64,000 bases of DNA from Anaerolineae bacterium (lineage in GTDB: Bacteria > Chloroflexota > Anaerolineae > Aggregatilineales > J027). This document shows, one piece after another, positions 1 to 64,000 of this stretch. Both the position numbers and the translations under genes were made by a program. Within the stretch, counting starts at the first letter, position 1; each line of letters opens with the position of its first letter. Location: NCBI GenBank assembly GCA_021463865.1, contig JAJTXY010000002.1:128219-192218 (forward strand). Reading direction: 5' to 3'. The notes beneath the pieces are model-generated. The model was not told the DNA's origin and did not search any database. It saw nothing but the letters and a program-made list of their open reading frames with translations.

Positions 1-86
1 TGGATATGGCCTGTGTACTTCAAGGCGCTACCCCCGAAAACGAGCCTAGAATGGGGGAGACTCATGCAACCGAGAGGAGTATTCGC

Positions 87-1064
87 ATGAAACCCTTGAT
101 CCGTTTACATCTGATTTTGGCGGGTCTACTGATAGCCACCAGTGTTCTCAGTGGAGGTCAACCGAGTCACGCCCAGACACCAGATAGTACCGCACAGGCC
201 ATGCTCTACCGATACTACAATGCCATCAACCTGCGGGACTTTGCGACGGCCTATAATTTATGGGTGAATCCTGTCCAGACCTATGAATCCTTTTCGTCAG
301 GGTTTGCCGATACTGCCCTCGTACAGCCCTATTTCGGCACGTATCAGATCAACAGCTTTGGATTAAGCACTACAGTACGCATCCCCGCCGTGCTTTTGGG
401 GTATCAGATTCACGGCGCGATAGTTTCGTATTATGGCTGCTTCACGGTAGCAGTGGATAGTTTTTCGCAGTGGCGCATCATGGATGCCGATTTCGGCTGG
501 CTCTCCAATACTCAAGTTCCCGATGTTGCTACTATAGGCAGTTTGTTAGAGATTGACTGCTTCCACATTCCGACCACTGTTACCGCGACCTATCGTCCTC
601 AGTTGTTTACTTCGGCGGGGCAAGGTGCTTTGCTGGCCTACTATAATGCCATCAACAATCGGGATTATGCGACAGGTTATACCATGTGGCTGCATCCATT
701 ACCGGGGTCGAAACCCAATGGTGCCCCTGCCCAAGATTATCGGCCCAATTACACAGATTATGTGGCGGGTTACGGCGACACGGTATTTGTCAATCTTTAC
801 ATGGGGGACTATGTAGAAACCGGGGCATCCGCTGGACACAGCTATCTCAACGGTCTGCTTCCGGCGGTTTTGGTTGGACAACACACCGATGGCAGTTTTG
901 TGGCCTATTATGGGTGTTATGTCATGGGATTTTTGACCGATCCGCCCGGTACTTATGGAATAGTCAGTGGTAGATTCTTGCCATTAGCCGAGGATGCACC
1001 ATTGGGTCAGTTGATTTTGCAATACCTTAACTTCGATTGTACGACTTTAAATCTGCAATACTAA
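87..1064 (+). CDS. Secreted protein with two copies of a Tyr-rich domain, function unknown
   Basis: Encodes about 325 residues. The ATG at 87 is chosen because a gaggagt ribosome-binding site lies just upstream (73-79) and a signal peptide follows it directly, with a hydrophobic core and a likely cleavage after SHAQ near residue 30. The earlier in-frame ATG at 6 would bury that signal. The mature part has two homologous halves: the motif YYNAIN-x-RD-(F/Y)-ATxY-x-(M/L)W occurs near residues 40-60 and again near 182-205, and each half later carries a Tyr-Tyr-Gly-Cys segment. The layout resembles NTF2/SnoaL-like fold duplications, but I see no catalytic signature. It probably sits outside the membrane. 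The aldo/keto reductase starts 14 bases downstream, so the two may be cotranscribed. The function is not recognised. Confidence 0.8.
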   Translation: MKPLIRLHLILAGLLIATSVLSGGQPSHAQTPDSTAQAMLYRYYNAINLRDFATAYNLWVNPVQTYESFSSGFADTALVQPYFGTYQINSFGLSTTVRIPAVLLGYQIHGAIVSYYGCFTVAVDSFSQWRIMDADFGWLSNTQVPDVATIGSLLEIDCFHIPTTVTATYRPQLFTSAGQGALLAYYNAINNRDYATGYTMWLHPLPGSKPNGAPAQDYRPNYTDYVAGYGDTVFVNLYMGDYVETGASAGHSYLNGLLPAVLVGQHTDGSFVAYYGCYVMGFLTDPPGTYGIVSGRFLPLAEDAPLGQLILQYLNFDCTTLNLQY

Positions 1065-1078
1065 AAAGGATACACGTC

Positions 1079-2062
1079 ATGAATTATCGTGAATTAGGGC
1101 GCACCGGATGGAAGGTGTCGGAAGTTAGCTTTGGGGCATGGGCGATTGGCAGTGCATGGGGGTCGGTCAACGATTCGGATTCAATGGCTACCCTGAATCA
1201 CAGCATTGATCTCGGTGTCAATTTTATTGATACCGCCGATGTGTATGGCGATGGGCACAGCGAACGCCTAATTGCCAAGCTACGTAAAGAACGCTCTGAA
1301 ACCATCTATGTCGCCACCAAAGCGGGGCGGCGATTGCCCACTCAAACAGTTGAAGGGTACAGCCGCGAGAACTTGAATGCGTGGGTTGACCGCAGCCTGA
1401 AAAATTTGGAGACCGATTGTATTGATTTGCTGCAACTCCACTGTCCGCCGATGGAAGCCTATTATCACGCCGAAATCTTCGGCATTTTGGACGATATGGT
1501 ACAGGCAGGCAAGATTCGCTATTACGGGGTCAGCGTGGAAAGGGTCGAAGAAGCTCTCAAAGCGATTGAATACCCCGGGGTTCAAACCGTCCAGATTATT
1601 TTTAATATGTTCCGCTTCCGGCCCAGTGAACTCTTTTTTGAGCAGGCCAAACGCCGCAACGTTGGCATTTTGGCGCGTGTGCCACTGGCAAGTGGGATGC
1701 TCACGGGCAAAATGACCCGCAGCAGTCAATTTTCGTCGGATGATCACCGCAGTTTTAATCGCAAAGGGGAAGCCTTTGATATGGGTGAGACCTTCTCTGG
1801 TGTGGATTATGAAACGGGCTTGCAGGCGGTGGAGGAATTACGCAGTATTATCCCCGGCGGCGCGACGATGGCCCAGTTCGCCCTGCGCTGGATATTAATG
1901 TTTGACGCCGTGACGTGTGTAATCCCCGGCGCGAAATATCCGGCCCAAGCCGAAGATAATATCAAAGCATCGGCCCTCGCCCCATTGACCGATAGTCAGA
2001 TGGCAAAAGTGCGCGAGGTCTATGACCAATACATCCGCCCGCAAGTTCACCATCGCTGGTAA
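1079..2062 (+). CDS. Aldo/keto reductase
   Basis: Encodes 327 residues, the usual length for a cytoplasmic NAD(P)H-dependent aldo/keto reductase with a TIM-barrel fold. The catalytic tetrad is visible: Asp51 and Tyr56 in DTADVYG, Lys81 in VATKAG, and His121 in LLQLHCP. The N-terminal (Y)RELGRTGWKVS opening is typical of the YghZ/Tas-like branch, which reduces aldehydes and ketones. The physiological substrate cannot be read from the sequence. An aaagga site at 1065-1070 precedes the ATG at 1079, which is preferred over the in-frame ATG at 1037 because that one overlaps the previous gene. A 13-bp hairpin follows the stop codon. Confidence 0.93.
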   Translation: MNYRELGRTGWKVSEVSFGAWAIGSAWGSVNDSDSMATLNHSIDLGVNFIDTADVYGDGHSERLIAKLRKERSETIYVATKAGRRLPTQTVEGYSRENLNAWVDRSLKNLETDCIDLLQLHCPPMEAYYHAEIFGILDDMVQAGKIRYYGVSVERVEEALKAIEYPGVQTVQIIFNMFRFRPSELFFEQAKRRNVGILARVPLASGMLTGKMTRSSQFSSDDHRSFNRKGEAFDMGETFSGVDYETGLQAVEELRSIIPGGATMAQFALRWILMFDAVTCVIPGAKYPAQAEDNIKASALAPLTDSQMAKVREVYDQYIRPQVHHRW

Positions 2063-2084
2063 CGCAGCCACCACCCTACCAATC

Positions 2085-2116
2085 CAGTCATGGCAAAAAA
2101 TGGTTTGCCATGACTG
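2085..2116. terminator. Bidirectional hairpin between convergent genes
   Basis: A perfect 13-bp inverted repeat (CAGTCATGGCAAA at 2085-2097 against TTTGCCATGACTG at 2104-2116) surrounds a 6-base loop. It lies between the stops of the aldo/keto reductase and the PrsW-like gene, which converge here. There is no clear T-run on either side, so its strength as an intrinsic terminator is uncertain, but position and symmetry fit a shared terminator. Confidence 0.65.
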
Positions 2117-2123
2117 ATTATGA

Positions 2124-3662
2124 TTATTGCGTCGTCGAAGCCGTTCGTTGTATCCACATCGTTAGGGCGGTTTGATGGCGCAATCGCTGTGAGAGTACCC
2201 GCATCATCTCCAAAGCAACTTGCGGTTTTGCAAACAAAAGAGTAATCAAATCTTCACGGGTTAATACGTATAAAGTGACATTTTCTAAACAGCTTACAGT
2301 AACCGTCGAATATTGCCCATCCAATAGCTCCATCTCGCCAAACGCATCGCCTAGCCCAAAAGCAGTAATGATGGTTTGCTGGTGTTGATCGTCGGTGACA
2401 CTCACAACCAGCTTACCCACTGCTGTGATGAATAGGTTGTCACTTTTTTCGCCCTGATGGATCACTTCATCCCCCACATGAAATTGACGAATCGTCAGCA
2501 GCAAAGCCAAATCCACCAAGTCCTCATCCGCCAAGCCATTAAATAAAGCCCCCTGACGCAAAATGCGTTTGCGTTGTTCCAATTCAGCAGGCGGGACAAG
2601 GATTTGGCGCTCATTCAATTGAATCAGGCGGGCAAGTTGCGGCTGCTCGGTATTGAGTTGATTGTCCAATTGCAGCCATACATCACTTTCTTCGGAAGGC
2701 AAAACACTGCGCAACCAAATCCATGTATACAAGCCCATGCTGCCCCGCAAAACATCCAACTGCTGTTCAGTGGTCTGAAGCTGGCGATTGAGCGTCTCAA
2801 CTAATTTAGCATTTTGGCTCAGGGCGATATTTTTGCGCAGAATACCTCGTTGGGCCTGCAAGGTGACATAGCGCTGGATGAGATGGGTACGGTCTTCGCC
2901 AATGGTCCCTCGGTGTTGTGCCAGCAGTTGCGCCACCATTTCCGGGTTGCGGGTTGCCATTAATTCACCTGCACTCAACACTCCTACCAATTCCAGATGA
3001 ATGGCCTTACTTTCTTGTTCGAGTGTCCGCTGCATGATGATGATAATCAGAACCATACTGCCTAAACCCATACCGAGTGCCGTCAGCAGTAGTTCTGCCC
3101 CCGATAGATGTTTCACCACAAAGTTAAAACTAGCATGGATCATGATGACCAACAGGAGGCCAAATAAAAATCGGTTGACACGAGTACGATTGGGAAAAGG
3201 TAAACTGGCCCCGGCGATAGTCCCCACAAGCGCGGTGTTAAATCCATGCACAAGGCTGGTGGAGAGGGAGCGGGTCATGGCTAATTGCAATCCAGTATTG
3301 GGATTATTGGCGACATAGGCAAGGTTCTCAACCATTGCAAAGCCAATCCCGATTGCAAAACCATAGGCCATCCCGTCGGCGGCATAGCGTAAAATCAAGC
3401 GACGCATCAAAACAATCAATAAAGCGCTTTTAAGGATTTCCTCCAAAATCGGGGCCACGACGAGGTTTAGGCCCTCAACCGTTGCGAGGTTCTGGTCAAG
3501 AATGAAGCGATTTAAGGTGTAGGCGATGCTAAAAACTAAAATGCCCCAACCAATAGACAACCCTAACACTTCATGGCGACTTGCGGCGTAGATTTCGAGG
3601 AGATGCACCAGATAAAGAAAAAACAGGGGGATCAAAATCCCAAGCAGATAGGCCATATACAT
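2124..3662 (-). CDS. PrsW-type intramembrane metalloprotease fused to a cyclic-nucleotide-binding-like domain
   Basis: Encodes 512 residues. The N-terminal half (about 1-210) is a multi-pass membrane domain with PrsW (M82) family motifs: EExxK at 74-78, GFAMVEN at 107-113, His139, and HASFN at 176-180. PrsW proteases cut anti-sigma factors within the membrane. A cytosolic helical linker (about 215-365) follows, then a Crp-type beta-roll domain (about 375-490) with the FGEMELLDG element. The position of the Arg that binds the cyclic phosphate is occupied by a Tyr-Ser stretch, so cAMP/cGMP binding is doubtful and another signal is possible. The start could be Met1 or Met3; neither has a strong ribosome-binding site. 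No sigma/anti-sigma pair lies nearby. The fusion order is seen directly; regulation of proteolysis by the C-terminal domain is inference. Confidence 0.85.
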   Translation of the reverse strand: MYMAYLLGILIPLFFLYLVHLLEIYAASRHEVLGLSIGWGILVFSIAYTLNRFILDQNLATVEGLNLVVAPILEEILKSALLIVLMRRLILRYAADGMAYGFAIGIGFAMVENLAYVANNPNTGLQLAMTRSLSTSLVHGFNTALVGTIAGASLPFPNRTRVNRFLFGLLLVIMIHASFNFVVKHLSGAELLLTALGMGLGSMVLIIIIMQRTLEQESKAIHLELVGVLSAGELMATRNPEMVAQLLAQHRGTIGEDRTHLIQRYVTLQAQRGILRKNIALSQNAKLVETLNRQLQTTEQQLDVLRGSMGLYTWIWLRSVLPSEESDVWLQLDNQLNTEQPQLARLIQLNERQILVPPAELEQRKRILRQGALFNGLADEDLVDLALLLTIRQFHVGDEVIHQGEKSDNLFITAVGKLVVSVTDDQHQQTIITAFGLGDAFGEMELLDGQYSTVTVSCLENVTLYVLTREDLITLLFAKPQVALEMMRVLSQRLRHQTALTMWIQRTASTTQ

Positions 3663-3764
3663 AGGAACACCCGCAATAACCTATTTAGTAATGTATGTCA
3701 CTATACCATTAAATGGTGAGAACGACTAAATATGCTTGATACCGCCCCCGATATAAGCTAAAGT

Positions 3765-3792
3765 TTGTCCAATAGCATCCCATAATCAGAAT
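3765..3792 (+). promoter_or_regulatory. Candidate leaderless promoter of ppc
   Basis: TTGTCC (3765-3770), a 16-base spacer and CAGAAT (3787-3792) lie only 8 bases before the ppc ATG. No Shine-Dalgarno site is present. If used, transcription would begin at or next to the start codon. Confidence 0.4.
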
Positions 3793-3800
3793 ACATTGTC

Positions 3801-6479
3801 ATGAAACGCACAACCTCTGAAATCACAGCCGGAAACTTTAGCCCACTCAGTACCGATATTCGTTTTTTAGGCAATCTATTGGGCAGTATCATCCGGGAAC
3901 AACATGGCAATGATGCCTTTGAGTTAGTTGAGACCGTCCGCCAAGCTGCGAAAGCTCGTCGTAATGATGAAACTGGTGCAGCAGAAGAACTGACTACCCT
4001 CATTAACAAACTCGATTTGGAACAGCGCCGCGTTCTCATCAAAGCCTTTAGCAATTATTTCCAACTCATCAATATCGCCGAAGACCACCAGCGCATCCGC
4101 ATTTTGCGTCAGAGGGAACACGAAGAAAATCTGACCGAATCCATTGGCGAATCTATCCAAGCCCTCCACGCACACGGTTTGAAGGATGATGAGGTACGGG
4201 CTGTGCTGGAACAAATCTCGGTGCGGTTGGTCTTGACCGCTCACCCCTCTGAGGCGAAGCGTAAAGAAGTCCTCGTGAAACTGCGCCATATTGCCCAATT
4301 ATTGGCTTCCAAAGAGCAGCATACCGTCTTGCCACGTGAACAGCAGGCACTCGAAAAAGCCCTTGCCGAAGAAATTGAGGAGTTGTGGCAGACCCAACCG
4401 ACCCGCGCTTCCAAAGCAACTGTAGCGGATGAGGTAGATTTTGGCCTCTATTTCATCACGTCGGTCATTATGGACGTGACGGCCTCGATCTATGAGGAAC
4501 TTGAAGCGGCGCTTGTCCAATATTATCCCAAAACCGATTGGTCGAATCTGCCCGTCCTACTGCGTTTCGCATCATGGATTGGAGGAGATCGGGATGGCAA
4601 CCCGAATGTGACCCCTGAAGTGACATTGGACACCCTCAAAACCCTACGCGAAGCTGCCGTGCAAGTCTATCTGCACGAAATCGAGTTTTTCCGCGAACAC
4701 CTTACCCAGTCGGTTGAAGAAATCGGCGTATCGGACGCATTAGTGGAATCGGTCAATGGCAGCACCAAATATACCAGCGAGTTCTATCGTCAGAAGATGG
4801 ATTCCATCGGATGGCAGTTAAAATCGGGCATCTACAAAACAGGCGATGAGCTTTTAGAGGATCTGCGCCTAGTGCAAAGCAGCCTAATGGAAAATAAAGG
4901 CCATCGGGTGGCACGTGGCGTTCTACAGCGGTTGATTACCATTGTGCGCGTATTCGGCCTACACCTCATACCATTAGAAGTGCGCGAAGACGCCCGCCTT
5001 CATGCCGCCGCTCTCCACGAAATTTTCCATCACTATGGGTTGGAACGTAATTATTTGGAACTGCCCGAAGAGGATAAGCAGTTTTTGCTCTCGCGGGAAA
5101 TCGCCAACCCACGCCCCCTGTTCCCAGTCGAATCGCCTTTTTCGCCTGCGACCAATCGTATTATGGAAACGTGGCGCATGATCGCCAAAGCGCACCGACT
5201 GTATGGCAAAACGGTGATTGATACCGTCATCGCCAGCCGGAGCGAATCCCCCAGCGACATTCTAGCCATGATGTTGTTTGCCCGTGAGGTGGGGATTGAT
5301 ACCGATGTAGATTTGGTCCCCCTGTTTGAAACGATTGACGACCTACATAACGCACCAATGGTGATGGCAACGCTCTTTCAAAACAGCGCCTATCGCCAGC
5401 ATATCGAAGCACGTGGAATGCGCCAACAGATCATGTTGGGTTATTCGGATAGTTGCAAAGATGGCGGTTATCTGGCCTCCAATTGGTCGCTCTATGTCGC
5501 CCAACGCGAATTAGCCGACCTGTGCAAAGCACAAAATATCAATCTTGAATTGTTTCATGGGCGTGGTGGCAGCATTGGACGTGGCGGAGGGCCAACCAAT
5601 CGGGCTATTTTGTCACAGCCCCCCGGTTCACTGCATGGTCGCATTAAGATTACGGAACAAGGCGAAGTGATTGCCTATCGTTATGGCAATGCCGAAATCG
5701 CCCGCCGCCATTTGCATCAGGTCATGAATGCGGTACTACTGGCCTTTGCCATGCCCTCCCAAATCCCCATCGAACCACAATGGCTCGACACCATGAGTAC
5801 CCTATCTGAGATGGGGCGGGATGCCTATCGAAAATTTGTGTTCGAGACGCCCCAATTTCTGGATTATTGGCAGCAGGCTACCCCCATCCGTGAATTATCC
5901 CTGATGCAAATTGGTTCACGCCCCGCCAAACGTCAACAAGGGGGTTTCAGCGAGGTTCGGGCTATCCCTTGGGTGTTTTCATGGATGCAAAGCCGCGCCA
6001 TTATTCCAAGCTGGTATGGTCTAGGTCATGCGCTCGAAAATTACCTTCAACAAACGCCAGATGGCCTTGCCCAACTACGGCACATGTTCCAAGTCTGGCC
6101 TTTTTTCCGTGCCCTGATTGAAAACGCCCAACTTGACCTTGCCAAAGCCGATATGGGCATCGCAGAACTGTACGCTTCATTGGTAGATGACGAGACTCTG
6201 CGTGAGACCGTGTTCCAAGAAATCAAAACCGAACACACCCGCGCCTGTAATCAGATTTGTCGGATATTGGGTCTACAAGGGATTTTAGAAAATCTGCCCG
6301 TTATGCAGCGCTCGATTGAACGGCGCAATCCCTATGTTGATCCGCTAAACTTTATTCAGGTCAGTTTGCTGCGTGATTTACGCCATCTCATCCCTGACCA
6401 TCCGCAATTTGAAGCAACCCTGAAGGCAGTGCTGTCCACTGTAAATGGTATTGCCGCCGGGATGAAAACCACTGGATAA
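3801..6479 (+). CDS. ppc: Phosphoenolpyruvate carboxylase
   Basis: Encodes 892 residues, a full-length cytoplasmic enzyme that carboxylates PEP to oxaloacetate to refill the citric acid cycle. Diagnostic motifs are present in order: LTAHPSEAKRKE with the catalytic His near 147, GGDRDGNPNVT near 258, GYSDSCKDGGY near 548, FHGRGGSIGRGGGPTN near 585-600, and GRIKITEQGE. The C-terminus ends GMKTTG where most homologues end in (R/Q)NTG, a mild departure in the tail that contacts the active site. There is no N-terminal extension with the phosphorylatable Ser of plant enzymes. The start codon has no ribosome-binding site but does have a -10-like element 8 bases upstream. A methyltransferase gene follows within 10 bases. 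Confidence 0.97.
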   Translation: MKRTTSEITAGNFSPLSTDIRFLGNLLGSIIREQHGNDAFELVETVRQAAKARRNDETGAAEELTTLINKLDLEQRRVLIKAFSNYFQLINIAEDHQRIRILRQREHEENLTESIGESIQALHAHGLKDDEVRAVLEQISVRLVLTAHPSEAKRKEVLVKLRHIAQLLASKEQHTVLPREQQALEKALAEEIEELWQTQPTRASKATVADEVDFGLYFITSVIMDVTASIYEELEAALVQYYPKTDWSNLPVLLRFASWIGGDRDGNPNVTPEVTLDTLKTLREAAVQVYLHEIEFFREHLTQSVEEIGVSDALVESVNGSTKYTSEFYRQKMDSIGWQLKSGIYKTGDELLEDLRLVQSSLMENKGHRVARGVLQRLITIVRVFGLHLIPLEVREDARLHAAALHEIFHHYGLERNYLELPEEDKQFLLSREIANPRPLFPVESPFSPATNRIMETWRMIAKAHRLYGKTVIDTVIASRSESPSDILAMMLFAREVGIDTDVDLVPLFETIDDLHNAPMVMATLFQNSAYRQHIEARGMRQQIMLGYSDSCKDGGYLASNWSLYVAQRELADLCKAQNINLELFHGRGGSIGRGGGPTNRAILSQPPGSLHGRIKITEQGEVIAYRYGNAEIARRHLHQVMNAVLLAFAMPSQIPIEPQWLDTMSTLSEMGRDAYRKFVFETPQFLDYWQQATPIRELSLMQIGSRPAKRQQGGFSEVRAIPWVFSWMQSRAIIPSWYGLGHALENYLQQTPDGLAQLRHMFQVWPFFRALIENAQLDLAKADMGIAELYASLVDDETLRETVFQEIKTEHTRACNQICRILGLQGILENLPVMQRSIERRNPYVDPLNFIQVSLLRDLRHLIPDHPQFEATLKAVLSTVNGIAAGMKTTG

Positions 6480-6487
6480 TAGTGATT

Positions 6488-7678
6488 ATGAAAGAACCAC
6501 GTATCGAGTTTGAAATTACCGGTATGGCGCACGGCGGCAGTGCGATTGGACGACATGAAGGCAAGGCCATTTTTGTCCCCTATGCCATTGTCGGGGAAAC
6601 CATCGGGGCACGGATTGTCGAAGATAAGGGTAATTTTGCGCGGGGGGAGTTGATTGAAATTGTCGCCCCATCCGAAAATCGTGTAGAGCCGCGTTGTCCG
6701 CACTTTGGCGTTTGTGGGGGCTGTCACTGGCAGCATATCCGCTACGAGGCCCAATTGGAATTTAAACGTCAAATCGTATCCGATCAACTCGCCCGTATCG
6801 GCGGCATTAAGGAGGCGGTGGTACATCCCACCATCGGCAGTCCAAATGAATGGCAGTATCGTTCGCATGTTAATCTCCATCGCACCCTTGACGGTCAGCT
6901 TGGTTTTGTGACGACGGATGATCGCACTGTGATGACCATTAATGAATGCCACATTATCCGCCCCGAACTCGTTAGTTTATTTGAGCAGTTCAAAGACAAA
7001 CGCCTCAAACCAGAGCAACAACGGGTACGTCTACAAGTCGGTTCGCAATCCACCGAAACATTAGCGGCGGCGAACGTTGGCGACGAAACGGGCAGTGACG
7101 AAACCCGCACCATTATGGGTACAGGCAAAGTCCATTACACCATCAAAGACCACATCTTTGAAGTTTCGGTGGGCAGTTTCTTTCAGGTCAACCTTCCCCA
7201 AACCGAAACACTGGTCAATTTAGTGTTGGAACGTCTAGCCCTACAAGGGTCAGAGCATATATTGGACTTGTACAGCGGAGTTGGATTGTTTTCAGCGTTC
7301 CTAGCCCCCGAAGCCCGTAAGATAACGGCGATAGAGTCCTATCCGCCTGCCGTCGCCGATGCCAGAGTCAATTTAGGCAAATTTTCAAACATTAAGGTCA
7401 TGCAGGGCACAGTCGAACAGCTTTTGACGCGCTTTTTGCAGGGCCATTTTGATGCCGCCGTGATTGACCCGCCGCGTGCTGGCATGAAACCCGCCGCGCT
7501 GGATGAGTTGATTAAATGCAAACCGCGTAAAGTGATTTATGTCTCATGCGACCCGGCGACGCTTGCGCGGGATGCTAAAAAGCTTGTTGGGGCAGGCTAT
7601 CGTTTGGTAGATGTGCAACCAGTGGATATGTTCCCACAGACCTATCACATCGAGTCGGTTGCGACGTTTACCCGTTAG
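6488..7678 (+). CDS. RlmD/TrmA-type RNA (uracil-5-)-methyltransferase
   Basis: Encodes about 396 residues of an iron-sulfur SAM-dependent enzyme that makes 5-methyluridine in rRNA or tRNA. An N-terminal TRAM RNA-binding domain (about 1-60) is followed by the cluster ligands in CPHFGVCGGC (Cys near 69, 75 and 78) and a fourth Cys in NECHI near 153. The C-terminal methyltransferase domain has DLYSGVGLFS, the DPPRAG motif near 326, and SCDP near 353 with the catalytic Cys. Which uridine is modified (23S U1939, U747 or tRNA U54) cannot be told from sequence alone. The start is the ATG at 6488; an in-frame GTG at 6482 is an alternative. It lies directly after ppc and 5 bases before the next gene, suggesting an operon. 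Confidence 0.92.
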   Translation: MKEPRIEFEITGMAHGGSAIGRHEGKAIFVPYAIVGETIGARIVEDKGNFARGELIEIVAPSENRVEPRCPHFGVCGGCHWQHIRYEAQLEFKRQIVSDQLARIGGIKEAVVHPTIGSPNEWQYRSHVNLHRTLDGQLGFVTTDDRTVMTINECHIIRPELVSLFEQFKDKRLKPEQQRVRLQVGSQSTETLAAANVGDETGSDETRTIMGTGKVHYTIKDHIFEVSVGSFFQVNLPQTETLVNLVLERLALQGSEHILDLYSGVGLFSAFLAPEARKITAIESYPPAVADARVNLGKFSNIKVMQGTVEQLLTRFLQGHFDAAVIDPPRAGMKPAALDELIKCKPRKVIYVSCDPATLARDAKKLVGAGYRLVDVQPVDMFPQTYHIESVATFTR

Positions 7679-7683
7679 GGCCT

Positions 7684-8412
7684 ATGACCTTTTTGCCCGA
7701 AAAAGCCTTTCACCTGACAGCCGGGTCACTGCCTATTGTGTTGACCTTGCCCCATGCCACCCCACTTGAGCAATCGTATGCCACCGAGCTACAAGAGCGG
7801 TTGCGTGGTCTAAAAAAAGCGGAGGGAGGATTGATTGACATTACCGAACGATTCAAACAGGTCTGCCATTCCCAAAAAGGTACACCGTATATCCTCATTG
7901 CGCGGGTGCATCGTTCACGTATTGACTTTAGCCGCAGCAAACAAATCGTCGCGGGTGAACGTGCCTATGACGATGCGCGTGCTGAACCGCTTTATGATGC
8001 CTTTGAACAGACCCTCGCCGACCTTGTTCAACAAATTACCCACGCCACGCCAACCGCCCTATTGCTCGATTTACATGGTTGCCGTAGTCGTGATACAGAC
8101 GTTTATCTAGGCACATTAAACGGCAAAACCATGACCTCGAATGGTCATCTTCATTCTCTGCGAGATCGCTTACATGCATCATTAAGCAAACAGGGCTGGA
8201 AGGTTGAACCAAAGCCCGGAGTAGCCGAAACCAAATTTGCCGGACGTTCCGATAGCATTATTGCACGACATAATCTAGCAAAACTGGCGGTGCAACCCGG
8301 CAATTATGGCAGCCTGCAAATCGAGGTCTCGCAACGGATACGGTTACATACGCCGCGCAATCAGCAGTTTGCCCACGACCTAGCCGAAGCCACCTTATCA
8401 CTACTGGATTAA
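7684..8412 (+). CDS. N-formylglutamate amidohydrolase family protein
   Basis: Encodes 242 residues matching the N-formylglutamate amidohydrolase (HutG-like, zinc carboxypeptidase-fold) family. Visible signatures are an N-terminal LTLPHAT segment where the family has a metal-binding HSG, VHRSRIDFSRS near 73-83, LLLDLHGC near 125-132, and a C-terminal SLQIEVSQ. The family hydrolyses N-formyl or related acyl amino acids and uses zinc. No histidine degradation genes lie nearby, so the real substrate is open. It sits between an RNA methyltransferase (5 bases upstream) and folC (3 bases downstream), very probably one operon. A formyl- or glutamyl-compound role near a folate gene is only suggestive. 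Confidence 0.75.
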   Translation: MTFLPEKAFHLTAGSLPIVLTLPHATPLEQSYATELQERLRGLKKAEGGLIDITERFKQVCHSQKGTPYILIARVHRSRIDFSRSKQIVAGERAYDDARAEPLYDAFEQTLADLVQQITHATPTALLLDLHGCRSRDTDVYLGTLNGKTMTSNGHLHSLRDRLHASLSKQGWKVEPKPGVAETKFAGRSDSIIARHNLAKLAVQPGNYGSLQIEVSQRIRLHTPRNQQFAHDLAEATLSLLD

Positions 8413-8415
8413 CCC

Positions 8416-9744
8416 ATGTTAGAGGCCGAAAACCTGATTTTTGAATCCTACAGCCGGGTGACTCCCTCACTGCATGGCTATGATTCGGCGACGCGCAACT
8501 TGGCAGGCATCCGACAGTTATTCCTTGAAGCCAAGTTGCCCTTCAATTTTGTCCCAACGATCACGGTCACAGGCAGCAAGGGCAAAGGCTCAACCTCGAT
8601 TTTTTGTGCGGCCCTCCTGCAAGGGTTGGGGCACACCGTCGGCCTATTAACCAGCCCCAGTTTTTTGAGTGTACGGGAACGGATTCGAGTCAATGGGCAG
8701 GCGATTTCCGAAGCGGCCTTTGTCGAAATTATGGATGATCTTGCCCCGAGTATTCGCCGGATTGACGCCGCGCTGCCCGCCGACCAATATCTCAGCCCGA
8801 CGGGGTTATTTCTGGCTTGGGCCATGCGCCATTTTATGCAAAGTGGGGTGACGGCGATGGTGTTGGAGGTAGGACGTGGGGGGCGTTTTGATGATGTGCG
8901 CCTGATTGAAAATCGCGTCAGTTGCTTTACCCCGATTATGGCAGAGCATCTGGATAAACTTGGCCCAACCGTTGCCGATGTTGTGTGGCACAAAACGGGG
9001 ATTATCAAATCCAACAGCGCCGCTGTGAGTGCCCCACAATCCCCGGAAGTGAGCCAACAAATAAGGCAGGCGTGTCATGAACTTGGGGCTTCCTTTCAGC
9101 AGGCCGGGCAGGATATTTTATTTGAGCAGCAGCGTGAATCGGGTTTCCAGCGTGTGGTTATCAAGGGCGATACTTTTGAACTCAACACCCCGGCGATTTA
9201 TCAGGCAACCAATTTAGCAACCGCCTATGCCGCCGTGTCCGCCCTACAGGTGGGGGATATTCATCAACCCGCCGTGTCCAAAATCATCCATGCGGTTCGA
9301 TTGCCGGGACGCTGTGATACGGTCAGTGATACCCCGTTGGTATTCGTGGACGGAGCGATCAATCGAGAATCCGCCAAACAGTTCCGAGACAGCGTTCTAA
9401 CACTCAGTCGCGGCCCGATCATTTTGGTGACAGCCCTGCCACACGACAAAGACCATGTTGGGCTACTCGAGACCCTGATGCCATATGCCGCCCACACCAT
9501 TATCACACAGGTCAGTGCCCAACATCTGCATTTTACGGATGCTGTGGCGCAGACCGCCCAACAATTATCCGCCGATGTCACCCATCAGCCTGCTGTGTTT
9601 GAAGCCTTTGCCCAAGCGATTGAGAGGGCAGGTCAAACGGGTACAATTTGGGTGGTCGGCACACAATCATTGGTGCGCGATGCCCTTCAATTTTGGCGGC
9701 AAGACCTCGAAAATCTACTTCACTCGAACCCACCCTCGGATTGA
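8416..9744 (+). CDS. folC: Folylpolyglutamate synthase / dihydrofolate synthase
   Basis: Encodes 442 residues, a Mur-ligase-family cytoplasmic enzyme that adds glutamate to folates with ATP. The P-loop VTGSKGKGST lies near residues 50-59, followed by LLTSPSFLSVRERIRVNG, the folate-binding loop of the family. MVLEVGRGGRFD and the central-domain KTGIIK motif are present. The C-terminal Rossmann domain includes LPGRCD, and VFVDGAIN where most homologues have DGAHN; the His-to-Ile change there is unusual. The gene starts 3 bases after the amidohydrolase-like gene and ends the operon. Whether it also has dihydrofolate synthase activity cannot be told. Confidence 0.92.
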   Translation: MLEAENLIFESYSRVTPSLHGYDSATRNLAGIRQLFLEAKLPFNFVPTITVTGSKGKGSTSIFCAALLQGLGHTVGLLTSPSFLSVRERIRVNGQAISEAAFVEIMDDLAPSIRRIDAALPADQYLSPTGLFLAWAMRHFMQSGVTAMVLEVGRGGRFDDVRLIENRVSCFTPIMAEHLDKLGPTVADVVWHKTGIIKSNSAAVSAPQSPEVSQQIRQACHELGASFQQAGQDILFEQQRESGFQRVVIKGDTFELNTPAIYQATNLATAYAAVSALQVGDIHQPAVSKIIHAVRLPGRCDTVSDTPLVFVDGAINRESAKQFRDSVLTLSRGPIILVTALPHDKDHVGLLETLMPYAAHTIITQVSAQHLHFTDAVAQTAQQLSADVTHQPAVFEAFAQAIERAGQTGTIWVVGTQSLVRDALQFWRQDLENLLHSNPPSD

Positions 9745-9808
9745 CGGGTAGATACTCTAACCGAGTCCCCAAACCGAAGAAACCTCTTTTTAGCAAGGAA
9801 TAACCATA

Positions 9809-11599
9809 ATGTTAAAGCGCCTTTGCTGGGTGTGCTTGGTCGCCTTATATCTCTCAATTGGGTTGCCCCAAAGGAGTCATGCCCAAGACAATCCTATTCA
9901 AAAATTGACCTATGATGGCCTCGAACGCACCGTCTATGTTCATGTACCATCCTCCTATTCCGAAAGCCAATCCCTCCCATTGGTATTGATGCTGCACCCC
10001 TTTGCATCATCCGGGAAAGCCATCGCCGCACTGACCGGATTGGATGCGGCTGCCGATGAACAAGGATTTATCGTAGCGTATCCCGACAGCTATGATTTAC
10101 GCTGGGATGATGGTCGCAGTGCCTATTCGCCCCTCCCCGAAACCGAGCCAGTGGATGATCTCGGCTTTATCAACTATCTCCTAGACGAATTGAGCGCGAC
10201 TTACTCCATTGACGAACAGCAGATTTATTTGGTGGGATCAGGCAATGGAGGGTTAATGGCCTATCGGTTGGCCTGCGAATCACCGGAACGATTTGCGAAA
10301 GTAGTGATTGGTAGCGCCCTCATTTGGAATTATCACGAAGAACTATGCCCCACCGCCGCAACCGCCCCCGTTTCAATGCTCATAATGGTCGGCAGCAATG
10401 ACTTTTACTATCCCTTGGAGGGGCGCAATGTCAGTTCGGGGGATTCTGCGCCACCCCTGCGTGTGCAAAGCATGGGAGGTACACTACGATTTTGGGGCGA
10501 ACGGAATGGCTGTGATTTAAATGAATTTCAGATTTTTACCGAGCCGGACATCCGCCTGTACCAAGACTGTGGGAACGGATCATCGTTAGCCTTTCTCTCG
10601 ATTGAAAATGCTGGCAACAATTGGTTGCGTAGCACAAGCGACCATCAACTCAATCAGTTTGGCGTAGATTACACACAAATCGCCATACGTTATCTATTTG
10701 GCCGACAGGATGATGAGGATTGGCAGGCATTAGCAACAAAAATGATCCAAGAAGCCGTTGCGCCCGCAACATTGGCCCGCAACTACACCGTCTATGTCCC
10801 TCCTAGTTATGACCCCACCCAACCGACAGCGGTAGTAATCGCCCTACATGGCCGGCCTGATACGGGAGCAGGTTTTGCCTATTTACTGGATTTAAACCGC
10901 GTGGCCCGCATCGAAAATTTCATTGCGGTCTATCCAGATGGCATCAATCAAGGCTGGAATTACACCCTCGATTACCCCGGTTATGGGGATAACGAAATTG
11001 ACGACGTGGGGTTTCTACGGACGCTTGTTAACGATTTAGCGCTTGATTTGAATGTAGATACGCAACGGGTTTACTTAATGGGCTTCTCAAATGGCGGCTT
11101 TATGACCCAAGCAATGGCCTGTAAAGCCTATGACCAATTTGCGGCTTTTGCGATTATTGGCGCGACGGCCTTCCCCGGCTTTGAAGTCTTTTGCACCGAA
11201 ACCGCCGCGATTCCGTTGTTGTTCATACATGGCACTTTGGACGCGAGCATTCCGTGGGAGGGTCTGCGCCAACGCGGGCAGTGGGTAACCTACCCTGTAT
11301 CGGAGTCGTTAGGTTTTTGGGCAGTCCATAATGCGTGTGACCCGAATCAGGTTGATTTTACCGACCTACCCCCAGCTGGAAATTCACCCGGTACGTCGGT
11401 AAGAATCTATGAATTTAAAGGCTGTGCCGACGAGGTTAACATCATTTTTTATGAAATTGACGGCGGCGGGCACAATATCCCCGGCGTTCCCGGACGGCTC
11501 GACGCAGAACGCTTTGGGGCAGTCAACATGGATATTGATGCCCCAAGCGTCATTTGGGAATTCTTGTCGCAATATACTCTCGACTCATCAGATCAATAG
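9809..11599 (+). CDS. Secreted tandem PHB-depolymerase/feruloyl-esterase-like protein with a degenerate first domain
   Basis: Encodes 596 residues with a signal peptide (1-25, cleavage near SHAQ) and two homologous alpha/beta-hydrolase domains of the LpqC/poly(3-hydroxybutyrate) depolymerase esterase type, at about 30-305 and 320-590. The second domain has a complete set: GFSNG near 424 with the nucleophile Ser, GTLDAS near 475 with the Asp, and GGGHN near 552 with the His. In the first domain the equivalent positions read GSGNG near 140 (Ser to Gly), GSNDF near 195 (Asp kept) and AGNN near 268 (His to Asn), so it is probably inactive and may bind substrate. The protein would act outside the cell on ester-linked polymers. 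An aagga site precedes the ATG. The 3' end overlaps the convergent glycosyltransferase gene by 7 bases. Confidence 0.88.
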   Translation: MLKRLCWVCLVALYLSIGLPQRSHAQDNPIQKLTYDGLERTVYVHVPSSYSESQSLPLVLMLHPFASSGKAIAALTGLDAAADEQGFIVAYPDSYDLRWDDGRSAYSPLPETEPVDDLGFINYLLDELSATYSIDEQQIYLVGSGNGGLMAYRLACESPERFAKVVIGSALIWNYHEELCPTAATAPVSMLIMVGSNDFYYPLEGRNVSSGDSAPPLRVQSMGGTLRFWGERNGCDLNEFQIFTEPDIRLYQDCGNGSSLAFLSIENAGNNWLRSTSDHQLNQFGVDYTQIAIRYLFGRQDDEDWQALATKMIQEAVAPATLARNYTVYVPPSYDPTQPTAVVIALHGRPDTGAGFAYLLDLNRVARIENFIAVYPDGINQGWNYTLDYPGYGDNEIDDVGFLRTLVNDLALDLNVDTQRVYLMGFSNGGFMTQAMACKAYDQFAAFAIIGATAFPGFEVFCTETAAIPLLFIHGTLDASIPWEGLRQRGQWVTYPVSESLGFWAVHNACDPNQVDFTDLPPAGNSPGTSVRIYEFKGCADEVNIIFYEIDGGGHNIPGVPGRLDAERFGAVNMDIDAPSVIWEFLSQYTLDSSDQ

Positions 11600-14223
11600 G
11601 GAGTAAGGGCGTCACGGGGAATCGGCTCATAAGTTCTGCCATCGTCCAAAGACCACCCTAGATGAATGCGTGAGTAGTAGGCGACATCCAATAACCGCAC
11701 CTCAATCGGATGTCGCCCCGCTTTTAGTTCAAGCATCGTGGTAATGGGGTTGGATCCATCACTGCCACTTACAAGGAGCACCCCGTCCAGCGAAACCGCA
11801 CCCGCCGTGAGTACCCGCAGGCCAATGCCATAGACCCCATCGGTTGGGATATTCAAAAAGCCCTTCCAAATCACGGTATAGGGACGCGGCATCGGTAATT
11901 TATGAAAGTAGACATCCAGAAAGGGATCAATGCGTTCTAGTGCTGGCGGCCCACTCCATTCCGCATTGGCATAAAAATAACCGTGCAGGCCATTATTCGT
12001 CACCGGGCCATGGTACAACATCCAGTTCGGCACTGTGCTCTTCACCGTATAATCCCGTACCTCCCATTCGAGTCCTTGACCGGGGGTTATTTGAATAGCA
12101 TGGTTGCCTTTTGCCAGTAAGCGGCCTTCGCCAGACGGCCACACCTCGCCGTCAATCATCAATTGCCCTTGAGTGAAAATTTGATATTCGCCGTATTGAG
12201 GTGCATATAAAACTCCAGTGCCATCCTCGTTCAGGCCTTGTATTGCGGTAATGTCCTCTGGGGTCAAATCAATGACGTACATCAACGGATCATCGGCAAA
12301 TTCGCCCCGCACCCCATAGTCACCCGATGTGATCGTCGTGAATTTGGCATTGGGATACAACACTTGAGCATATTCATAAGCGAGCTGTTCAGAGAAATGC
12401 AGAATAAGCGTAATCGGCCCTGTTGGTGGCGGGATGCGTAATGGTAGAGTGTCAGGGAAATCCACTAGCTCTGATTGCTGCTGATAATCCGGGACTAGAA
12501 ACTGCATATTCGGTTCGCCATACATTTGTGGGCTAATGTAAAACCTGCTGTCGGGTCGCGCTCGCATGAGATGGCCCGCGATAGTTGGGAATGTCGAATG
12601 GCTCAACCAAACATCTTGATCACGTGCCTGTCGCTCGAAATATTTGTCATAATTGAGATATAGAGTAGTCGCCAAAAGGATACTCAAAACGCCTATCGCT
12701 AAGGGCCGCAATTTGGCCTTAATGAGAATGTGTCCGATTTCTTCAAGTGTTAGGGCTGAAAAATAGGCGATGGCAGGCAGAATCCCAATCGTGCGCAAGC
12801 CTTGTGGTGCTTCATGATGGAGTGTTACGATTCCTGATGCTAAACTGACAATAAACAATCCGATAAAAAACCATTCCTCGGCATGTTTAAAATGACGCAG
12901 CGACAACCCAATGCCGAGTACAAAAACAACCCCGGTGATGGCATCCACCATTGGGTCAAAGGGCAAATTATGGCGACCATTGGCATCACCTTGCACATGG
13001 AACATGCGCAAATGTCTATCTAGACTGATGTCGAGAGCGTCTTCCAAAGATACCCCCAACCGATTTTCCTCCCGAAAAACAGAGACGTCCTTGCTGCGAT
13101 TGGTGTATAGATCAGGGTCTAGTTTGTAAAAAATGAGGATCGGCATAAAGACCAAAAGTGCTGTTATTGCCCCAAAGCCAGTCATAAGAAGGGCTTGCGG
13201 TTTCCACCAACGCCATGCAATCAGTCCATAAATGACAAGCGGGATAAGGGCAAAACGAAAGGCAGCATAAAAATAGAGTCCGACTCCTACCGTCAACCCA
13301 GCCCACAAAGCATCACGCATCTGCCCATAGCGCACCATACGCATCAAGAAATAGAAGGTCAGTAGGGTAAAAAAGCATGTTTCAACGCCTGTCATAGCAA
13401 TCCGGCTAAAGGTGATACTCCACGAAAAGACCGCCATAAAGAACCCCATAAGCAGGCCAAACCATCGTCCACGCAGCAGATCACCCACCAAAAAGGCACT
13501 GACGACGGCTGCCACACCAAAAAACACATGCACAAGGCGTGGGCCAGCCACATTCGTATCGCCAAACATACGCATGGCTTGAGCATAGAGCATCAAATGG
13601 GGATATGTTATGTTCGGGACAAAAAAGGGGCGAAAGTTCACATCGTCCAGCATTCTACGCGCATCTAGGAGAGCCAATGCCTCGTCATACCAAATGCCGT
13701 TCGGAATATCTGTGAGTTTATAGATACGCAGAAATATCGCTACAAACAGGAGCAGTTGCAAAAATGCCGCTGTCGCCTGATTAATGACAATCTTCTTGGG
13801 AATAGCACGGGTCAATACGACTCCTCCGACTATCCAAAAAACCACTCCTAAAAGGAAATCATTCCACGTGTCTTGGGTAGGAAATTCCCCCGGTTTTGTC
13901 TTCAAAAATTCCTGTCCCGATGAAAGAATCAGACCGAGGCCAATCATTAAACCGATCATGCCTAGTACACGTCGCCAACCGCTCGCAACCCCTAATTGAC
14001 GTTTCTCAGGATAAGGTTTTGAGGGGGAAATGGGCGTAAAAACCAGCAGCAGGCTACCCAATCCCAACCAGCGCAACCCTCCCCATAGGTTCAAATCCTC
14101 AAAAGCCTGATGAGCCAGATAGCTGAGAAACAGAACTATCGGCAGAACGCCAAGCCCTACCCATTGATTCTGCTGTATTTTTTTCAGTTTTTCGCCGAGA
14201 TTCGATAACAAGGTTTGACTCAT
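11593..14223 (-). CDS. Dol-P-Man-type (GT39-like) membrane glycosyltransferase with C-terminal PA14-like domain
   Basis: Encodes 876 residues. About 12 membrane segments lie within residues 20-540. The loop motif GIWYDEALALLDARRM near 175 holds the Asp-Glu pair typical of GT39/PMT-type enzymes that use polyprenyl-phosphate sugars on the outer face of the membrane. The soluble C-terminal half is external. Its last 130 residues resemble a PA14 carbohydrate-binding fold (GLHGYFYANAEWSG, then DGVYGIGL, LDGVLL and LKAGRHPIEV). The start has an aaagg site 6 bases upstream. The gene diverges from another giant glycosyltransferase and converges with the tandem esterase gene. Acceptor and sugar are unknown. 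The family call is firm and the PA14 call fairly firm. Confidence 0.85.
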   Translation of the reverse strand: MSQTLLSNLGEKLKKIQQNQWVGLGVLPIVLFLSYLAHQAFEDLNLWGGLRWLGLGSLLLVFTPISPSKPYPEKRQLGVASGWRRVLGMIGLMIGLGLILSSGQEFLKTKPGEFPTQDTWNDFLLGVVFWIVGGVVLTRAIPKKIVINQATAAFLQLLLFVAIFLRIYKLTDIPNGIWYDEALALLDARRMLDDVNFRPFFVPNITYPHLMLYAQAMRMFGDTNVAGPRLVHVFFGVAAVVSAFLVGDLLRGRWFGLLMGFFMAVFSWSITFSRIAMTGVETCFFTLLTFYFLMRMVRYGQMRDALWAGLTVGVGLYFYAAFRFALIPLVIYGLIAWRWWKPQALLMTGFGAITALLVFMPILIFYKLDPDLYTNRSKDVSVFREENRLGVSLEDALDISLDRHLRMFHVQGDANGRHNLPFDPMVDAITGVVFVLGIGLSLRHFKHAEEWFFIGLFIVSLASGIVTLHHEAPQGLRTIGILPAIAYFSALTLEEIGHILIKAKLRPLAIGVLSILLATTLYLNYDKYFERQARDQDVWLSHSTFPTIAGHLMRARPDSRFYISPQMYGEPNMQFLVPDYQQQSELVDFPDTLPLRIPPPTGPITLILHFSEQLAYEYAQVLYPNAKFTTITSGDYGVRGEFADDPLMYVIDLTPEDITAIQGLNEDGTGVLYAPQYGEYQIFTQGQLMIDGEVWPSGEGRLLAKGNHAIQITPGQGLEWEVRDYTVKSTVPNWMLYHGPVTNNGLHGYFYANAEWSGPPALERIDPFLDVYFHKLPMPRPYTVIWKGFLNIPTDGVYGIGLRVLTAGAVSLDGVLLVSGSDGSNPITTMLELKAGRHPIEVRLLDVAYYSRIHLGWSLDDGRTYEPIPRDALTPY

Positions 14224-14350
14224 GCGAACCTTTTCCTGTTAAGGGATGTCAAGATTTCTAGCGCAGTGTGTAGATGCTTTATACTATAGGCGATGTTAGC
14301 TGCTATGACTGTAAGAAAATCTATTCGATTTTGCACTGCGGAACTGATGG

Positions 14351-17300
14351 ATGAAACAAAACAAATACTATTGGCTTGTTTTGGCGGGGATTCTCATTCT
14401 GGCGGGATGTTTACGCTATATTGGAATCAATTGGGATTATTATAGCCATAGCCACCCGGACGAATTATTCCTGACCGCCATCGCCACACGGGTTGGAGAT
14501 CGCAGTGAGCTACTCGATAACGTCAAAAAACGCTGTGCAGATGACCCCCGCCGCCACGCCTATTTCAATACGCGCTGTAGCCCCCTCAATCCCAATAATG
14601 TCAATGAAGGCAGCTACGCCTATGGCACTCTGCCAACCTTTATGGTGTATGCAGTGGGCGAAGTAGCAGCCGAGGTCACAGGCAATAAGCTCTGGCGTGA
14701 ATTCGACGGTCTCCACCTTGTTGGACGTTTTGTCAATGTAGTTGCCGATGTGTTGGCGACCCTGATGGTTTTCATCATTGGACGACGGCTTTTGGGCATC
14801 CGCAGCGGGCTATTTGCGTCCATGCTCTACGCCGCTGCCGCCCTACCCATTCAGCTTGCCCACTATTGGACGGTGGACACACTTGCCAATTTATTTTTCC
14901 TCATCGCGCTCTACGCCGCCGTCGTCATTAGCCAGCGGGGTCGAACATGGGCCTTTATCTTATTCGGTTTGGCGGTGGGGGCTGGCGTCGCCTCACGTAT
15001 CAATATTGCAATGGCGGCGGGCCTAGCTCCATTGGCAACTTTCATCTATCTCCGCACGCTCTATCTTCAAAAGCCGGATGCCTCACGCAAATTCCATTTT
15101 TTTCAGTGGGTACGGGTCGCGCTGTTGCTGGTCATTACAGCCGGGATTGGATTTTTGACCTTTCGCATTGCCCAACCCTATGCCTTTAAAGGGCCGGATA
15201 TTTGGGATCTGCAAGGCAATGAAAAATGGTTCGATGATATTGAGTACGTCTCGAAATTATCGTCCAAGCAGGATGACGGATGGCCGCCTTCGCACCAATT
15301 CGTCGGACGTCTCTCCTATTTCTATCCTTGGGCTAATATGGTGTTGTGGGGCATGGGGTTGCCGTTGGGAATTTTGGCAACCATCGCTCTGATCCAAGCC
15401 ATCAATAAACAAGTCCAGCAGTGGGAATTGTCGCCTCAAGTGGCGCTGCTCACGGCATGGTTTATCGCCTATTTTGGGTGGCATGGTCGGCTGCATTACA
15501 TGACAATGCGCTATTATCTGCCATTGTATGGCGTATTGTGTCTGCTATTGGCATGGTGGTTGCTGCAAATCCGACCCCGTTGGTCAGTACGCCTCCGGAA
15601 AGTTGTTGTCTTGGCTACATTTTTATGGGCTTTTGTTTTCACGGGCATTTATCGCGCCCCACAAACCCGTGTCGAGGCAGCACGCTGGATTGACCAAAAC
15701 ATACCAGCGGCGGTCACTGGTATTGGTGAGGATGGCACTTGGTATCATTTGACGCCGGGGCGTGGAATGCGGTATCGCATGGTCACGTATTACAAACCCG
15801 AACCCACCTTTGAACAACTTTCATATGAAAGCCGTCCCATCCACATCACGGGCGAGGACACAATTGTCTTTAAGCGTTTATGGCTGCGTTGGCTTGAACC
15901 TACCCCCATTCGCGTGAACGTGCAGTTTGTTGCCTTAGACGACAATGACATTGAAACCGAATTGCTGCTTGTTTTTGATGCCACCAGCGAAAATCCCCAT
16001 GAGATGCGGATAGATTTGCCGCCCGACAAACAAATCGAAGTGAAGCCGGGGGCCTATCGCTGGAAAATGACGGTTGAATGGGACACTGATGTTCCCATGA
16101 TTCATATCGTGCCCGCTATTGAATACCTCAACGTTACGAGTGACCTGTGGAGTATTGGGGCAATTCAGTTGCAACCAACAGGTCGGGCCAACATCATCCG
16201 TTATGCCATGACCGATCAGGATTATGCCTTTGGCTTCGTCCTCAAAGATCATGATCAAACCTTAAAGGGTCTTTATATTGCACACGCCATTGGCCTACCC
16301 AGCAACCTAACACTCGAAATTGAAGACGAAAAATACACCGCTACATTGGCCTCACAAGATTCCAGCACCAGCCTTTTAGGTGAAGGTCGGTATTTTGAAT
16401 TTGATGAGCCAATTCGTGTTCCCCATGATACTGCCATCAACATCACTTCGACCTATCCACTGTGGTTTACGGGTACGACTATTGCCAGTGAGGGTGAATG
16501 GGACTTTTCCACCCCCACCCGTATCTGTTTTGAGGCAGGTAAGGTTACTTTAGGTTATTTCCCACCGAAGAGATGCCTAAATCGAAGCGGGTATGATGAA
16601 GAATGGTATACCGAACTACCCCTGCAAGTCGTTGAGCATGATCGGCCCGAAAAGCAGCGATGGATGAGCGATGTACTGCTGTTGGCTGACTATATGACAA
16701 TTAGCACCAATCGTATGTATGATGCCTTGACGCGCAATGAAAAACTTTATTGGTTCACGATTGACTATTATGAGGATTTGTTTGGGGAAAAGCTGGGTTA
16801 TCACCAAATTGCCCGTTTTGATTCCCTCCCCCGTTTCGGCCCTCTAGTGATCCCCGATCAGGTATTACCCGATTGGCATCTGCCTAGATGGTTAAACGAA
16901 TTGGAGGCTGAAGAAGCCTTTACGGTGTATGACCATCCAACGATCTATGTCTTGGAGAACAGGGGTTTTGAGTCTAGCCAAATGACGGCCTTTGCTCCCT
17001 ATGTAGATGAGCGCAACCGCATTGATCTGGAGGAGGCTGCCGAACCCACCTATGTTGCACCGGAGAAAGCAGCCCGAAACCGTGAAATTCAATTACAGGT
17101 GGTTGTATTTGCCATAGGCTTTATTGCTATCAGTTGGTTGGCCTTCCCCTTGATGTTTGCATTGTTCCCATCCCTACCGTTGCGTGGGTATGGATTAGGG
17201 CGTGGTATCTCATGGTTGGTGTTGGCGCTTCTACCGTGGTGGTTGACCGCCGCATTCCATGTACGCCTGTGGACACGCCTAGCCCTCATCGGTTTCGTCA

Positions 17301-19255
17301 CTGGTTATCTAGCCTTAATGGTCATTTTGTACTTTCATCAACGCCAGAAAATTTGGCCCTTTATTAAAACTCATTGGCGTGGCATGGTCGCCCTCGATCT
17401 AGTCTGGCTAGCCGCCTTTGGGCTGGGCATCGTGATGCGCGGTGTTAATCCCGATTTCTGGCATCCATGGCTGGGTGGCGAAAAACATATGGACTTGGCC
17501 TATCTAAATGCCGTCTGGCGCACAGGCCAATTTCCACCACCTAGCCCATGGTTGAGTGGGTTTGAAATCAATTATTACTATTTGGGGTTTGTCGTCGCCG
17601 CCATGCCGCTCAAATTATTCGGTTCGGCTCCCGAATATGGCCCGAATCTGATTCTGGCGGTCTTTTATGCGACCACCTTGACCCTTGTCTGTAATCTACT
17701 CCTGTCAATTTTGAGCCAAGTCGGACGCCTCCGTTGGCGGATGGCGGTGGCAGGTATGGGCACAATTCTAGTGATGATTGCCGGGAACTATGGGGCATTC
17801 GACTTGGTGCTGCAATCCATCGCCAACATGCCCGCCCATCGCTGGTATTGGTATCCCACCCGCATGATTGCCGAATCGAAAAATGGCGGCGGAGGGATTA
17901 TTACCGAAGTACCGTTCTTTTCCTTCCTATGGGGTGATTTCCATGCCCATCTGTTTGGTCTGCTGCCCGTCACCATCCTTCTCACGCTGTTATGGGTCAC
18001 ATATAAGCAGCGGGCATGGTGGCAGGTGATGGCATTGGGTAGCCTCATCAGCATTATTTACATGACCAACACATGGGATATTTTGGTCTATGTGCCGTTG
18101 ACCCTGCTGGTCATTTTGTTGATTAGCCGTTTCACACAGCGCCTACCTCTACTGCTGGCGCTATTTGCCGTTGGGGCGCTAATCACGGTTTGGCCGTATT
18201 TACAGCACACTACCCTTGGGGAATATGGCAGCATTAGCCGGTGGGAAGGGCCACGCTCCATACTAAAACCCTTCTTGCTGACATGGGGTGCACCATTGGC
18301 AGTCATGTTGATTTGGCTCGTTCATCGTATCAAAGCTATTGCTTTGCCGGACGCCGATGCGCCCGTTGAAATTGGCTTATTTATCTTGGCGGTTTTTCCG
18401 GCTTTGCAGGTTGCCGGGCAAGATGGCACGTCGGTTTTATTAGTGACGATACTGCTCTTGGCCTTGCTATTAGCCATCATTGACCGCAAAAATATCGCCC
18501 TGCATGGAGGAGTGGCATTCTTCGTAGTCGGCCTCTTGGCGATTGAGCATGTGGTGATCGTTGGTGACATTGACCGCATGAACACAGGTTTCAAGGTCGC
18601 TTTCCAGCTTTGGTTGTGGGCGGGTTTGTTGATTCCTGTGCTGTTGTATCACATGGTACAGCAGCGCCGCGCCTACTTGCTGACAGGCATTTCAATTCTG
18701 ATTTTGTTACCCGGCCTCGTCTTCCCCTATAAAGCGCTACCCGCCCGTGACAAGGAATCCTATACTAAAGATTTCACGCTCGACGGCTATGACTTTATGG
18801 ATGTGATGCCCTATCCACTGGAATCCGAAACAATCAGCATTGCCGATGATGAGCCTCTAATTCGTTATATGCGTTCCCACATCAAAGGTTATCCGGTTAT
18901 TGCCGAACTGTATACAGGTGAATATCGCTGGAATACGCGCATTGCCAGCTACACAGGCCTGCCGACTGTCATGGGTTGGGGCAATCATATGCGTCAGCAA
19001 TTCCCCCATCAGGCCGAGGAGTTAGAGCAGCGTATCGGCGATATTCGGTTGTTCTACACCACCACCAGCAAAGACCTCCTATTAAACTTGATACGCAAAT
19101 ACCATATCCAGTACATCGTATCCGGTGAATTGGAACATACGATGGATCGCAATGGTCAGTTTTCGGTCTTGCTAAATCTGGTGACATCGGGGCATTTGTC
19201 GGTGGAATATCAAAATAACAACACATGGTTGTTTAAAGTGGAAAAAACAGAATGA
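14351..19255 (+). CDS. Giant membrane protein: GT39-like half fused to YYY-type (DUF2298) half
   Basis: Encodes 1634 residues. The N-terminal part (about 1-440) looks like a GT39 glycosyltransferase with the loop SHSHPDELFLTA near 35-47 and about ten membrane segments. A large soluble region (about 440-905) follows. The C-terminal part (about 910-1500) is a second multi-pass module with SGFEINYYYLGFV and a FLWGDFHAHL segment, the hallmarks of the DUF2298/Chlor_Arch_YYY family, known mainly from Chloroflexi and Archaea. The family's biochemistry is unproven; extracytoplasmic glycan work is inferred from the partner domain. The next gene overlaps by 4 bases (ATGA), so translation is coupled. 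The gene diverges from the PA14-type glycosyltransferase at 11593-14223. Confidence 0.85.
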   Translation: MKQNKYYWLVLAGILILAGCLRYIGINWDYYSHSHPDELFLTAIATRVGDRSELLDNVKKRCADDPRRHAYFNTRCSPLNPNNVNEGSYAYGTLPTFMVYAVGEVAAEVTGNKLWREFDGLHLVGRFVNVVADVLATLMVFIIGRRLLGIRSGLFASMLYAAAALPIQLAHYWTVDTLANLFFLIALYAAVVISQRGRTWAFILFGLAVGAGVASRINIAMAAGLAPLATFIYLRTLYLQKPDASRKFHFFQWVRVALLLVITAGIGFLTFRIAQPYAFKGPDIWDLQGNEKWFDDIEYVSKLSSKQDDGWPPSHQFVGRLSYFYPWANMVLWGMGLPLGILATIALIQAINKQVQQWELSPQVALLTAWFIAYFGWHGRLHYMTMRYYLPLYGVLCLLLAWWLLQIRPRWSVRLRKVVVLATFLWAFVFTGIYRAPQTRVEAARWIDQNIPAAVTGIGEDGTWYHLTPGRGMRYRMVTYYKPEPTFEQLSYESRPIHITGEDTIVFKRLWLRWLEPTPIRVNVQFVALDDNDIETELLLVFDATSENPHEMRIDLPPDKQIEVKPGAYRWKMTVEWDTDVPMIHIVPAIEYLNVTSDLWSIGAIQLQPTGRANIIRYAMTDQDYAFGFVLKDHDQTLKGLYIAHAIGLPSNLTLEIEDEKYTATLASQDSSTSLLGEGRYFEFDEPIRVPHDTAINITSTYPLWFTGTTIASEGEWDFSTPTRICFEAGKVTLGYFPPKRCLNRSGYDEEWYTELPLQVVEHDRPEKQRWMSDVLLLADYMTISTNRMYDALTRNEKLYWFTIDYYEDLFGEKLGYHQIARFDSLPRFGPLVIPDQVLPDWHLPRWLNELEAEEAFTVYDHPTIYVLENRGFESSQMTAFAPYVDERNRIDLEEAAEPTYVAPEKAARNREIQLQVVVFAIGFIAISWLAFPLMFALFPSLPLRGYGLGRGISWLVLALLPWWLTAAFHVRLWTRLALIGFVTGYLALMVILYFHQRQKIWPFIKTHWRGMVALDLVWLAAFGLGIVMRGVNPDFWHPWLGGEKHMDLAYLNAVWRTGQFPPPSPWLSGFEINYYYLGFVVAAMPLKLFGSAPEYGPNLILAVFYATTLTLVCNLLLSILSQVGRLRWRMAVAGMGTILVMIAGNYGAFDLVLQSIANMPAHRWYWYPTRMIAESKNGGGGIITEVPFFSFLWGDFHAHLFGLLPVTILLTLLWVTYKQRAWWQVMALGSLISIIYMTNTWDILVYVPLTLLVILLISRFTQRLPLLLALFAVGALITVWPYLQHTTLGEYGSISRWEGPRSILKPFLLTWGAPLAVMLIWLVHRIKAIALPDADAPVEIGLFILAVFPALQVAGQDGTSVLLVTILLLALLLAIIDRKNIALHGGVAFFVVGLLAIEHVVIVGDIDRMNTGFKVAFQLWLWAGLLIPVLLYHMVQQRRAYLLTGISILILLPGLVFPYKALPARDKESYTKDFTLDGYDFMDVMPYPLESETISIADDEPLIRYMRSHIKGYPVIAELYTGEYRWNTRIASYTGLPTVMGWGNHMRQQFPHQAEELEQRIGDIRLFYTTTSKDLLLNLIRKYHIQYIVSGELEHTMDRNGQFSVLLNLVTSGHLSVEYQNNNTWLFKVEKTE

Positions 19256-20061
19256 TACAGCGGGTCGGTTGGCTCACCGACATTCATCTCAACTTTTTGC
19301 CACTGCCACTAGTGAATGAATTTGTCGAAAAACTCAGCCGTCATAAGGTAGATGCTTGGTTAATTAGCGGCGACATTGGCGAGTCCGATAATCTCATTAC
19401 CTACCTCAAGATCATGGTAGCTAAACTACCTCAGCCCATCTATTTTGTTTTGGGCAACCATGATTTTTACCGGGGTTCAATCTATGGGGTTCGAAACGAG
19501 ATAAAAGAACTATGTCGCCAAAATCCCAATTTGCATTATCTGAATAACCTTGAGTGTATTGAACTGACTTCGACTGTTGGGCTTATCGGGCATGACGGTT
19601 GGGCCGATTTACAATATGGCAATTTTGCCACTTCGGATGTCTGGATGAACGATTATGTCCTCATTCGAGAGTTGGCGGGTCAGAAGAAAGTCGGTCTGCT
19701 ACCGAGAGTGGCATCACTGGCGGATGAGGCAGCCCAGCATTTTCGACGGGTTTTGCCGAGTACGCTCGAACGCTTTGCACATGTCGTGGTCGTCACCCAT
19801 GTACCACCATTTCAAGAGGCCTGTTGGCATGAGGGCCACATCTCCGATGACAATTGGTTGCCGCATTTTACCTGCAAAGCAGTGGGTGACGTACTGCGCG
19901 AAATGATGTTGGCCTATCGCCATCGGCAGATGACGGTGCTGTGTGGACATACACATGGCAAAGGGGAGGCGCAAATTCTCTCCAATCTGAAGGTCTTAAC
20001 GGGTGGGGCTGAATATGGCAACCCCACCGTGCAAAAAATCTTCGACTTTACTCCTCGGTAA
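19252..20061 (+). CDS. Calcineurin-like metallophosphoesterase
   Basis: Encodes 269 residues with the full metal-binding set of the calcineurin-like phosphoesterase superfamily: TDIH near 9-12, SGDIGES, LGNHDFY, VVTHVPPF and CGHTHGKG. It has no signal peptide, so it should act in the cytoplasm on a phosphoester not identifiable from sequence. The ATG overlaps the stop of the upstream giant membrane protein (ATGA), indicating translational coupling. The 3' end overlaps the convergent kinase-WD40 gene by 14 bases. Confidence 0.9.
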   Translation: MIQRVGWLTDIHLNFLPLPLVNEFVEKLSRHKVDAWLISGDIGESDNLITYLKIMVAKLPQPIYFVLGNHDFYRGSIYGVRNEIKELCRQNPNLHYLNNLECIELTSTVGLIGHDGWADLQYGNFATSDVWMNDYVLIRELAGQKKVGLLPRVASLADEAAQHFRRVLPSTLERFAHVVVVTHVPPFQEACWHEGHISDDNWLPHFTCKAVGDVLREMMLAYRHRQMTVLCGHTHGKGEAQILSNLKVLTGGAEYGNPTVQKIFDFTPR

Positions 20062-23000
20062 CGGCAAATTCACATGTGCCTGCGCTGATACTGCATGTCG
20101 CTAGTGTTTCTTCACCACGCTGGACATAAAAAACGCTGTTACCATTTGCGGCTGTCCAGAAATGGGCGCTTGCCGCACTCTGCCGAATCCATCCCAGTGA
20201 ATTACGGCATGGCGAAGACATTACCGCCTCATCACGGGTCACTAATTGGAGACAGGCATCCGGCAACATCCGTCGTAAATCATCTAATGCGACATTGGCG
20301 GGTAGCCACTGTGCCGTCGAAAATGTTCCAAAGGAATCACCCTCAAATACCAAGTCGCTCACATTTTGTTGGAACGGTGAAATATTGAACAGCAAAATGG
20401 AATCTGCGGTGTATACCAAACGAATTTGCGGTTGAGTGGGCAGGGTCGGAGAGGGTGTTGGCGTCAATGTTTGGGCGAGTTCGGCAGGTGTACAGAAAGG
20501 TTCAACGATATAGATTTCACGTTCACTGCACGACAAATCACGCACTAAGCGATTTTCGCGCACCCACGTCTTGAGTTCTTCAAGTGAATCAATGCGCCAT
20601 TGGATGATACTGCCATCATCCGAGGCTGAGAATGCGGAGCGTCCATCGTAGCTAAATGTAACATGATTTACGCCACCACGATGGCCCTCAAAGCGGCGGA
20701 TTTCTTCACCCGACTCCAAATCCCATAGAATGACGGTGGTATCGGTTGAACCGGACATCGCAGTATTCCCATCGAGGCTGAAAGCGACGCTATTCACTGA
20801 GGCGATATGACGGCGGAAACGGCGAACTTCGCTGGCTGTTGGCACGTCCCACAAAATCAGGCTTTCATCGGATGACCCCGACAATATCTGCCGTCCGTTC
20901 GGGCTAAAGGCGACACTGTTAACCGCACCAAGATGCCCTGAAAAACGCTGAATTTCTTCACCATCCAACGACCACAAAATGATTGTCCCATCCGCCCCAC
21001 CGGACAATAGCTGCTCTTCATCAGCACTAAGAGCAAGGCTGAGGACTGCGCTTTCCTGATCGGTGACTTGCTGGATTTGGGAGCCTGTTTCGACATCCCA
21101 CACGAGAATCCGACCATCTTCGCCACTTGAAATCACATAGGAGGTCTTATTTTGCCACACGAGACTGTAGACCGCGCCTGCATGACCCGCAAATTGGCGA
21201 ACCTGCTGCCCTGTTGCCACATCCCACAAGATAATTTCGCCGTTATCTGATCCTGATACGAGCCGTCGGTTATCGGCAGTAAATGTGGCAGTCAATACAC
21301 GGCCTGTATGCCCCTCGAAACGGCGGATTTCCGCGCCTGTCACCACGTCCCACAAAATCAGGGTGTGATCGTCGGCTGCCGATAGCATCCATTGGTTATC
21401 CGTCGAGATGGTTATATCCCTTACCGCACCACCATGCCCAAGATTGGCAAAACGACGGAGGGGGGCCTCATTTTGGGAATCCCACACAATCAGTACACGA
21501 TTCAGTCCACCTGCTAAAATATTGAATCCCGCTGATGTAACGGCAATATCTACCCCAAAAATCGCGCCTGCGCTGGGGTCGTTATAGCGGTGGAGCATCT
21601 CGCCAGTTTCCCGATCCCATAAAACCAATGTGCCATTTTCAGCCGCTGATAGGATTTGCGTGCCATCGGGACTGAATTGAGCGCGGGTAATCGGAGAATC
21701 TTGACCCGTGAAGCTGCGAACACGGGTGGCAGTCTGAATATCCCACAGCACCAATGTGCCGTCCTTTGAGCCAGATAGGATACTGCCACCACGCGGGCTA
21801 AATTCCGCGCTGGTCACTGGGCCGCCGTGCCCCTCAAATCGAATAACTTCCTCACCCGTCGAAACATCCCACAAAATCAGACTGCTATCCTCAAATCCGC
21901 CCAGTGCTTGCTGTCCATCAAGGCTGAAGGCGACAGCATAGACTCGGCCTTCGTAGCCCTCAAAGCGCCGAATTTCTTCGCCCGTTAGCAAATTCCACAG
22001 AATCAATAATCCATCCTGTGATCCGGTCAGCGCTGTCCCCCCATTGGGGCTAATTGCCACACTGGTCACCGGGCTAGTATGACCCTCCAATCGCAGCACG
22101 ACCTGACCCGACAGTACATTCCACCAAATCGCCGTCGTATCGTTCGAGCCGGTTAAGGCAAACTGTCCATCAAAATTAAATTCGATGCTCGTCACTGGGG
22201 CTGTATGCCCGACCAAGCGATTAATCACCTGCCCTGTCTCAACCGCCCACAAAATGACCGAGTCATCCAGCGACCCTGTTAAAAGGGTACGACCATCGGG
22301 ACTAACCGCTATATCGCCATTAGGCGCACCCTGTCCACTGAATTGTTCCGTCACCGCGCCGGGGTGTAAATCCCATTGCAGCAGGGCCATATCATCCGCG
22401 CCAGAAAATACGGTCAGGCCATCGGGACGAACCACCACCGTATTGACGTTCGCCACATGCCCTCTGAGCGTATACAGCAGATCACCGGATTCAATCTCCC
22501 AGATTTTGAGTGTATCATCCGCCGAAGCCGAAACAAAGCGCAGACCGTCGGGGGTAAAAGCTATACTACGCACCCAATTCGTATGCCCCTCGAAGCGGCG
22601 GATTTCACGACCTGCAACAATATCCCACAAAATGATCCGGGCATCGTCCGCACCAGTTAAAATGGAGCGACCATCCGGGCTAAACGTGACAGTCCGTACC
22701 CAATCGGTATGCCCTTCAAAACGGCGGATTTCACGGCCCGCGACCATATCCCACAACACAACAATCCCTCGCCGACTGTCGGTGCCATTTTCTACCGAAC
22801 CCGACAGTGCCGTTAATCCATCCGGGCTAAAGGCGACACTCGCAACCGGGCCGAGATTGCCAGAGAGTTTTTGAAGCTGCGTGCCTGTTTCAATATCCCA
22901 TAAAATCAGAGTGGTATCGCCTGAGCCAGACAGGGCGTGTTTTCCATCGGGACTAAAAGCGACTGAGAAAACCGTATTGGTATGGCCTCGGAATTGGCGG

Positions 23001-26000
23001 ATTTGTTCACCTGTCTCAACGTCCCACAAAATCAGAGTATTGTCTTCTGAACCCGACAAAATCGTGCGACCATCTGGGCCAAACGCAACAGCCCGTACCC
23101 AATTCGTATGCCCCGTAAAACGCCGCACAATGTCCCCGCTGGCAATATCCCACAAAATCAGAGTGTTATCGTCACCGCCAGACAAAAGATAACGTCCATC
23201 TGGGCTAACCGCTGCCGCCAATACTCGTCCGGTATGTCCGACAAACTGCTGACGGACACCGGGGGCATAGCCGACTTGTGCCAGTACACTTTGGGCCAAC
23301 GCCGAGGGCTGTTCAGATTGATTGGCTTGCAAGGCTAGGGCGATGGAAAGTTGATTATCGCCGTTTTGAAGGGCGACCTGTTGAGCATTTGCCGCTTGTA
23401 AAACACTTTGGGCCAATTGGCGTTGAATCTCTGCCACATCCTCCGCCGCCAACCGCCCTGCTGATTCTGTTTGGACAATGGCGGCTTGTGTCGAAACATT
23501 ATTAGCATTGATCTCAGCTTCGCCCTGTGCAACCGTTGCAGTAGAGGCGTTGTTTCGAGCATTGGCGGCCTCGGTTGCGGCATTATCGGCCTGTACCAAT
23601 GCCTCCCCTTGGGCATAAGTCGCGGTGGCGGCGTTGTTTTGGGCAATATCCGCCTGTACCAATGCCTCGCCTTGTGCGAAAGTCGCGGTGGCGGCACTAT
23701 TTTGAGCATCCTTCGCCGAGGTCGCGGCAATAAAGGCTTGGTTAATGGCATCCCCGCGTGCTGTCTCCGCAACTTGGGCCTGAACTTCAGCCGCCCCTTG
23801 TGCAACCGTTGCGTTAACGGCTGCAATCTCAGCAGTTGAGGCACTATTGACTGCGATAGTAGCAGCTTGATTAGCAGTAGCGGCTTGTTGGTCAGAGATG
23901 CCCTGCAAATATTGAGCGGTTCGGGCACTGTCTACTGCATCTGCACGCGCACTTTCAGCCCGACGGCTCTGGCTAAAAGCAAAGATGGTTAGGCCAATCC
24001 CCATGACCGCGACCAACACCGCCGCGATGAGAGCCAAACCGCGATTGCGATTGCGTCGGCGCAGGTCGGCTTCACGCGCTTTGCGTTCCTGTTCTGCCGC
24101 CAATTCCAATTCGCGTTTTCGGGCGCTGGCGTGGATAAAATCCACTTCGCGCTGATTCAGGGCAATATCGCCCCCCGCCAACAGTGCCTCATATTGCTGT
24201 AGGCGTACCCCAGCGACCAGATAATTGGCGTCTTGCTGATGATCCCACCATTCCTGTGTTTCACTTGTCAAACGCCGTTGCAAACGCAAATCCTCACGGC
24301 TGTCATTGAGCCATTCTCGCAGGCGCACCCATTGGCGAATTAAGGCTTCATGAGCCACTTCAACGGTAGGCTCGCGCGTCTGGGGGTCATTATCAAACGT
24401 CAGCAGGCGCGATTTGCCAAAGATGTCAATAACCGCTTCCATGACCTCTTGCTGCTGACCCGCTACCGAAATGAGTTCGGCCCAATGAGCGCGACGGCGG
24501 GTATCTTCGTTCCCTTCGCCAACGGCCACCAAGCGCAGGAACATCTGACGGGTGGCCGATTGCTTTTCGGGATCAAGTTCCACAAATATCTCTTCGGCCC
24601 GTCGCGCCAATGCCCCCAACGCGCCACCGATTTCATGATAGGCTTTCATCGTTAGGGTCATGCCTTCGCGTCGTTCAAAAACCTCGGTCAAGGCATATTG
24701 CAGCAGCGGAAGTGCGCCCGGCTCATTGCTGACATCACTCACAATCGCGGCGACCAATTGTGGCTCGACAATCAAACCAACCCGTTTGGCTGGCCCAACG
24801 ATAGTGCGTTCCAATTCATCAGCCGAAAGGGGCAACACTACTTCAGTACGTTCGCGGATGAGCGCCCCAAACTCAGGATAAAGCAGGGGGCGGTCATAAA
24901 AATCGGCCCGCAGGGTAATAATAATTCTGACGCGGCTGGCGGAGTCACGTACAGCAGCCAATAGGCTGGCAAGAAAATGGGTGCGTTCAGCTTCATTTTC
25001 GACCAGCGTAAACACTTCCTCAAACTGGTCAATCACTAGTACCAACTCGCTGTTGGCCCCCGGCAGAACCGACTTCACCATTGCGGTTAGGCCATTGGGG
25101 TCTTCGCGCAGTCGCCTGAGCATATCTTCATCGGCGTTGACCGCAAATGAGAGGAGTTCAGTTTCAATTTGGGTCACGGGATGTGGGCCGGGCACCATTT
25201 CGGCATAAAAACTTGAGCCATAGCCAGTAATTGCGCCATCGCGCAGCTTTGGAATCAAACCCGCCTTCACGACACTCGATTTACCACTGCCGCTTGGCCC
25301 GATGACCGCCAAAAAACGTGAATCAGGGTGATTATCCCGTAGGCGACTGAGCAGTTGGTCAACGAGGTTGTCGCGTCCAAAAAAATCAGCGGCATCCGCC
25401 ACTTGGAAAGCCCGCAAGCCCTTATAAGGATTAACAGGCTCGGCCAACATCAATAAATTGGTGTCAATAGTAATTGGCCCGGTCGTGGCAGAATCGCGGG
25501 TGATGATGATGAGATCATCCCCAGTATCTTCCACTTGGGCAGGTTTCGCTGATGAGGCCGCACCCAACGCCCGTCGGAAATCGGCGGCGAAGGTCAATGT
25601 ATCAGGGTAACGATCTTCAGGGTCTTTGGCGGTTGCTTTTTGAATGACCCGATTCAGCGAAGTAGGTAGCTCATTTCGGAGGTCGCGCAGGGGAGGCAGG
25701 GGATCATTCAAATGGCGCAAAATCAATTCAGACGATTGGGCATCTGCAAAGGGCTGTTGACCTGTTAGCACCTCATACATCACAATACCGAGGCCATAGA
25801 CATCGGTTTGCGGCGTAATGGGCTGACTCCGAATCTGCTCCGGCGACATATAGGCAGGCGAGCCGATTACTGTACCGGGGGTATCTAGGTCATCCGCCGC
25901 ACCAACCACCTTGCCATCCCCTAAGTTTTTCGCAATCCCAAAATCCGATAAATAGGCATTGCGTTCTTCATCCAGCAAAATATTGGCGGGCTTGAGGTCG

Positions 26001-26398
26001 CGGTGAATGACGCCATTGCGGTGGGCGACTGCTAACGCCGCCCCAATCTGATCAAGCAAACGGCCCGCTTCTTCAGGCGTCCAAAAACCACGTTTAAGCG
26101 CGTCCTGCATACTGCCACCGCGCAACCACCGCATAACCAAAAACGCGCCGGTAGGGTCGCGCCAATAGTCATAGAGGGGAACGATATGGAGATGTTCTAA
26201 TCGGGCAACCAATTGGGCTTCGGCCTCAAACCGCCGAATAAAGTCGGGGTGATTGGCATATTGGGGGAGGATAATTTTGATCGCAACCTCACGCTTAACG
26301 AGTGTCTGATAGGCGCGATAAACAGCCCCAAATCCGCCCTGTCCTATGCGTTCTTGTAGTTCATAACCTTTAATCGTCTGCCCGCTAAGGTTATCCAT
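20048..26398 (-). CDS. Ser/Thr protein kinase - STAND NTPase - WD40 receptor
   Basis: Encodes about 2116 residues. Order: a Hanks-type kinase (1-265) with IGQGGFGAVYRA, HRDLKPAN near 131 and DFGIAK; a STAND-type NTPase with P-loop GPSGSGKSS near 370 and LVLVIDQFEE; a helical region; one membrane segment near 786-810; an Ala/Gln-rich repeat stretch (about 820-1040), probably a coiled coil; 21 WD40 repeats (about 1053-1936); and a C-terminal domain of about 150 residues with several Cys. The kinase should face the cytoplasm and the propellers the outside. The start at 26398 is chosen over 26431 because it gives MDNLSG, matching MEDLSG at the start of the kinase at 41190-42746, and ggatgg lies just upstream. 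The protein is probably an environmental sensor; its targets are unknown. Confidence 0.9.
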   Translation of the reverse strand: MDNLSGQTIKGYELQERIGQGGFGAVYRAYQTLVKREVAIKIILPQYANHPDFIRRFEAEAQLVARLEHLHIVPLYDYWRDPTGAFLVMRWLRGGSMQDALKRGFWTPEEAGRLLDQIGAALAVAHRNGVIHRDLKPANILLDEERNAYLSDFGIAKNLGDGKVVGAADDLDTPGTVIGSPAYMSPEQIRSQPITPQTDVYGLGIVMYEVLTGQQPFADAQSSELILRHLNDPLPPLRDLRNELPTSLNRVIQKATAKDPEDRYPDTLTFAADFRRALGAASSAKPAQVEDTGDDLIIITRDSATTGPITIDTNLLMLAEPVNPYKGLRAFQVADAADFFGRDNLVDQLLSRLRDNHPDSRFLAVIGPSGSGKSSVVKAGLIPKLRDGAITGYGSSFYAEMVPGPHPVTQIETELLSFAVNADEDMLRRLREDPNGLTAMVKSVLPGANSELVLVIDQFEEVFTLVENEAERTHFLASLLAAVRDSASRVRIIITLRADFYDRPLLYPEFGALIRERTEVVLPLSADELERTIVGPAKRVGLIVEPQLVAAIVSDVSNEPGALPLLQYALTEVFERREGMTLTMKAYHEIGGALGALARRAEEIFVELDPEKQSATRQMFLRLVAVGEGNEDTRRRAHWAELISVAGQQQEVMEAVIDIFGKSRLLTFDNDPQTREPTVEVAHEALIRQWVRLREWLNDSREDLRLQRRLTSETQEWWDHQQDANYLVAGVRLQQYEALLAGGDIALNQREVDFIHASARKRELELAAEQERKAREADLRRRNRNRGLALIAAVLVAVMGIGLTIFAFSQSRRAESARADAVDSARTAQYLQGISDQQAATANQAATIAVNSASTAEIAAVNATVAQGAAEVQAQVAETARGDAINQAFIAATSAKDAQNSAATATFAQGEALVQADIAQNNAATATYAQGEALVQADNAATEAANARNNASTATVAQGEAEINANNVSTQAAIVQTESAGRLAAEDVAEIQRQLAQSVLQAANAQQVALQNGDNQLSIALALQANQSEQPSALAQSVLAQVGYAPGVRQQFVGHTGRVLAAAVSPDGRYLLSGGDDNTLILWDIASGDIVRRFTGHTNWVRAVAFGPDGRTILSGSEDNTLILWDVETGEQIRQFRGHTNTVFSVAFSPDGKHALSGSGDTTLILWDIETGTQLQKLSGNLGPVASVAFSPDGLTALSGSVENGTDSRRGIVVLWDMVAGREIRRFEGHTDWVRTVTFSPDGRSILTGADDARIILWDIVAGREIRRFEGHTNWVRSIAFTPDGLRFVSASADDTLKIWEIESGDLLYTLRGHVANVNTVVVRPDGLTVFSGADDMALLQWDLHPGAVTEQFSGQGAPNGDIAVSPDGRTLLTGSLDDSVILWAVETGQVINRLVGHTAPVTSIEFNFDGQFALTGSNDTTAIWWNVLSGQVVLRLEGHTSPVTSVAISPNGGTALTGSQDGLLILWNLLTGEEIRRFEGYEGRVYAVAFSLDGQQALGGFEDSSLILWDVSTGEEVIRFEGHGGPVTSAEFSPRGGSILSGSKDGTLVLWDIQTATRVRSFTGQDSPITRAQFSPDGTQILSAAENGTLVLWDRETGEMLHRYNDPSAGAIFGVDIAVTSAGFNILAGGLNRVLIVWDSQNEAPLRRFANLGHGGAVRDITISTDNQWMLSAADDHTLILWDVVTGAEIRRFEGHTGRVLTATFTADNRRLVSGSDNGEIILWDVATGQQVRQFAGHAGAVYSLVWQNKTSYVISSGEDGRILVWDVETGSQIQQVTDQESAVLSLALSADEEQLLSGGADGTIILWSLDGEEIQRFSGHLGAVNSVAFSPNGRQILSGSSDESLILWDVPTASEVRRFRRHIASVNSVAFSLDGNTAMSGSTDTTVILWDLESGEEIRRFEGHRGGVNHVTFSYDGRSAFSASDDGSIIQWRIDSLEELKTWVRENRLVRDLSCSEREIYIVEPFCTPAELAQTLTPTPSPTLPTQPQIRLVYTADSILLFNISPFQQNVSDLVFEGDSFGTFSTAQWLPANVALDDLRRMLPDACLQLVTRDEAVMSSPCRNSLGWIRQSAASAHFWTAANGNSVFYVQRGEETLATCSISAGTCEFAVTEE

Positions 26399-26489
26399 AT
26401 TTCCATCCAAGTTGGCCTGCAAAAGTTGCATGTATTGCGTTTAGATTAGCATCATTTATGGTTTTTGTGCAAAAGTGCCGCGAAAATAA

Positions 26490-26521
26490 CAGAGGCGACT
26501 TCCGCCTAGAAATCGCCTCTG
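26490..26521 (-). terminator. Intrinsic terminator after coaX
   Basis: CAGAGGCGA (26490-26498) pairs perfectly with TCGCCTCTG (26513-26521). Read on the minus strand, the stem is followed by ttatttt, giving a standard rho-independent terminator just past the coaX stop. Confidence 0.75.
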
Positions 26522-26543
26522 TCGAAGATTCCGCTCCAGTTGG

Positions 26544-27305
26544 CTATACGTTACGTTCCGCCACCAAACGCAACCCTTCCAGCGTCAAATAGGGATCAAC
26601 TACATCAAACCGATCGGTTAGTGGAGCGATAAGGCTCACCAAGCCTCCGGTGGCGACTACTTTGGCATCCCCCAATTCGGCTTTTACGCGGTCAATCAGG
26701 CCTTCGGTCATGGCGACATAACCGACGACCAACCCCGCCTGCATGGAGTGAACGGTATTACGTCCAATCACGGATGGCGGGGGCACTAAATCCACATAGG
26801 GGAGTTTGGCAGCTTTGCTAACCAACGAATCAACTGTCGCGTGCAGTCCAGCGGAAATCGCCACACCCAAAAAATCCCCCTGCGCGTTGACGGCGATAAA
26901 TTTGGTGGCCGTGCCAAAATCCACCACAATACAGTTGGTTTTGAAGTGGTCATAGGCCGCCACCGCATCGGCAATCAAATCCGCCCCCACCTGATGGGGA
27001 AAATCGGTGAGGATATTGATGCCTAAATTCATACCATATTGCAGTACCACAGGTTTGCATGGCACATAACGTTCGGCAATCTGAATCATGCCGGGGGTCA
27101 GCTTAGGAACAACGCTGCTGACAACCGAGTTTTTGAGTTGGGTAATATCCAGACCGGAATCAGCGAAAAATTGGCGGAAATAGGCGGCATATTCATCTGC
27201 CATACGGTCAGCAACGGTTTGCACCCGCCAAACGTGTGTCCATTGCTGACCGTCGTGTATGCCAAATTTTACGTTGGTGTTACCAACGTCAATGGCAAAC
27301 AGCAT
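26544..27305 (-). CDS. coaX: Type III pantothenate kinase
   Basis: Encodes 253 residues, the usual size for CoaX, the first enzyme of coenzyme A synthesis from pantothenate. It has the ASKHA-fold motifs of the family: AIDVGNTNVKFG at the N-terminus with the phosphate-binding Asp, GADLIADAVAAY near 105-116, VVDFGTATKF near 124-133, GLHATVDSL, and ATGGL near 219. This form differs from CoaA in needing a monovalent cation and not being inhibited by CoA (family knowledge). An aagga site lies inside the end of the aminotransferase gene 6 bases upstream, so the two are almost certainly cotranscribed. An intrinsic terminator follows. Confidence 0.96.
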   Translation of the reverse strand: MLFAIDVGNTNVKFGIHDGQQWTHVWRVQTVADRMADEYAAYFRQFFADSGLDITQLKNSVVSSVVPKLTPGMIQIAERYVPCKPVVLQYGMNLGINILTDFPHQVGADLIADAVAAYDHFKTNCIVVDFGTATKFIAVNAQGDFLGVAISAGLHATVDSLVSKAAKLPYVDLVPPPSVIGRNTVHSMQAGLVVGYVAMTEGLIDRVKAELGDAKVVATGGLVSLIAPLTDRFDVVDPYLTLEGLRLVAERNV

Positions 27306-27311
27306 TCGTTT

Positions 27312-28661
27312 TTATCCTTCGTAGTAGGTGTCTACTTCATCAAGGGCCGCATCCAAAATCTGAAGCCCTTCCTGAAGCTGCTCTTCGGTAATAATCAGCG
27401 GCGGAGTGCAGAACACATAATCCCACCGAATCATCGTGCTAAGGCCAGCCTTACGCAGCGCTGCCCCTAATTTTTTGGTCGGTTCGCTTTGCGGCAGATT
27501 AAACCCACTCATCGGGGCGCGGGTTTCACGGTTCTTGACCAGTTCCAACACATGGTGCATCCCTATGCCGCGTATCTCACCAATCGAGGGGTGTTTCTCC
27601 GCAAGGTCATTCAAACCGCGCCGCAGCACTTTGCCCATCTCACGCGAACGTTCAATGAGATTCTCTTGATGATAAACTTCCAATGTCGCCACACCAGCCG
27701 CACACGCCAACGTGTGAGCGCTATAGGTTAGGCCACCCCAGAAGATATGGTCGTCAAAATATTTGGCAACTTCTTCGGAAACAGTCACACCACCCAATGG
27801 CACATAACCACAGGTAACGCCTTTGGCAAACGTAATCATGTCGGGATTGACCCCATAATGATTGATGCCAAACCATTCACCCGTGCGTCCAAAACCACTC
27901 ATCACTTCATCGGCAATCAGCAGGATGCCATATTTGTCGCAGATTTCACGGATGCGCTTCCAGAAAACCGGCCCACCTTGAATAATGCCGCTTGAGCCGC
28001 TGTAACCTTCGAGCATAATCGCGGCGACGTACTGTGGCCCTTCCAAAATAATCGTGTCCTCGATCAAATCCGCCAACAGTGCATCGCCCTCGTCGGGAGT
28101 ACGGTCACGATAGATGGGGCTGCGATAGGAATAGGGATCGGGGACATGCACCACCCACGGCACCCCCGGCTCATTGGCTAGACGACGCGGATCACCACCT
28201 GCCGTCGCTGAAGCAAATGTCCCACCGTGATAAGCACGATACCGCGCCACAATCTTTTGGCGTCCGGTATACTGGCGGGCCAGCTTCATGGCGTTTTCGA
28301 CACCTTCCGCCCCACTACATGTAAATAGGGTTTTCTTGAGATTCCCCGGCATCACTTCGGCCAGCATTTGTCCCAAACGACCACGCGGCTCGGTGGCAAG
28401 CGTCGGCTGCACATAACACAGCTTCTCAGCTTGTTCCTGAATGGCACGGATGACGTGTTTGTTGCTGTGTCCGATGTTGACATTGACCAGTTGTGACGAC
28501 CAATCGAGATAGCGTTTGCCATCGGCGTCCCACACATAGACCCCTTCGGCACGGACGGCACTCACTGGATTAGCCCATGTATTTTGAGCCGACCAACTGG
28601 TGAGGGTATATTCGCGGTTAAGTTCGACCAGTTCTGCATGACTGGCGACATGAGAAACCAT
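27312..28661 (-). CDS. Class III (omega) aminotransferase
   Basis: Encodes 449 residues of a PLP-dependent fold-type I, class III aminotransferase. Visible are the N-terminal VYVWDADGKRYLDW, the cofactor-phosphate region TCSGAEGVENAMKLAR near 109-124, LLIADEVMSGFGRTG near 244-258, and TFAKGVTCGY near 275-284 holding the Schiff-base Lys. The family moves amino groups from omega-amino acids such as beta-alanine, 3-aminoisobutyrate or GABA to pyruvate or 2-oxoglutarate. Close to a dihydropyrimidinase and a methylmalonate-semialdehyde dehydrogenase, a beta-alanine or 3-aminoisobutyrate substrate is the best inference. A strong aaggaagg site precedes the ATG. A terminator hairpin separates it from the dihydropyrimidinase gene, so it may have its own promoter. 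coaX follows 6 bases on. Confidence 0.9.
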   Translation of the reverse strand: MVSHVASHAELVELNREYTLTSWSAQNTWANPVSAVRAEGVYVWDADGKRYLDWSSQLVNVNIGHSNKHVIRAIQEQAEKLCYVQPTLATEPRGRLGQMLAEVMPGNLKKTLFTCSGAEGVENAMKLARQYTGRQKIVARYRAYHGGTFASATAGGDPRRLANEPGVPWVVHVPDPYSYRSPIYRDRTPDEGDALLADLIEDTIILEGPQYVAAIMLEGYSGSSGIIQGGPVFWKRIREICDKYGILLIADEVMSGFGRTGEWFGINHYGVNPDMITFAKGVTCGYVPLGGVTVSEEVAKYFDDHIFWGGLTYSAHTLACAAGVATLEVYHQENLIERSREMGKVLRRGLNDLAEKHPSIGEIRGIGMHHVLELVKNRETRAPMSGFNLPQSEPTKKLGAALRKAGLSTMIRWDYVFCTPPLIITEEQLQEGLQILDAALDEVDTYYEG

Positions 28662-28700
28662 ATAAAACCTTCCTTGAACACTGATTTTTTGAACAAAAGA

Positions 28701-28729
28701 ACAATGGGTTTATCGGATAAACCCATTGT
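28701..28729 (-). terminator. Terminator between dihydropyrimidinase and aminotransferase genes
   Basis: A perfect 14-base inverted repeat (28701-28714 with 28716-28729), effectively a 12-bp stem with a 5-base loop. On the minus strand it is followed by tcttttgtt. It lies just after the dihydropyrimidinase stop and before the aminotransferase ribosome-binding site. Confidence 0.75.
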
Positions 28730-28740
28730 CCAGCATTGGC

Positions 28741-30213
28741 TTATAACACGGGCGCATGTGGGCTACGCGGGATAAATTGACCTTTGCCTTTTTCACCCAC
28801 CCATTTATCGCCATCCACAATCTTCTTACCGCGCAGATAGACCTGCACCGGAACACCACGTACCCGCATCCCCTCATACACGTTGTAATCCACACGCATA
28901 TGGTGGGTCTTAGCACTGATAGTATGTTCCTTGTTCGGGTCCCACACCACAATATCAGCATCCGCGCCAACGGCAATCGTACCCTTGCGTGGATACATGC
29001 CAAAAATCCGGGCTGGATTGGTGCAGTTGAGTTCGACAAAGCGGCTGGGACTGAAACGGCCTCCATTAACTCCGTGATGCCACATGACCATCATGCGATC
29101 TTCTAAACCGGGCATCCCGTTGGGAATCTTAGCGAAGTTGCCCTTACCCAATTCTTTGCCGGGGCGACGATAGGACGGGTCTTGGGCTTCAAAGCCGACC
29201 CAATTGCCACCCTGTTTCTGATGCCACTCTTGCCATGGCCCCTTGCCGCCTTCATACCAGAAATCGCAGTGGTCGGTACTGACGATTTGTAGGGTGCTGT
29301 CACGCAGTGCTTTCCACAAGACTTCTTGGTCGTGTTTAGTACGGATGGGTGGCGAGCAGACAAATTTCGCGCCTTCAAAGCCGGGGGCGGCCAAATGTTC
29401 TTCAACGGTCAGGAATAGATATTGGGTGCAAGTTTCGCCCATGACCGGATAACCCAAAGCCCGACCCCGCTGTAAGGCTTGGATGGAGGGTTCGCAGGTC
29501 ATATGCACCACGTACAGCGAACACCCCGTTAACCCTGCCATCATCACGGCACGATTGGTCGCTTCGCCTTCAATTTCCGGCGGGCGTGAATTGGCGTGAT
29601 ACTTAGGATCAGTCTTGCCAGCGGCGACCAATTGCGGGGTTAATTGCGCTTCAACATCGCCATTTTCAGCATGTACCATCACAATCATGCCATGTTTGGC
29701 TGCGACCTGCATGGCTTTGAACAGGGTCGTGTCGTCCACCATAAACACATTTTTATAGGCCATAAACAGCTTCAGGCTGGTCACGCCTTCATGAATCAAC
29801 GATGGAATTTCTTCTAACACATCTTGGCGCAAATCCGTAATGGCAAGATGGAACCCATAGTCTACGCAGGCAATTTCGGCTTTCTTGCGCCATATCTTGA
29901 GGCCATCCGCCAAACTGCCACCTTTGGGTTGAATCACAAAGTCAATATGACCCGTTGTACCACCAAAGGCTGCTGCGATGTGTCCACTTTCAAAATCATC
30001 ATTGCTATCCGTGCCACCAAACGGCAAATCCAGATGGGTGTGGACATCAATCCCACCCGGCATCAAATATTTACCCGTGCAATCCACCACCGTATGACCA
30101 GCAGCGGGGATGTCACGCCCGATCAGGCTGACAACTTCGCCTTCCACCAGCACATCGGCTTTCACCATATCGCTGGCGGTAATCACTGTGCCATTCTTAA
30201 ATAAAGTCCCCAT
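28741..30213 (-). CDS. hydA: Dihydropyrimidinase / D-hydantoinase
   Basis: Encodes 490 residues, a cyclic amidohydrolase that opens dihydrouracil, dihydrothymine or hydantoins. The metal site is seen in GGIDVHTHLDLP near 54-65, the lysine to be carbamylated in SLKLFMAYK near 143-151, VHAENGD near 180, VVHMTCEP near 236, and STDHCDF near 312 with the metal-binding Asp. The DNDFESG-like substrate loop is typical of dihydropyrimidinases rather than allantoinases. The start has an excellent aaaggag site. It lies downstream of the LLM oxidoreductase and methylmalonate-semialdehyde dehydrogenase genes on the same strand. A gene for the next step (beta-ureidopropionase or carbamoylase) is not in the window. 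Confidence 0.93.
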   Translation of the reverse strand: MGTLFKNGTVITASDMVKADVLVEGEVVSLIGRDIPAAGHTVVDCTGKYLMPGGIDVHTHLDLPFGGTDSNDDFESGHIAAAFGGTTGHIDFVIQPKGGSLADGLKIWRKKAEIACVDYGFHLAITDLRQDVLEEIPSLIHEGVTSLKLFMAYKNVFMVDDTTLFKAMQVAAKHGMIVMVHAENGDVEAQLTPQLVAAGKTDPKYHANSRPPEIEGEATNRAVMMAGLTGCSLYVVHMTCEPSIQALQRGRALGYPVMGETCTQYLFLTVEEHLAAPGFEGAKFVCSPPIRTKHDQEVLWKALRDSTLQIVSTDHCDFWYEGGKGPWQEWHQKQGGNWVGFEAQDPSYRRPGKELGKGNFAKIPNGMPGLEDRMMVMWHHGVNGGRFSPSRFVELNCTNPARIFGMYPRKGTIAVGADADIVVWDPNKEHTISAKTHHMRVDYNVYEGMRVRGVPVQVYLRGKKIVDGDKWVGEKGKGQFIPRSPHAPVL

Positions 30214-30253
30214 ACAAATCGCTCCTTTGAGTGAGGATGTCCGTTTTTAATAA

Positions 30254-30269
30254 GGCATATCGCTATGCC
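30254..30269 (-). terminator. Weak hairpin after the LLM oxidoreductase gene
   Basis: GGCATA (30254-30259) pairs with TATGCC (30264-30269) around a TCGC loop, followed on the minus strand by ttattaaaaa. It is short, so it may only attenuate read-through into the dihydropyrimidinase gene. Confidence 0.35.
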
Positions 30270-30280
30270 GATTTCAAAAT

Positions 30281-31288
30281 TTATCGAACGGCTGATTTCT
30301 GGAAGGCGGGAAGGACATGTTTACCATACTGCTCAACAATGTGTTCTTCTTCACCGCACATCAGATAGATATTGAACTGGGTCACGCCTGTGGATTCCAA
30401 TTCACGAATTTTCTCAATATGTTTTTCAATTGGGCCAAGCACCCCAAAACTGTCAATCACATCGTTCGTGATGAAATCCAAGTGATCGGCGTCCTTATCG
30501 GCGTGATGGCGATAATCATACCCCTTGCGTCCGGCAATATAGTCCGTTAGGGCCTGTGGAATCCCGCCCCCGGTATGATATTTCTCCACCAAATCAGCGA
30601 CATGATTCCCCACCATTGCTGGGAACCAGCGGGTTTGAGCACGACATTTCGCCATGTCATCAGAAACAAAGACCGGAGCAGCGGCACAGACACGGAGTTT
30701 GGAAATGTCACGGCCTGCATCAGTCGCGGCATCACGAAACTGGGTGATAAACCAATTGCAGAGGAAGGGATCAGCCAATTGGATAATCAAGCCGTCACCG
30801 TGCTGTCCAGCCGTCTTAAGTGCTAATGGCCCATACGCTGCGATCCAGATCGGCATATCATAGTGTGACCAAGTGAGAGTCGTAGGATACCCTTCGACAG
30901 GTGCTTCCTGCCCACGTGTTAATTTTCGCACCGTCTCCACAAATTCACCCATCTCAGCATAGGTCACGGGTTTGCGCCCCAACATGCGCTGTGAGCTATC
31001 CCCACGACCCACGCCCATGTCAATGCGTCCCCCGCTGAGAATCGCCAGCGTCGCGTGCATACTCGCTGTCACCGACCAGTCACGAATGGCAGGATTGGTT
31101 ACAAATGGCCCAAAACGAACGCGCTTGGTGTGCTGACTAGCGGCGGCCATATACGCATAACAGTCTTGCCAGAGAACATGTGAATCAAAAAACCAAACAT
31201 AATCAAATCCGGCGGCTTCGGCTTGCTTAATCAGATTGAGGGTGCGCTCTGGGCCGATGTCACCTTTAAATGTAATTCCAAATTCCAT
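30281..31288 (-). CDS. Luciferase-like (LLM) flavin/F420-dependent oxidoreductase
   Basis: Encodes 335 residues of the bacterial luciferase-like TIM-barrel family. Features: MEFGITF at the start, AEAAGFDYVWFFDSHVLW near 27-44, a VRFGPFVTNP segment, and LSGGRIDMGVGRGDSS near 86-100, which resembles the F420-binding loop of methylenetetrahydromethanopterin-reductase relatives. F420 or FMN may be the cofactor; the sequence does not settle it. Similar proteins are found beside dihydropyrimidinase genes in other bacteria as far as I recall, but their reaction is not established. An oxidative step on a ring or its cleavage product is inference. A clear aggag site precedes the ATG. Confidence 0.85.
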   Translation of the reverse strand: MEFGITFKGDIGPERTLNLIKQAEAAGFDYVWFFDSHVLWQDCYAYMAAASQHTKRVRFGPFVTNPAIRDWSVTASMHATLAILSGGRIDMGVGRGDSSQRMLGRKPVTYAEMGEFVETVRKLTRGQEAPVEGYPTTLTWSHYDMPIWIAAYGPLALKTAGQHGDGLIIQLADPFLCNWFITQFRDAATDAGRDISKLRVCAAAPVFVSDDMAKCRAQTRWFPAMVGNHVADLVEKYHTGGGIPQALTDYIAGRKGYDYRHHADKDADHLDFITNDVIDSFGVLGPIEKHIEKIRELESTGVTQFNIYLMCGEEEHIVEQYGKHVLPAFQKSAVR

Positions 31289-31337
31289 AACTAAACTCCT
31301 GCATATTTTTGGTGTGGTGTTAGCTAGTGGGTACGAA

Positions 31338-31361
31338 GGGGTGATCTTGCTAGACCACCCC
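31338..31361 (-). terminator. Hairpin after the methylmalonate-semialdehyde dehydrogenase gene
   Basis: Read on the minus strand, a 10-bp stem GGGGTGGTCT / AGATCACCCC (one G-U pair) closes on an AGCA tetraloop. It is followed only by ttcg, so it is a strong hairpin without a U-tract and may let some transcription continue into the oxidoreductase gene. Confidence 0.5.
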
Positions 31362-31392
31362 TGATTTTAGTTCTATAAATTACCAACGGGCA

Positions 31393-32844
31393 TTATAGCC
31401 AGCGTTCAATCACCACTTTGTGGTCGGTGTAGAAATGAATGGAATCTGGCCCTTGTCCGTGTGTATCCCCCATAAATGAATCTTTTTGACCGCCGAATGG
31501 GAAGGACGCCGTTGGAGCGGCCACACCGATATTGACGCCGATGTTGCCTGCGTTCACACGATATTTGAAATCACGGGCATAGCCCCCATTGGTTGTAAAG
31601 ATGCTGGCTGCATTCCCATAGCGACTGGCATTGATGGTTTTCACAGCCGTGTCAAAATCCGGCACGTGCATAATGCTCATAACTGGCCCAAAGATTTCTT
31701 CACGGGCAAGGGTCATGTTCGGTTGAACCCCATCAAAGATGGTTGGGCCAATAAAATTGCCATCCTCAAAGCCTTCAACTTTGATGCCACGCCCATCTAA
31801 AATCAGTTTTGCGCCTTCTTGCACGCCTTTTTCGATCATGCCCTTAATGCGTTCCCGCGATTGGGCGGAGATGACCGTGCCCATTTGTGAGGATTCATTG
31901 AGACCATAGCCGACACGCATCCGGGAGGCACGATCCATCAAAGTCTTTTTGAGCGGTTCATAAACATCACCTACTGCAACAATTACCGAACCCGCCAAAC
32001 AGCGTTGACCCGCACAGCCATAGACCGACCCCATGATATTGGCGACAGCCTTTTCCAAATCAGCGTCGGGCATGACGGCAATATAGTTCTTCGCGCCGCC
32101 TTGTACTTGTACCCGCTTGCCATACTTCGCTGAGGTCTCGTAGATAATCTTGCCGACGTGGGTCGAGCCGACAAAGGAAATACCACGCACATCGGGATGA
32201 GCCATCAACGCATGGGCACTGTCCGCACCGCCATGCACCATATTGACCACCCCTTCTGGCAAGCCCACTTCGTCCAGAATTTCAAACAGCAGTTCGGCAC
32301 TAAGTGGGGTTTGGGGAGAAGGTTTCAATACAAAAGTATTGCCGCACGCAATCGCCACTGGTAAAAACCACAGTGGCACCATCATGGGGAAGTTGAAGGG
32401 GGTAATTGCTGCAAAGACACCCAATGGTTGACGCTCGGCGGTTTCATCAATACCAGATGAAATGTCTTCGACTTTGAAGCCCGTCATCAGGGCGGGTACA
32501 GAAAACGCAAATTCTACGCTTTCGATCCCACGCCGCACTTCACCCCGCGCCTCATCAATCGTTTTGCCATTTTCTTTGACGACCATTTCTGCAAGGTCAT
32601 TAAAGCGTTCTTCCAGCAAATTTTTGAAGGCGTACATATAACGGGTACGGCTGAGAATGGGCGTTTGTCGCCATTCCAGATAGGCTTCGGCAGCAGCCCG
32701 TACCACATCATCCACGTCGGAAGCCGCTGAATCCGGTGTTTCTGCCATCAATTCACAGGTTGCGGGATTCACCACTGGAGTATATTTGTCAGTGGAGGCC
32801 TCTACCCATTCGCCATTGAAATAATTTTTTAGTTTCCTTGCCAT
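31393..32844 (-). CDS. mmsA: Methylmalonate-semialdehyde dehydrogenase (CoA-acylating)
   Basis: Encodes 483 residues of the aldehyde dehydrogenase superfamily, closest by its motifs to MmsA: the N-terminal NYFNGEWVEA, FAAITPFNFPMMVPLWFLPVAIACGNTFVLKPS near 143-175, the glycine motif FVGSTHVG, VQGGAKNY, and GQRCLAGS near 277-284 with the catalytic Cys. MmsA enzymes turn methylmalonate or malonate semialdehyde plus CoA and NAD+ into propionyl-CoA or acetyl-CoA and CO2. That is the expected final step after deamination of 3-aminoisobutyrate or beta-alanine, matching the neighbouring aminotransferase and dihydropyrimidinase. The start has an aggag site 9 bases upstream. The gene diverges from the ABC importer. 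Confidence 0.93.
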   Translation of the reverse strand: MARKLKNYFNGEWVEASTDKYTPVVNPATCELMAETPDSAASDVDDVVRAAAEAYLEWRQTPILSRTRYMYAFKNLLEERFNDLAEMVVKENGKTIDEARGEVRRGIESVEFAFSVPALMTGFKVEDISSGIDETAERQPLGVFAAITPFNFPMMVPLWFLPVAIACGNTFVLKPSPQTPLSAELLFEILDEVGLPEGVVNMVHGGADSAHALMAHPDVRGISFVGSTHVGKIIYETSAKYGKRVQVQGGAKNYIAVMPDADLEKAVANIMGSVYGCAGQRCLAGSVIVAVGDVYEPLKKTLMDRASRMRVGYGLNESSQMGTVISAQSRERIKGMIEKGVQEGAKLILDGRGIKVEGFEDGNFIGPTIFDGVQPNMTLAREEIFGPVMSIMHVPDFDTAVKTINASRYGNAASIFTTNGGYARDFKYRVNAGNIGVNIGVAAPTASFPFGGQKDSFMGDTHGQGPDSIHFYTDHKVVIERWL

Positions 32845-32912
32845 TTGCCATGCTCCTGCAATTCACTACTGAGAGGTATTTTTAGCTGCACAAGTTGCGC
32901 CGAAGTTTTGTA

Positions 32913-32942
32913 ATGATACCCCTATGTGGCGCATTTGAACAA
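32913..32942 (-). promoter_or_regulatory. Candidate promoter of the catabolic genes on the minus strand
   Basis: On the minus strand, TTGTTC (32942-32937), an 18-base spacer and TATCAT (32918-32913) lie about 70 bases before the mmsA start. The -10 is one base from consensus; the -35 is weak. The 216-base gap between mmsA and the importer should hold promoters for both; I could not assign the plus-strand one. Confidence 0.4.
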
Positions 32943-33060
32943 ACCTCATCTTTCGATTGTTGGCATTGATGTTGTAGAATTTACCGCAATGATTTATATT
33001 GATTGCAGTCTACTATTTAAAATATCCTTAAACTTTTGTTTGGTAAAGTGTTGTTGACGT

Positions 33061-34053
33061 ATGTCTACCGTACCCGATAGTCAACTCAGTACGCCTGCAC
33101 CATCCAAATTCCGGCTTGCCTTCCAAGAATTTCTCGATGGGTCGGGGGGAACAGTGCTGTATTTTGTGGTGATCGTGCTCTGCCTGATCGGAGCATGGGA
33201 AGGGGCAAAATGGCTGGGCCAAGAAACGGACTATCGGCTTGAACTTGGCCCGGTAAAAATCAGCCTCAATATGACCCGCGACCTCAATATGCCCCATCTC
33301 AAAGACATCGCGGAAGCCCTTTCCAAACCTTCTCAGCGGCAGGGGCCACCCCTTATTGAGATTTTAGTTGAAAAGGTCAGCTATACCCTCCGACTAGCCG
33401 TTATCGGCTTCACGATTGGCACCATCATTGGCCTCGCATTGGCAATCTTATTTGCCCATTCACGTTTATTGGAGCGCGGTCTCATGCCGTATGTGGTCGC
33501 ATCCCAAACCGTGCCTATCTTAGCATTGGCCCCAATGGTGATTATCTGGTCAGAAAACTTGTTTGGTTCGCGCGAAATCGGGATGCCCATGATTACCGCC
33601 TATCTCGCCTTTTTCCCGGTAACAATTTATACCCTGCGTGGTCTAAGTGATGTTCCACCGACAGCGCTCGAACTCATGAAATCCTATGCCGCGACCCGGC
33701 GCGAAATTTTATGGAAATTACGTTTTCCCAATGCTGTCCCGTATATTTTTACCGCATTAAAAATTACGGCCCCCGCCAGTGTGGTCGGAACGATCATTGC
33801 CGAACTGCCAACGGGTATTCAGGATGGACTAGGTGGGGCAATCATCAACTTTGCGCAATATTATGTCAGTGGGCCATCTCGTTTGTGGGCCACCAATTTT
33901 GTGACCGCAATGGCAGGCATCTTATTTTTTGTGACCGTAGCAGTTACCGAATGGCTGGTCGTTCGCTGGAAACGCCCCAGTAACCACCTTGATCGCTGGA
34001 TAGACACATTTTTGAGAAATCTTCGTCGCGTGGTGCCATTATTGAGAGATTAA
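33061..34053 (+). CDS. ABC importer permease (nitrate/sulfonate/pyrimidine-precursor type)
   Basis: Encodes 330 residues with a binding-protein-dependent permease domain of the SsuC/TauC/ThiX type. One membrane segment near 28-48 precedes a periplasmic stretch, and the core domain (about 100-320) has five to six segments. The cytoplasmic EAA loop reads YAATRREILWKLRFPNAVPYI near 205-225, the coupling helix to the ATPase. It is the first gene of an importer set with the ATPase, a second permease and the binding protein. The ATG is 216 bases from the divergent mmsA. The substrate is probably a small aromatic or pyrimidine-like molecule, judging from neighbours; this is inference. Confidence 0.9.
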   Translation: MSTVPDSQLSTPAPSKFRLAFQEFLDGSGGTVLYFVVIVLCLIGAWEGAKWLGQETDYRLELGPVKISLNMTRDLNMPHLKDIAEALSKPSQRQGPPLIEILVEKVSYTLRLAVIGFTIGTIIGLALAILFAHSRLLERGLMPYVVASQTVPILALAPMVIIWSENLFGSREIGMPMITAYLAFFPVTIYTLRGLSDVPPTALELMKSYAATRREILWKLRFPNAVPYIFTALKITAPASVVGTIIAELPTGIQDGLGGAIINFAQYYVSGPSRLWATNFVTAMAGILFFVTVAVTEWLVVRWKRPSNHLDRWIDTFLRNLRRVVPLLRD

Positions 34054-34093
34054 GCGATTGGGTCTTTAAATAAAATAATTCCGGAAGGTGTTT

Positions 34094-34888
34094 GTGACAG
34101 CAGTGCAAGATACGAAAACCATTATTTCCATCAAAAATTTAAATAAAGAATATGTCAGCAGCGATGGCAAGGTCGTCCGCGCCCTCCAAAATATCAATCT
34201 CGACATTCATGAAGGCGAATTTATTTCCCTAATTGGGCCGTCTGGTTGTGGTAAAAGCACGCTACTGCGTCTCATCGCCGATCTTATTCCACCGACTAAT
34301 GGGCAACTGACGATTAACGGGCATTCCGCACATGAAGCCCGCGAAAATCGTGAATATGGCTTCATATTCCAAAGTGCCACCCTTTATGACTGGCGCACTG
34401 TTCTCAAAAACGTGCAATTACCCCTCGAAGTGATGCGCTATTCTCGCAAGGAACGCGACAAACGGGCACATGAGATGCTTAAACTCGTCGAGTTATCGGA
34501 TTTTGCCGATCACTACCCTTGGCAGCTTTCTGGTGGAATGCAGCAGCGTGTTAGTATTGCACGTGCGTTGGCTTTTGAACCCAATTTACTGCTGATGGAT
34601 GAACCATTTGGGGCACTGGACGAAATGACGCGGGAGCGCCTCAATAATGAACTTTTGGAAATTTGGGGCAAGATTCCCTCCATGACCGTTATCTTTGTAA
34701 CGCATAATATCTCGGAGGCGGTATATCTTTCCTCACGAGTAGTGGTGATGTCGCCACGCCCCGGACGTATCAGCCAAATCGTGGATATTGATCTTCCCCG
34801 ACCACGTGGCCCTGAAACACTGGACAGCGACCAATATTTCCATCTGATCAGCCAAGTGCGCCATTTGCTCCGCGAGGTTCATGACTAG
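34094..34888 (+). CDS. ABC importer ATP-binding protein
   Basis: Encodes about 264 residues of an SsuB/TauB-type ATPase. Walker A GPSGCGKST lies near 46, the Q-loop in FIFQSATLYDWRT, the signature LSGGMQQRVSIARAL near 145, Walker B LLLMDEPFGALDE near 166, and the switch His in FVTHNISEA. The GTG at 34094 is preferred as start because the ggaagg site (34083-34088) is 5 bases away; the in-frame GTG at 34088 would overlap that site. It powers the permeases on either side, and the next gene starts 9 bases after its stop. Confidence 0.92.
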   Translation: MTAVQDTKTIISIKNLNKEYVSSDGKVVRALQNINLDIHEGEFISLIGPSGCGKSTLLRLIADLIPPTNGQLTINGHSAHEARENREYGFIFQSATLYDWRTVLKNVQLPLEVMRYSRKERDKRAHEMLKLVELSDFADHYPWQLSGGMQQRVSIARALAFEPNLLLMDEPFGALDEMTRERLNNELLEIWGKIPSMTVIFVTHNISEAVYLSSRVVVMSPRPGRISQIVDIDLPRPRGPETLDSDQYFHLISQVRHLLREVHD

Positions 34889-34897
34889 GAATTTATC

Positions 34898-36751
34898 ATG
34901 GGCGAACAAGCACTAGATATCGCAACGCCAACCACGACACTGGAAATGGTGCAGGCCGAAGTCGAAGCGTCGGAGATTCCGGCACCCCGGCCTGATTTAC
35001 GTCGGGAAGCTGCTGGCCTATTAACTCTCCTTTTTTTAATTATCACCTACCACATCCAACACCCCTTCATGTTGTTCCGAGTCCAGTTTGGTGAAGGATT
35101 CCGCGACGTGCGTGAAGAAGGCCTTCAAGGAGCAATGCTAATTGCACTTCTCACGTCCGGCCTCCTGCTGATAGGGTCGCCACGCAAATTATGGGGGCAA
35201 CGCCACGAAGCGTTTGGACGTCTCCGCCTTGTCATCGTCATCATTGGCATGGTTTTGTACATGCTGCATATCTTTTTGGTGATCTATCGAGGCACCAATG
35301 TTTTTGTCAAACTTTACGATCTTGATCCGGTCGTATTTGCCGATGAATTGCAGATGGGCAAAAAAGAAGCGGGTGAGCTTGCTGACCCAATGAAGGCCCT
35401 ACATGGCATGGGGTTGTTGGGAGGCATTGGCCTAGCATCTGCGATTTACTTATGGTCGCCATGGGAAAGCGTCCGGCGTTACACAAAGTCGAATACTGAA
35501 AATAAAGCAATGTCGCTTTTAGCAGGTGTGATTAAAGATGCAGTGGCAATCGCGGTGATACTCTTATGGGTCATCAGCTATCAACTCTTTAACCCTCTGT
35601 GGCTCCAAGAATCCGGTCTTGCCCCGCAGTTCCGCGATCAGGAAAGTCTCATCGCACTGTTATTATTATTTGCAGTGGGGCTGTTGTTCTTCGCCCAACG
35701 GGATATTGGCTATACCAGCGCGACAGGCCGCTTGCGTATTGCCATTGGGGTCGGGTTAGCAATTTATGTTGCGGCAGTTCTAGCCGCTACATGGACTGAC
35801 TCCAACATCATTGCCAACTATTATCATGTTGATCCAGCTGTTTATGGGAATCAAGTATTCACGCCAGAACGGATCGAACCCCTCAAAGCCGCTGACTGGG
35901 GAGCGGTGTTGGCAGGGATAGCACTGGCAAGTGTTATTTATTTCTGGGCACCATGGGAACGTCTACATCTGTATGCCCAAATACTGCGCCAAAACATCGC
36001 TGCCATTGCCACAGCAGTATTGGTGCTGTTCGCGTGGGAATATGGGGTGAAATTGTTTGAAATTGAGCAGTTTTTGCTGCCTAAGCCAACGGTTATTTGG
36101 GAGACTTTCAAAGAAATCTATCCCAATTTGATTGCGGGTGGGTGGTTCACCTTCCAAAATGCCCTGCGCGGCTTTGCGATTGGCTGCGGGGTTGGCATTT
36201 TGACCGGAATCATCTCAGCCCGATTTTTACGATTTAGTAAAGCGATTTTGCCACTGGCAATTGCCGCCAATGCCGTGCCGATTATCGCGTTTGCGCCGAT
36301 TGCCAATGCGTGGTTTGGCCTGACCAGTTCAGATTCTAAAGTGGCAATTGTCGCTGTCTTGTGTTATTTTCCGGCGATGATTAGCACGGTACGCGGCCTT
36401 ACCAGTGTCGAACCCATTCAAATTGAACTTATGCGCTCCTATGCCGCCAGTCAGCTCGAAATTTTTTGGCATGTTCGCTTGCCAAATGCGCTACCCTTTA
36501 TTTTCAGCGCCCTAAAACTGGCAACCACTTTGTCAATGATTGGGGCTATTGTTTCAGAATACTTTGGGGGGACACCCAACACCTCACTCGGTTTTAAAAT
36601 TAAAAATGATGCTGCCTTACTCAAAATGACCGATTCGTGGTCGGCGATCATCATGACATCATTGTTAGGCATCGGATTTTACGTCTTTGTTTCCGTAATG
36701 GAACGCACCGCGATGCCGTGGTATCGGTCTTTCCGCAGTGATTCTCGTTAA
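34898..36751 (+). CDS. ABC importer permease with a duplicated N-terminal membrane module
   Basis: Encodes 617 residues, about twice the family norm. The last 250 residues (about 367-614) are a normal SsuC/TauC-like permease domain with the coupling loop YAASQLEIFWHVRLPNALPF near 510-530. The first 365 residues are two related membrane modules (about 34-197 and 214-362). Each has an FRD-x-x-E element, a GRLR segment, a DP-V motif and a closing LAS-x-IY-x-W-(S/A)-PWE. An aggaa site precedes the ATG. It may pair with the 330-residue permease to form a heterodimeric pore. What the extra modules do is unknown; they could add substrate capture or regulation. Confidence 0.88.
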   Translation: MGEQALDIATPTTTLEMVQAEVEASEIPAPRPDLRREAAGLLTLLFLIITYHIQHPFMLFRVQFGEGFRDVREEGLQGAMLIALLTSGLLLIGSPRKLWGQRHEAFGRLRLVIVIIGMVLYMLHIFLVIYRGTNVFVKLYDLDPVVFADELQMGKKEAGELADPMKALHGMGLLGGIGLASAIYLWSPWESVRRYTKSNTENKAMSLLAGVIKDAVAIAVILLWVISYQLFNPLWLQESGLAPQFRDQESLIALLLLFAVGLLFFAQRDIGYTSATGRLRIAIGVGLAIYVAAVLAATWTDSNIIANYYHVDPAVYGNQVFTPERIEPLKAADWGAVLAGIALASVIYFWAPWERLHLYAQILRQNIAAIATAVLVLFAWEYGVKLFEIEQFLLPKPTVIWETFKEIYPNLIAGGWFTFQNALRGFAIGCGVGILTGIISARFLRFSKAILPLAIAANAVPIIAFAPIANAWFGLTSSDSKVAIVAVLCYFPAMISTVRGLTSVEPIQIELMRSYAASQLEIFWHVRLPNALPFIFSALKLATTLSMIGAIVSEYFGGTPNTSLGFKIKNDAALLKMTDSWSAIIMTSLLGIGFYVFVSVMERTAMPWYRSFRSDSR

Positions 36752-36818
36752 AGGGGGATACACCGCGTTGGACAATGCTTCAAATAAAATTTAGTAGGAG
36801 ATCTCAAAGGAGCTTGTT

Positions 36819-37964
36819 ATGAAGCACACACGTAAGGGTTTGGTTTTGCTGGTAATGTTGTGTTTGGTCGTAGTGGGTGCTTTCCGTCCAAGCGCGGAAC
36901 ACAAGACCGCCCAAGCACAAGATTTGACTCCAGTTCGGCTGCAACTGAAGTGGGTGACTCAGGCGCAGTTCGCGGGATACTATGCCGCGTTGAATCAGGG
37001 CTACTATGAAGAAGCTGGTTTGGAGGTAGAAATCATCCCCGGCGGCCCCGACATCAGCCCTCAACAGGTGTTGGCAGCGGGTGGTGCGGAATTCGCCATT
37101 GACTGGGCAGGCAGCGCGTTGGCCTCCCGTGAAGCAATCGTCAACGGTGGTGGCAGCGGCCCTGTTAATGTAGCCCAAATTTTCCAGCGCAGTGGTATGC
37201 GTGAAATCGCCTTCAAAGACAGTGGCATTGAGAGTATTGAAGACCTTGAAGGCAAGAACGTTGGCGTATGGTTCGCAGGCAATGAACTACCCCTGTTCGC
37301 CGCGCTGGTCGCCAATGACCTCGACCCCGAAGACCCCAATGATGTGAACGTTGTCGCGCAGGCCTTCGATATGGTTGCTTTCATCAATGGTGAATTGGAT
37401 GCCGCTGCCGCCATGACCTACAACGAATTGGCGCAGGTGTTGGAATTTGTCGGTGAAGATGGAACATTCCCGGTCTACACACTGGACGATTTGAACATCA
37501 TTGACCTGAACGAGGTCGGTACAGCGATGTTGGAAGACGGCATTTACGCTAATGAAGAATGGCTGGCCGATGAGGCTAACCAAGCAACTACTGTCCAATT
37601 CCTTGTTGCCAGCTTCCGGGGCTGGATTTACTGCCGCGACAACCCCAGCGACTGCGTAGATTACGTATTGGCAGAAGGCTCGGCGCTGGGTGTCGGTCAC
37701 CAGACATGGCAAATGAGCGAAATCAACAAGCTGATTTGGCCCTCTGAACTAGGTGTTGGTCAACTTGATGCCGAATTGTGGACACGCACAGCAGACATCG
37801 CCCTGACCTATGCCGTCATTGAAGAAGCAGCCGATGAAGCAGCGGCCCGCAGCGATCTCGCCGCCGCCGCCCTCGCCAGTTTGCAAGAATCCTTCCCTGA
37901 TCTCGATGTAAATGGCGCAGATTGGGTTGCGCCGGAAGTCGAAATCACCCCCAACGGTGAATAA
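36819..37964 (+). CDS. NMT1/THI5-like ABC substrate-binding protein
   Basis: Encodes 381 residues. A Sec signal peptide (1-33, cleavage near AQAQ) lacks a lipobox, so the protein may be soluble or held by its N-terminus. The mature protein opens with VRLQLKWVTQAQFAGYYAALNQGYYEEAGLEVEIIPGG split over residues 38-75, which is diagnostic for the NMT1/THI5 family (ThiY, RibY, hydroxymethylpyrimidine and related binders). The aaaggag site is the strongest in the importer set, fitting a need for excess binding protein. The ligand is probably a pyrimidine, hydantoin or riboflavin-like compound. The nearby dihydropyrimidinase favours the first two, but this is inference. Confidence 0.9.
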   Translation: MKHTRKGLVLLVMLCLVVVGAFRPSAEHKTAQAQDLTPVRLQLKWVTQAQFAGYYAALNQGYYEEAGLEVEIIPGGPDISPQQVLAAGGAEFAIDWAGSALASREAIVNGGGSGPVNVAQIFQRSGMREIAFKDSGIESIEDLEGKNVGVWFAGNELPLFAALVANDLDPEDPNDVNVVAQAFDMVAFINGELDAAAAMTYNELAQVLEFVGEDGTFPVYTLDDLNIIDLNEVGTAMLEDGIYANEEWLADEANQATTVQFLVASFRGWIYCRDNPSDCVDYVLAEGSALGVGHQTWQMSEINKLIWPSELGVGQLDAELWTRTADIALTYAVIEEAADEAAARSDLAAAALASLQESFPDLDVNGADWVAPEVEITPNGE

Positions 37965-37981
37965 GAAATAGGCTTTTTCGT

Positions 37982-38010
37982 AAAGGGGCGGGCCTAAAAA
38001 CCTGCTCCTT
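37982..38010. terminator. Hairpin after the binding-protein gene
   Basis: AAAGGGGCGGG pairs with CCTGCTCCTTT, with two G-U pairs, around a short A-rich loop. It overlaps the last codons of the convergent TfoX-like gene. There is no good T-run, so the assignment rests on position and pairing. Confidence 0.45.
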
Positions 38011-38380
38011 TCGATTTCAGAGTCTTTGGGGGCTTTGCCGCCTTTTTGCGGGGTTTCTTGGGTGGCATCTCACGGATGTACTCAAGAGCGGCTAGGGCAA
38101 ATTTTTCCCAATCATCAGCATGTTGAGATGGAATAGTCAGCCATCCGGTCATCGGTTTACCCGTTTCCATAGGGTCAAAGGCTTTAGCACCTTCCATAGC
38201 TATCGCCTTGGCATAATCCTCTGGTCTCAGTTTTACCAGTAAATCATCATGATACAGCGCCGCAAACGCATACCCGTTTGCCATTAAATTAGGCGAACCA
38301 AACATTTGGCGCGGGGTAACGTGTTCGGTAATCACCAGCATATCGCGCAATTCTTCGTAGGCCTTTTTTCCGTCCGACAT
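37994..38380 (-). CDS. TfoX/Sxy N-terminal domain family protein
   Basis: Encodes 128 residues. Residues 1-105 match the TfoX N-terminal domain: an opening helix, then RQMFGSPNLMANGYAFAALYHDDLLVKL split over 24-50, and a WLTIPSQHADDW segment. The C-terminal 25 residues are Lys/Pro-rich and basic, a tail that could bind nucleic acid. TfoX/Sxy regulates competence in some Proteobacteria; stand-alone N-terminal domains are widespread and mostly uncharacterised, so a competence role should not be assumed. It is followed on the same strand by nothing close and preceded by coaBC on the same strand 70 bases upstream. Confidence 0.8.
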   Translation of the reverse strand: MSDGKKAYEELRDMLVITEHVTPRQMFGSPNLMANGYAFAALYHDDLLVKLRPEDYAKAIAMEGAKAFDPMETGKPMTGWLTIPSQHADDWEKFALAALEYIREMPPKKPRKKAAKPPKTLKSKGAGF

Positions 38381-38450
38381 CCTATTTTCGCTCCGTTTCT
38401 AATTTGTGCCGACTTCTTTATTATTTTACTCCGAAACAGAAACGGATGTT

Positions 38451-39710
38451 CTAAGATGTTTTATCCTTCAAAATTTCGCTTACCCGTTCAACAATGACCT
38501 GTCCAACCTCAGCCTTACTCAAGAGGTCATAAATGCTACGTCCACCTGCCGCATCCAAAATCGTAATCCGATTGGTCTCGACCTCAAAACCCGCATCAGG
38601 GGCGGTGATGTCATTGGCGACAATAAAATCCAGCCCTTTCCGCTCCAATTTCGAGGCGGCATTCGTCAATAAATCGTGGCTCTCGGCGGCAAATCCTACT
38701 ACACAACGCGGATAACCCGATTGCTGACGCAGTGCCTTAACTGCCAGCAAAATATCTTCGGTGCGAGCCAATTCTAAGGTGATACCCGACTGGTTATCGT
38801 CTGATTTTTTGATTTTCTGTGTGGCAATCACTGCTGGTCGAAAATCTGCCACCGCCGCCGCCATAATCAAGGCATCCGCCCTAGTTGCCGCCTGCAAGAC
38901 CGCCTCTAGCATTTCGGACGCCGAACTAACCTTGACCCGTGTCGCGCCAATTGGGGCGGGCAGATGTTCAACCGTGCTGATTAAGGTCACTTCCGCACCA
39001 GCATCCAACACGGCCTGCGCGACAGCATAACCCTGTCTGCCACTGGAACGATTGGTGATATATCGCACTGGGTCAATCGGCTCTTTGGTACCACCCGCTG
39101 TCACCACCACCCGCCGACCCGCCAATGATCCATTCTGCGCCAGCGCCTGCCGAATGAAACCCATGAGCGTGGGGGTCTCTGGCAAGCGCCCTTGCCCCAC
39201 CAAGCCTGATGCAAAACGCCCAACTTCCGGCTCAATGATTTGTACTCCCCGTACCCGTAAAACAGCAAGGTTAGCTTGTGTCGCAGCGTGTTGATACATC
39301 CCGCCATCCATCGCCGGAGCGATCATCACGGGACACTGCACCGCCAATGCCGTTACTGACAGCAAATCGTCGGCAAGGCCGTGTGTCACTTTAGCTATTG
39401 TGTTTGCTGTTGCTGGGGCAATCATCAACAAATCCCCCCCCTCGCCAAGCCCCACATGCGCGATATGGGTGGGCAATCCGCCGCTGCTGTCGGCCTGCCA
39501 CAAATCGGTATAGACGGGTCGTCCTGTCACCGATTGGAAAGCCAATGGGGTGACAAATCGTTGCGCCGCCTCGGTCATGATGACATCCACCAATGCCCCA
39601 CCTTGGGTCAATTTGCTGGCAAGATCAACCGCTTTATAGGCCGCGATACTCCCCGTCACCCCTAGCACAATCCGCTTATTTTCAAATAGAGCGATTTTTT
39701 CTTGGGCCAT
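38451..39710 (-). CDS. coaBC: Phosphopantothenoylcysteine decarboxylase / phosphopantothenate-cysteine ligase
   Basis: Encodes about 419 residues, a bifunctional CoA-synthesis enzyme. The CoaC flavoprotein half (1-185) has GVTGSIAAYKAVDLASKL split over 16-33, IAPATANTIAK, and CPVMIAPAMDGGMY near 125 with the catalytic Cys region. The CoaB half (about 190-419) has VTAGGTKEPIDPVRYITN and the SSGRQG motif used for CTP-dependent ligation. The ATG at 39710 is chosen because gggaga lies 6-10 bases upstream; an in-frame ATG at 39770 lacks a site and adds 20 unneeded residues. With coaX at 26544-27305, two CoA genes sit in this window but not in one operon. Confidence 0.95.
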   Translation of the reverse strand: MAQEKIALFENKRIVLGVTGSIAAYKAVDLASKLTQGGALVDVIMTEAAQRFVTPLAFQSVTGRPVYTDLWQADSSGGLPTHIAHVGLGEGGDLLMIAPATANTIAKVTHGLADDLLSVTALAVQCPVMIAPAMDGGMYQHAATQANLAVLRVRGVQIIEPEVGRFASGLVGQGRLPETPTLMGFIRQALAQNGSLAGRRVVVTAGGTKEPIDPVRYITNRSSGRQGYAVAQAVLDAGAEVTLISTVEHLPAPIGATRVKVSSASEMLEAVLQAATRADALIMAAAVADFRPAVIATQKIKKSDDNQSGITLELARTEDILLAVKALRQQSGYPRCVVGFAAESHDLLTNAASKLERKGLDFIVANDITAPDAGFEVETNRITILDAAGGRSIYDLLSKAEVGQVIVERVSEILKDKTS

Positions 39711-39868
39711 TCGTATCTCCCTACAAGTGCTGATTGGCACATTATTCAACTGACTAGCAAAAATTGCCAACTACAAGGCATCTTGTGACTTTTCGCACAA
39801 TTATCGCACGTGAATGGTAAGCTATGATAGAAGGCGTTTATGTTTAGGCATAGGGAGTTATAAAATTC

Positions 39869-40666
39869 ATGGCTGCCTCCACACAAAAACCGCCTCTAAA
39901 CCGGGAAGAATTACGCGACATCATTGATTTGTCGTTATGGGCAGGTCAAATCTTATTACAGCACGGCGCAGAAACCCAACGAGTCGAAAACACGGTGCAT
40001 CGCTTGGGAACAAACCTCGGCTGTGAATGGATGGATATTTTAGTTTCCCCCAACGCGATTGTTGCCACAACTATCAGCGGGGAGGAATTTCGCACCAAAA
40101 TTCGGCGGGTGGTCGGTTTGCAGGTGGACATGACCAAAATCTCCGCTATTAACCGCCTTAGTCGCCGTATCGAAAATGGGGAGTTAGATCGTTTTGGTGT
40201 GCGTTCGGAATTGCAGCGCATCAGTCAAATTCGTTCCCATTATAAGCGTTGGCAGGTGGTGTTGATGGTTGGGCTTGCTTGCGCTGCTTTTAGCCGATTG
40301 TTTGGGGGGGATGCCGTCGTTTTTGGGATGACATTTGTCGCCTCAGCCATCGCCACTTTTGTCCGCCAAGAGTTGTCCCGACGGCACTTTAACATGTTCT
40401 TGGTAGTCATCGCTACCGCCTTTGTCGCTGGATTAATCGCCAGTCTGCCGAGTGCATTCGATTGGGGGGATGACCCACAAATCGCCTTAGCATCGTCGGT
40501 CCTGCTTCTTGTACCGGGGGTCGCACTCATCAACTCCGCTGACGATATTATCAAGGGCCATCTCGTCACAGGCATCACGCGGGGTATTTCAGGCGGGTTG
40601 ATCTCAATGGGGATTGCGCTTGGACTGGCTTTAGCAATGGAAATCATGGGAGTTAGCGGGCTATGA
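39869..40666 (+). CDS. Threonine/serine exporter, N-terminal subunit (ThrE-type)
   Basis: Encodes 265 residues. A cytosolic N-terminal part (1-120) has the ThrE signature WAGQILLQHGAETQRVENTV and ISGEEFRTKIRRV, and is followed by about five membrane segments. In actinobacterial ThrE both parts are in one chain; here the second part is the next gene, the usual split arrangement. The pair should export threonine or serine, or other small metabolites, driven by proton motive force. A gggag site lies about a dozen bases before the ATG. The stop overlaps the next start (ATGA), giving translational coupling. Confidence 0.88.
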   Translation: MAASTQKPPLNREELRDIIDLSLWAGQILLQHGAETQRVENTVHRLGTNLGCEWMDILVSPNAIVATTISGEEFRTKIRRVVGLQVDMTKISAINRLSRRIENGELDRFGVRSELQRISQIRSHYKRWQVVLMVGLACAAFSRLFGGDAVVFGMTFVASAIATFVRQELSRRHFNMFLVVIATAFVAGLIASLPSAFDWGDDPQIALASSVLLLVPGVALINSADDIIKGHLVTGITRGISGGLISMGIALGLALAMEIMGVSGL

Positions 40667-41145
40667 ATGACATCACAAGTATTTTGTGGGAAGTTACCCA
40701 AGACATGTTTTGGTCAAGCATTGCAGCGTTGGGTTTTTCGATGTTGTTTAATGTGCCAACCCGTACCCTCATGGGGTGTGTGGCCTGTGGCGCGATAGGG
40801 CATGGTAGCCGCACACTTGCTGTTGAATTTGGCGCAACCATCGTTAGTGGTAGCCTGATAGGGGCCGTGATTATTGGTTTGATGGGGTATTTATTTGCCA
40901 AACGCTGGCACGCCCCCGCCACCGTCTTTACTATCAGTGGCAGCATCCCCTTGGTTCCGGGGCGGATTGCCTACAGCGCCATGTTAAGCCTTATCCAATT
41001 GAGTACCGCCGACCCCAAGACAGGCGAAAGCCTATTGATACGAGCCAGCATCAATGGTATCCAAACGATGATGATTTTGGGCGTTATTGCAGTTGGAATT
41101 TCGGCCCCTACCCTGTTTTTTGAGCGAACTCGACCTATCGTTTGA
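40663..41145 (+). CDS. Threonine/serine exporter, C-terminal subunit (ThrE_2-type)
   Basis: Encodes 160 residues with about five membrane segments and the family features SMLFNVPTRTLMGCVACGAIGH near 26-47 and SIPLVPGRIAYSAM near 101-114. It is the partner of the upstream ThrE-type subunit, with which it overlaps by 4 bases. Its stop codon lies inside the stem of a large hairpin that ends this transcription unit. Confidence 0.87.
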   Translation: MNDITSILWEVTQDMFWSSIAALGFSMLFNVPTRTLMGCVACGAIGHGSRTLAVEFGATIVSGSLIGAVIIGLMGYLFAKRWHAPATVFTISGSIPLVPGRIAYSAMLSLIQLSTADPKTGESLLIRASINGIQTMMILGVIAVGISAPTLFFERTRPIV

Positions 41146-41197
41146 GATAAAGGCATGTCGGGGGGGGTGCTCTCATCATCCCCGCCCCTTTATCTCA
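41143..41197. terminator. Shared hairpin pairing the ends of two convergent genes
   Basis: TGAGATAAAGG (41143-41153) pairs perfectly with CCTTTATCTCA (41187-41197). Inside, an eight-G tract (41160-41167) can pair with CCCC runs (41179-41188). The TGA stop of the exporter gene and the TAA stop of the convergent kinase gene both lie within the stem. Confidence 0.65.
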
Positions 41198-42746
41198 CAA
41201 TAATTTCCAAGAAAGTCGAATTCCCCTGTATATTCCCCTGAAATGGAATAAATTCCAAAATATGTCGCCCCGGTTGTTGGGGGATATAGCTAAATTGGGT
41301 TGTAAAAGTTCTTTCGCCGCCGGGGTTCGTATTTTCTTGGGATTCCAACATAAATCCGAAACGGCGCATCTCAACATTAGAGACCACAATTGGATCATTC
41401 GCCGTGATTTCAATAATCACTGGCGACCCCACGGTGTATTGGCTCCCGTTCGGTGGGGAAATGATGCTGACTTGACCTTTTTGGCCGGGGACAGGCGTTA
41501 AGGAAGGTTGAGGCGTAATAATTTGCTGACCCGATTTAGATGGCCCTTCACTGGGCAACCAGCGATCCGGGTCAAGGCTCAAGGCGTACCCAGCCACGCC
41601 AATGACAGCGATCAAAATCACAACCCACAAACACGAACGAATCCGGCTAGTACGCTTCTTTTTATCCTGTTGAATCTTTTGCACAACTACCTGTGGATAA
41701 TAGGATTCCGAATTACCCGACGGGCGATAGCCATAGGCTGGCTGATTATTGTAAGCAGGTGACGCAGACTGTTGATAGATTTGCGGCGGGCCATAGACAG
41801 GCGGCGGCATCACGGGTGGCGCCGATAGCTGCGCACGCCCCGGATTCGTCTCGCGCATCGAAGATTGGGGTTCTGCCTTAACAAAACGCGGCGGATTTTG
41901 TTGGGCTTGTGTGGGCTGATTTTTTAAGGCGCGTTGAAAATCCTGCGAGAATTCGCCGGCTGATTTGTAACGTTCTGTTGGATACTTAGCCAGTGCCTTC
42001 ATCACCACTTGATCCAGCGCCTCAGTAATGGTGGGTGAGTAACGGCGCATCGGCGGCGGTGGGTCGTTGAGATGTTTATACATGAGCGAGTGGGGTGTAT
42101 CCGCTTCAAAGGGTGGTTTGGCGGTCATCATCAAATACATCAAAATACCAAGCCCATAGACATCCGTCAAAGGGGTTGGGTCTTCGCCGCGCCACTGTTC
42201 CGGAGCCATATAAGTCGGCGTACCGATGACATTACCTGTCGTGGTCAGTCCTTCGGTATGCGGAACGGATAACTTAGCGATCCCAAAATCGGTCAAAAAA
42301 GCATCATTTTTGTCATCTAATAAAATGTTGGTGGGCTTTAAATCGCGGTGAATGACACTTTGAGCATGGGCATAATCCAGCGCCGAGGCTACTTGGGCCA
42401 ACCAACGTCCGGCTTGTTCTGGCGAAACTGGCCCATGACGTTTCAGAATCGAAGCCAGTGTCCCCCCCGTAACCAAACGTGTCACCATATAGGGATAATG
42501 ACGATCCAAGCCAAAATCAAGCGTCTGCAAAATATGCGGATGCTTCATCCCCGACGCGATACGAGCTTCCTGTTCAAAACGTTTTAGGAATACATCGTTG
42601 GTGTCCGCACTGACATGCATCACCTTGACGGCGACTTCAGGGCCGCCAGTGACGTCACGTGCGCGGTATACATCCGACATGCCCCCCCGCCCGATTCGGT
42701 CAATCAAATGATATTTGCTGAGTTGTGAACCGCTAAGATCTTCCAT
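41190..42746 (-). CDS. Transmembrane Ser/Thr protein kinase with extracellular Ig-like domain
   Basis: Encodes about 518 residues. The Hanks-type kinase (1-270) has GRGGMSDVYRARD, the VKVM lysine, HRDLKPTN near 133, DFGIAK and GTPTYMAPEQ. A Pro/Gln-rich linker follows, then one membrane segment near 366-385 and an external beta-rich domain (about 400-518) that opens with ISPPNGSQYTVGSPV, typical of Ig-like folds. The start at 42746 is preferred over 42782: it gives MEDLSG, matching the larger kinase in this window, and a TATAGT element lies exactly 7 bases upstream, fitting a leaderless transcript. It probably senses an external or envelope signal and phosphorylates cytosolic targets. Confidence 0.9.
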   Translation of the reverse strand: MEDLSGSQLSKYHLIDRIGRGGMSDVYRARDVTGGPEVAVKVMHVSADTNDVFLKRFEQEARIASGMKHPHILQTLDFGLDRHYPYMVTRLVTGGTLASILKRHGPVSPEQAGRWLAQVASALDYAHAQSVIHRDLKPTNILLDDKNDAFLTDFGIAKLSVPHTEGLTTTGNVIGTPTYMAPEQWRGEDPTPLTDVYGLGILMYLMMTAKPPFEADTPHSLMYKHLNDPPPPMRRYSPTITEALDQVVMKALAKYPTERYKSAGEFSQDFQRALKNQPTQAQQNPPRFVKAEPQSSMRETNPGRAQLSAPPVMPPPVYGPPQIYQQSASPAYNNQPAYGYRPSGNSESYYPQVVVQKIQQDKKKRTSRIRSCLWVVILIAVIGVAGYALSLDPDRWLPSEGPSKSGQQIITPQPSLTPVPGQKGQVSIISPPNGSQYTVGSPVIIEITANDPIVVSNVEMRRFGFMLESQENTNPGGERTFTTQFSYIPQQPGRHILEFIPFQGNIQGNSTFLEIIVR

Positions 42747-42753
42747 AACTTGA

Positions 42754-42759
42754 ACTATA
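42754..42759 (-). promoter_or_regulatory. Candidate -10 element for a leaderless kinase transcript
   Basis: TATAGT on the minus strand ends 7 bases before the kinase ATG at 42746. No -35 match at the usual distance and no ribosome-binding site are visible. Confidence 0.35.
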
Positions 42760-42786
42760 GCATAGTGTAAAAAATAGGCCATCCCC

Positions 42787-43671
42787 CTATTCGTCGGGGG
42801 TTTCAGCAGTGGCAGGGTCTATTTTAATAAATTCACCTGTGAGACGATACCCCGTCCGTATCTGTTCCAGTGTTGGATTCAAGAGCACCGGAAAAGGCCA
42901 TTTGGCAGCAGCAGCCTTGCTAAATTTGACGATTTTGTTCACATCCCGAATCGCACCCGCCAGCACCGCCGCCTGCATAAACGCAACCGCTCTAGGTAGG
43001 GCCGAAAACGCCAATATCACAACAGGCTGTCCCGCTGTTTGTAGAATGGCAGTCTCCCACACAATTTTATCTTCTGGAGTCAAAGCCCAACCCGGTTTAT
43101 TGGGGGTTTGGCGAATCAGCAGATGAATAAAACGACCCGCCACATCAAATATTTGTGGGCCTTGCAGCAATCCCGTCTGATTTTCATTTTGGGCAACTAC
43201 TTGTACCCGCCCTAATGTATTTAACTCTTCAGCATAGGGTCGTTCGCCACGATTTAGGGCAATTTCACCATTCAGCAATGGCTCGGCAAGGATACGTGCA
43301 AAACCCGCCTGTTCAAGGTTGCGCGGGATGATATAGGGAAATAGCAAAATAAATCGTCCACCGGGGCGCAGTACCCGCTGAATTTCTTCCAAGAAAAACG
43401 GCATGGTATCCAAATGATCGTGGGTAAAAAATGCCAGCGCTGCGTCGAAATTGGCATCAGCATAATGTCCGACTTCGGCCAACGGCGTCTCAATAAGCAG
43501 CAAATCGGGTCGCTGGGATTGGATAGCAGGCAGTTCTGGAAACTGACTTAGGCACGAATCCACATCTAACAAGCGCAGTTCCGAACCACTTGGCGGGAGA
43601 TGACGCAAAACTTCCGAGAGTAAAGTCTGTCGTGCTGATGCTTGAAAAAACGCCGCTAAATTCACTGTCAT
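42787..43671 (-). CDS. Divergent class I methyltransferase-like protein
   Basis: Encodes 294 residues. The region around 95-130 has the late motifs of SAM-dependent methyltransferases (FDAALAFFTHDHLDT, then EEIQRVLRPGGRFILLFPY). However, the SAM-binding glycine loop expected near residue 35 reads LLDVDSCLSQF, without GxGxG. The protein may therefore have lost methyl transfer or bind a different ligand. The remainder (about 150-294) is not recognised. It lies directly upstream of the membrane kinase gene on the same strand with a 40-base gap, so it may be cotranscribed or functionally linked. Fold assignment is moderate; activity is doubtful. Confidence 0.65.
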   Translation of the reverse strand: MTVNLAAFFQASARQTLLSEVLRHLPPSGSELRLLDVDSCLSQFPELPAIQSQRPDLLLIETPLAEVGHYADANFDAALAFFTHDHLDTMPFFLEEIQRVLRPGGRFILLFPYIIPRNLEQAGFARILAEPLLNGEIALNRGERPYAEELNTLGRVQVVAQNENQTGLLQGPQIFDVAGRFIHLLIRQTPNKPGWALTPEDKIVWETAILQTAGQPVVILAFSALPRAVAFMQAAVLAGAIRDVNKIVKFSKAAAAKWPFPVLLNPTLEQIRTGYRLTGEFIKIDPATAETPDE

Positions 43672-43746
43672 AACTCAATAGGTTGTCTTTTTCATTTAAA
43701 TACACGATTATAGCTTGGGATTCGTTTTCACGTTACCGATACCTCC

Positions 43747-45051
43747 ATGAAAAAACTACGCACTTTCTATGTATTGGTCGTCACACAAATTCTCTCCCTT
43801 GTCGGCAGCCGCATGACGGGCATCGGAATAGGCTTATGGATTTTTGATCGCACTGGCAATGCCTCGCCACTGTTGATTGCAGCCTTTTTTGCCGAACTCC
43901 CCGGTATGGTCCTCGGCAGTTTTACAGGTCTACTGGCTGACCGATGGGAACGCCGTTATGTCATCATCTTGGGCGATGTTGGACAAGCCTTCGCCTCCTG
44001 TATTCTGTTGACCAGCTTCCTAACCGACTCCTTTGAACTCTGGCATCTCTATCTCGCCATGCTAATTCAGGGCACATTCGGCGTCATTCAATCACCTGCC
44101 AGTCAAGCCGCCATCACCATGCTCGTCCCTGAAACACAGCGAGACCGGGCCAATGGCATCAAACAAATCGGCTTTCCTTTGGCGGGAGTTGTCGCACCCG
44201 TTTTGGCAGGATTGGTCTATCGTAAGCTTGGATTAGCCGGGGTCATCGCCATTGACCTGACCACCTTCCTCATTGCGATTCTGGTCGTCTCGCAAATGGT
44301 TATCCCGCGCCCCCAAGCCTCTGAAGAAAGCCAAGCCCTATCAGACAGTTTTTGGTGTGAGATGGCTGGCGGGTGGCTGTTCCTGAAAAAACGCAAAATG
44401 CTCTTGCTGATGATAGCGTATCTCGCATTTATCTTCTTTTTGATCAACGGGCCGCTGGAACTGGCAATTCCCTACTTCAGTACCCTTGTCGAAAATGATG
44501 CGACTGTGGGAATTCTACTTGGGGCCATGAGTTTGGGTGCATTTGCCGGGGCATTGACCATTGCCGTCGCAGGCAAAACACCCCATCGGTTGTATGCCAC
44601 CCTATTCGGGTATTTTTTACATGGCTTATTTTTGATCGCACTTGGAATCGTCCGGCATCCTCTGTTGATTGGGTTGAGCATTTTCGGGGTGATGTTCCCG
44701 CTGCCCCTCACAGGTGCATTGTTTCACACTCTGTTGCAAACCAAAACGCCTCCCGATCTACAAGGGCGGGTATTTGCTGTCACCGACCAGTTATTTATGC
44801 TGACCACTCCCTTGTCGTTTTTAATTACCGGGGCGTTGGTGGATCAAGTGCTAGAGCCAGCGGTCAACGAATCAGGCTGGAAAATAGTCGAGCCGTTGGT
44901 GGGGAATCAGTCCGGGGCAGGGATGGGGCTTCTTTTTGTGGTCATCGGCCTCCTAATTGTGATAACAACTTTGGGGGTGGCAATGCTTCCGGGGATTCGA
45001 CATCTTGAATTTGATCTACCAAGTTATGAGACGGTGGCTGAAAATGGCTAG
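43747..45051 (+). CDS. MFS transporter
   Basis: Encodes 434 residues with about 12 membrane segments. The loop between segments 2 and 3 reads GLLADRWERRYVII, the MFS motif A region, and the N-terminus LSLVGSRMTGIGIGLW is typical of the macrolide-efflux/EntS-like branch (MFS_3). Export of a drug or siderophore-like molecule is the family theme; the substrate is unknown. No clear ribosome-binding site is seen before the ATG. It stands alone, between the divergent methyltransferase-like gene and rtcB. Confidence 0.88.
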   Translation: MKKLRTFYVLVVTQILSLVGSRMTGIGIGLWIFDRTGNASPLLIAAFFAELPGMVLGSFTGLLADRWERRYVIILGDVGQAFASCILLTSFLTDSFELWHLYLAMLIQGTFGVIQSPASQAAITMLVPETQRDRANGIKQIGFPLAGVVAPVLAGLVYRKLGLAGVIAIDLTTFLIAILVVSQMVIPRPQASEESQALSDSFWCEMAGGWLFLKKRKMLLLMIAYLAFIFFLINGPLELAIPYFSTLVENDATVGILLGAMSLGAFAGALTIAVAGKTPHRLYATLFGYFLHGLFLIALGIVRHPLLIGLSIFGVMFPLPLTGALFHTLLQTKTPPDLQGRVFAVTDQLFMLTTPLSFLITGALVDQVLEPAVNESGWKIVEPLVGNQSGAGMGLLFVVIGLLIVITTLGVAMLPGIRHLEFDLPSYETVAENG

Positions 45052-45151
45052 ACTCAAAAAAAGTCGCTAGGCAATCGGGATGTTTTGTTATATGATTAAA
45101 TTGAACCATCATGAACCTTAGATATTTTTAGATACACAAGGCATCGTTGTC

Positions 45152-46446
45152 ATGGACAAATTGCGAGACAAACCAGTCCCCTATGAAATTTGGGGCAAAG
45201 AAGACATTGAACCGAGTGCGCGGGAACAAATGGAACGGGCTGCCCAACTCTCCGTGTCCCAGTTAGGCGCATTGATGCCAGACGCACATACGGGTTATGG
45301 TCTACCCATTGGCGGCGTATTGGCGACCAAGGATGCCGTCATTCCGTATGGGGTTGGGGTGGATATTGCGTGCCGGATGCGGATGACCATTTTTAACGTC
45401 CAACCCTATATCCTTGACCAGAAAAAGGAGCGTTTCCGTCGGGCATTGGAAGAAAACACCGTATTTGGCACAGGCGGTGAACTTTTCAGCCGTGTCGAAC
45501 ACCCCGTCATGGATGACCCAGCGTGGGGTGAACTCATTCTCGCCAAGAAATTGAAAGCGGAAGCGGCACGACAGCTTGGCACAAGTGGATCGGGCAATCA
45601 TTTTGTCGAATTCGGCGTACTCAAGGTAAAAGAGGAAATCAACGGAACGGACGATTTGCAAGGTGAGGGGTCACGCGCCTTTGGAAAAATCCCTCCCGGC
45701 ACTTATTTAGCCCTCTTGAGTCACAGCGGCAGTCGCCATCTGGGATTTGAACTCGCCAATTACTACACTGAACTCGCCATGAATATCCATGCTGACTTGC
45801 CCAAAGAATATCGGCACTTGGCATGGCTGGATATGTACGGGGCTGGCGCGGAATATTGGATTGCCATGAACCTCGCCGGACGTTATGCCAGCGCCAATCA
45901 TGCCGTCATTCATCAGCGGGTCGCCGACGCGATTGGGTTTGACATTCTGGGTGGCATCGAAAATCACCATAATTTCGCATGGAAGGAAACCCATCAAGGC
46001 GAAGAACTCATCGTCCACCGCAAAGGGGCAACCCCGGCGGGTTTGGGGGTTTATGGTGTGATTCCCGGCACGATGATGACGCCCGGTTTTGTGGTGCGCG
46101 GCAAAGGCAAACCCGAATCACTCAACAGTGCGTCACATGGGGCAGGTCGGCGTATGTCCCGACAAGCGGCCTATAAACGGTTTGAATGGCCGGATGTGCA
46201 ACAGCGATTGAAAGACGCGGGGTCGAACTCCTGTCCGGTGGGTTGGATGAAGCCCCCGGCGCGTATAAGGACATCCGCAAGGTCATGGAAGAACAAGCCG
46301 ACTTGGTGGAAATCGTGGCCGAATTCGCTCCGCGTGTCGTCAAAATGGACCCGGATAAAACATGGCGGCGGCGTTCCGAAGCAGTAGCCCGTGATAAAAG
46401 CGGCAGTAAAGATCGGCGCGACAAAAAAGACAAACGTCGGGGCTAA
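45152..46446 (+). CDS. rtcB: RtcB-family RNA ligase, interrupted by a frameshift
   Basis: RtcB joins RNA 2',3'-cyclic-phosphate (3'-P) and 5'-OH ends using GTP and Mn2+. The first frame shows DAHTGYGLPIGG, VGVDIACRM with the metal Cys, GSGNHFVEFG, SHSGSRHLG, ENHHNFAWKE, and SASHGAGRRMSR with the guanylated His. After codon 357 (about 46222) that frame turns into unrelated sequence and stops at 46387. The true C-terminus (GVELLSGGLDEAPGAYKD onward) continues in the next frame to 46446. One extra G in the GGGG run at 46219-46222 would restore one chain of about 431 residues. The tail after the RtcB core is Lys/Arg/Asp-rich. It is either a sequencing or assembly error or a real disruption; no standard slippery site is seen. 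The 3' end overlaps the convergent methyltransferase gene by 4 bases. Confidence 0.85.
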
Positions 46447-47030
46447 ATTTTGGTGGCAAGCAGTAGCCCTGTTGACCACATCAGTGGGGTAATCATGACA
46501 TCCTGACGTTCGATCATATGCTGCAAAAAAATCGCTACCTTACTGGAATGGTCGTCGGGCCAACTGGGTTGGGGCAGCAAATCGTCCACGATATATAGCC
46601 CTCCCGTCTTTAACAAAGTGAGCGTCTCATCCAGATAATAGAATTTTCCGGGCCATGTGTCGGCAAAGATAAAGTCGAAGGTCTGTCCTTCTTGACACAA
46701 TTGGTCAATGAAGGCAGACCCCTCGGAATGAAAAAACTGCACCCGTGTATCGCTGCTAAGGGCGCGGCGGGCCACATTTTGAACCCGCATGTCGTTGTCT
46801 ACAGTCAGCAAAGTAGAATCTGCATCCATGCCGTCGAGAATCCAGCAGGTTGAAACCCCCGTCCCTGTACCAAGTTCGAGGAATCTCCCCCCCGGCTTGG
46901 AATGCACCAACGTCCGCAGCAGTGAACCGGTCAGCGGCTCACTTGCCATGTTGAAATTCAGGCCGAGCGACATGGCTTCAATCACCGCCAGTTGTCGGGG
47001 TGGATTCATGATGGTGGATGAGGTGTTCAT
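46443..47030 (-). CDS. O-methyltransferase-like SAM-dependent methyltransferase
   Basis: Encodes 195 residues with a complete SAM-binding motif FLELGTGTGVSTCW near 39-52, LTVDNDMR near 64-71, FDFIFADTWPGK near 100-111, and GGLYIVDDLLP near 127-137. This matches small class I enzymes related to O-methyltransferase family 3. The substrate is unknown. It follows the MBL-fold/rhodanese gene by 7 bases on the same strand, so it is probably the last gene of that operon. An aagga sequence touches the first ATG; a second ATG at 47009 is an alternative start. Confidence 0.82.
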   Translation of the reverse strand: MNTSSTIMNPPRQLAVIEAMSLGLNFNMASEPLTGSLLRTLVHSKPGGRFLELGTGTGVSTCWILDGMDADSTLLTVDNDMRVQNVARRALSSDTRVQFFHSEGSAFIDQLCQEGQTFDFIFADTWPGKFYYLDETLTLLKTGGLYIVDDLLPQPSWPDDHSSKVAIFLQHMIERQDVMITPLMWSTGLLLATKI

Positions 47031-47037
47031 TCCTTAA

Positions 47038-48450
47038 TCAGACCTTTGCAGTTTCGGGCGCACCGCGTTCAATAGGCAGGCCAGCTTTTTGCCATGCTTC
47101 AATCCCACCTACCAGATTAGTCACGTGTTCAAAACCATATTTTTGCAGAATACTGGCGGCAATCACTGAGCGAACCCCAGCCTGACAATGCACAATCAAC
47201 GGTTGGTCGCGTGGCAGAGAATCCAAATTGCGCAGGACATACCCCAACGGGATATGGATAGCATTCCGCAAATGGGCTTCTTCATATTCACTCCACCACC
47301 GTACATCAATCACCGTAGCCTCATTTTGACACTGAACAAGTTCGTGTGCCGTGATTTGCGGAATGACCTGTGGGCCGTTTGCCAAATCGGTTGAGGCAAT
47401 CCCCACAATATTATCCACTCCGACGGCTCGCAATTGGCATACTAAGCGATCCGCTTCCCAATCCGCCGCGATCAAGACAACGGGCTTGCTGAAATCCACT
47501 AGCCATCCAACATAGGTGTTGAAGTTATTGCTGGTCGCCGGAATGTTGATGGCATTCCGGAGGTGGCCTTCCGCAAAAACCTCACTGGGGCGACTGTCTA
47601 TCACCAGCGCGTCCGATTGCAGCCATTCGTCCAATTCAGCCCGATTCAATTGTACAGGGACAGGTAAATCTTTGAGCAGGGTGGGGCCAATTTTGTTGAC
47701 ATATTTCATCCGCGCAAAATAAAACGGCGGTTCGGGCTGCTCATCCAACAGCCAATTCACAAACTCATCTTCATTGGGAATATGAAAAGAGGGGTTAAAA
47801 CGTTTTTCATAGCCGAGCGTGCTAGAGGGAATCGCCCCTAGCCCTTTCCCGCAAGCGCTCCCAGCTCCATGCCCCGGCCAAATTTGCAGATAATCTGGCA
47901 TGGCTTTGAGCCGCTGAATATTATGGAACTGCTGACGTGCGCCGGGGACTTTTGTGCCTTTGACGCCTGCCGCCTCTTCCAAAAGATCAGGCCGACCCAA
48001 CGACCCCACAAACAGCAAGTCGCCCGTAAAAATCCCCATCGGTTCGTCGGCAGCAGCCGTATCCGTGATTTGAAACACAATATGTTCGGGCGTGTGGCCG
48101 GGAGTATGAATGGCGGTGATTTTGATATTACCCAATTGCCATGTATCGCCGTCATGCAGGAGGACGGTATTGTCATCTACAAACTGATATTTCCAATCCG
48201 CAGTTCCCATATCACTAAGATACAGAGTCGCCCCGGTCTGAAAGGCTAATTCACGACTGCCACTGACAAAATCGGCATGGATGTGTGTTTCGGTTACTTG
48301 GGTAATCCGTAGACCCTCTTCGTCGGCAGCTTTCAGATAGGGGGTAACGTCTCGGGCGGGGTCAATGATGATGGCTTCCCCAGTAGCCTGACAGCCAATC
48401 ATATAGGCAGCTTGGGCCAGTGGTTTATCATAAAAATATTTGAGAAGCAT
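47038..48450 (-). CDS. MBL-fold hydrolase with two rhodanese domains (persulfide dioxygenase-like)
   Basis: Encodes 470 residues. The metallo-beta-lactamase domain (1-240) has TETHIHADFVSG near 52-63, HTPGHTPEH, FTGDLLFVG and WPGHG, the iron-binding pattern of ETHE1/CstB-like persulfide dioxygenases. Two rhodanese domains follow. The first (about 270-355) has Ala where the active Cys belongs (LIAADWEA), so it is probably structural. The second (about 365-460) keeps HCQAGVRS with the Cys. The protein likely oxidises or transfers sulfane sulfur from glutathione-, bacillithiol- or CoA-type persulfides. An aagga site precedes the ATG. It sits in an operon between a small helical protein and a methyltransferase. 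Confidence 0.9.
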   Translation of the reverse strand: MLLKYFYDKPLAQAAYMIGCQATGEAIIIDPARDVTPYLKAADEEGLRITQVTETHIHADFVSGSRELAFQTGATLYLSDMGTADWKYQFVDDNTVLLHDGDTWQLGNIKITAIHTPGHTPEHIVFQITDTAAADEPMGIFTGDLLFVGSLGRPDLLEEAAGVKGTKVPGARQQFHNIQRLKAMPDYLQIWPGHGAGSACGKGLGAIPSSTLGYEKRFNPSFHIPNEDEFVNWLLDEQPEPPFYFARMKYVNKIGPTLLKDLPVPVQLNRAELDEWLQSDALVIDSRPSEVFAEGHLRNAINIPATSNNFNTYVGWLVDFSKPVVLIAADWEADRLVCQLRAVGVDNIVGIASTDLANGPQVIPQITAHELVQCQNEATVIDVRWWSEYEEAHLRNAIHIPLGYVLRNLDSLPRDQPLIVHCQAGVRSVIAASILQKYGFEHVTNLVGGIEAWQKAGLPIERGAPETAKV

Positions 48451-48475
48451 GGAATTCCTTTTTTGTTACGGTGCT

Positions 48476-48745
48476 CTAGGCTTTTTCGTAGGTCTCGACA
48501 ATTTTCAAGGCCGCCTCATATTCAGGGCTACCCTCGGCTGCTGTATCTAACACCTTTGTCGCAGCAAGGTATTGCTCCATTGTGATTTCGGTGCGGGGTT
48601 GCTTTTTAATTTGGGCGGCAGAAAGGTCTATCATCTCTTGAGGCGTCATCTCACCCAGTTCTTTCGTCATAGCTTCAATATCCGTATTAGCAAGGCTGCC
48701 TTTTTCCTCAAGCATCTTCATCAATCTGTCAAAAGCGGCACTCAT
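48476..48745 (-). CDS. Small helical protein of unknown function
   Basis: Encodes 89 residues, acidic and predicted all-helical, without Cys or membrane segments. The ATG at 48745 is favoured over the in-frame ATG at 48796 because gggag lies about 9 bases upstream and a TATAAT element on the minus strand would place the transcript start inside the longer reading frame. It is the first gene of the likely operon with the MBL-fold/rhodanese protein, 25 bases upstream of it. No family is recognised; TPQEMIDLSAAQIKK may form a helical hairpin. Confidence 0.6.
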   Translation of the reverse strand: MSAAFDRLMKMLEEKGSLANTDIEAMTKELGEMTPQEMIDLSAAQIKKQPRTEITMEQYLAATKVLDTAAEGSPEYEAALKIVETYEKA

Positions 48746-48810
48746 GATTGTTATCTCCCTGATGGCAGCAAGGTTGTAATTTCCGTGCGGCGGCAAGATA
48801 TTGTTTTTCC

Positions 48811-48867
48811 ATTATAACGAATGTCGCCCCGGCGACACTCTCCTAAATTTTCAAAATCGCCTATAAT
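48811..48867. promoter_or_regulatory. Divergent promoter region with central palindrome
   Basis: A TATAAT reads on the minus strand at 48816-48811 and another on the plus strand at 48862-48867. Between them lies the perfect inverted repeat TGTCGCC-cc-GGCGACA (48822-48837), which covers the -35 area of the minus promoter and borders that of the plus promoter. Neither -35 is near consensus, so activation or repression through the palindrome is plausible. Confidence 0.45.
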
Positions 48868-48905
48868 TCAACTACTATGTATCTGCGAGGAGAATTGTAA
48901 TCGTT

Positions 48906-49478
48906 ATGAGTGAGCCATTTCGTTCCCGTCCACGTGTCACCCGTCCAACGTCAAAGCCAGCCGAAGCCCAACCCCCTCGACCAGCCGAAGAGGAAATCAT
49001 CGAAGGGGTGATTGAGGAAGAACGCAGCGTTGTGCCATTCGACCCGGTAGTGTCTCAGCAAGAACAGCAACGGGCACAATATTATGAATATCTGGCACGC
49101 GAAGAAGAACATGAGGATACGCACACAGGTTTATTAAGCAAAATCGCCGCACCGGGCCTTTTTCTGGTCGCATTGGCACTGGTCGTCGGTGGGATATTCT
49201 TCACCCTGCTGAATGTAGCGGAACTACCCAGTATTATCACCCGTTGGTGGCCTACCGTCGTCCTGTTTATCTCCCTCTTTTGGTCGCTATCGGCACTCAA
49301 TCGTCGCAATGCCGCCGCGTTTTTGGGTGGAGCAGGTGCGGCAGGATTAAGTATCAGCCTATTGCTAAATGCTCAAGAAATAGCGAATTTTGGCGAAACC
49401 TTTGTCGGCCTCATCCTCATTTCGATTGGTACGGGTGTCATCATGCGTGGTCTGCTGCTGCGACAGGCAACGGCCTAA
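48906..49478 (+). CDS. Membrane protein of unknown function
   Basis: Encodes 190 residues. The N-terminal 80 residues are polar, Pro/Glu-rich and probably disordered in the cytoplasm; four hydrophobic segments follow (about 82-102, 112-130, 137-155 and 160-182). A gaggag site lies 13 bases before the ATG, and a TATAAT (48862-48867) upstream. No known family is recognised. It is separated from the ABC exporter by its own promoter and diverges from the sulfur-type operon. Confidence 0.75.
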   Translation: MSEPFRSRPRVTRPTSKPAEAQPPRPAEEEIIEGVIEEERSVVPFDPVVSQQEQQRAQYYEYLAREEEHEDTHTGLLSKIAAPGLFLVALALVVGGIFFTLLNVAELPSIITRWWPTVVLFISLFWSLSALNRRNAAAFLGGAGAAGLSISLLLNAQEIANFGETFVGLILISIGTGVIMRGLLLRQATA

Positions 49479-49559
49479 TCTAAACCCTCAATTTGAGATA
49501 TTTTGAATTGTAGACGGTTCACAACGGTCTATTTTTCCCTTTCTTTTCCCAACCCCATG

Positions 49560-49568
49560 TGATATAAT
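49560..49568 (+). promoter_or_regulatory. Extended -10 promoter of the ABC exporter
   Basis: TGA-TATAAT, a perfect extended -10, starts at 49560. The -35 is poor, as expected for this class. Transcription would begin near 49575, which excludes the in-frame TTG at 49572 as start codon and supports the GTG at 49638. Confidence 0.7.
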
Positions 49569-49637
49569 CGCTTGGATGTTCTAGTAATCCCCATCGTCAC
49601 CTCAACCACTCAATTCACATGCTTGCAGGAGCGTCTT

Positions 49638-51431
49638 GTGCAATCCAAAAGCGAGTTTACTGTTCAGAATGCCTATCCCTATAATCAAGCCAGTCCTCTT
49701 CGCTGGATCGTCTCTCATATTTGGCGTTACAAGGCATTGTTTCTTTCTACTCCATTTTTCTATATCTTCAGCCACCTGATGTACGCAGGTGCGCCTGTTC
49801 TGATTGGTCGGGCCGCCGACATCCTGATTGATGGGGGAACCCAGAAAGCACTCTTATGGGCATCGCTCGGCATCTTGGCAATGTTGGTCGCTGATGGTAT
49901 CTCCAATCTCACGGGTGCGCTCTGTATGGAAAACCTTGCCCAAAAGGTTGAACGGGATGCACGCGAGGAGCTTTACACCAGCCTGCTTGGTAAAAGCCAA
50001 GTATTTCATGACCGTCAGCGTGTCGGCGACATTATGGCCCGCACCACCGACGATGTGCGTCAGTTAAATGTGATGATTAGCCCCGGCATCTTTTTTATCT
50101 ACGAAACAGTGATGGGTTTTGTCATTCCGATCACCTTCATGGTTGGCATCAAATGGCAGTTGCTGCTTGTCCCCGGCATTTTTGTGTTGACTTACATTCT
50201 CTCAGTGCGTGAATATGTGGGTCGGCTTAATCCCGTCATTTCACGCCAGCATGATGAATTCGGCACGATGAATGCCGGGCTGGAAGAAAGTATTTCAGGC
50301 ATTGTCACCGTCAAAGCCAGCACGCAAGAAGCCTTTGAGCGCGGTAAGTTTCGGGCTAATGCGCACAAATTTCGCAATTCGTATGTACAGCAAGGGCGTA
50401 TTGAAGCAGGGTATCTCCCCATGTTGCTCTATGGCGTTGCGGTGGGGTTGACCTTCCTCCATGCGCTGATTTTGTATCGGCAGGGCAGTCTTGAAATTGG
50501 CAGCATTATCGCGGTGATGGGCCTAATAAATGTCCTACGCTGGCCCACCTTTGTCTCGCTCTTCTCGCTCTCGCTGCTGCAAAATGGTCTGGCAAGTGGA
50601 CGGCGTATTCTTGAAATCATCAAAGCCGAGACCGACCTTGATGAAAACGCAGGCGGACATACGAGCGAAGTGCAAGGCGCAATTGTGTTTGAAGATGTCA
50701 ACTTCGCCTTTGGGGATAACACTGTCCTCCAAAATATCTCGTTCAGTATTCAACCGGGTGAGACGGTGGCGATTGTGGGCCAGACCGGGGGTGGTAAAAC
50801 AACCCTGACCCAATTGGTTAACCGCACCTATGATGTCACGAACGGACGTATTCTGATTGACGGGGTGGATGTACGCGATTGGAATTTGACGGCCTTGCGC
50901 TCCCAAATCTCCAAAATTGAGCAGGATGTGTTCCTGTTTTCACGCACCATTGCGGAGAACATCGCGTTTGGCAATCCTGAAGCCACGCAGGAACAGATTG
51001 AGCAGGCGGCCCGTGAAGCCCAAGCTCATGATTTCATCATGTCGTTCACCGAAGGGTATCAAACCAAAGTGGGTGAACGTGGGGTCACATTATCAGGTGG
51101 TCAGCGTCAGCGCATCGCTTTAGCACGGGCTTTTCTGAGCAACCCACGTATTTTGATCTTGGATGATTCGACTAGCGCGATTGACAGCGCTACCGAAGAT
51201 GAAATCCAAAAAGCAATCCGCCGTGCCCAAGAAGGCCGCACCACCCTCCTGATTACACACCGCCTATCACAGATTCGTTGGGCCAACCACATTTTGGTGC
51301 TGGATAAAGGTCAATTGGTTGCCAGCGGATCCCATGAGGAACTGCTGCGTACCTCCATGCACTACCGTCGTATTTTTGCGCGTTACGACATGGCACTGCC
51401 ACCCCTAGAAAATCTAGCACAGGCTGTTTAA
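49638..51431 (+). CDS. Heterodimeric ABC exporter half-transporter, degenerate-site subunit
   Basis: Encodes about 597 residues: six membrane segments (about 15-310) and an ATPase domain with Walker A GQTGGGKTT near 380, signature LSGGQRQRIALARA near 483, and Walker B LILDDSTSAID near 506. The catalytic Glu after Walker B is Asp, the hallmark of the weak ATP site in heterodimeric exporters. The GTG at 49638 has an aggag site 6 bases upstream and lies downstream of the predicted transcript start. The partner gene follows 15 bases later. The pair probably exports a lipid, peptide or drug-like compound. Confidence 0.92.
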   Translation: MQSKSEFTVQNAYPYNQASPLRWIVSHIWRYKALFLSTPFFYIFSHLMYAGAPVLIGRAADILIDGGTQKALLWASLGILAMLVADGISNLTGALCMENLAQKVERDAREELYTSLLGKSQVFHDRQRVGDIMARTTDDVRQLNVMISPGIFFIYETVMGFVIPITFMVGIKWQLLLVPGIFVLTYILSVREYVGRLNPVISRQHDEFGTMNAGLEESISGIVTVKASTQEAFERGKFRANAHKFRNSYVQQGRIEAGYLPMLLYGVAVGLTFLHALILYRQGSLEIGSIIAVMGLINVLRWPTFVSLFSLSLLQNGLASGRRILEIIKAETDLDENAGGHTSEVQGAIVFEDVNFAFGDNTVLQNISFSIQPGETVAIVGQTGGGKTTLTQLVNRTYDVTNGRILIDGVDVRDWNLTALRSQISKIEQDVFLFSRTIAENIAFGNPEATQEQIEQAAREAQAHDFIMSFTEGYQTKVGERGVTLSGGQRQRIALARAFLSNPRILILDDSTSAIDSATEDEIQKAIRRAQEGRTTLLITHRLSQIRWANHILVLDKGQLVASGSHEELLRTSMHYRRIFARYDMALPPLENLAQAV

Positions 51432-51446
51432 GGGAGAGAGTGAAAT

Positions 51447-53285
51447 ATGGGCTTTATTCTGGACGGGCTGGAAGCCGAAGAATATGACCGCAGTTATAAT
51501 GACCGCCAGTTGGTCAAACGTATTGCGGCCTATTTTCGTCCCGAATGCTGGCGCATGGTGGGTGTTTCGGTAGTCATTCTGCTGTCATCTGTTTTTTCGA
51601 CGCTACTGCCGATTTACATTTCGCGGGTCATTGATGATCTAGACCGCAACATTACTGATGCTGATTTGACCACGATCACGATCATTGTGACAGCATTGGG
51701 CATCCTTGCATGGGTATTTAACGCCATCCGCCAATGGTATTCATCCGAGGCGGTAGGGAATGTCGTGCTGCGGCTGCGCGAAGATGCCTTTGACGCGATA
51801 TTGGCACGCGACCTGTCGTTTTATGACACCTACCCCTCCGGCAAAATCGTCAGCCGTGTCACTTCGGATTCGCAAGCCTTTGCCGATGTGGTCATGTTGG
51901 TAATGAACCTGCTCAGTCAGCTTTTGTTGATCGTGCTCCTGATTGGGTATCTATTCCTTGTCAGTGTCGAGATGACCCTCATTACCCTCGCGCTGGCCCC
52001 GCTGATTATCGGCACGGCGTTGGCCTTTCGTAAGATCGCCCGCGATACCGTCACGCAATCACGGCGTATTTTGGCCGAGGTTAGCACCCACGTTCAAGAG
52101 ACGGTCAGCGGCATCGGGGTCGCCAAAACATTCCGCCAGGAAAACGCCATCTATGATGAATTTCAGGATGTGAACAAGCAGTCGTATCGCATCAATTTGC
52201 GGCGCGGTTATGTCTTTAATGGCATCTTCCCGATTTTGAACATTCTGGCAGGCATTGGCACGGCGGCACTGGTCTATTTTGGTGGCTTGAATGTGCGTGA
52301 CGGTTCATTAACTGCGGGCGACTGGTATCTGTTCATTCAAGGGCTGGCGCTGTTCTGGTTCCCCTTGACCGGGATTGCGTCGTTTTGGAGTCAATTTCAG
52401 TTGGGACTCGCGGCGGGTGAACGAGTCTTTGCGCTGTTGGACGCAGAATCTAAGGTCGTGCAGACGGGCAATATCAAGCTCGATACCATGCGCGGCGAAA
52501 TCCGCTTTGAAGGTCTCTATTTTGGCTACAAAGAATCCGAAGAGCAAGTCTTGGAAGATTTTTGGCTGACCATCCGCCCCGGTGAGACGTTGGCACTGGT
52601 GGGGCATACGGGGTCAGGCAAAACCAGCATCACCAAATTGATCGCCCGTTTCTACGAATTTCAGCAGGGCAAGATTTTGATTGATGGGCATGACATCCGC
52701 AGTCTCGATTTAGATACCTTCCGCGCTCATCTAGGCATTGTTACCCAAACGCCGTTTCTGTTCGATGGCACCGTGATGGAAAATATCCGGTATGGAAAAT
52801 CATCCGCGACGGATGTTGAAGTGGAAGCCGTTGCGCGGCAGGTCGGCGGGGGGGATTGGATTGATAGCCTGCCCGAAGGATTACAAAGTCCGGCAGGTGA
52901 ACGGGGTAACAATCTTTCGATGGGACAACGGCAATTAGTCGTTTTGGCGCGGGTACTGTTGCAAAACCCCTCCATTCTGATTTTGGACGAAGCCACCGCC
53001 AGCATTGACCCCCTGACTGAGACGCTAATTCAAGAGGGTTTGGAGGAGGTGTTGAAAGACCGCACTTCGATTGTAGTGGCCCATCGGCTTTCGACCATCA
53101 AGAACGCGGATCGTATTATTGTGCTGCGTGAGGGGGAGATTATCGAAGAGGGCAATCATGAGGCGTTGTTGAAAAAAGGTGGGCATTATGCCGAGTTGTA
53201 TAACACCTATTTCCGCCACCAGAGCCTCGAATACATGAATATCCACCCCGAAGACTGGTTCAAGTCGGCACGGGCAACAGCGTAA
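51447..53285 (+). CDS. Heterodimeric ABC exporter half-transporter, catalytic-site subunit
   Basis: Encodes 612 residues: a short cytoplasmic N-terminus, six membrane segments (about 30-320), and an ATPase domain with Walker A GHTGSGKTS near 385, signature LSMGQRQLVVLARV near 489, and Walker B LILDEATASID near 511 with the normal catalytic Glu. Its own signature departs at LSMGQ, so the degenerate site would combine this signature with the Asp-type Walker B of the partner, while the working site combines its Walker B with the partner's LSGGQ. A gggagag site precedes the ATG and a strong terminator follows. Confidence 0.92.
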   Translation: MGFILDGLEAEEYDRSYNDRQLVKRIAAYFRPECWRMVGVSVVILLSSVFSTLLPIYISRVIDDLDRNITDADLTTITIIVTALGILAWVFNAIRQWYSSEAVGNVVLRLREDAFDAILARDLSFYDTYPSGKIVSRVTSDSQAFADVVMLVMNLLSQLLLIVLLIGYLFLVSVEMTLITLALAPLIIGTALAFRKIARDTVTQSRRILAEVSTHVQETVSGIGVAKTFRQENAIYDEFQDVNKQSYRINLRRGYVFNGIFPILNILAGIGTAALVYFGGLNVRDGSLTAGDWYLFIQGLALFWFPLTGIASFWSQFQLGLAAGERVFALLDAESKVVQTGNIKLDTMRGEIRFEGLYFGYKESEEQVLEDFWLTIRPGETLALVGHTGSGKTSITKLIARFYEFQQGKILIDGHDIRSLDLDTFRAHLGIVTQTPFLFDGTVMENIRYGKSSATDVEVEAVARQVGGGDWIDSLPEGLQSPAGERGNNLSMGQRQLVVLARVLLQNPSILILDEATASIDPLTETLIQEGLEEVLKDRTSIVVAHRLSTIKNADRIIVLREGEIIEEGNHEALLKKGGHYAELYNTYFRHQSLEYMNIHPEDWFKSARATA

Positions 53286-53296
53286 CATGGGATTTG

Positions 53297-53333
53297 AAGG
53301 GAGGGTGATTTTTATGCTCACCTTCCCTTTTTT
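53297..53333 (+). terminator. Intrinsic terminator of the ABC exporter operon
   Basis: A 12-bp stem AAGGGAGGGTGA / TCACCTTCCCTT (one G-U pair) with a 9-base loop is followed by a run of six T. This is a textbook rho-independent terminator. Confidence 0.9.
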
Positions 53334-53361
53334 GACATACTTATGGCAAAACAAAGCGAAT
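53332..53361 (+). promoter_or_regulatory. Candidate promoter of the repair/glycan gene series
   Basis: A consensus TTGACA (53332-53337) overlaps the end of the preceding terminator. With an 18-base spacer the -10 would be GCGAAT (53356-53361), a weak match, placing the transcript start at the ATG at 53369. No ribosome-binding site is present, so a leaderless start is possible. Confidence 0.35.
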
Positions 53362-53368
53362 TTTAGTG

Positions 53369-54391
53369 ATGAATCAACAACACATCTCCGGTTGTCTTAT
53401 CGGCATGGCACTGGGGGATTCTCTCGGCGCCGAAACTGAATTTTTGAATATCAAAGGCATCCTCGAAAAATTCCCGCCATATGGCCCACAAGCCCCTGAA
53501 GGCAATCCGGCCCTCGTCACCGACGACACCCAAATGGCAATCGCAGTGGGCGAGGCAATAATCGGCGCACCCAAACCCCTTGAACCCGACAGCCTTGCCC
53601 AAGAATTTCGCCGCACTTTTTCGGCATGGTACAACAGCCCCGAAAATAATCGCGCTCCCGGCAACACCTGTCTGACCGCCTGCGAGGAAATGTTGAAGGG
53701 CAAATCGTGGCTAGAGGCATCGCAGATTAGCTCCAAAGGCTGTGGTGCCAATATGCGAGTTATGCCCGTCGGGGTATTGGACGTGGATACGAACACCCGC
53801 GCAGGCATCGCCCAATTGCAAGCCGCCATGACACACGGACACCCTACTGGACTGGCTGCCGCTGACTTAACCGCCTTTGTGATTGCGGATTTAGGTAATG
53901 GAGGCACCCCTAACGATTTACCCAAACGGGTGCGGGACTATGCCCTCTCCCAACGCGATATTTACCATGCTGATTGGCTTGGCGAATTATGGCACAAAGC
54001 GTTTATGCTGCCGACACCGCAGGCCTATATTGCACATGGGTGGGATGAATGTTTGGGTGTTTTAGATCGGCTAGATATAGCCCTTGAAAAAATGGATCGG
54101 GAAACTGACCCCTGCCTAGCAACCGGCGCAGGTTGGGTGGCGGAACAAGCCTTTGCGACGGCCCTATTCTGTTTTTTGATGTACCCCGACGACCCGATTG
54201 CTGTTATTCGCCGTGCCGCCGTCACGAGTGGTGATTCGGATTCCATCGCGTGTATTGCAGGGGCGTTCGCTGGGGCCTATCACGGCATTGATGCATGGCC
54301 TGCCGATTGGGTCGAGCGGATTGAGTATCGAGATCGGATTTTGGGGATAGGAGAGGCTTTGTCCAAAATCCCCACCTCGAAAAGTCAATAG
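53369..54391 (+). CDS. ADP-ribosylglycohydrolase family protein
   Basis: Encodes 340 residues. Signatures of the ARH/DraG family are clear: GCLIGMALGDSLGAETE near 8-24, TDDTQMA near 50 with the first Mg2+ Asp pair, and TSGDSDSIACIAGAFAGA near 286-303 with the second metal cluster. The family removes ADP-ribose from Arg or Ser side chains or from related small molecules. The ATG at 53369 lacks a ribosome-binding site; an in-frame GTG lies directly before it. A low-Mr phosphatase and a fructosamine kinase follow on the same strand, hinting at a joint role in removing sugar-derived damage. Confidence 0.92.
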   Translation: MNQQHISGCLIGMALGDSLGAETEFLNIKGILEKFPPYGPQAPEGNPALVTDDTQMAIAVGEAIIGAPKPLEPDSLAQEFRRTFSAWYNSPENNRAPGNTCLTACEEMLKGKSWLEASQISSKGCGANMRVMPVGVLDVDTNTRAGIAQLQAAMTHGHPTGLAAADLTAFVIADLGNGGTPNDLPKRVRDYALSQRDIYHADWLGELWHKAFMLPTPQAYIAHGWDECLGVLDRLDIALEKMDRETDPCLATGAGWVAEQAFATALFCFLMYPDDPIAVIRRAAVTSGDSDSIACIAGAFAGAYHGIDAWPADWVERIEYRDRILGIGEALSKIPTSKSQ

Positions 54392-54445
54392 GACGTGCTA
54401 TCATATCCCTCCATTGAAAATGTAGAGGAACTTGAGCAAAGGCTT

Positions 54446-54913
54446 ATGATTCGTGTACTCTTCGTTTGTTTAGGGAATATCTGCCGCTCACCAATGGCAG
54501 AGGGCGTCTTTCAACACATGGTCAATGAGGCCGGGTTGGGCGAAAAAATCCAGATAGATTCCGCCGGAACCGCCAGCTATCACGAAGGTGAACAGGCGCA
54601 CAGTGGCACACGGCGCGTTTTGCAGGAACACGGCATTGACTATCGGGGACGGGCGCGTACACTTACCCGCAATGATTTTTACAATTTTGATTACATTTTG
54701 GCGATGGACGCCGATAACCTCGCGGATATACACAGCCGACAGCCCGCCGACAGCAAGGCACACATTCGGCTGTTTTTGGACTATGCACCCGATCAACCCG
54801 TCCGCGAAGTGCCTGACCCCTACTATAATGGGCGGTTTCAGGAAGTCTATGATTTAGTATCGGCGGCCTCTAAAGGATTATTGGCGGAAATACGCACGAC
54901 ACACGAGCTATAA
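54446..54913 (+). CDS. Low-molecular-weight protein tyrosine phosphatase family
   Basis: Encodes 155 residues with the active-site loop C8-LGNIC-R14-S at the N-terminus, DSAGTASYHEGEQAH, ILAMDADN, and the general-acid Asp in VPDPYYNG near 122. These enzymes act through a phosphocysteine intermediate on phosphotyrosine or on small phosphates. The ATG at 54446 is chosen because aaagg lies 5 bases upstream and the catalytic Cys is then at the family-typical position; the GTG at 54395 would add 17 residues. It sits 12 bases before a fructosamine-kinase gene. That pairing is documented in bacteria, where the phosphatase dephosphorylates ribulosamine 5-phosphates. Confidence 0.93.
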   Translation: MIRVLFVCLGNICRSPMAEGVFQHMVNEAGLGEKIQIDSAGTASYHEGEQAHSGTRRVLQEHGIDYRGRARTLTRNDFYNFDYILAMDADNLADIHSRQPADSKAHIRLFLDYAPDQPVREVPDPYYNGRFQEVYDLVSAASKGLLAEIRTTHEL

Positions 54914-54925
54914 GGAACTGCCCCA

Positions 54926-55798
54926 ATGCGCCTGCCGGTGGGAATCGAAAGCGCACTGCGCGATAAATTCAAGATTGAGCCAAAAGACGTGCAGCCTTGC
55001 GTCGGTGGCGACATCAACCACGCCGCGCAAATTGCCACAGCCGACGGTTTCCTATTCATTAAATGGAATGAAAATGCGCTGTCGGGGATGTTCACCGCCG
55101 AATCAAAGGGATTAAGAATCCTGCGCGATTCCAAAACCTTACGGGTACCGGAAGTCATCGTGGTGCAAGAGGCCGAGGGCGACACTCCCGCTTTTTTGGT
55201 CTTGGAATGGCTGGAGTCGGGTCAAGCGAATTTGCAGACGCCGGAGCAATTGGGGCAAGGACTCGCCGCGCTGCACCGCCAAACCGCCCCCAAGCATGGC
55301 CTCGACCATGATAATTTCATCGGGTCGCTATACCAATCCAACCAACAGCAAGATTCGTGGGTCACATTTTATGCCGAACAGCGCATCCGCCCGCAAATGG
55401 AAATCGCTCGCCAAAAAGGGATGCTGCGTCCGGGGCGCGAACGCATGTTGGAAGTTTTTTTGGCCCATCTGCCCAAATTGATTCAAGATGCCCCTGCCAG
55501 TTTGCTGCACGGCGATTTGTGGGGTGGCAATGTCATGATTCTCGCCAATCAACAGCCCGCCGTGATTGACCCCGCCGTCTACTATGGCAATCGAGAAGTC
55601 GAACTCGCCTTTACGGAATTATTCGGCGGATTCGCCAAACGCTTCTATGATGCCTATCACGCCGCCTATCCGCTTGAACCGGGCTATCCCAGCCGCCGCG
55701 CCCTCTATCAACTATATCCGTTAATGGTGCATATGAATTTATTCGGCGGGGGTTATGCCAGTCGTGTTGATTCTATCCTCAGCCAGTATGTAGGGTAA
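54926..55798 (+). CDS. Fructosamine/ribulosamine 3-kinase family protein
   Basis: Encodes 290 residues of the fructosamine-kinase family with an aminoglycoside-kinase-like fold. It has GGDINHAAQI near 28, the VK-type FIKWNE, LHGDLWGGNVM near 194-203 with the catalytic Asp, and AVIDPAVYYGNREVELAF near 212-229 with the metal-binding Asp. Bacterial members phosphorylate the 3-hydroxyl of ribulosamine or erythrulosamine adducts, which then detach from protein (family knowledge). The close upstream LMW phosphatase supports this over a sugar-kinase role. The next gene starts one base after its stop. Confidence 0.92.
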   Translation: MRLPVGIESALRDKFKIEPKDVQPCVGGDINHAAQIATADGFLFIKWNENALSGMFTAESKGLRILRDSKTLRVPEVIVVQEAEGDTPAFLVLEWLESGQANLQTPEQLGQGLAALHRQTAPKHGLDHDNFIGSLYQSNQQQDSWVTFYAEQRIRPQMEIARQKGMLRPGRERMLEVFLAHLPKLIQDAPASLLHGDLWGGNVMILANQQPAVIDPAVYYGNREVELAFTELFGGFAKRFYDAYHAAYPLEPGYPSRRALYQLYPLMVHMNLFGGGYASRVDSILSQYVG

Positions 55799-55799
55799 T

Positions 55800-56732
55800 A
55801 TGCCAGATCAGCCTACCTGTTCCGTTGTTGTCCCTGTTTATAACAGCGAAGCCACCCTGACCCCCTTAATTGAACGTCTCGCCGCCGTCCTGCCAACCCT
55901 CAGCAGCCAATTCGAGGTGATCTTGGTCAACGATGGCAGCCGCGATAAAAGCTGGGAGGTCGTATCCCGACTAGCCGAAGTCTATTCATGGGTGCATGGC
56001 ATCAATTTTATGCGGAATTATGGACAGCATAATGCGTTGTTAGCAGGTATTCGTGCCGCCAGCCATGCCATCATCATCACAATGGATGACGATTTGCAGC
56101 ACCCGCCCGAAGAAATCCCGAAATTGCTGGCGAAATTGGCCGAGGGCTATGATGTGGTATACGGCACACCCCAAGAATACCCGCATGGCATCTGGCGAAC
56201 GATGGCCTCACGGATCACGAAATTGGCCTTACAGGGGGCGATGGGGGCCGAAACCGCCAAACATATTAGTGCCTTCCGTGCCTTCCGTACCCAAATTCGA
56301 GACGCCCTGACCAATTTTCAAGGGCCATATGTCTCGATTGACGTGCTGTTGACATGGGGAACGACCCGTTTCGCGGCGGCCACCGTGCGGCATGAGGAAC
56401 GGGCAGTGGGTAAATCGAATTACACTTTCCGTAAGCTCATCCGCCATACTATGAATATGATGACGGGCTTTAGTGCCATACCCCTCCAATTAGCCAGTTT
56501 GGTCGGGTTTGTCTTCACGGTCTTTGGCATCTTGTTATTGTTGTTCGTGGTCGGGCGTTACCTAATCGAAGGCGAGAGCGTGCCGGGGTTCCCATTTCTG
56601 GCCTCAACTATCGCTATATTTTCAGGTGCGCAGTTGTTCGCATTGGGCATCATTGGTGAATATCTAGCCCGGATGCACTTCCGTATGATGGATCGCCCCA
56701 CCTATACCATACGCTCCAAAACATGGGAGTAG
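55800..56732 (+). CDS. GT2 glycosyltransferase (polyprenyl-phosphate sugar synthase type)
   Basis: Encodes 310 residues. A GT-A domain (1-215) has VVPVYNSEATL near 9, NDGSRDKSW near 42-50, MDDDLQHPPEE near 92-102 with the metal-binding Asp residues, and SNYTFRKL. Two membrane segments follow (about 235-260 and 270-292). This layout is that of DPM1/GtrB-like enzymes, which load a sugar from a nucleotide onto polyprenyl phosphate on the cytoplasmic side. Such carriers feed GT39-type enzymes like those in this window. The gene abuts the kinase upstream and overlaps the reading frame of the acetyltransferase downstream. Confidence 0.92.
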   Translation: MPDQPTCSVVVPVYNSEATLTPLIERLAAVLPTLSSQFEVILVNDGSRDKSWEVVSRLAEVYSWVHGINFMRNYGQHNALLAGIRAASHAIIITMDDDLQHPPEEIPKLLAKLAEGYDVVYGTPQEYPHGIWRTMASRITKLALQGAMGAETAKHISAFRAFRTQIRDALTNFQGPYVSIDVLLTWGTTRFAAATVRHEERAVGKSNYTFRKLIRHTMNMMTGFSAIPLQLASLVGFVFTVFGILLLLFVVGRYLIEGESVPGFPFLASTIAIFSGAQLFALGIIGEYLARMHFRMMDRPTYTIRSKTWE

Positions 56733-56734
56733 CC

Positions 56735-57457
56735 ATGTATTGTCAATACTTAGACTGGGATTCGGACTTTTTTGGTCTCCGTATTGCCAGTATATTGCCG
56801 AACCGCCTCAAACCTGATGAATTAGAAGTGATATTGGCGTGGTGTACCGCTGAAGAAATTGACTGTCTCTATTTTCTAAGCGACTCCAATGACCGCGACA
56901 CCGTACGTTTGGTCGAAGAAAATGCCTTCCGATTGATGGATATTCGCCTCACATTGGAACGGCGCTTTCGCAAAAATCCGCTAGGGCCAACCCCGCCGGA
57001 TGCTCAAATTCGTTTGGCGCAGGTAAGCGATATTCCTGATTTGCAGGCAATTGCCCGTGTGAGCCATCATGATTCGCGCTTTTTTTATGACCCCCATTTC
57101 CCCGATAAGCGATGCACCCAATTTTATGAAACATGGATTGCTAAAAGCTGTGAAGGGTATGCCGATGCTGTCTTGGTGGCCGATGTAAATGGTCAGGCAG
57201 CGGGGTACATTTCATGTCATTTGGGGAATGATGGCACGGGCAAAATCGGCCTGTTAGCGGTCAAGCAAGAGGCACAGGGCAATGGTTTTGGCAAACGCTT
57301 AGTTGATAATTCCCTGCGTTGGTTTTGCGATCATCAAGTACATACTGTTTCAGTTGTCACACAAGGCCGCAATGCCGTCGCCCAACTACTCTATCAGCAG
57401 TGTGGATTTTTGACCTCCAACGTTCAACTTTGGTATCACCGTTGGTTTATGGATTAA
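56735..57457 (+). CDS. GNAT N-acetyltransferase
   Basis: Encodes about 240 residues. The N-terminus LDWDSDFFGLRIASI resembles WecD/TDP-fucosamine acetyltransferases, and the GNAT core (about 85-235) holds the acetyl-CoA loop VKQEAQGNGFGKRL near 174-187. Acetylation of an amino sugar nucleotide is a reasonable inference in this glycan-related series. The ATG at 56735 has a ggag site inside the end of the upstream gene; the in-frame ATG at 56723 would overlap that gene by 10 bases. Confidence 0.85.
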   Translation: MYCQYLDWDSDFFGLRIASILPNRLKPDELEVILAWCTAEEIDCLYFLSDSNDRDTVRLVEENAFRLMDIRLTLERRFRKNPLGPTPPDAQIRLAQVSDIPDLQAIARVSHHDSRFFYDPHFPDKRCTQFYETWIAKSCEGYADAVLVADVNGQAAGYISCHLGNDGTGKIGLLAVKQEAQGNGFGKRLVDNSLRWFCDHQVHTVSVVTQGRNAVAQLLYQQCGFLTSNVQLWYHRWFMD

Positions 57458-57459
57458 AC

Positions 57460-58272
57460 ATGTCGAGCACGCCCAATCTTGCTACTCCCGATACCAGTTA
57501 CGATCCTTCATTCTTTTCATTATTATTCGAGATCGAAGATCGTCATTTTTGGTTTCGTACCCGCAACCACATCATCCGCCAACTTGTCCAACAAATTACC
57601 CGTGACCTACCCGCCGATTATCGTGTTTTAGAGGTCGGCTGTGGCACAGGTAACGTGTTACGTCACCTAGAGCAGGTATGTGCCGAAAATAGCATCATGG
57701 GCATGGATTTATTTTGGGACGGCCTGCACTATGCCCAACAGCGCGTTACCTGTCCTTTGATTCAAGGCGATATGCACAATCCTCCCTTCGGCGTGAGATT
57801 TGACTTGATCGGCCTGTTTGATGTCTTGGAGCATCTATCCGATGACATTCAAGTCTTGGCTGACCTACATCGGATGTTAGCCCTCGGCGGCAGATTGATC
57901 TTGACCGTCCCGGCTCATGCTTCGCTCTGGAGCTATTTCGATGAAGCGTCTCATCATTATCGGCGCTACCCAAAATCCGATTTGCAGCAAAAACTGAACG
58001 CGGTTGGGTACGAAATTGAGTTCATCAGCTACTATATGATGAGTATTTTCCCGTTGGTATGGCTGGGGCGACGGATGGCATCCCTCCTAAATGGCAAAAA
58101 AGAGCAGCGCGTCGCAGATGTCAATGAAATGGCGGCGCGTGAGCTAAAAATCACCCCCGGCGTAAACGGATTTTTGACAGCATGGCTGATGCAGGAATCT
58201 CGCTTAATTTCAAATCGTAAACAACTCCCCATTGGTACCTCCTTACTGGCTATCGCCCGCAAAAAATCATGA
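57460..58272 (+). CDS. Class I SAM-dependent methyltransferase
   Basis: Encodes 270 residues. The N-terminal HFWFRTRNHII segment and motif LEVGCGTGNVLRHL near 56-69, then IGLFDVLEHLSDD near 113-125 and LALGGRLILTVPAH near 140-153, fit methyltransferases common in polysaccharide and lipid-glycan clusters. A C-terminal hydrophobic stretch near 188-205 may touch the membrane. The start is 2 bases after the previous stop; longer in-frame starts inside the GNAT gene are unlikely. Its last bases overlap the next start (ATGA). Confidence 0.88.
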   Translation: MSSTPNLATPDTSYDPSFFSLLFEIEDRHFWFRTRNHIIRQLVQQITRDLPADYRVLEVGCGTGNVLRHLEQVCAENSIMGMDLFWDGLHYAQQRVTCPLIQGDMHNPPFGVRFDLIGLFDVLEHLSDDIQVLADLHRMLALGGRLILTVPAHASLWSYFDEASHHYRRYPKSDLQQKLNAVGYEIEFISYYMMSIFPLVWLGRRMASLLNGKKEQRVADVNEMAARELKITPGVNGFLTAWLMQESRLISNRKQLPIGTSLLAIARKKS

Positions 58273-58865
58273 TTAAAAACCTACTTCATCGCGTTGTTTC
58301 AAATCCTGTCATCTATGACCGACTACAAATGGCGGTGGGTTCAAAACAAATCCGCCAGCGTCTCAGTACCCATTTACAGCAGTTGCCGCCGAATACGCGA
58401 GTGGTAGATTTGGGAGGTGGCACAGGTATCAACCGTGACCTATTGCCAACCCATGCACGTTACATCTGCTTGGACAACGATTCCCTAAAATTGCGTGGAT
58501 TTAGGGAAAAGTACCCCGCCGATGTTGGCATTTTAGCCAGTGCAACCCAAGTTCCGCTGCACAATCAATCAGTAAATTTAGTGCTGTGTACCGCTGTTTC
58601 ACACCACATCCCCGATGAATATTTGACAGCCTTTTTCAGCGAGGCGGTGCGCATCCTTAAACCAGAGGGGTGCTTTGTGTTTATGGATGCGGTCTGGAAA
58701 CCCAAACGGTGGGTGAGTCGTCTGTTATGGCGCTATGACCGAGGCAGCCATCCTCGCAAACTAGAAACATTGCAGGGCCTTTTGGAGCAACAGGGTAAAA
58801 TCCTTGCATGGGAAGTGTTCTCCATTTACCACACCTATGTCATTGCGGTGGTCGTACCCAAATAA
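58269..58865 (+). CDS. Class I SAM-dependent methyltransferase, small
   Basis: Encodes 198 residues with VVDLGGGTGINRDLL near 44-58, LDNDSLK, LVLCTAVSHHIPDEY near 102-116 and RILKPEGCFVFMDAVW near 126-141. The family is the UbiE/Methyltransf_11 type; the substrate is unknown but probably a glycan or lipid intermediate, given neighbours. It is translationally coupled to the previous methyltransferase gene (ATGA overlap), and the membrane glycosyltransferase starts 13 bases after its stop. Confidence 0.88.
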   Translation: MIKNLLHRVVSNPVIYDRLQMAVGSKQIRQRLSTHLQQLPPNTRVVDLGGGTGINRDLLPTHARYICLDNDSLKLRGFREKYPADVGILASATQVPLHNQSVNLVLCTAVSHHIPDEYLTAFFSEAVRILKPEGCFVFMDAVWKPKRWVSRLLWRYDRGSHPRKLETLQGLLEQQGKILAWEVFSIYHTYVIAVVVPK

Positions 58866-58878
58866 ATCGGAGTATAGG

Positions 58879-61083
58879 TTGAGCAAAAAAGCCGAACGTT
58901 ACGTCCTTGCATTTATCATCGTCGGTTATCTCATTCTGGCAGGGAGTTATGCTCAAGGCCCATTGTTTGAGCCACATGATGAGGATTTGCACTATGATTA
59001 CATCCTTGTTTTGGCAAAAGAGCATGTGTTCCCCAACCCATATCCTGAAGAATGGACAGAATATCTGCAACCCCCCGGCTATTATTTGCTGAATGCCCCC
59101 ATTCTCGCTCTCCTGCCCGATCATGATTTTAAAGACCGCTACGAAGAGATGCGCAAAAATCCCTTTGCGGGCGAATTGATTGACATCCCCCACCAGCAAA
59201 ATCGCAACCAGTATCTGCATGACCGCAGTGAATCCTTTCCTTACGAAGGCAACGACACCGCACGCAATACCCAAGTGTTGCGCTGGTTTTCGATATTGCT
59301 AGGACTGTTCACTTTATATTTCAGCTACCGGATTTATCAACTACTGTGGCCTGACCGACCCTATCGAAGGCTGTTGGCGCTTGGCATCGTCGCGTTTTGG
59401 CCGCTTTTCGTTCGTATGTCCGGGGCGATCAATAACGATAACTTGGTCTATCTGTTGGCGACCCTCAGCCTCTATTTGGTGCTGCGCCAAATGAAGGACG
59501 GACCGTCGCTAAAACAAAACATCATCTTAGGGATTGTGTTGGGAACTAGCCTGATGACTAAATCCTACACCGGATTTCTCGCAATCCCAGTTGGGCTTTG
59601 GGTCATCACTGATCGGCGGACTTGGCGGTACGTGCCGTTGATACTCGCGCTTACGCTGGGGATTGGAGGTTGGTGGTATGTGCGGAACATCATCGTGTAT
59701 GGAAACGCTACCTTTTACGATCACCCTCAGTTGCAGGCTTGGTGGGTAAAACCCGGTGGCAGATTTTCATTAAGTTATGCGCTCGATACCTTTCCGTTGA
59801 TCTTTCATCATTTCTGGGCACATTACCGCTTAATCGTCGTCCACCGACCTTTATACATGGGGTTCTATACTGTCAGCATCATCAGCATAGTCGGTATGAT
59901 CTTCCAAGCATTTCGGTTCTTGCGCCTTCTCTATCGTGAAAAGTGGTCGGTAGAACGTCGGTATGCCTTCAAACAAGGGCTGGTGGTCGCCGGATTTGTG
60001 GTGGGATCGTTTCTGATGATCTTTTATATTTGCGGCACAATCTACAGTGGTTATCAGGGCCGCTACGCGCTGGGAGCCATCGCAGGTATGGGGGCGTGTA
60101 TGGCACTGGGCCTAGAGGGGTGGCTGCCAGAAAAAGTAAAACGACCTTTTGTATTGACCAGTATCACCTTTATGGCCGCGCTCTCGATGGTCATATTTGC
60201 AGGCTACTACCGATTTGTGTTCACCGTCTTTCCCCCACCCAACGAAGTTGAACACCCTATCGTGTATCGTTATGACAACACGGTGGAACTCATCGGCGTC
60301 AAGGAGATTTCAGTTGGCGGGCAGCCGGGTGACATCGTTGAGATCGTGGGCTATTGGCGGGCGTTGGGTACTGCTACCAACCCCAACTATGTAGTATCAG
60401 TCACGGCGTTTGGCAGTACCGAGCTTCGTAAACACAGCTATCCGGGTGGTGGCAATATGATAGCGACGGATTGGCGAGCAGGGGATGAATGGACTGAGCG
60501 CTACTTTATGAAGATTCCGCGTGATGCTGAAACACAGAAGGTTTATCCACTGAGCATCGGCCTCTTTGATGTGGTGACGGGTTATATCCCACCGATCACA
60601 GATGCCAATGGGCAAGAGGTGTTTCCGGTGGTCGGGCGATTCATCGTGCATGGGACGCCTGTCGCCAATCCCGCTTATGATTACACACTTGGCAATATCA
60701 TTGGCTTGACACCCACGAGTTTGCGGCGCAATGGTGATGACATTACCCTGTGCGTAGATTGGGTATCGCTCAAGGCTACCAACACCGATTTCCATTATTT
60801 TGTGCATGTCTATCAAGGTGAGGAATATTTTACGCAAGTTGATGGGCAGCCACGCAGCGGCGATTACCCAACAGGCGCATGGCTTCCCGGTGAGGTTATC
60901 AAAGACTGTATGACCATCAATGCCGCTGGACTCCCCAACGACGGTTGGTCGGTCAAGATCGGCCTGTATGACCCAACGAATTTACAGCGTCTCCCTATAC
61001 ATGATGAAGCGGGCAATGTCCTAGCAAACGATTGGCTTAGTTTGGTGATTGGGGAAGATGGAGCGGTTATTTCACAACCGTAG
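58879..61083 (+). CDS. GT39-like membrane glycosyltransferase
   Basis: Encodes about 734 residues. Some 10-12 membrane segments lie within 1-450; the first external loop contains GPLFEPHDEDLHYDYI near 24-39, the Asp-Glu pair expected in polyprenyl-phosphate-dependent transferases. A soluble external region (about 455-734) of beta-rich character follows. The TTG at 58879 is the best start: cggag lies 6 bases upstream and the membrane domain begins at once, whereas the in-frame ATG at 58804 is buried in the upstream methyltransferase gene. It probably uses the carrier lipid sugar made by the GT2 enzyme in the same series. It ends 5 bases from the convergent recO gene. Confidence 0.85.
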   Translation: MSKKAERYVLAFIIVGYLILAGSYAQGPLFEPHDEDLHYDYILVLAKEHVFPNPYPEEWTEYLQPPGYYLLNAPILALLPDHDFKDRYEEMRKNPFAGELIDIPHQQNRNQYLHDRSESFPYEGNDTARNTQVLRWFSILLGLFTLYFSYRIYQLLWPDRPYRRLLALGIVAFWPLFVRMSGAINNDNLVYLLATLSLYLVLRQMKDGPSLKQNIILGIVLGTSLMTKSYTGFLAIPVGLWVITDRRTWRYVPLILALTLGIGGWWYVRNIIVYGNATFYDHPQLQAWWVKPGGRFSLSYALDTFPLIFHHFWAHYRLIVVHRPLYMGFYTVSIISIVGMIFQAFRFLRLLYREKWSVERRYAFKQGLVVAGFVVGSFLMIFYICGTIYSGYQGRYALGAIAGMGACMALGLEGWLPEKVKRPFVLTSITFMAALSMVIFAGYYRFVFTVFPPPNEVEHPIVYRYDNTVELIGVKEISVGGQPGDIVEIVGYWRALGTATNPNYVVSVTAFGSTELRKHSYPGGGNMIATDWRAGDEWTERYFMKIPRDAETQKVYPLSIGLFDVVTGYIPPITDANGQEVFPVVGRFIVHGTPVANPAYDYTLGNIIGLTPTSLRRNGDDITLCVDWVSLKATNTDFHYFVHVYQGEEYFTQVDGQPRSGDYPTGAWLPGEVIKDCMTINAAGLPNDGWSVKIGLYDPTNLQRLPIHDEAGNVLANDWLSLVIGEDGAVISQP

Positions 61084-61088
61084 GGGTA

Positions 61089-61856
61089 TCAAAATTCGTT
61101 GGAGATGCGCTTTAAAAAGGCCACACTCTGGAGGCGTTGTTCCAAAAGATACATGATGGTCGAGTGCAATACCTGTTCCAATTTGAAATGATTTTCGGGG
61201 CGGAGTTTTAGGTTTTTGACCTCGGCCCATTGATAACGTGTGAAATGTCGTAGAATTTTAAAATCATTGAGGGGCAGACTGATCATATACGAACGACCAA
61301 CCGCGTGAGATGCCGACACGACCCCGCCATCTTCGGCGCTATAGAATTGATCTTCGGCCTGCAATTCCTCTCCACTGACTGCACATTCAAACAACGACGG
61401 CGCATACCCCATCACTTCCAGCAAACGCAGTTCAAAATAGCGGGCGGCCAAACGCAAATCTATCTCCGGTTCGCACAGCCACCCTAACCCCGCCACCAAC
61501 AATTCATATGCCCCCGCATTCTCCTCATTGTCCGCCGAAAATCGGTCAATGAGTTCAGCAAACAGATTAGCATAGGCGATACGGTTGAGGTCGTCATGTA
61601 GGGCTAGAAATGGCTCGATGAGATCAATCTGGGTCACAATATTGAGGTTGCGCCCCTCCCCAACAACCATCTCAACCACCGTGTATAGTTCAACATGTCC
61701 CGCCGAACGTGAAGTGGGACGGCGTGCGCCTTTGGCAATCGCCCTAATTTTACCATAGTGAGGAGTAAGCAGGGTTAACAGGCGGTCAGCCTCACCAAAA
61801 TCACTGCGCCGCAAAATGACCGCCGGGGTTTTAAACGTTCGGCTACGATCCGTCAC
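61089..61856 (-). CDS. recO: DNA repair protein RecO
   Basis: Encodes 255 residues. An N-terminal OB-fold (about 1-85) has TPAVILRRSDFGEADRLLTLLTPHYGKI split over 10-37 and AKGARRPTSR; a helical domain follows. RecO loads RecA onto SSB-coated DNA with RecR and anneals strands. The zinc-finger Cys pairs of many homologues are absent; only the single Cys of LFECAVSGEEL remains, so this form probably lacks zinc. The start overlaps the end of cdd by 14 bases on the same strand, showing tight coupling. Confidence 0.93.
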   Translation of the reverse strand: MTDRSRTFKTPAVILRRSDFGEADRLLTLLTPHYGKIRAIAKGARRPTSRSAGHVELYTVVEMVVGEGRNLNIVTQIDLIEPFLALHDDLNRIAYANLFAELIDRFSADNEENAGAYELLVAGLGWLCEPEIDLRLAARYFELRLLEVMGYAPSLFECAVSGEELQAEDQFYSAEDGGVVSASHAVGRSYMISLPLNDFKILRHFTRYQWAEVKNLKLRPENHFKLEQVLHSTIMYLLEQRLQSVAFLKRISNEF

Positions 61857-62298
61857 GTGTGCCTTTCCGATTACCTACGCGCTCTTTATTGAGATTGGCA
61901 GGCCCAAATCCTTCTGGCAGAAGTTCGCGGAGGGGCTTTTGCATCAGCAGTGTGCCATCGGTATCTGCAATCAATACCAGCATATCGGGGTTAAATTCAT
62001 TCAACACTTGGCGGCACTCCCCACAGGGCGTTCCACCATTTTCGGTGACGACAGCAACGGCTTGAAATGAGATACAACCCTCGCTAATTGCCTTGACCAC
62101 TGCACTACGTTCGGCACAAATCCCGACCGGGTAGGCAGCGTTTTCAACATTGCAGCCCGTATAGACGTCTCCATTCTCCCCTAACAAGGCTGCGCCAACG
62201 TAATAATGACTATACGGAGCATAAGCGCGTTGACGGACGGTTTTGGCTTTTTCAATCAACTGCCGAATCGTCTCGGAGGACAGACTGGGTGTAGACAT
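61843..62298 (-). CDS. cdd: Cytidine deaminase
   Basis: Encodes 151 residues of a small homotetrameric cytidine deaminase that salvages cytidine and deoxycytidine to uridines. Zinc-site motifs are intact: AYAPYSHYYVGAALL near 26-40, TGCNVENAAYPVGICAERSA near 51-70 with the catalytic Glu, and PCGECRQ near 92-98. The C-terminus after residue 125 is basic and longer than usual. It abuts the CNNM/CorC gene upstream with no spacer and overlaps recO downstream. Confidence 0.95.
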   Translation of the reverse strand: MSTPSLSSETIRQLIEKAKTVRQRAYAPYSHYYVGAALLGENGDVYTGCNVENAAYPVGICAERSAVVKAISEGCISFQAVAVVTENGGTPCGECRQVLNEFNPDMLVLIADTDGTLLMQKPLRELLPEGFGPANLNKERVGNRKGTRDGS

Positions 62299-63690
62299 TT
62301 AGGACTCACTTGGTTTGTTAGTTAATGAAGGGGAAGGCAATGCTTCAACGGTTGGGTTGGTACTGGTCGTCCGGCTATCTTTGGGATGGTCGGTTGTTTC
62401 TTCAGGTTGCGGCATGACCTTCTTGACATTCACACGCCGTATGCGTCGGCCCGTTACCGACAGTACCCGAATCACGACCTGATTAGCCGTAATCTCATCA
62501 CCCGGCACTGGCACCCGCCCCAATTTTTCAAAGATGTAACCGCCAAGTGTATCACTTTCTTCAGTTGGAAGCGAGACACCCAATAGATGGTTGACGTTAT
62601 CGAGGTCTATACGGGCATTAAAGATATATTCCGTGTCACTAACTTCTTCGTAAAGGGCTTCTTCTTTAAAGTCATACTCGTCTTGGATTTCCCCAACAAT
62701 TTCCTCAATCAAGTCTTCAATCGTGAGGATACCCGCCGTCCCGCCAAATTCATCCACAACATAAACCAGATGCGTTTTGCGCTCCTGTAATTCGATCAGC
62801 AGGTCGCTCGCTTTTTTGGACTCCGGAATAAAATAGGCTTCACGCAGGAGGGATTGAAGGGATTCGGGTTTCTGTCCGTCGCGCCAGACCTTCAACAAAT
62901 CTTTGGCATACAGGCTACCCACTATATTATCAATCGTATCGCGGTAGACCGGGATACGTGAGTGACCCTCTGTGATGATCAAATCCAGCGCTTCCTCAAT
63001 GGTGGAATCAATATCCAGCGCCACAATATCAATGCGAGGAACCATGACTTCACGGGCAAGGGTATCATCGAAAAAGCGGATGATTGAGTAAATCATCTCT
63101 TTTTCTTCATCCTCCAAAACACCTTCCTCTTGGCCTGCATCTACCAGCGTCTTGATTTCTTCTTCGGTGACGAGTTGACTGGTGCCACTGCCGCCGAGCA
63201 GGGTAGCGATTTGTCCCGATATTCGCAAGATGAGCAGAATGAGAGGCGCGAAGAACCGCACCAGATTGAACATGGCCCATCCTGCAACAATCGCATATCG
63301 TTCTGGACGACTTGCCCCGATAACGGTAGGGATACGATCTCCCACGACCAGCAGCAGGATACTCGTTAGAGACACCAGCCCGATGTATAACACACCGAGG
63401 CTAAGAGTATTATTCGTCGCTTTTTCAATTGGGTCAGTAAAAGTCGCAATTACCAGTAGCACAATTAGACTGTCGAGCACAATGGACAAAAACTGATATG
63501 TCGCCATTAAGCGTGTAGCATCTTCACCAAGCTTCAGGGCGCGGCTGACACGCTTCTGACCGTTTTCGAGGCGCTCCCGTAGGAGGCTCTTGCGAGAATT
63601 GACTAATCCGCTGTAGCCAAGTGTAAGCAGCAGCTTAACGGATAGCAATACGAGCGCGGCGACTAGGCCGGTTGTAAAACTAATCTCCAC
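62299..63690 (-). CDS. CNNM/CorC-type membrane transporter with CBS domains
   Basis: Encodes about 463 residues. A DUF21/CNNM membrane domain with four segments (1-190) leads to a CBS pair (about 200-320) opening with EVMVPRIDIVALD and containing GHSRIPVYRDTID, then a CorC_HlyC domain (about 335-420) with YVVDEFGGTAGILTIEDLIEEI split over 315-340. The acidic/Pro-rich tail is not conserved. The family exports Mg2+ or related cations; the older name hemolysin is misleading. The GTG at 63690 is chosen because gaggg lies 6 bases upstream; a TTG at 63744 has no site. A strong promoter lies 176 bases upstream, and cdd and recO follow without gaps. Confidence 0.9.
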   Translation of the reverse strand: MEISFTTGLVAALVLLSVKLLLTLGYSGLVNSRKSLLRERLENGQKRVSRALKLGEDATRLMATYQFLSIVLDSLIVLLVIATFTDPIEKATNNTLSLGVLYIGLVSLTSILLLVVGDRIPTVIGASRPERYAIVAGWAMFNLVRFFAPLILLILRISGQIATLLGGSGTSQLVTEEEIKTLVDAGQEEGVLEDEEKEMIYSIIRFFDDTLAREVMVPRIDIVALDIDSTIEEALDLIITEGHSRIPVYRDTIDNIVGSLYAKDLLKVWRDGQKPESLQSLLREAYFIPESKKASDLLIELQERKTHLVYVVDEFGGTAGILTIEDLIEEIVGEIQDEYDFKEEALYEEVSDTEYIFNARIDLDNVNHLLGVSLPTEESDTLGGYIFEKLGRVPVPGDEITANQVVIRVLSVTGRRIRRVNVKKVMPQPEETTDHPKDSRTTSTNPTVEALPSPSLTNKPSES

Positions 63691-63866
63691 AATAGTCCCT
63701 CTGAGATTGAACAACAATGGTACGGCAGCAAGACCAGAAGCCAATAACTGACTTTCGGCGCTGAAAAAACAAGTAGGCCGTTAAGCAATGTAAGGGGGGT
63801 TCAGTTAAAGAAGGTTCGTTCACGCTCGTCGCGTCTTGCCTTATTAAACGCAAGTTTGCCTTTCTA
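63691..63866 (-). other. Long 5' leader of the CNNM-cdd-recO operon
   Basis: The predicted untranslated leader holds short hairpins, including CTTGC / GCAAG around a 10-base loop near its 5' end, and a CCCCCC tract (63799-63794) that could pair with upstream G runs only if transcription began earlier. I do not recognise a known riboswitch (M-box, ydaO and yybP-ykoY were considered). No convincing small gene is present. Confidence 0.35.
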
Positions 63867-63872
63867 TTTGGC

Positions 63873-63901
63873 ATTATATCAAGCCCCCCTGTCAGATGCA
63901 A
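63873..63901 (-). promoter_or_regulatory. Strong promoter of the CNNM-cdd-recO operon
   Basis: On the minus strand: TTGCAT (63901-63896), exactly 17 bases, then TATAAT (63878-63873) preceded by TGA (extended -10). Transcription should start near 63866, leaving a leader of about 176 nt before the GTG at 63690. Confidence 0.75.
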
Positions 63902-63944
63902 CAGAAAATGCCTCCCACAGAATGCAAATCAACCACATCTCTGC

Positions 63945-63950
63945 TAGAAT
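63945..63950 (+). promoter_or_regulatory. Candidate -10 element for a leaderless transcript
   Basis: TAGAAT ends 7 bases before the ATG at 63958. There is no ribosome-binding site, so transcription would start at the start codon. The -35 is not recognisable. Confidence 0.4.
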
Positions 63951-63957
63951 ACACATC

Positions 63958-64000
63958 ATGACGCAACGTGACACATTTTCCGCAAATTGGCCTGTGATCG
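63958..64000 (+). CDS. Partial gene at the window edge, possibly DNA polymerase III delta prime
   Basis: Fourteen codons are visible (MTQRDTFSANWPVI) before the window ends. NWPVI soon after the start is the usual opening of clamp-loader delta prime subunits, which continue GH-x-WAV. The evidence is slight; the reading frame itself is supported by the -10 element at the leaderless distance. Confidence 0.35.
   Translation, partial: MTQRDTFSANWPVI

Follow-up and report, generated by a model that had tools for sequence, protein, structure and literature searches.

The window, i.e. the whole 64-kb stretch of Anaerolineae bacterium DNA analysed here, contains three consecutive genes on the plus strand, which encode an ADP-ribosylglycohydrolase of the ARH/DraG type (ARH, 53369..54391; PF03747, E 2.7e-65), a member of the low-molecular-weight (LMW) protein-tyrosine-phosphatase family (PTP, 54449..54913; PF01451, E 7e-43) and a fructosamine-kinase-family protein (FN3K, 54926..55798; PF03881, E 2.9e-86), in agreement with the families named in the preliminary description of this DNA. 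The ARH reading frame starts with ATG at 53369 and its stop codon ends at 54391; the PTP gene starts with ATG at 54449, its orf extending back to a GTG at 54395. The gaps had been given as 54 and 12 bases, of which the latter, between PTP and FN3K, has been reproduced and the former, between ARH and PTP, measures 57 bases. Upstream of ARH there are two ABC-transporter genes. A gene for a family 2 glycosyltransferase (55800..56732, plus strand; PF00535, E 4.2e-31) starts 1 base past the FN3K stop codon and is possibly co-transcribed with FN3K. At the DNA level the glycosyltransferase gene is 75% identical to its counterparts in two species of the same genus (G155 and G161) and 84% to that of a third (G166), whereas the ABC and FN3K genes are ~90% identical to those of G155 and G161, a pattern which is a sign of allele replacement. 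The Rfam scan of 49-58 kb of the window gave no match.

A strong intrinsic terminator hairpin (GAAGGGAGGGTGA...TCACCTTCCCTTTTTT, 53296..53333, plus strand) is located at the 3′ end of the ABC-transporter operon, between this operon and ARH (fold of -21.1 kcal/mol, z -4.46, a value matched by 0 of 200 shuffles). A promoter-like region of the PTP-FN3K unit (54377..54404, plus strand) overlaps the 3′ end of ARH and comprises TCGAAA, a 16-nt spacer and the extended -10 TGCTATCAT at 54396-54404, where the promoter scan placed TG ahead of the -10. The extended -10 motif TGYTATYATA is common to all five species of the genus set (the window's own, G155, G161, G166 and G176), being found ~45-55 bases before the PTP start regardless of the preceding sequence, and its match here is the sole one in the window, with 0.33 expected. 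Judged by the motif match and its conservation, PTP-FN3K probably has its own promoter; in the window itself, transcription of ARH may run on into PTP.

All five species have ARH, PTP and FN3K at the same place, and in the four whose assembly shows the distance ARH lies within ~0.7 kb of PTP. The distance of 57 bases in the window contrasts with 543-639 bases in the three other intact loci, in each of which a different gene has been found between ARH and PTP: a same-strand gene of 170 aa in G155, a minus-strand DUF3027 gene (E 7.5e-15) in G161 and a minus-strand DUF6210 gene (E 9.9e-26) in G166. In G176 the ARH gene is flanked by an orf of 323 aa, on the minus strand relative to ARH, and then by the contig end. 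The opposite-strand genes of G161 and G166 exclude a continuous same-strand ARH-PTP-FN3K unit in these species. The 3′ end of ARH in the window, CCTCGAAAAGTCAATA, matches the region upstream of PTP in G155 and not the ARH of that species; since it is the same DNA, the last ARH codons correspond to former intergenic sequence. The simplest reading is that the 57-base gap is probably a deletion junction from which the intervening gene has been lost.

The 5′ side of ARH also varies in the genus, with a copy of the 170-aa gene, an HNH pair or a TPR protein. The variable spot extends from the ABC-transporter operon to PTP (equivalent to 53286-54449 of the window; L124 7173-9265, L125 7152-9555, L126 6888-9435 and L127 414-3262 in the relatives), and in it ARH is constant amid changing DUF3027, DUF6210, HNH pair, TPR protein and a duplicated gene of 170-178 aa. 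Repeats marking a mobile cassette around ARH were absent from the window, and the relatives gave weak pairs only, some of which stem from the gene that is duplicated in G155. As the position of ARH is kept in five species, its loose link to PTP-FN3K is stable within the genus.

The neighbourhood survey proposed in the preliminary description has been run, and the ARH neighbour is not conserved in other Chloroflexota beyond this one genus. ARH-family genes are present in 84 of 150 genomes of the class; among the matches listed, only the ARH of the window lies beside an FN3K. None of the 27 FN3K loci fetched outside the genus contained ARH when searched by HMM in six frames. In the order, among the matches listed, 13 of 151 genomes encode an ARH close to that of the window (>300 bits); five of them are the genus itself and in the other eight the ARH lies away from FN3K. 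The reverse comparison took the best 80 genome loci at which a relative of this ARH is encoded; they belong to Chloroflexota, Cyanobacteria, Actinomycetota, Armatimonadota and other groups. Apart from the genus members L164, L165 and L166, 77 loci remained, and in none of them was FN3K or PTP found within the fetched 8 kb on each side (less at contig ends). Many gene calls at the high-GC actinomycete loci are antisense artefacts, and therefore the comparison of neighbours was limited to the absence of FN3K and PTP (HMM, six frames); the ARH of L138 was missed by the simple gene caller and recovered by HMM. The ARH relatives of Ktedonobacteria, cyanobacteria and actinomycetes stand in unrelated contexts, and no gene was seen to accompany this subfamily across phyla at the genome loci. 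In both Ktedonobacteria that were checked (L173 6885-7787 and L176 7019-7864), the gene immediately preceding the ARH relative, in the same orientation, encodes a NUDIX protein, which is a likelier functional partner for an enzyme that releases ADP-ribose. None of the papers searched covers both ADP-ribosylglycohydrolase and fructosamine.

The linkage of PTP to FN3K is of a different extent. A strong FN3K has been found in 27 of 150 genomes of the class and is adjoined by PTP in at least 17 of these 27 (hand count from coordinates); PTP also lies beside FN3K at 20 of the 27 FN3K loci fetched outside the genus (HMM, six frames). In other genera of the family, as across the class, the pair is conserved with no ARH next to it. 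Within PTP the CX5R motif claimed previously is present as CLGNICRS, together with a DPYY loop, and the best solved relative is YfkJ (4etm, 7.8e-41). FN3K carries HGDLWGGN, the catalytic HGDxxxxN motif, and its best solved relative is a plant protein-ribulosamine 3-kinase (6oid, 3.7e-44). By these features PTP is a probable ribulosamine-5-phosphate phosphatase and FN3K a probable ribulosamine/erythrulosamine 3-kinase.

Genes for an FN3K homologue and an LMW phosphatase are often adjacent in bacteria. The suggestion that FN3K and the adjoining phosphatase form a ribulosamine repair pair is supported by the linkage found in the class and beyond the genus. According to Gemayel et al. 2007 (FEBS J 274:4360, as cited in PMC13223202), bacterial FN3K homologues are ribulosamine/erythrulosamine 3-kinases, and the same work is credited in PMC5617981 for a deglycation system for ribose-5-phosphate adducts that includes ptpA. 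The genes of the window fit the described bacterial pair of ribulosamine 3-kinase and LMW phosphatase, and the pair itself is not new. By analogy with the described relatives, protein lysines would be glycated by ribose 5-phosphate, the LMW phosphatase would take off the 5-phosphate, and the kinase would then phosphorylate O3 of the ribulosamine, which would drop off. As in the known system, the FN3K homologue adjoins the LMW-PTP on the same strand, with a gap of 12 bases here, and in many relatives the two genes overlap or nearly so; unlike the known system, the locus has a glycosyltransferase gene after the pair and ARH, judged unrelated, before it. Two genomes of one family have two tandem PTP genes beside FN3K (L144 7196-8130, minus strand; L159 4278-5380, plus strand), which are perhaps phosphatases for two different phospho-adducts. 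The FN3K of G196 (L133 1763-2632) looks broken by internal stop codons and its PTP is still open.

The ARH protein has the di-metal motifs TDD and GDxDS/T in the form of TDDT and GDSDS. Its AlphaFold model (pLDDT 92) is a complete all-helical ARH fold in which the last three residues are of low confidence. Structural matches (Z 35-41 overall) were obtained with ARH3 (Z ~40), ARH1 (38-39), Tri1 (36) and DraG (35), all of which match the fold over the full length and have TDDT and GDSDS in common with it; the identity to these solved members is only 22-24% over the structural alignment and, unlike them, the ARH of the window falls in a separate subfamily (GAGWVAEQAF region). Assignment as a DraG equivalog was rejected, TIGR02662 giving 75.5 bits against the cut-off of 337 bits. 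A DraT partner was not found in the own genome by a search that matched no control genome either, nor was DarT found in this genome; both negatives are weak. It is most likely that ARH hydrolyses an ADP-ribosyl bond.

The preliminary description had joined the three genes into a cassette in which ARH frees ADP-ribose and PTP and FN3K mend the ribose adducts that arise from it; such a cassette would be a single, co-evolved transcription unit. The proposed chemistry, from ADP-ribose breakdown to ribose adducts, is reasonable, and the shared strand, the short gaps in the window and the constant position of ARH in five of five species of the genus speak for the cassette. Evidence against it comes from the genes intervening in G155, G161 and G166, which in two of these sister species lie on the opposite strand between ARH and PTP, and from the separate promoter motif of PTP. 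Linkage outside the genus is lacking in either direction, and there is no genus-level co-occurrence in the order, where a strong FN3K is present in 3 of the 8 genera that have a close ARH relative and in 28 of the 53 that lack one (p 0.47, Fisher test; hand-read counts, among the matches listed). The preliminary description had itself named, as grounds against the cassette, a neighbour not conserved in relatives, or separate transcription with an ARH specific for an unrelated small molecule; the missing linkage outside the genus, the intervening genes and the promoter motif of PTP fall under these grounds, and we regard the cassette as extremely unlikely. A weaker form, in which the place of ARH within ~0.7 kb of the pair would reflect a loose functional coupling of ADP-ribose turnover to the repair of ribose adducts, confined to one genus and with the genes transcribed separately, is very unlikely. 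The comparative evidence ties ARH to deglycation by its place in one genus and by nothing beyond.

Two further readings concern what ARH does. It has an even chance of being a housekeeping enzyme that hydrolyses ADP-ribosyl small molecules or the cell's own ADP-ribosylated proteins, with no relation to where its gene lies, as the retained metal-ligand motifs and complete fold, the NUDIX gene in both Ktedonobacteria checked and the failure to find DraT (by a search without a positive control) or DarT in the own genome would suggest, even though two missing transferase families carry little weight. Such a role is compatible with the preferred explanation given below because it concerns ARH only. 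Less probably, in a spot that collects small toxin-protection genes, ARH could be an orphan immunity protein that reverses ADP-ribosylation by an ADP-ribosyltransferase toxin; known ARH-type immunity proteins match it structurally (6dre/6drh with Z 36, 8za7 with Z 35) and the small DUF genes around it differ within the genus, but ARH stays constant there while its neighbours change, no linked toxin gene has been recognised and the subfamily is widespread in unrelated contexts, which makes this role improbable.

Very probably the locus consists of a two-gene PTP-FN3K deglycation unit, likely with a promoter of its own, beside an independently placed ARH. ARH seems to adjoin the pair by chance, at a chromosomal spot of variable content, and the three-gene locus is most likely ordinary genome structure. 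The cassette, if true, would have tied ADP-ribose metabolism to glycation repair. Tight spacing in one genome can mimic an operon, and sister species reveal the unrelated genes in the gap; the locus itself adds a case from Chloroflexota to the known deglycation pair of kinase and phosphatase.
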